A stretch of DNA of 17,438 nt, taken from the NCBI GenBank assembly GCA_016209865.1, contig JACQVL010000012.1, forward strand, positions 1-17,438, given 5' to 3'. The position numbers and the translations under genes were made by a program. The DNA comes from Candidatus Latescibacterota bacterium. Lineage in GTDB: Bacteria > JAAXHH01 > JACQVL01. The notes under the pieces are model-generated. The model was not told the DNA's origin, ran no database searches, and saw only the letters and a list, made by a program, of their open reading frames with translations. This document shows positions 1 through 17,438 of the stretch, in pieces (within the stretch, counting starts at the first letter, position 1; the number at the start of each line of letters is the position of its first letter).

Positions 1-162
1 CGTCCTGAGCGCCTCGACGGGAGACAGAGCGGTGAGGACACGGTACTCGGTCTCCCATTGAAGAAACGACGCCAGGCTTCGGGTGACCATCTCTTCGTCA
101 TCGACGATCATCACGACCGGTTGTCGCGCTCGTCCTGTCGTATTCAGGAAGGAATCGTTCAT
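1..162 (-). CDS. Response regulator receiver domain, N-terminal part only (runs off left edge)
   Basis: Fifty-four codons are visible, from an ATG at 162-160 to the window edge. The protein reads as the first strand and helix of a CheY-like receiver domain: a hydrophobic strand (VVMIV, residues 16-20), then the acidic pair D21-D22 followed by E23-E24, which in this family bind Mg2+ at the phosphorylation site. The segment IVDDEEMVTRSLASFL resembles IVDDEDMVLSSLSAFL in the receiver gene at 638-1144, so the two are probably paralogues. The phosphoacceptor Asp and any output domain lie outside the window. A GGAG element 6 bases upstream of the ATG supports the start, and only 13 bases separate it from the stop of the preceding cNMP-fold gene, so it is the tenth visible gene of the operon. 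Receiver assignment is secure; output is unknown. Confidence 0.85.
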   Translation of the reverse strand, partial: MNDSFLNTTGRARQPVVMIVDDEEMVTRSLASFLQWETEYRVLTALSPVEALRT

Positions 163-175
163 CCGCACTCCTCGA

Positions 176-625
176 CTACGTGGCGCTCCTTGCGGTCTGC
201 TCTACCCCGACACGTCCCGCCAGCCCGCGGAGCCGCTTGACCAGGGTCATCAGGACCCCTCGGATAATCTCTACGTGATCCGAGAGCAGGTCGATAAAGT
301 CTTCTTTGTCGATCCGGAGCAGCCGTGTGTCTTCTATGGCGAGCGCGGTAACCACGCGGGGTTCGTCATCGAAGAGCGCCCAGACACCCAGGGCCTCTTT
401 CGGGCCGGCGACCGCGACCTCCATCCCCTCCCGGTGCAGTCGCACCCGTCCGTCGACGACCAGGTACATCGCATCCGACGCATCCTGCTCCCGGTAGATC
501 GTCGTCCCGCTCACCACCGAGACCTCCTCGGCGATCGCCGCTAAGTAGGCCAGGTGTTCGGTGGAGACTTCACCAAAAACCTCGACGTTCTGCAGAAACA
601 TCACTTTTTCGATGGTCGTGAGCAT
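176..625 (-). CDS. Cyclic nucleotide-binding-fold (CRP/cNMP-type) protein without DNA-binding domain
   Basis: This 149-residue protein is essentially one cNMP-binding beta-roll with a C-terminal helix. Visible landmarks are the N-terminal helix (FLQNVEVFGEVSTEHL), a VVDGRVRLHREG beta-hairpin (56-67) and a phosphate-cassette-like stretch at 74-97. There is no helix-turn-helix, so it is not a CRP-type transcription factor. The cassette is degenerate: where binders usually have FGE and R-S/T-A, this protein has L79-G80-V81 and R90-V91-V92, so the usual ribose-binding Glu is missing. It may therefore bind another ligand, or none. Start choice: an AAGGA about 9 bases upstream favours ATG at 625; an in-frame TTG at 634 would touch that element. 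It lies 12 bases after the receiver gene. In related bacteria such domains can be fused to the C-terminus of NTT-HEAT transporters like the one two genes upstream, which suggests a functional link. Confidence 0.8.
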   Translation of the reverse strand: MLTTIEKVMFLQNVEVFGEVSTEHLAYLAAIAEEVSVVSGTTIYREQDASDAMYLVVDGRVRLHREGMEVAVAGPKEALGVWALFDDEPRVVTALAIEDTRLLRIDKEDFIDLLSDHVEIIRGVLMTLVKRLRGLAGRVGVEQTARSAT

Positions 626-637
626 CGAGCACAATCC

Positions 638-1144
638 TTACGCGAACGTCTTCAGAATCTCCCGCTGGATGTTCTGGAGTTCCGCGTACGCCTGGTGAAT
701 CTCTGTATACGCCTGATTGATCTCGTCCATCTTCTGTTGAAGCTGTTTCATGAGCTGCTGTTTTTCCAGGCCATTCCTGATGATGATCAGCAAGTCATCG
801 TTCTCCCACGGCTTTTCGATGTACTGGTACAACCCGACTTCGTTGATCGCCCGGATCGCGTTCTCTTTATCGGCATACCCGGTCAGGATAATCCGCGGCA
901 CCTCGGGTTTGAGTTTTCTGACGTGCGCTAAAAAAGTGATCCCGTCCATCTCAGGCATCAGATAGTCCGAGATGACCAGGTCCACCCTGGCATCCTGGAC
1001 GTACTGCAACGCGGCTTTTGCCGAGGTGAACGGGATGACGGCATACGACGTCTCCAACTTCAAGAACGCGCTCAGGCTGGATAAGACCATATCCTCATCG
1101 TCGACGATGACGAGGATGGGACTCTCGGTTGACTCGGTCATCAT
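638..1144 (-). CDS. Single-receiver response regulator with C-terminal coiled coil
   Basis: This 168-residue protein has a complete CheY-like receiver domain at about 9-125: acidic pair D15-D16, phosphoacceptor D60 in VISDYLMPEMDG, T88 in ILTGYAD and K111 in IEKPW. The EKPW ending is common in stand-alone and RpfG/HD-GYP-type receivers. Residues 125-165 are Gln/Glu/Lys-rich with regular hydrophobic spacing, which looks like a coiled coil, and contain a repeat (QAYTEI, then QAYAEL). There is no DNA-binding or enzymatic output domain, so phosphorylation probably acts through protein contacts or dimerisation. AGGAG upstream fits better with the second of two adjacent ATGs (1141) than with 1144. 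It begins 9 bases after the stop of the HEAT-fused transporter and is followed after 12 bases by the cNMP-fold gene. No histidine kinase is in the window. Confidence 0.9.
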   Translation of the reverse strand: MMTESTESPILVIVDDEDMVLSSLSAFLKLETSYAVIPFTSAKAALQYVQDARVDLVISDYLMPEMDGITFLAHVRKLKPEVPRIILTGYADKENAIRAINEVGLYQYIEKPWENDDLLIIIRNGLEKQQLMKQLQQKMDEINQAYTEIHQAYAELQNIQREILKTFA

Positions 1145-1151
1145 GGGCTCC

Positions 1152-1179
1152 TGTCAGTCCGTGGTCAGTGGTGGATGAC
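1152..1179. repeat. Degenerate 7-bp-period repeat at transporter/receiver junction
   Basis: Four consecutive 7-base units can be read on the plus strand; the two middle ones are CCGTGGT and CAGTGGT. The block covers the last codons and stop of the HEAT-fused transporter and the spacer before the receiver gene. The repeat is degenerate, and its period is not a multiple of three, so it is not selected as a peptide repeat. Confidence 0.5.
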
Positions 1180-3943
1180 CCTGTCCCGATACGTCGCTCA
1201 GCACCATCGAGGCCGTCTCGCGCACGACCGGGTCCGGGTCGTGCCGGGCTTCCTCGATCAGGGGAACGATCTCCGTGGGCACGGGCCGGGTGATCGTGTA
1301 CAACGCGCACGCCCGCAGCCAGGCATCATGACCGTGAATCAGGCACGCCAACGCCTGTTCTCGCCGCTCGATGCGCTGTCCGAAAAGTTCCTGGCCCTTG
1401 TGGATCGTGTCATCCACGGAAACCGGATCGAGGATGGGAAAGAGGTATCGTTTGGCCTCGTTGCGCAGCACGTTGTCTAAAAACTCCAGCGCGCTGGCGC
1501 GCACCGCCTGGTTCTGGCTGATCATCCCCTGGTAGGCATGATAGATGTCGCGTGGCGGATACTGGAGGCCCAGGAGACGGAACATCAGCTCAACCTGCTC
1601 CTGCTGCTTCTCAGCGAGCGCCCGGTTGAGGAGCGCGATAGCCGGGCCATCGGGCGGGTCGCGGTACAGCGACCGGACCTGCACGATCTCATAATACGTC
1701 CTGGCCTCGTCGATCAGGGCGCGGTTCACCGCGTTCGGGTCGATGCGCAGGGCGGGGTATTGCACGCGCAATGTATTCAGCGCTTTGACGACCGGGTACT
1801 TGAGCGAACGGGGCACCCGTTCGATGTGATCCAGCAGCAGGTCGACCGACTCCTGGGTCGGGATGGCGCGCAGTACACGAGGAACGTCCCGGCGGATGGC
1901 GAGGTCGACGGTCTCATCGATCAGGTAATCACGCAACGTCCCCAGGACACGCGGCCCGAACGCGGCCAGAGCGCGGCGGGCGTTCGCCCGATGCTGATGG
2001 TCGGCGAGTTTGGCGAGCAGGATGGGCACAAACAGGCGATCCTGCGTCTGACCGGCGCTCTGGATCGCTCGGCTGGCCACGACCGGGGATGGGTCCTCCA
2101 TCAGCCGCATCACATACGTCCGCAGGTTCGGCAGGTTCAGCGCGCCTAACGCCCTGGCGACCTGGACCCGCACACGCTCACCGTCCCGTCCATCCCGGCT
2201 CAGGAGAGATTGGATCATCTTTTCATCGACGAGCCGGCGCTCCTCCGGCGCGCGGTGTTCCGCGATGCACACCACGGCGGCGGATTGTACCTGAGGGTCC
2301 TGGTGTTCGAGATACCCGCGCAATCGCCGCAGACGGTCGCCCTCCGTCTGCCGGCAGAGGAGGGACATCGCCTCGAGACTCACCTCTGGGTCGTCATCGT
2401 TCAACAGACGTTCTAAGTCAGCCACCGCGACCTCTAACTCCTGAGTGTGGAGCGTGCGCAGGGCCTTCAGGCGGACTTCAGCCGACCGATGCGCCAGGAG
2501 AGGTTGGACTGACGGGAGCAGGTCTACGCCTTGCGCGGACGCGAGCAGGTCGAGGGCGTAGACGACCTGCCGTTCGTTCTGACTGCTCAGCGCCGCGAGC
2601 AGGGTGTTGACGGTCGATGCCTCCCCGATGCTCATCCTGATCTCGCCCAGGTCGATCTCACGCCGTTCTAACGCTTTGCGGAACGCGTTCACGTACTCCT
2701 GGCGGACGCGGAGCGCGAAGACCACCCACACCGCCGCGAGGGCGATGACGACGAGGCTAAGGGAGCGGGTCGAGAGTCCGAGCGCGCCCGTGAACAGGAG
2801 CAGCAACACGCCGCTGACGCCCTGTGCCCACTGATCGACGAACACATCGATCACCACTTTCGTCCGCTTCTTCAGGTCCAGGGGCACCGGGAGGAACAGC
2901 AATTCCAGCCCCGTCTTGTTGATCGAATACCGGAACGTCTGGTCCGCGCCCCGTAACACCACCCCTGTCCACAGCCCCGGCGCGATGAACATCGCGGCCG
3001 ACCCCAGGACCAGGCTGCCGGGGAGGAACAGGATCGCGCCGCCCACCCCTAGGACTCTGAGGAATCGGGAAGTCAGGAGCAGTTGGACGAGCAACGTCAC
3101 CAGCCCGACACGGCCGTAGAATTGTCCCAGGAACGCGGTCAGCGCGGCCTTGGTGGGGAAGGCAGCCAACGAGATGGTCTTGAACTGGAAATCGACGAAT
3201 GACGTCACCATCACCATCGTCGAGATAATTCCTACGATGAACATCAACTGCCGGGAACGACGAATCGGGTTGAAGAGCTGACGCAGGGTCTCCTGGCCGC
3301 GCTCCTCGGTATAGACCGGGACCGGGCGTTCCGGGTCTGCCGTTCCCCTGAGCGACCAGACGGCGTTGAGGAGTCCGATGCAGACGGCCAGGAATCCGAC
3401 TCCGAAGAAGAGCAGGTTCTCCGTATGCACTCCGAAGCGCTGGACGATGAGGCTCGTCACCTCGCCGCCGGTCGTCGCCCCTAAGATGCCGCCGACGTTC
3501 AACAACGGGAAGAGCCGTTTAGCCTGTGCCGGGTTGAACACGGTATTCGCGCACAGCCAGAACTGGGAGGTGATCAGTACCCCGTAGATGCTCACCCAGA
3601 CGTAGAACGCATAGTACACCCAGGTCTGGTCGAGGGGAATCAGCCAGCGAAACAGGACGAGGTTGACGATGAGCACCGCGGTGGTCGCGTTGATCAGCCG
3701 GACGAGGCCGAAGGAGCGTGACGCTCTGATATAGAAGATCGTCACCGGCAGGACGATGACCGCGATGAGGATGAAGGTGAGAGGAAGGCGCTGCGCCCCG
3801 AGCCGGGTCAGGAACAGACTGTCTCGCGCCGGCTTGAGAAAATAGTTCGTGACCAGCGCCAGGTAGTAATAGCTGAACATCAGGGCGGTCAGCGCCCGCT
3901 CCCCTTTGCGGATGTCGATGAACGAACCGAAGAGCCGTCTCAT
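1154..3943 (-). CDS. NTT/ADP-ATP-translocase-like membrane transporter fused to a HEAT-repeat domain
   Basis: This is a 929-residue two-part protein. Residues 1 to about 415 are a polytopic membrane domain with roughly 10-12 hydrophobic segments, of the nucleotide-transporter-like branch related to MFS carriers. The first segment leads into KPARDSLFLTRLGA (37-50), which resembles the KPVREALILTGGGAE motif (52-66) of the transporter at 4994-6352. Residues about 445-920 are soluble helical repeats of HEAT type, with units such as DDDPEVSLEAMSLL and HDPDPVVRETASMVL. NTT proteins exchange ATP/ADP or other nucleotides; the substrate and direction here are unknown. The ATG overlaps the upstream stop in an ATGA arrangement (3943-3940), so translation is probably coupled to the phosphatase gene. 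The last codons and stop fall in a 7-bp-period repeat. The membrane-HEAT architecture is firm; nucleotide transport is inference from the family. Confidence 0.8.
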   Translation of the reverse strand: MRRLFGSFIDIRKGERALTALMFSYYYLALVTNYFLKPARDSLFLTRLGAQRLPLTFILIAVIVLPVTIFYIRASRSFGLVRLINATTAVLIVNLVLFRWLIPLDQTWVYYAFYVWVSIYGVLITSQFWLCANTVFNPAQAKRLFPLLNVGGILGATTGGEVTSLIVQRFGVHTENLLFFGVGFLAVCIGLLNAVWSLRGTADPERPVPVYTEERGQETLRQLFNPIRRSRQLMFIVGIISTMVMVTSFVDFQFKTISLAAFPTKAALTAFLGQFYGRVGLVTLLVQLLLTSRFLRVLGVGGAILFLPGSLVLGSAAMFIAPGLWTGVVLRGADQTFRYSINKTGLELLFLPVPLDLKKRTKVVIDVFVDQWAQGVSGVLLLLFTGALGLSTRSLSLVVIALAAVWVVFALRVRQEYVNAFRKALERREIDLGEIRMSIGEASTVNTLLAALSSQNERQVVYALDLLASAQGVDLLPSVQPLLAHRSAEVRLKALRTLHTQELEVAVADLERLLNDDDPEVSLEAMSLLCRQTEGDRLRRLRGYLEHQDPQVQSAAVVCIAEHRAPEERRLVDEKMIQSLLSRDGRDGERVRVQVARALGALNLPNLRTYVMRLMEDPSPVVASRAIQSAGQTQDRLFVPILLAKLADHQHRANARRALAAFGPRVLGTLRDYLIDETVDLAIRRDVPRVLRAIPTQESVDLLLDHIERVPRSLKYPVVKALNTLRVQYPALRIDPNAVNRALIDEARTYYEIVQVRSLYRDPPDGPAIALLNRALAEKQQEQVELMFRLLGLQYPPRDIYHAYQGMISQNQAVRASALEFLDNVLRNEAKRYLFPILDPVSVDDTIHKGQELFGQRIERREQALACLIHGHDAWLRACALYTITRPVPTEIVPLIEEARHDPDPVVRETASMVLSDVSGQGHPPLTTD

Positions 3944-4986
3944 CGCGGGGGTCCTATCGACCGCGCCCAGAGTTCGCGCCCGGTCTGATCGCAGAACACG
4001 ACCAGCAACTCATCGTGCGTGAGGCGGCACCAGGCGAAACCGGGCGAGGCCGACGCGAACAGGGTATTCCATCGCCAGCGGACGGACCGGGGGCGTGCTC
4101 CCGCACCGCTGACGAAGTAGTGCACCCCGTTCGAGGGTCTGATGGCCTGCAACGCATGGTCATGGCCGGAGAACACAGCCTGCACCCCGTAGCGTTCTAA
4201 GAGGGGAACCAGCCAGAAGAGCAACTGCTCGGCGTCTCCGTGTTTCCCGTTCGAGAACAACGGATGATGGCTGACGACGATCTTCCACCGGGCTCGGCTC
4301 GTCGCCAATTCACGCTCGAACCAGGCGAGCTGGGCGTGTTCCGCGGCCGTCGAGTCCTGCAGCAGCATCGTCGTGTCGAGCGCGAAGAACTGCACGGCCG
4401 TCGACTCGGTGACAGCTTTCGAGAACGTATAGTAGCGGGCTTCCATCGACCAGCGTCCCGTCCCCTTCCGATGGTAGGCCACCTGGGCGGCGACGTTCCC
4501 CCGGTAGTCGTGGTTCCCCAGGACCATGAAAAACGAGATCGGGAATCGACCCGGGTCGTAGACCTGCTCAAACTTCGACTGCCATTGCGGGTCGTCGATC
4601 CCGGTCACCCCGTCCGGGTAGAAATTGTCCCCCGTCCCGATCACAAAATCCGCCCCGCGATCCGTCCGCGCGACGATCCCGGCCATGCCGTCCGCCACGG
4701 CCCGCTGGCTGTTCCCGCCCGTTCCCCAATCCCCGAAGACCAGGAACGTCAGACGTGGAGTCTGTGGCGGCAGGGGCGCGATCTGGGGGGGAGAAAGCCG
4801 CAGGACCGCGCCGAGAATGTCATACCGGACTCGCGCCGGACTGCAGGCTGGTGAAAGAACACACCACCCCAGAACGTAGAGGACGAGCCAGAAGATCGTG
4901 AACCGTCCGCCCCGCTTCTCGCTGAACGCGGAACGATGGAAGATGAACGATGAATGAAGGCCGGGCTGTGCTCGTTGTTTATTCAT
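3940..4986 (-). CDS. Exported tartrate-resistant (purple) acid phosphatase-like metallophosphoesterase
   Basis: This 348-residue calcineurin-like phosphoesterase is close in pattern to type-5 (tartrate-resistant) purple acid phosphatases. Dinuclear metal ligands are all visible: D86 (FGDWG), D120 and Y123 (GTGDNFYPDG; the Tyr is the Fe(III) ligand that makes these enzymes purple), N158 with catalytic H159 (GNHDYRGN), H240 (SHHP), H275 and H277 (SGHDH). GNVAAQVAY and GVHYFVSGAGA match positions conserved in animal TRAP. An N-terminal hydrophobic stretch (about 29-46) with a Cys at 48 suggests export, either as a lipoprotein with a poor lipobox or as an anchored protein. The only possible ATG (4986) is inside a 7-bp-period repeat, so the first 24 or so residues are repeat-encoded. 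There is no good ribosome-binding site; it starts 7 bases after the transporter stop and overlaps the next gene by ATGA. A phosphoprotein or phosphomonoester substrate is possible but unproven. Confidence 0.88.
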   Translation of the reverse strand: MNKQRAQPGLHSSFIFHRSAFSEKRGGRFTIFWLVLYVLGWCVLSPACSPARVRYDILGAVLRLSPPQIAPLPPQTPRLTFLVFGDWGTGGNSQRAVADGMAGIVARTDRGADFVIGTGDNFYPDGVTGIDDPQWQSKFEQVYDPGRFPISFFMVLGNHDYRGNVAAQVAYHRKGTGRWSMEARYYTFSKAVTESTAVQFFALDTTMLLQDSTAAEHAQLAWFERELATSRARWKIVVSHHPLFSNGKHGDAEQLLFWLVPLLERYGVQAVFSGHDHALQAIRPSNGVHYFVSGAGARPRSVRWRWNTLFASASPGFAWCRLTHDELLVVFCDQTGRELWARSIGPPR

Positions 4987-5015
4987 TCCGCATTCAGCGT
5001 TCCGCGTTCAGCGTT
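4918..5015. repeat. Two facing 7-bp-period repeat blocks with a 16-bp inverted repeat
   Basis: The left block (4925-4959) has five 7-base units, for example AACGATG at 4932 and again at 4946. The right block (4981-5015) has five units, CAGCGTT occurring at 4995 and 5009. The blocks are in opposite orientation: CGCTGAACGCGGAACG at 4920-4935 is the exact reverse complement of 4998-5013. The left block lies inside the phosphatase coding region. The right block holds the transporter C-terminus and stop and the phosphatase start codon. The RNA could fold into a 16-bp stem with a 62-base loop that contains the phosphatase start. Confidence 0.75.
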
Positions 5016-6352
5016 GCCGTTGTCGTCAGTGCCCGGTGCTCGCGGGCAATCCCGGCCGCGAACAGCAGCCACAGGAGGACGAGACCGATGTTCACCACCG
5101 CAAAATTCCTCACCCCCAGGCCGAGCAGTCCGGCGCCCACGAACACCGTCACCCCCGACAGCATATCCCCGGTGCGCCAGAAGAACGTATCCACCGCCTG
5201 CTTCGCCTTGTACTTGGCCTCGCGGCTGGTGGGGAGGAAGAGGGCGTGCCGGACCGTGTTCTGCAACGAGTAGTCGGTGCTGTTTTCGAGGATCTTGGCG
5301 ACCCGGATGTAGGCGAGGATGGGCGCGGCCGCGAGCACCCCATAGCCGCAGAGGGAAATGGCGGGCATGATGAACAACGCCCGGCGGACGTCCAGGTATT
5401 TGAGGATGCGGGACACGAAGAACATCTGAAAGAGCGCGCCCAACAGGTTCTGCCAGAACTGGAAGTCGGCGTAATAGCCGCCGATGAGCTGGCGTTCGGA
5501 CAGACCCCCCGCCGTGCCAGCGGCCACCGCTTCCCCCGCCACCCGGCTGAACGTCTTGCCCAGGATGTATTCCCCGTTCGTGTTGACGACGTTGATGATG
5601 AGTGTCAGCAGGCCGATGAACAACAAGTAACGATGATGAATGACGAGTTGAAAGCCTCCGTCTTTGCTGAGCGGCTGATCCGCCTGTTGGCGCATGAAAG
5701 GGTGTTGAGCGCGATCTTTCTCACGAGAATGGATGACGTTCGTCAGCACCAGACACACCGCCAGGATGGTGGCGGAGACGAGCATCATCAGGAAGGCGTC
5801 GAGCGATTCAAACAGCAGACCGGCCGCCTTCGAGCCGGCGACCGCGCCCACCGAGCTGCCGACCCCCACGATGGCGAACAGCCGTTTTCCCTGTTCCGGG
5901 GTGTACAGGTCGTTGGCGAACGACCAGAACTGCGCGATGATCATCACGTTAAAAATACCGACCCAGAGGAAAAACGGAATGCCCAGCGGAACGCCAGCCT
6001 TGCCGAGCAGGAAGAAGAGAGCTAAGTTGGCGATAAAGAACAGGGAGACGCCGTTGATCAGCCGGATGCGATTCACTTTACTGGCAAACGCCCCGTAGGC
6101 CGGGACGATGAACAAGAAGAGGAACGCCTGCACCGCCCCGGTGTAACTCTTGATCTCCGCGCCGCCGCCCGTCAGGATGAGGGCTTCACGCACCGGCTTG
6201 ATGATGTAGTAGGCGGTCAGCAGCAAGAACACGTTGAGCGTCAGCAGCAGAGCGGTGGCCGCTTCCCCTGCCTCGACTTCGGCGACCGGCCTCATCACCC
6301 GATCCAGCCAGGTTCTGTCGGGTATGGCCACTGACGGGACTGTCGTCGACAT
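4994..6352 (-). CDS. NTT/ADP-ATP-translocase-like membrane transporter
   Basis: This 452-residue polytopic protein has a cytoplasmic N-terminus of about 30 residues and some 10-12 hydrophobic segments. The motif IIKPVREALILTGGGAE (50-66), right after the first membrane segment, matches the NTT-like signature also seen in the HEAT-fused transporter of this operon. EQGKRLFAIVGVGSSVGAVAG parallels AQAKRLFPLLNVGGILGATTG in that protein, supporting common ancestry. The N-terminal domain aligns, but this protein has no HEAT tail. Family members exchange nucleotides; the cargo here is not determined. A GGGAGG element 6 bases before the ATG makes the start convincing. The C-terminal residues (ATLNAER) and the TGA are encoded by a 7-bp-period repeat that continues into the following phosphatase gene, only 7 bases away. 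It lies 58 bases downstream of kinase-like lipoprotein B. Confidence 0.82.
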   Translation of the reverse strand: MSTTVPSVAIPDRTWLDRVMRPVAEVEAGEAATALLLTLNVFLLLTAYYIIKPVREALILTGGGAEIKSYTGAVQAFLFLFIVPAYGAFASKVNRIRLINGVSLFFIANLALFFLLGKAGVPLGIPFFLWVGIFNVMIIAQFWSFANDLYTPEQGKRLFAIVGVGSSVGAVAGSKAAGLLFESLDAFLMMLVSATILAVCLVLTNVIHSREKDRAQHPFMRQQADQPLSKDGGFQLVIHHRYLLFIGLLTLIINVVNTNGEYILGKTFSRVAGEAVAAGTAGGLSERQLIGGYYADFQFWQNLLGALFQMFFVSRILKYLDVRRALFIMPAISLCGYGVLAAAPILAYIRVAKILENSTDYSLQNTVRHALFLPTSREAKYKAKQAVDTFFWRTGDMLSGVTVFVGAGLLGLGVRNFAVVNIGLVLLWLLFAAGIAREHRALTTTATLNAER

Positions 6353-6392
6353 CGCAGCCTCCCTCTATTCATTGCGGAATGACGTTCCTACG

Positions 6393-6427
6393 ACTCCTGA
6401 CCACCGCTCTTCACTCTTCCCGCTCAA
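6393..6427. repeat. Degenerate 7-bp-period repeat at lipoprotein B/transporter junction
   Basis: Five 7-base units are readable on the plus strand, with CTCTTCA (6407) and CTCTTCC (6414) the closest pair. The block encodes the last residues and TGA of the kinase-like lipoprotein (minus strand) and part of the spacer to the transporter. Confidence 0.5.
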
Positions 6428-8177
6428 TACCGGCCAGCTTAAACCCCTGTTCCGGTCGCTGGTAGAGTAGATGGGCTCTGACCCATTTCCCCCATTGCGC
6501 TTCAGGCGTGCGTCGAGTAAAGATTTTCAAGTAGAATAACCGATCCCCCGGCGTCGTCGCGCTGTGCTGATCGCACCACGTGGCCACTTCAGCCAGGAGT
6601 GCCGGAGAGAGCACGATGGTCGTCGTGCTCCCGGTCGTCTGGGCGGGGATCACCGGCATCGTCGGGGACGAGGCGGCCGCGCCGCCGACCTTCAACATCT
6701 CATCCACTCCCCCAAAATCGTTGTGCATCAGGACGAACCGGTACGCTGTCCCATCCGCCGCCTCGAACCCCGCCTCCACCGCTAAGTCGACGAACCGCAC
6801 GACCTGGCCGCCATCGGGAGTGGGGGTCACCGTAAACCGATCGAGCGGGTTGACCCGGCGGTACCAGTACCGGCCGATCTGGTCACGCCGCGCGATGAGC
6901 GTCTCGATCATGTACGCGGTCGCGGTCGGGTCGCTGTACTGCGCCTGCTTCACGATGCCCTCGATCTTCTCGTTCGACAGCGACATCACTAATCGGGCTC
7001 CCCAGAACCCATCCCGGTTCGTCATGCGCTGGAAGGCCAGGTTCGGGTAGGCCGGTTTCCAGCGGTGGGGATGGAACCGATCGTTGCTGAAGATGCCGAT
7101 CGACGGGGGAACAGGAGCCGGGCTGGCCCGTTGCCAGCGATGCTGGTAGAGGCCCAGGCCGAGGAGTGACTTCGACATCTCCGCGAAATCGAGCCGGTAC
7201 TCGTACCCGTTGCTGGGCAGGTCAGCCCCGACCGCCGCGCTCCCCAGAGTCGACCCGAAATCGATCAGGTAGTGACGAAGGTAGCCCTCCTGTGTATACA
7301 TGTCCAGCGAATTGATCCGCCGGATATCGTCATGGTTGATGAAGGCGGCGACGACCCGCAACCCTCGAAGTTCTCTCCGGTGCTCCTGGGGGAAGACATC
7401 GTTCGGGTCTGTCTTGCGCATCCGGATGTACGCAAACGGGCCTTTAGGCTTTCCCGGCAGGTATTTGCTGGCGATCGCCCGAATCCGCCCGTCAGGCATG
7501 CGGGGAACTCGTCGCAGGATGCGCTCCAGATCCTCCTCCGTGAACGCCCGTTCCCGGCCGAACTGGTCGGTGACCATCACGTTCCCGGTGATTCGTAACT
7601 GATCGGGCGTGAAGAACACCAGGTAATTCTCCGGTACGTTGTACCCGGCGGCGTAGACCAGCTTGGTCGAGATGACCTCGGCCCCAGTCGCCAGCTCAGA
7701 GTTGGTCGGCGGGTCGAACTTCAGCAGATAAGTGTCTCCCCGTCTGTCGCGGATCGTGAACCCGGGCGTCACCCCCTGCGTCTTCGCCCCCCTGACCTCC
7801 CACGTCCGGGTCTGATCCGGGCCATCCAGGGTATCCGGACCGCATAAAGCCTCCCCGACAGAGAGGGTCAACGCCCGGTTCGTGAACCAGGTCGAATTGG
7901 GGACTTCGTCGAACGCATCGACGTTCATCGCCTGCTTCGGCTGACCGACCAGCCGCCGGACCTGCCGGGGGAGGTCCAGCCACCCCTTAATCTGTTTGAA
8001 GAGGGATCGATCTACAAAATCGTAATACTGGTTGGGGTCGTGCTTCGGCGGTTCAGGGATGGGTGTCCGGTCCTGAAATTCCAGAAGCGGGCCCGCCAGC
8101 AGCAGTTCTTTCGACGGCCCGCATCCCAGCGCAGACCAGCCGATCAACACCAGTAAAATCAATGAAGAGTGGAACAT
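6411..8177 (-). CDS. Predicted lipoprotein with protein-kinase-like fold (copy B); family not recognised
   Basis: A 588-residue predicted lipoprotein: hydrophobic segment 5-18 ending in ALGC (C19). It is a clear paralogue of the protein at 9609-11267. I know no named family for it, but kinase-fold landmarks occur in order: GVTPGFTIRDRRG (135-147) followed by YLLKFDPP with K153; E167 in a helix before AAGYNVPE; NHDDIRRIN with H282, D284 and N289, spaced like the HRDxxxxN catalytic loop; and LIDFG (D306-G308). The G..GF.I.D..G..Y..KF.P layout resembles PI4K- and HipA-type kinases more than Ser/Thr kinases. The C-terminal 200 residues share WKPxYP, FWG and RRDxIGRYW blocks with the paralogue. 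Start: ATG 8177 gives a clean signal peptide; an ATG at 8228 would add 17 residues encoded by a 7-bp repeat and is less likely. Kinase activity, substrate and ATP use outside the cytoplasm are inference. Confidence 0.72.
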   Translation of the reverse strand: MFHSSLILLVLIGWSALGCGPSKELLLAGPLLEFQDRTPIPEPPKHDPNQYYDFVDRSLFKQIKGWLDLPRQVRRLVGQPKQAMNVDAFDEVPNSTWFTNRALTLSVGEALCGPDTLDGPDQTRTWEVRGAKTQGVTPGFTIRDRRGDTYLLKFDPPTNSELATGAEVISTKLVYAAGYNVPENYLVFFTPDQLRITGNVMVTDQFGRERAFTEEDLERILRRVPRMPDGRIRAIASKYLPGKPKGPFAYIRMRKTDPNDVFPQEHRRELRGLRVVAAFINHDDIRRINSLDMYTQEGYLRHYLIDFGSTLGSAAVGADLPSNGYEYRLDFAEMSKSLLGLGLYQHRWQRASPAPVPPSIGIFSNDRFHPHRWKPAYPNLAFQRMTNRDGFWGARLVMSLSNEKIEGIVKQAQYSDPTATAYMIETLIARRDQIGRYWYRRVNPLDRFTVTPTPDGGQVVRFVDLAVEAGFEAADGTAYRFVLMHNDFGGVDEMLKVGGAAASSPTMPVIPAQTTGSTTTIVLSPALLAEVATWCDQHSATTPGDRLFYLKIFTRRTPEAQWGKWVRAHLLYQRPEQGFKLAGIEREE

Positions 8178-8203
8178 AGCGTCTTCTGGCCTCCAGTTGT
8201 CGG

Positions 8204-8238
8204 TTTTCACTCTTAACCCTTCCCTCATTACTCTTCCC
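8204..8238. repeat. Degenerate 7-bp-period repeat between barrel B and lipoprotein B
   Basis: Five 7-base units run in register; TCTTAAC at 8211 and TCTTCCC at 8232 show the pattern. On the transcribed (minus) strand the block is purine-rich (GGGAAGAG, AGGGAAG) and contains an ATG (8228) that opens a 17-codon extension in frame with the lipoprotein. It may act as a source of ribosome-binding sites. Confidence 0.6.
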
Positions 8239-9584
8239 TAAAAATCGCTCTCCAGTTTCACCGAAAACCGGGTCATCTCCGGACTGTGAGCGACGTTCAG
8301 GCGTGCGAGGACGCCGGACTTTGTTCGGAACCGCAGTCCGGCGCCGTAGTCCGTCGCCAGAGCGCGGAGCGCAAACCCATCGCCCGTGGGAGACACCATC
8401 CCCGTGTCGACGAACCAGATGACGTCCAGAGCGGTGCGATTCCATCCGATATCCCACAGCGGATACCGGTATTCCGCGTTGAGAAGCACCGCGTTCCGGT
8501 CCCAGAACCGCAAGTCCGCATACCCCCGGAGGGTGGTCGAGCCCCCTAAACGGGGCATGACAAAGAACGGAATCTGTCTCTTCCCTCTAGGATCAACCAT
8601 CGAGCCCACAAACCGGAACACTAGGATTCGATCTCCCCAGAACATCGGGACAGTCTGGTAGAGGGTGAGGGTATACCGGTTGAACCCGTACCGGGTGCCG
8701 TCCACATCCCAGTACGTGTGGACGGCGACCTTGATACCTCGTTCTGATCCGGCGAGACCCTGATAGAGTCGTTCAGGGTACGCTGCCTCGAAGCCCGCGC
8801 CCATCAGCCTCGCTCCGCTCAGTCCGGGCAGGTCGGGAAATCGACTGATGGTCGATGGGTACAACTGTCCTCCCCCGGCGTCGATGTCGAAGTCCGTCCA
8901 ATCGATCAGACCGGAGACCTGGAGCCTGCTGAGCCGGTACGACAGGGCCAGGCCGGTGTGCAGTCTGGCCTGCTGGAATTGCGTGTGATCCTGAGCGAGC
9001 GTCTGCGCGCCAGTCCCGAAGAAATTCTCACGCGGCCGCGCCTGGTACTCGACCCATCCCGTGATGTCCCCATGACGACCGGCGATCCCTGAGAAACGCA
9101 GATGAAGGGCATGGGTCTGGTACGTCCGGAGCGTCAGGGCAGAGGAGACGGCGATCTCGACGGGACGGGTCTGACCGACCGCCCCCTGGAGGCCCACGGC
9201 CACTCCAAACCCCGATCCATCCCCCTGGGAGCCGTTCTCGACGACGATGTGGCGCCGGACGAGCCACGGTGGAATCTGTTGAACCCGTGCGGTCACATGA
9301 TGGGCTTCGATGACGTTGAGGCCTTTTCGCATCAAGTAGCCGGTCGTCTTAAACGGCAGTTCGAGGAGGGTGATCGGAAGTCGCGCGGCATGCTCCCACA
9401 CTGGCCGCCCCTTCCTCGGCAGGAGGAGCGGATGGATCGGAATCATCCCTGGCTCCGACAGGTTGATGGCCACTCCAACGGAATCAGCCTCAGACTGAGG
9501 GTACCCAGCCCAGACTGCCGGGATGAACGCCCCCAAGAGCAGGAGTCCGAGCAGCAGAGATTTCTGTCGCCAGGAGAGATGCAT
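8238..9584 (-). CDS. Omp85-superfamily outer-membrane beta-barrel without POTRA domains (copy B)
   Basis: This 448-residue protein has a signal peptide (1-26, ending AVWA). Alternating beta-strand patterns run from about 110 to a terminal Phe (DF), as expected for a BAM-inserted barrel. The stretch LGGSTTLRGYADLRFW (346-361) followed by LNAEYRYPLWDI matches the surface-antigen (Omp85/BamA/TamA C-terminal) domain, with LRGY as the loop-6 motif. PRENFFGTGAQT (184-195) is another usual feature. No POTRA domains fit in the 80 or so residues before the barrel; instead there is a predicted helix (LPITLLELPFKTTGYLMRKG, 69-88) that has a counterpart in barrel A. It sits between the two kinase-like lipoprotein genes, 24 bases after one (all of it repeat) and 9 bases before the repeat that precedes the other. 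Likely roles are partner-lipoprotein translocation or surface display, or a channel; none is shown. Confidence 0.85.
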   Translation of the reverse strand: MHLSWRQKSLLLGLLLLGAFIPAVWAGYPQSEADSVGVAINLSEPGMIPIHPLLLPRKGRPVWEHAARLPITLLELPFKTTGYLMRKGLNVIEAHHVTARVQQIPPWLVRRHIVVENGSQGDGSGFGVAVGLQGAVGQTRPVEIAVSSALTLRTYQTHALHLRFSGIAGRHGDITGWVEYQARPRENFFGTGAQTLAQDHTQFQQARLHTGLALSYRLSRLQVSGLIDWTDFDIDAGGGQLYPSTISRFPDLPGLSGARLMGAGFEAAYPERLYQGLAGSERGIKVAVHTYWDVDGTRYGFNRYTLTLYQTVPMFWGDRILVFRFVGSMVDPRGKRQIPFFVMPRLGGSTTLRGYADLRFWDRNAVLLNAEYRYPLWDIGWNRTALDVIWFVDTGMVSPTGDGFALRALATDYGAGLRFRTKSGVLARLNVAHSPEMTRFSVKLESDF

Positions 9585-9585
9585 A

Positions 9586-9606
9586 ACAACCGACCACCGA
9601 CCACCG
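9586..9606. repeat. 7-bp-period repeat filling the gap between lipoprotein A and barrel B
   Basis: Three 7-base units are present, two of them identical (ACCACCG at 9593 and 9600) and one variant (ACAACCG at 9586). The block makes up nearly the whole 24-base gap between the two genes, so it also forms the leader of the barrel B start codon. Confidence 0.6.
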
Positions 9607-9608
9607 CC

Positions 9609-11267
9609 TCAATCCGTCCGGCGGACGCCGATGACGCGCCAGCCGTTGGGTTGAGGTTTGAGATAGACCAGCACCGGTCTTGCCTTGTAACGCTGACGTT
9701 GCGGGACGAGCGACAGCACAACGTGCGGATGAGTGTTCCAGGCCGGGTCGAGTCGCACCGTCGTCTCGTCCTGCGTGTCCTTGCAAAGGGTCGCCCCGGC
9801 GGGAGTGAGCGCCTCGACCTGGTAGCGCGTCCCCCGCGCATCCGCGTAGCCACGTGAGACCGCAAGGTCGGTGAACCGAAGCGTCGATCCGTCCAGCATC
9901 TCGAACCGATCCAGCGTATTCACGCGCGCAAACCAGTACCGGCCGATCCGGTCACGCCGCTCCTTCAGGAATTTGACGAGATACGCCGCCGCCTGCGGGT
10001 CGGAGAATGCCCCGGTGGTGACGGCGGCCTCGATCTGCTCATCCGTGAATGAGGTCACGATGTTCGTCCCCCAGAACGCATCCCGCCTGGTCAGGTTCTC
10101 GAACGCGGGCATGGGGTACATCGGCTTCCATCTGTTGGGTTTGAAGAGGTCGTTCTCCAGGTAGCCGACGGATGGGTACCGGAGGGTGAGGGGCGCCTTC
10201 TCATACCCGTACACATACAGGCCGAGGGTGATCAGCCGGACGAACGAGTGTTTGGCGTCGAAACTGTTCGCCTGGCCGCGCCGCGGGGTGCTGGGGGTCG
10301 TGCTGGAGCTCCCCATCGACGCGCCGAAGTCGATCAGGTAGTGGGTGAGGTAACGCTTCTCCGGGTCGTACATGTCGAGGGTGTTCTCTTCTTTCATATC
10401 GGCATGGTTGAGCCAGGAGGAGATGATGTACAGCCCGCGCAGTTCCCGTCGGTGCTCGTGAGAGTAGAAGTCGTTCGCATCGTCCATCCGGACGCCGAGA
10501 TACGGCCAGGGGCCGACATCGGTCCCGTCCAGAAAGCGGCTCGCCCCCACCCGCACGCGCGGCTGTCCGGTGGGGTTCGCCTTCTTGAGGAGGGCGGCCA
10601 GGTCGGCTTCCGTCATCTGGCGTTTGCTGATGGGCGCTCGCTTATCCCCGGTCTCCATCGTGATCGTCGCCTGCGGGCTGAGGACGAGCCGGTCAGGACG
10701 CAGGTAGCTCACGGAGTACTCCGGCACGTGATACCCGGCCGCATAGCACAGCCGGCTGGCCACCGCCTCCGTCCCGCTGGCCAGCTCAGGGTAGCCAGGG
10801 GGATCGAACTTGATCAAATACCGCTGGCCTTTCGCGTCCATGATCGTGAACCCGGGGGTGACGCCCGCGGATTTGCCCTTCACTACCGTCCACACGCCCG
10901 ACGTATCAGGGCCGCCCATCCGGCTCGGACCCCGGCGGATCGCGTCTAACGACATCGGCGCTCTCCCGTTCCGATGGGTGAACCAGGTCGAATTCGACAC
11001 CTCGCCAAACGCATCGACGTTCAACGCTTCGTACGGTTTCCCCGCCGCCTTGCGGGCGCCCCGGGGCAGATCGAACGCCTGTTTAATCTGGTAGTCGAAC
11101 GATTTGTCGAGGATTTCCAGGACGAGCTTCGGGTCGCGTGCTGTCGGGAGCGGAATCGCCTGGGTGTCCGTCTCCATCGGGGGATCCGGAGGAAGGAACA
11201 GACGGCTGCTGCCGCATCCGGCCGCCAGGATGACGGCCAGGAAGAGAACGCGATGCGCACGGGACAT
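9609..11267 (-). CDS. Predicted lipoprotein with protein-kinase-like fold (copy A); family not recognised
   Basis: A 552-residue predicted lipoprotein: hydrophobic 7-17, ending LAAGC with C18. It is paralogous over its full length to 6411-8177, sharing NVDAF, NSTWFT, GVTPGFTI, KFDPP, YAAGY, HRRELRGL, NRWKP/HRWKP and RRDRIGRYW blocks. Kinase-like positions are conserved exactly where expected: K153 (LIKFDPP), E167 (GTEAVAS), H288, D290 and N295 (NHADMKEEN, which even has the Lys two residues after Asp that Ser/Thr kinases carry) and D313-F314-G315 (LIDFG). The start is ATG 11267, 4 bases after the barrel A stop, giving a normal signal peptide; the reading frame is open up to 11414 but that would overlap the barrel gene by over 140 bases. 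No strong ribosome-binding site, so coupling to barrel A is likely. A periplasmic or surface kinase, or a pseudokinase scaffold, fits; the substrate is unknown. Confidence 0.74.
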   Translation of the reverse strand: MSRAHRVLFLAVILAAGCGSSRLFLPPDPPMETDTQAIPLPTARDPKLVLEILDKSFDYQIKQAFDLPRGARKAAGKPYEALNVDAFGEVSNSTWFTHRNGRAPMSLDAIRRGPSRMGGPDTSGVWTVVKGKSAGVTPGFTIMDAKGQRYLIKFDPPGYPELASGTEAVASRLCYAAGYHVPEYSVSYLRPDRLVLSPQATITMETGDKRAPISKRQMTEADLAALLKKANPTGQPRVRVGASRFLDGTDVGPWPYLGVRMDDANDFYSHEHRRELRGLYIISSWLNHADMKEENTLDMYDPEKRYLTHYLIDFGASMGSSSTTPSTPRRGQANSFDAKHSFVRLITLGLYVYGYEKAPLTLRYPSVGYLENDLFKPNRWKPMYPMPAFENLTRRDAFWGTNIVTSFTDEQIEAAVTTGAFSDPQAAAYLVKFLKERRDRIGRYWFARVNTLDRFEMLDGSTLRFTDLAVSRGYADARGTRYQVEALTPAGATLCKDTQDETTVRLDPAWNTHPHVVLSLVPQRQRYKARPVLVYLKPQPNGWRVIGVRRTD

Positions 11268-11271
11268 GCGA

Positions 11272-12561
11272 TCAGAACCCGGTGTTGAAGTTGAAGATGA
11301 GCCGGAGTTGTTCGGAGCTGCGTGCGACCAGGACTTCGAACACCGGACCGTTCTGGTCCCAGACACGCAGTCCTCCGCCCAACGAGTCTTTCCAGTCACG
11401 GAACGAGAAATCACGCGGATGATGGAAGGGACGACCTGTCTCGTAAAAAATGAACCCGTTTAACACCCGCCAGATCGGAAATTTATACGTCGCCGTGGCG
11501 AACACGACCCCGCGGTCACGGAAGCGGCCGCGAGGAAAGCCCCGGAGCAGTTCTTCCCCACCGATGGACGCCAGGCCGTAGAACGGCACCCCGCTGTCCC
11601 CTACCGGGACAGTCCAGTCTGTTCCGAGGCGGAGGGAGACGACACGGTCGTAGAACAGTTCGAGAAACTGTTCACTGATGGCGGTGAGGCGGAGGTTGCT
11701 GAACGCGTCGTCATCGACTGATCGGTTGTAGCCCAGGCGGAAGAAGGAGAGGTTGCCGCGAGTCGGGTATCCGGGATGATCGAGGAACTGAACGCGGAGG
11801 AAGACGGCGCCTTCAGCGAAGTCCCCACGATTTGCCAGACCGGTCAGCGTCTTCTCGGTGAACAGGCTGTCCGTATTGGGCAGGGCGGGGTTCTGGCCTG
11901 AGCGGATATCGACGGAATGGTAATTGGCGTCGACGCCCACGGCCACCACCCGGCTCGACCGCTGCCGGTAGATGAACTGGACGAGGATGTCTTCCTGGAG
12001 AAAATCGTTGGCCGAAGATTTCAGGACGTTGGGGCCGATGCCGTAGAACAGCTCTTTCGGCCGGTTGCGGTACTGTCCGGCGAACGTGAGACTCCCCGGG
12101 ACGAGCCGGCCGTCAGGCCAGGAGAGGGTGAACAGGTAGTCCTGGCGCGGCCAGCCGCCCCATCGGGCGAGCAGACGGGCATCCCCCTTCAGCATCATGT
12201 CCCGGTGGAAGAAACGGATTCCAGCCCCGCTGGTCGAGTTGGCCAGCGGCCGGACCCCCGCCCGGCCGTCGGTGGTCGTCAGCCAGGCTTTGTAGCGATC
12301 AAAAATCCGATCTTCCCAGATCGCGCTGACGCCATACTCCAGGGCTAAAAATGCCCCGTGAATCGGCAGATAGACCAACATGCCGGGGAACGCCGCGACC
12401 TCTTCCCCGGTCGAACGATGCGCGATGATACGCCGACGAGGCACGGCACGGCTTGAGTCGCTCTTCGTGCTCTCGTGCGCCAGGGACAGCGTGGACGGCC
12501 AGACTGTCAGGACGAGGCTGAGCCACATCAGCCGCGCGTTCCACCCGGATAACCGCTTCAT
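11272..12561 (-). CDS. Omp85-superfamily outer-membrane beta-barrel without POTRA domains (copy A)
   Basis: This 429-residue exported barrel is the first gene of the operon. The signal peptide is about 1-28 (hydrophobic WLSLVLTVWPS, probable cut after SLA). The mature protein has an 80-residue linker and then beta-strands to a terminal Phe (NTGF). Omp85 signatures are KELFYGIGPN (169-178), GGEELLRGFPRGRFRDRG (334-351, LRGF loop-6 motif), ATYKFPIW and a Gly-rich GGGLRVWD near the end. No POTRA domains are present. FPGMLVYLPIHGAFLALEYG (58-77) corresponds to a helix in barrel B. The overall sequence is strongly diverged from barrel B, so the duplication is old or the two have different partners. 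The ATG at 12561 lacks a clear purine-rich ribosome-binding site. It follows the promoter at 12642-12670 by about 75 bases of leader. Confidence 0.84.
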   Translation of the reverse strand: MKRLSGWNARLMWLSLVLTVWPSTLSLAHESTKSDSSRAVPRRRIIAHRSTGEEVAAFPGMLVYLPIHGAFLALEYGVSAIWEDRIFDRYKAWLTTTDGRAGVRPLANSTSGAGIRFFHRDMMLKGDARLLARWGGWPRQDYLFTLSWPDGRLVPGSLTFAGQYRNRPKELFYGIGPNVLKSSANDFLQEDILVQFIYRQRSSRVVAVGVDANYHSVDIRSGQNPALPNTDSLFTEKTLTGLANRGDFAEGAVFLRVQFLDHPGYPTRGNLSFFRLGYNRSVDDDAFSNLRLTAISEQFLELFYDRVVSLRLGTDWTVPVGDSGVPFYGLASIGGEELLRGFPRGRFRDRGVVFATATYKFPIWRVLNGFIFYETGRPFHHPRDFSFRDWKDSLGGGLRVWDQNGPVFEVLVARSSEQLRLIFNFNTGF

Positions 12562-12632
12562 CAGAAGAATGCCTATGATGACCGGTCGTGGAAAGGTCGA
12601 TGATGGCCAGAGTTGAGGAATATGGCAGGTTG

Positions 12633-12652
12633 ATATAACGTCTAATATAACG
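12633..12652 (-). promoter_or_regulatory. Direct repeat overlapping the -10 region (possible operator)
   Basis: CGTTATAT occurs twice on the minus strand (12652-12645 and 12640-12633), one start 12 bases from the other. The first copy overlaps the -10 element and the second covers the likely start site, a position where a bound regulator would repress. No regulator with a DNA-binding domain is in the window, so the assignment is tentative. Confidence 0.4.
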
Positions 12653-12670
12653 ACCTGCTCTCGCTGTCAA
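12642..12670 (-). promoter_or_regulatory. Sigma-70-type promoter of the minus-strand operon
   Basis: On the minus strand a perfect TTGACA (12670-12665) is followed after 17 bases by TATTAG (12647-12642), or after 15 bases by TATATT (12649-12644). Transcription would start near 12635, giving a leader of about 75 bases before the barrel A start. It is the only strong promoter-like sequence found ahead of the ten packed genes. Confidence 0.6.
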
Positions 12671-12718
12671 GTAAAAATCTCATCGTGTCCAAACGGTTCA
12701 CTCCATCGATTTTTCTCT

Positions 12719-12749
12719 TGCAATTATGCATTTTAAATGCATAATTGCA
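12719..12749. repeat. 31-bp near-perfect palindrome upstream of the DUF4143 gene
   Basis: Two 15-base arms (12719-12733 and 12735-12749) are exact reverse complements around a single T at 12734; the left arm is TGCAATTATGCATTT. It is strongly AT-rich compared with its surroundings and ends 20 bases before the ATG at 12770. It contains TTGCAA (12719) and CATAAT (12740), spaced 15 bases apart, which could serve as a promoter, so it may be an operator. No T-run follows in a way that would make it a terminator. Confidence 0.7.
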
Positions 12750-12769
12750 TAACAGATGGAGAAGAGGAT

Positions 12770-13993
12770 ATGCCCCCTCGCTATCTCACACGCGCCCTGG
12801 AACCCGTCCTGAAACGGGCCGCCGGGGAATTCCCGGCTGTGGTGCTGACCGGACCACGCCAATCCGGGAAGACGACCCTCCTCACGCATCTGTTCGGAAC
12901 GAGCCACGTCTACGTCTCGCTTGAACCCCCAGACGTCCGGATGGCCGCCATGGCCGACCCACGCGGATTTCTGGCGATGTATCCGCCGCCAGTCATCTTC
13001 GACGAAGTCCAGTATGCCGCCGACCTCCTGCCTTACATCAAAGAACGCATCGATGTGCGACGCTCAGCGCGGGGACAGTACCTCCTCACCGGGTCGCAAC
13101 ACCTGCTCCTCATGGCGCGCGTGACCGAGTCACTGGCCGGGCGGGCGGCGATGCTGCGGCTCTTGCCGCTCTCCCAGCGTGAGGCCCTGGAGCGGCCGGA
13201 TACTCCACTACCCTGGGACACGCCGCGCGGCCAGTCCTCCCGTCGAGAACTCGCATACCGCGGCCTGTGGACAAGTTTCCTGCGCGGCGGCTACCCGGAG
13301 CTGGTCGCCGAACCGACGCGGGATCACGGGCTCTGGCACGCAAGCTATATCCAGACGTATCTCGAACGAGATGTCCGGGCTCTCCGGCAGATCGGAGACC
13401 TCACCCTCTTTCAGAATTTTCTGCGGGCCCTGGCCTCCAGGAGCGGACAACTCCTGAACCTGACCGACCTCGCCCGCGACCTCGGAGTGGCCGTCAACAC
13501 CGCGAAGGCGTGGCTCTCGGTGCTGGAGGCGACGTTTCAGGTGATCGTGCTGCGGCCCTACTTCGCCAACGTCGGCAAACGACTGGTGAAGACTCCGAAA
13601 ATCTACTTCATGGACACCGGGACCCTCTGTTACCTCGCCGGCCTCAAAGACCCCGGCCACGCAGCCTCCGGGCCGATGGGGGGAGTCATCTTCGAGACGG
13701 CGGTCCTCGGAGAGATCGTCAAGACCCTCGTCCACCGCGGCGTGGACCCACAGGTGTATTTCTGGCGAACCTCCTCCGGGACGGAAGTGGACCTCCTCGT
13801 CGACACCGGCAAGCGGCTCATCCCCCTCGAGGTCAAACTCTCCGCCACACCGCGGCCCGCCATGGCCGATCCTCTCAACACCGTGCGGTACGATCTGGGT
13901 GACAAGGCCGGCCCCGGATACCTCATCCACCCCGGCGATGTCCGGCTGCCGCTGGCCCCAGGGGTGACGGCGCTCCCGTTCGCCGACCTCTGA
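12770..13993 (+). CDS. AAA-type ATPase with DUF4143 C-terminal domain
   Basis: This 407-residue protein belongs to the abundant AAA_14/DUF4143 ATPase family, whose cellular role is not settled. The P-loop is GPRQSGKTT (28-36), Walker B is VIFDE (75-79) and a sensor-like LLTGSQ lies at 105-110. A helix-turn-helix-like segment (LTDLARDLGVAVNTAKAWL, 231-249) follows. The C-terminal domain has FET (308-310), GTEVDLLVD (337-345) and PLEVK (352-356), resembling a PD-(D/E)xK nuclease fold with D341, E354 and K356, as is usual for this family. GGAG 8 bases and AGAGG 3 bases before ATG 12770 fix the start; an in-frame ATG at 12737 lies inside the palindrome and is unlikely. The gene is divergent from the large operon. 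These genes are often horizontally moved as single units, and no partner is seen here. Confidence 0.9.
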   Translation: MPPRYLTRALEPVLKRAAGEFPAVVLTGPRQSGKTTLLTHLFGTSHVYVSLEPPDVRMAAMADPRGFLAMYPPPVIFDEVQYAADLLPYIKERIDVRRSARGQYLLTGSQHLLLMARVTESLAGRAAMLRLLPLSQREALERPDTPLPWDTPRGQSSRRELAYRGLWTSFLRGGYPELVAEPTRDHGLWHASYIQTYLERDVRALRQIGDLTLFQNFLRALASRSGQLLNLTDLARDLGVAVNTAKAWLSVLEATFQVIVLRPYFANVGKRLVKTPKIYFMDTGTLCYLAGLKDPGHAASGPMGGVIFETAVLGEIVKTLVHRGVDPQVYFWRTSSGTEVDLLVDTGKRLIPLEVKLSATPRPAMADPLNTVRYDLGDKAGPGYLIHPGDVRLPLAPGVTALPFADL

Positions 13994-14119
13994 TCCGCAT
14001 CCTCACGCTCAGCCTGGAAAAGAACTTGACAGCGACCCCGACGCGCTTCACTTTCCGGTCGTTCGCTCGTCCCGACCCGCTGAAGAAGGACAATGCGATG
14101 TTTTGAAGGAGAACCATCC
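13994..14119 (+). promoter_or_regulatory. Intergenic gap with a possible promoter for the MetE-like gene
   Basis: A TTGACA is at 14026-14031, but the hexamer 17 bases on (CACTTT) is a poor -10, so the promoter is weak or depends on an activator. The 12-mer ACTTGACAGCGA (14024-14035) is identical to the one at the operon promoter on the other strand (12672-12661). An AAGGAG at 14106-14111 is a strong ribosome-binding site for ATG 14120. No terminator hairpin is evident after the DUF4143 stop. Confidence 0.35.
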
Positions 14120-15130
14120 ATGCCCGAACCAGGCATCAAGACGACCGTGGTCGGCAGTTATCCCATCCCGTCGTGGCTGGCCGCCTACCCCTCAACCCCA
14201 ACCCTCCGTGACGCGATCCTGGTCGTGCTCAAGACGCAGGAACTGGCCGGGCTTGACGTCATCACGGACGGCGAGCTGTCGCGCTTCGACGTGAACCACC
14301 CGGAGACGAACGGGATGATCGACTTCTTCATCCGCCCGATGGAGGGGATCACTGCCCAGGTCAGCCGGGACGAGGTCGCCTTGTTCCGGGCGAATGCGGG
14401 CATGGCGTTCCGGGTCAAGCCCGCAGGGGTCGTCCGCGGGCCTGTCGGAGAGGGCAGCCTCAACCTGCCTGCCGCATGGGCGTTTGTGAAGCCACTCACC
14501 CACTATCCTCTCAAGTTCACTTTGACCTCGCCCTACATGTTAGCGAAGACGCTGCTCGACCTCCACTACCGCGACGTGCGCGGCCTGGCAATGGCCCTGG
14601 CGGACGTCCTGCGCGGTCAGGTCGCGGAGATCGACGCGCCGGTCATCCAGGTGGACGAGGCGAACCTGACCGGCCATCCCGAAGACGTGAACTGGGCGCA
14701 CGAACCCATCAACCACGTCCTCAGCGCCGCGGCCGGGGAGAAGGCCGTCCATCTCTGCTTCGGCAACTACGGCGGGCAGACGATCCAGCACGGGTTCTGG
14801 AGCAACCTGCTGCCGTTCCTGAACCACCTCGACGTGCATCACCTCATCCTCGAATGCGCCCGCCGTGATCCCGAGGAATTGAGCGTGTTCCGCGACCTGC
14901 GGGACGACATCGCCCTCGGCGTCGGCGTCATCGATATCAAGGACAACGAGGTGGAATCTCCCGACGAGGTGGCGCGCCGGATCGAGCACGCCGTCGAGGT
15001 TCTCGGCCCCGCGCGCGTCCGATGGGTTCACCCGGACTGCGGCTTCTGGATGCTCCCGCGTAGCGTCGCCGACCGGAAGATGGCCGCCTTGGTCGCCGGG
15101 CGGGACCGGGTCTTAGGCGTATCAACCTGA
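14120..15130 (+). CDS. MetE C-terminal-domain-like zinc methyltransferase
   Basis: This 336-residue protein is a single TIM-barrel of the cobalamin-independent methionine synthase C-terminal type. All four zinc ligands of that family are visible: H211 and C213 (VHLCFGNY), E245 (LECARR) and C307 (HPDCGF). Substrate-site residues are also kept: S13 in VGSYP, D50-G51-E52 and D179-E180 in QVDEA. It lacks the N-terminal folate-binding half of full-length MetE, so the methyl donor is probably not 5-methyl-THF-polyglutamate used in the standard way. Possibilities are a short 'core-MetE' using a methylcorrinoid protein, or a related thiol alkyltransferase such as the coenzyme M-dependent epoxide enzymes. 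AAGGAG 8 bases before ATG 14120 makes the start firm. The GH2 gene follows after 9 bases on the same strand, although the two functions have no obvious link. Confidence 0.82.
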   Translation: MPEPGIKTTVVGSYPIPSWLAAYPSTPTLRDAILVVLKTQELAGLDVITDGELSRFDVNHPETNGMIDFFIRPMEGITAQVSRDEVALFRANAGMAFRVKPAGVVRGPVGEGSLNLPAAWAFVKPLTHYPLKFTLTSPYMLAKTLLDLHYRDVRGLAMALADVLRGQVAEIDAPVIQVDEANLTGHPEDVNWAHEPINHVLSAAAGEKAVHLCFGNYGGQTIQHGFWSNLLPFLNHLDVHHLILECARRDPEELSVFRDLRDDIALGVGVIDIKDNEVESPDEVARRIEHAVEVLGPARVRWVHPDCGFWMLPRSVADRKMAALVAGRDRVLGVST

Positions 15131-15139
15131 AGAAAACGT

Positions 15140-17438
15140 ATGGCTCCATCCTCCCTCCTCCCCTTAGACGGCGACTGGCTGCTGGCCACCGACCCGGAGA
15201 ACGCCGGGATCGCGCAACAGTGGTGGGCCGGCCCGACGCCCGACGCGAAGCAAACTCCCGTGCCGTGGATCATCCAGGACGCCTTTCCCGGCTATCACGG
15301 GGTGGCCTGGTACTGGCGTGACTTTGTCCCTCCTGACAACCCTCACGAGCACGGACGCTCTCTCCTGCGCTTCTGGGCGGTGGACTACAAAGCGGATGTG
15401 TGGCTGAATGGCGTTCCTGTGGGCGGCCATGAAGGCGGGGAAACCCCGTTCATCCTGGATGTCACCGACGCCATCAGGCCGAAGCAGACCAACCACCTCG
15501 CGGTCCGCGTGCTCAACCCTACGAACGACCCGATCGATGGCATCGTCCTGATTGAGACTCCCCATCGTAATAAAGCGGTCCCGCACTACGTCGGCGGCTC
15601 GTACAATTACGGCGGTATCGTCGAGTCGGTCGAACTGCTGATCGTGCCCGCAGTCCGGATCGAGGACGTGTTCGTCCGGCCCGACCCGCAGACCGGCATC
15701 ATCCGGGTTCAGGTGAACATCCACAACGCGACGACGACCACGACGCGCGGACGCCTGCGGATCACCATCGCCCCGGCCGCGACCGGTGAGACGCTGACGG
15801 TCGCCCAGACCGGGCATGACCTGCCGTCCGGTGAGACACGCGTCGAGACACAGATCCAGGTGCACAACTATCGCCTCTGGGACCTCGATGATCCCTTCCT
15901 GTACCGGGTCACCGCGGCGGTGCAGGCAGCGGACAGTGACTCCGTTGACGAGTATTCCGTCCGCTGCGGGTTTCGTGATTTCCGCGTCGTCAACGGATAC
16001 TTCCGGCTGAACGGCCGGCGCGTGTTCGTGCGAAGCACGCATACCGGCAACCACTGTCCCGTCGGCCAGGTCATCCCGCCGCGAGCCGCCCTCGACCTCC
16101 TCCGGCGCGACCTCCTGTACGCCAAAACGTCCGGGCTCAACATCGTCCGGTTCATCGCCGGGGTCGCCCATCCGTGGCAGTTGGATGTCTGCGACGAACT
16201 CGGCCTGATGGTCTACGAAGAGTCCTTAGCGGGCTGGTGTCTGAAGGACTCTCCGCAGATGGGCGCACGATTTGACTTCTCAATCCGCGAGATGATCCGC
16301 CGTGACCGCAACCATCCCAGCGTGGTGATCTGGGGGCTACTGAACGAGACGTTCGACGGCCCGGTCTTTCAGCACGCCCAGGCGAGCCTTCCCCTCATCC
16401 GTTCCTTAGACGACACCCGGCTCGTCCTCCTGGGCAGCGGGCGGTGGGATTGCCAGCCGGGCATCGGCTCGGTGAGCAACCCGGGCAGTTCAGAATGGGA
16501 ACACGTCTGGGGGATCGAAGCCCCGGCCGCGCCCCCCGTCTCGAAGGATTGGGATCGTGTGCATGGCGGCTATTTCGACCGCGCGGGGGATGCGCACGTC
16601 TACCCCCCCACGCCCCATCCATCAGGGACGCTCCGGTTCATCCGGACACTCGGCCACGACACGAAGCCGGTGTTCCTGTCCGAGTACGGGATCGGCAGCG
16701 TGATGAACGCCATCCGTGAACTGCGGCTGTACGAGCAGGCCGGGGTGAACCTGGACGCCGAAGACGCCGTCCTGATGCGGTCGATGGCGGAGCGGTTCGT
16801 CGCCGACTGGCATCGATTCGGGCTGGACGGAGTGTATGCGTTCCCCGAGGAGATGCTGCGCGAGAGCCAGCGTTTGCATGCCCGCCAGCGGCTGCTGGGG
16901 TTCGACCTCATCCGGTCGAACCCTCACATCTGCGGGTACAACCTCACTGGGATGCTCGATCATGGCATGACTGGGGAGGGCGTCTGGACGTTCTGGCGGG
17001 AATGGAAACCGGGCGTCATGGACGCGATGAAGGACGGCTGGGCGCCGCTGCGCTGGTGCCTGTTCGTCGAGCCTGTGCACGGCTACATGGGGCGACCGTT
17101 CACCGTCGACGTCGTCTTAGCGAACGAAGACGTCCTCCAGCCGGGAGACTACCCGGTGTGCGCCAGAATCGTCGGATCGTCAGGTATCGTATGGGAACGT
17201 CAGACCACGGTGTCTGTCCCGTGGCCCCCGGCCGGCGAAGACGGTCCGCTGGCCGTCCTGGTGCTGCGTGAGGAGGTCCGGCTCGACGGGCCGGCGGGCG
17301 TGTACGAGCTCGCTGTGACGATGGAGCGAGGGGGCGGGCCGGCGGGAGGGCGAATCACGTTCTACGTGTCAGAGACGCTGAAGGGGCGAAAAGGCGAAAG
17401 GGGTAAAAGGCGAAAAGGGGGACGGCAGGGAACACAGC
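15140..17438 (+). CDS. Glycoside hydrolase family 2 enzyme, 3' end beyond window
   Basis: 766 codons are open to the right edge with no stop. The N-terminal jelly-roll sugar-binding domain (about 1-170) has GVAWYWRDF and VDYKADVWLNGVPVGGHEGG. An Ig-like domain follows, ending LWDLDDPFLYRV. The (beta/alpha)8 domain starts near GYFRLNGRRVFVR. Catalytic residues are seen: acid/base E403 in NHPSVVIWGLLNE (391-403) and nucleophile E515 in VFLSEYG. This is the beta-glucuronidase/galactosidase/mannosidase layout; sugar specificity cannot be told. There is no signal peptide, so it is probably cytoplasmic. A C-terminal beta-rich domain (about 630-748) is followed by a Lys/Arg/Gly-rich tail encoded by an 8-bp repeat, where the true end should be close. 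The ribosome-binding site (AAGAA) is weak; 9 bases from the preceding stop. Confidence 0.88.
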   Translation, partial: MAPSSLLPLDGDWLLATDPENAGIAQQWWAGPTPDAKQTPVPWIIQDAFPGYHGVAWYWRDFVPPDNPHEHGRSLLRFWAVDYKADVWLNGVPVGGHEGGETPFILDVTDAIRPKQTNHLAVRVLNPTNDPIDGIVLIETPHRNKAVPHYVGGSYNYGGIVESVELLIVPAVRIEDVFVRPDPQTGIIRVQVNIHNATTTTTRGRLRITIAPAATGETLTVAQTGHDLPSGETRVETQIQVHNYRLWDLDDPFLYRVTAAVQAADSDSVDEYSVRCGFRDFRVVNGYFRLNGRRVFVRSTHTGNHCPVGQVIPPRAALDLLRRDLLYAKTSGLNIVRFIAGVAHPWQLDVCDELGLMVYEESLAGWCLKDSPQMGARFDFSIREMIRRDRNHPSVVIWGLLNETFDGPVFQHAQASLPLIRSLDDTRLVLLGSGRWDCQPGIGSVSNPGSSEWEHVWGIEAPAAPPVSKDWDRVHGGYFDRAGDAHVYPPTPHPSGTLRFIRTLGHDTKPVFLSEYGIGSVMNAIRELRLYEQAGVNLDAEDAVLMRSMAERFVADWHRFGLDGVYAFPEEMLRESQRLHARQRLLGFDLIRSNPHICGYNLTGMLDHGMTGEGVWTFWREWKPGVMDAMKDGWAPLRWCLFVEPVHGYMGRPFTVDVVLANEDVLQPGDYPVCARIVGSSGIVWERQTTVSVPWPPAGEDGPLAVLVLREEVRLDGPAGVYELAVTMERGGGPAGGRITFYVSETLKGRKGERGKRRKGGRQGTQ
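17385..17416. repeat. 8-bp-period repeat at the 3' end of the visible GH2 frame
   Basis: Four 8-base units occur: GGCGAAAA at 17385 and again at 17409, with variants GGCGAAAG and GGGTAAAA between. It encodes a Lys/Arg/Gly-rich tail unlike the preceding beta-domain. The same style of short-period repeat is found in the operon gaps, but here the period is 8. Confidence 0.6.

Follow-up and report, generated by a model that had tools for sequence, protein, structure and literature searches.

In the Fam20C/TRAP system of animals, a kinase and a TRAP-type phosphatase are both located outside the cytosol. Roles outside the cytoplasm are also known for the CotH proteins, which belong to the kinase clan. 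Within the Omp85 superfamily, a subfamily of barrels without POTRA domains ('noNterm') is on record, and another ('Metallo') fuses such a barrel to PF00149, with no function given for the fusion (PMC4104836); the text of that paper mentions neither kinases nor phosphatases. Carriers of the NTT family fused to HEAT repeats (NTT-HEAT), with a cNMP gene downstream, have likewise been described with no assigned function (PMC5381601). The operon presented here takes its parts from these and other known superfamilies and as a whole fits no known kind of system; we infer that it encodes an undescribed extracytoplasmic phosphorylation module. A literature search found no described system that joins these parts and no description of this kinase family, which is weak evidence, as the search covered few subscription papers or preprints.

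The window, the 17,438-nucleotide stretch of DNA that we analysed, is one whole contig of a 3.75 Mb draft genome. What appears to be this same contig is also present in a genome from the order to which the window belongs. It contains an operon of ten genes, all on the minus strand, running from position 12561 to the contig end at position 1. In the order of transcription, the products are OmpA, KinA, OmpB, KinB, NTT1, a phosphatase, NTT2-HEAT, RR1, a cNMP-binding protein and RR2. OmpA and OmpB are Omp85 barrels, KinA and KinB exported kinase-fold lipoproteins, NTT1 and NTT2-HEAT NTT-family carriers, and RR1 and RR2 receivers; the phosphatase is a purple acid phosphatase of TRAP type. The genes are separated by 58 bases at most. 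In the front half, the gaps are 4 bases (OmpA/KinA), 24 (KinA/OmpB), 9 (OmpB/KinB), 58 (KinB/NTT1) and 7 (NTT1/phosphatase); the phosphatase and NTT2-HEAT genes overlap by 4 bases, and gaps of 9 (NTT2-HEAT/RR1), 3 (RR1/cNMP) and 13 (cNMP/RR2) follow. An earlier, sequence-only reading of this DNA had listed ten same-strand genes with short gaps, a layout that we recovered. Because the window ends with the contig, RR2 is incomplete and the operon may continue. Not part of the operon are the divergently transcribed gene directly upstream (12737-13993), which encodes an ordinary DUF4143/AAA_14 ATPase, and those past it, for a MetE-like protein and a GH2 hydrolase. Chance does not account for the operon, as its gene set is found again in many phyla; the operon is conserved in recognisable form over many little-studied ones.

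KinA (9609-11267) and KinB (6411-8228) are paralogues with 42% identity and the same catalytic residues in the alignments. Neither reaches a Pfam or NCBIfam cut-off, and the sub-threshold Pfam scores of KinA are 14.4 bits for HipA_C (cut-off 30.5) and 11.1 bits for HipA_2 (cut-off 27). Relatives were sought in species genomes using two search patterns, one of which was HYLIDFG; 80 of the 115 detected were retained, and 77 homologues were aligned. The matches of these 77 to HipA_C and HipA_2 are also weak and sub-threshold (best member, E 0.004). Four residues are invariant among them: K153 (the β3 Lys), D290 (the Asp of NHxD), N295 (the Asn five residues on) and D313 (the Asp of IDFG). Invariance of the DFG region is partly built in by the HYLIDFG search pattern, whereas the other three residues were not selected in this way. 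A hydrophobic N-terminal stretch is present in 76 of 78 homologues and a lipobox-like motif in 38; that of KinA is AAGC, and neither KinA nor KinB has an Asp at +2.

Comparison of the kinase with the PDB by sequence gave nothing useful: up to an E of 1, the profile of the 77 homologues has no match among PDB chains, and thus no similarity at this level to the solved Fam20 proteins. The sequence-only reading had proposed a kinase-like fold for the two lipoproteins and named structure comparison as the test, and here it was borne out. The AlphaFold2 model of KinA (pLDDT 94.1, pTM 0.92) has the bilobed kinase fold and the catalytic residues of the HipA/CtkA/PI4KII/Fam20 clan. K153 lies on a strand that is followed by a long helix, and D290 and N295 are flanked by a helix and by the pair of strands leading to the DFG, a placement in the model that is as in kinases. 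Using VIA-align, CtkA scored highest (Z 14.7, 240 residues aligned, r.m.s.d. 4.5), with PI4KII-alpha at Z 12.1, Hydra Fam20 at 11.3, HipT at about 11 and Fam20C at 9 to 11. The kinase domain (residues 117-448) is followed by a fibronectin type III (FN3) domain (residues 448-540). The family belongs to the kinase-fold clan and, by the tests made, is a member of neither HipA nor Fam20. Judged from sequence and model, this exported kinase-fold family, which has no Pfam entry, is probably catalytic.

CtkA and HipA/HipT are therefore the nearest in fold, and the weak HipA_C and HipA_2 matches point the same way. Unlike them, the present kinase is exported, stays below the Pfam cut-offs, carries an added FN3 domain and has no HipB-type partner. 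No HipB-type antitoxin was found beside KinA or KinB, the neighbours in the window being barrels, carriers and the phosphatase. Export, the sub-cut-off scores and the missing HipB partner lead us to reject a reading of KinA and KinB as HipA of a toxin–antitoxin pair. Compared with Fam20C, the present kinase differs in matching no solved structure by sequence at that E value and in being a lipoprotein with an FN3 domain, a fixed Omp85 partner and NTT carriers in its operon. CotH extracellular kinases are a different family.

Degraded paralogues of the kinase occur at two loci. In L088:2106-5408, NHNN stands for NHxD, the β3 residue is Arg and the DFG region reads IDFA; L093:203-3667 has no catalytic Asp, a β3 Thr and IGFG. 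Both have about 400 to 600 extra C-terminal residues with no Pfam match, and these pseudokinase forms still follow an Omp85 barrel. At L090:2084-5149, L091:44-3154 and L092:1090-4566, further relatives of the kinase behind a barrel carry long extensions at the C terminus, and Pfam recognises nothing in the extensions of L088 and L090-L093. Apparent barrel–kinase fusions, seen as long open frames, proved to be either start-codon artefacts or these C-terminally extended kinases.

OmpA (11272-12561, 429 residues) and OmpB (8238-9584, 448 residues) both exceed the PF01103 cut-off of 24 bits, with 32.3 and 35.1 bits, and are homologous by alignment. In the model of OmpB (pLDDT 84), the barrel starts at about residue 125 and is preceded by a helical N-terminal part in the place of POTRA; its best Foldseek matches are the barrels of TamA and BamA (E 5e-11). 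The barrels conserve an LRGF/Y motif, corresponding to the Omp85 RG[F/Y] motif. Pfam finds no POTRA domain in OmpA or OmpB, and the N-terminal part of OmpB is modelled as helices. Since a POTRA-less Omp85 subfamily is known (PMC4104836), this absence does not exclude membership of the superfamily. The window resembles 'noNterm' in its barrels and 'Metallo' in that the window phosphatase belongs to PF00149, whereas barrel, phosphatase and kinase are here separate genes and the kinase is a new partner.

A feature of the kinase loci is the constancy of the barrel: in 68 of the 73 loci with enough sequence, the gene immediately upstream of the kinase gene, on the same strand, encodes a barrel. The distance matrices of barrel and kinase are strongly correlated (r 0.92, 68 pairs), a value equalled by none of 2000 permutations. 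In both trees, with support of 1.0, OmpA and KinA group with L008 and L012, and OmpB and KinB with L006 and L041. The nearest named relative of the OmpA–KinA pair is L008, labelled Candidatus Latescibacterota. The two barrel–kinase pairs of the window differ in ancestry. These matched histories, in which partners have stayed together, argue that barrel and kinase form a pair, physically or functionally.

The phosphatase (3940-4986, 348 residues) is exported, probably as a lipoprotein, and scores 69.1 bits against the Metallophos (PF00149) cut-off of 21.5. It has the five purple-acid-phosphatase motifs (GDWG, GDNFY, GNHD, SHHP and GHDH, including GDxxY), and its family profile matches human and pig TRAP at about E 2e-33. 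With a kinase of the Fam20 fold clan and a TRAP-type phosphatase side by side, the Fam20/TRAP analogy drawn in the sequence-only reading is apt. In 18 loci, the gene immediately after that of the kinase encodes a phosphatase, and 22 have a phosphatase gene in the same run. Other loci have, at the same position, a second metallophosphatase type without GDxxY. Closely related PAP2-fold phosphatases follow the kinase within about 1.4 kb in L033, L036, L037, L056, L061 and L063, and three further loci have a weaker PAP2 match nearby, giving nine in all within about 1.5 kb. The kinase and PAP2 phosphatase genes of L033, L036 and L037 flank a gene for an exported protein of some 420 to 450 residues; that of L036 has no Pfam match. 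Three kinds of phosphatase therefore occur beside the kinase: PAP-type and non-PAP-type metallophosphatases and the unrelated PAP2 fold. Such repeated recruitment of unrelated phosphatases suggests that the activity itself is wanted at kinase loci.

NTT1 (4994-6352, 452 residues) and NTT2-HEAT (1154-3943, 929 residues) both belong to the NTT/TLC family, with 41.4 and 56.3 bits against the PF03219 cut-off of 21, and the family profile matches the ADP,ATP carriers 9j3n and 9j3j. NTT2-HEAT has C-terminal HEAT repeats (PF13646, 76.1 bits). A search of the window for a defence system using PADLOC gave no relevant match, the sole one being weak and to HEAT repeats. RR1 (638-1144; PF00072, 91.9 bits) is a stand-alone receiver with a short coiled tail, and is followed by the cNMP-binding-fold protein (176-634; PF00027, 69.6 bits), in which Pfam finds no DNA-binding domain; both domains exceed the Pfam cut-offs. 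The second receiver, RR2 (MNDSFLNTTGRARQPVVMIVDDEEMV...; 1-162), was recognised on reading its sequence. The window thus has the NTT domain, C-terminal HEAT repeats and nearby cNMP gene of the NTT-HEAT family, in the same domain order (PMC5381601); it differs from the described cases in the tie to an exported kinase, barrel and phosphatase and in the receiver between the NTT-HEAT and cNMP genes. In kinase loci with an NTT-HEAT gene, a cNMP gene and a receiver commonly come next.

The sequence-only reading had the carriers moving ATP or ADP, and this part has found no support so far. In AtNTT1, the charged residues K155, E245, E385 and K527 matter for binding and for ATP/ADP exchange (PMC3306366, PMC10654386). 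We fixed the AtNTT1 numbering by the sole offset (84) at which each of the four residues matches the PDB chain sequence, and aligned the carriers with those of Arabidopsis and chlamydiae; the K155 region could not be aligned with confidence. At the four positions, NTT1 has T, G, E and D and so keeps only E385, and NTT2-HEAT has T, S, D and Q, with only an Asp for E385 (the first residue being uncertain in both). Stand-alone NTTs adjacent to the kinase fall into two classes, which at the last two key positions have Glu and Asp (the window gene at 4994-6352) or Asp and Lys (L013:12962-14275); the second class, absent from the window, has Asp at E245. Characterised NTTs mostly fall in one other clade (PMC5381601). 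ATP/ADP exchange by the window carriers is therefore not supported by their sequences, and another substrate or mechanism is possible; because these carriers are without most of the charged residues that AtNTT1 needs, ATP export is a guess.

Co-occurrence of the gene set over genomes, also proposed in the sequence-only reading, is seen for the carriers as well as for the barrel. An NTT gene is in the same run as the kinase in 23 of the 69 loci with room downstream, and an NTT-HEAT gene in 17 of 69. In Acidobacteriota, PF03219 is present in 31 of 35 kinase-positive and 30 of 164 other genomes (p 3e-15), and in the phylum of L036, labelled Zixiibacteriota, in 30 of 35 and 3 of 97 (p 3e-21), both values being uncorrected for shared ancestry and completeness. 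Counted in the same genomes, the unrelated control kinase family CotH shows no significant co-occurrence with the present kinase in the phylum tested (p 0.13). A carrier is also present in 17 of 19 other kinase-bearing genomes, a sample chosen mostly for having no carrier beside the kinase. In the Zixiibacteriota-labelled phylum, 18 of 30 genomes have a carrier gene no more than 10 kb from that of the kinase.

We lean slightly towards a model in which the operon encodes an envelope phosphorylation module. Each kinase lipoprotein would form a matched outer-membrane pair with the barrel whose gene immediately precedes its own, and that barrel may carry the kinase to the surface, anchor it or be its target. 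The kinase would phosphorylate a periplasmic or surface target, be it protein, glycan or lipid; targets of the same sort would be dephosphorylated by the exported phosphatase as antagonist. Located in the inner membrane, the two NTT-family carriers would serve the kinase, most simply by delivering the phosphoryl donor or returning its product, and the receivers, cNMP-binding protein and HEAT repeats may tune the carriers from the cytoplasmic side. In L013:3613-8367 and L021:2595-6476, PAS/GAF histidine kinases of 1293 to 1584 residues are encoded directly upstream of the barrel–kinase pair, which fits a regulated output; L010:3704-8440 is a similar open reading frame of 1578 residues bearing a receiver. 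Counted against the module are the many kinase loci in which the adjacent genes are the barrel–kinase pair only. Of the extracytoplasmic phosphorylation first proposed from sequence, the fold and the conserved neighbours stand, and the ATP/ADP supply by the carriers has so far gained no support. With more doubt than confidence, we also put forward a diderm kinase–phosphatase cycle outside the inner membrane, in which dedicated NTT carriers would deliver ATP or another nucleotide, the barrel would display the new kinase family and PAP or PAP2 enzymes would reverse the reaction, as a bacterial counterpart of animal Fam20/TRAP.

The fixed pairing and co-inheritance of barrel and kinase would also be expected if a surface kinase uses extracellular ATP. 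The barrel would then be a dedicated export or display device, a split form of the PlpD arrangement, in which an enzyme is sent through an Omp85-type barrel (PMC4104836); the NTT carriers would import released nucleotides, and the purpose would be to scavenge nucleotide or phosphate or to modify neighbouring cells or matrix. The lipobox-like motifs of KinA and KinB, with no Asp at +2, and the purple acid phosphatase adjoining the kinase are in line with this. Against it, the analysis gave no sign of the side of the outer membrane on which the kinase lies or of the direction of the NTT carriers, and neither a passenger nor POTRA can be recognised in the modelled barrel; we consider this explanation unlikely. 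Alternatively, one operon may hold two independent modules, a barrel–kinase(–phosphatase) envelope module and an NTT-HEAT/cNMP/receiver module, the transport being unrelated to the kinase. NTT-HEAT followed by a cNMP-binding gene is reported in many bacteria without reference to any kinase (PMC5381601), a carrier next to the kinase is absent from many kinase loci, most of the key ATP/ADP residues are missing from the carriers, and the kinase is not present in 30 of the 61 Acidobacteriota genomes that have NTT. This separation nevertheless seems somewhat unlikely given the strong genome-level association of kinase and NTT in two phyla, the presence of the kinase in 30 of 33 NTT-positive genomes of the Zixiibacteriota-labelled phylum and the proximity of carriers to the kinase there, even outside one operon.

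Kinase-fold proteins can catalyse other chemistry, as SelO and SidJ do, and KinA and KinB might transfer another group (AMP or glutamate) or act as scaffolds; SidJ appears low in the Foldseek list, and the family includes the degenerate paralogues described above, which have lost catalytic residues and carry long extensions at the C terminus. We find this improbable, as the β3 Lys, the HxD Asp, the Asn and the DFG Asp are all retained across the aligned homologues, the closest folds are true protein or lipid kinases and phosphatases recur beside the kinase.

The envelope phosphorylation module bears on a basic point of envelope biology. To our knowledge, the usual view is that the periplasm contains no ATP, and a conserved exported kinase with invariant residues therefore raises the question of the source of its phosphoryl donor, for which the operon itself offers candidates. 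The operon also gives a setting for three open items: the role of NTT carriers in free-living bacteria, the role of POTRA-less Omp85 proteins and the association of Omp85 with calcineurin-like phosphatases. The system is directly testable, as barrel, kinase and NTT genes are all present in at least one strain in culture, Edaphobacter aggregans DSM 19364. Together, the operon points to an undescribed bacterial way of phosphorylating something outside the cytoplasm.
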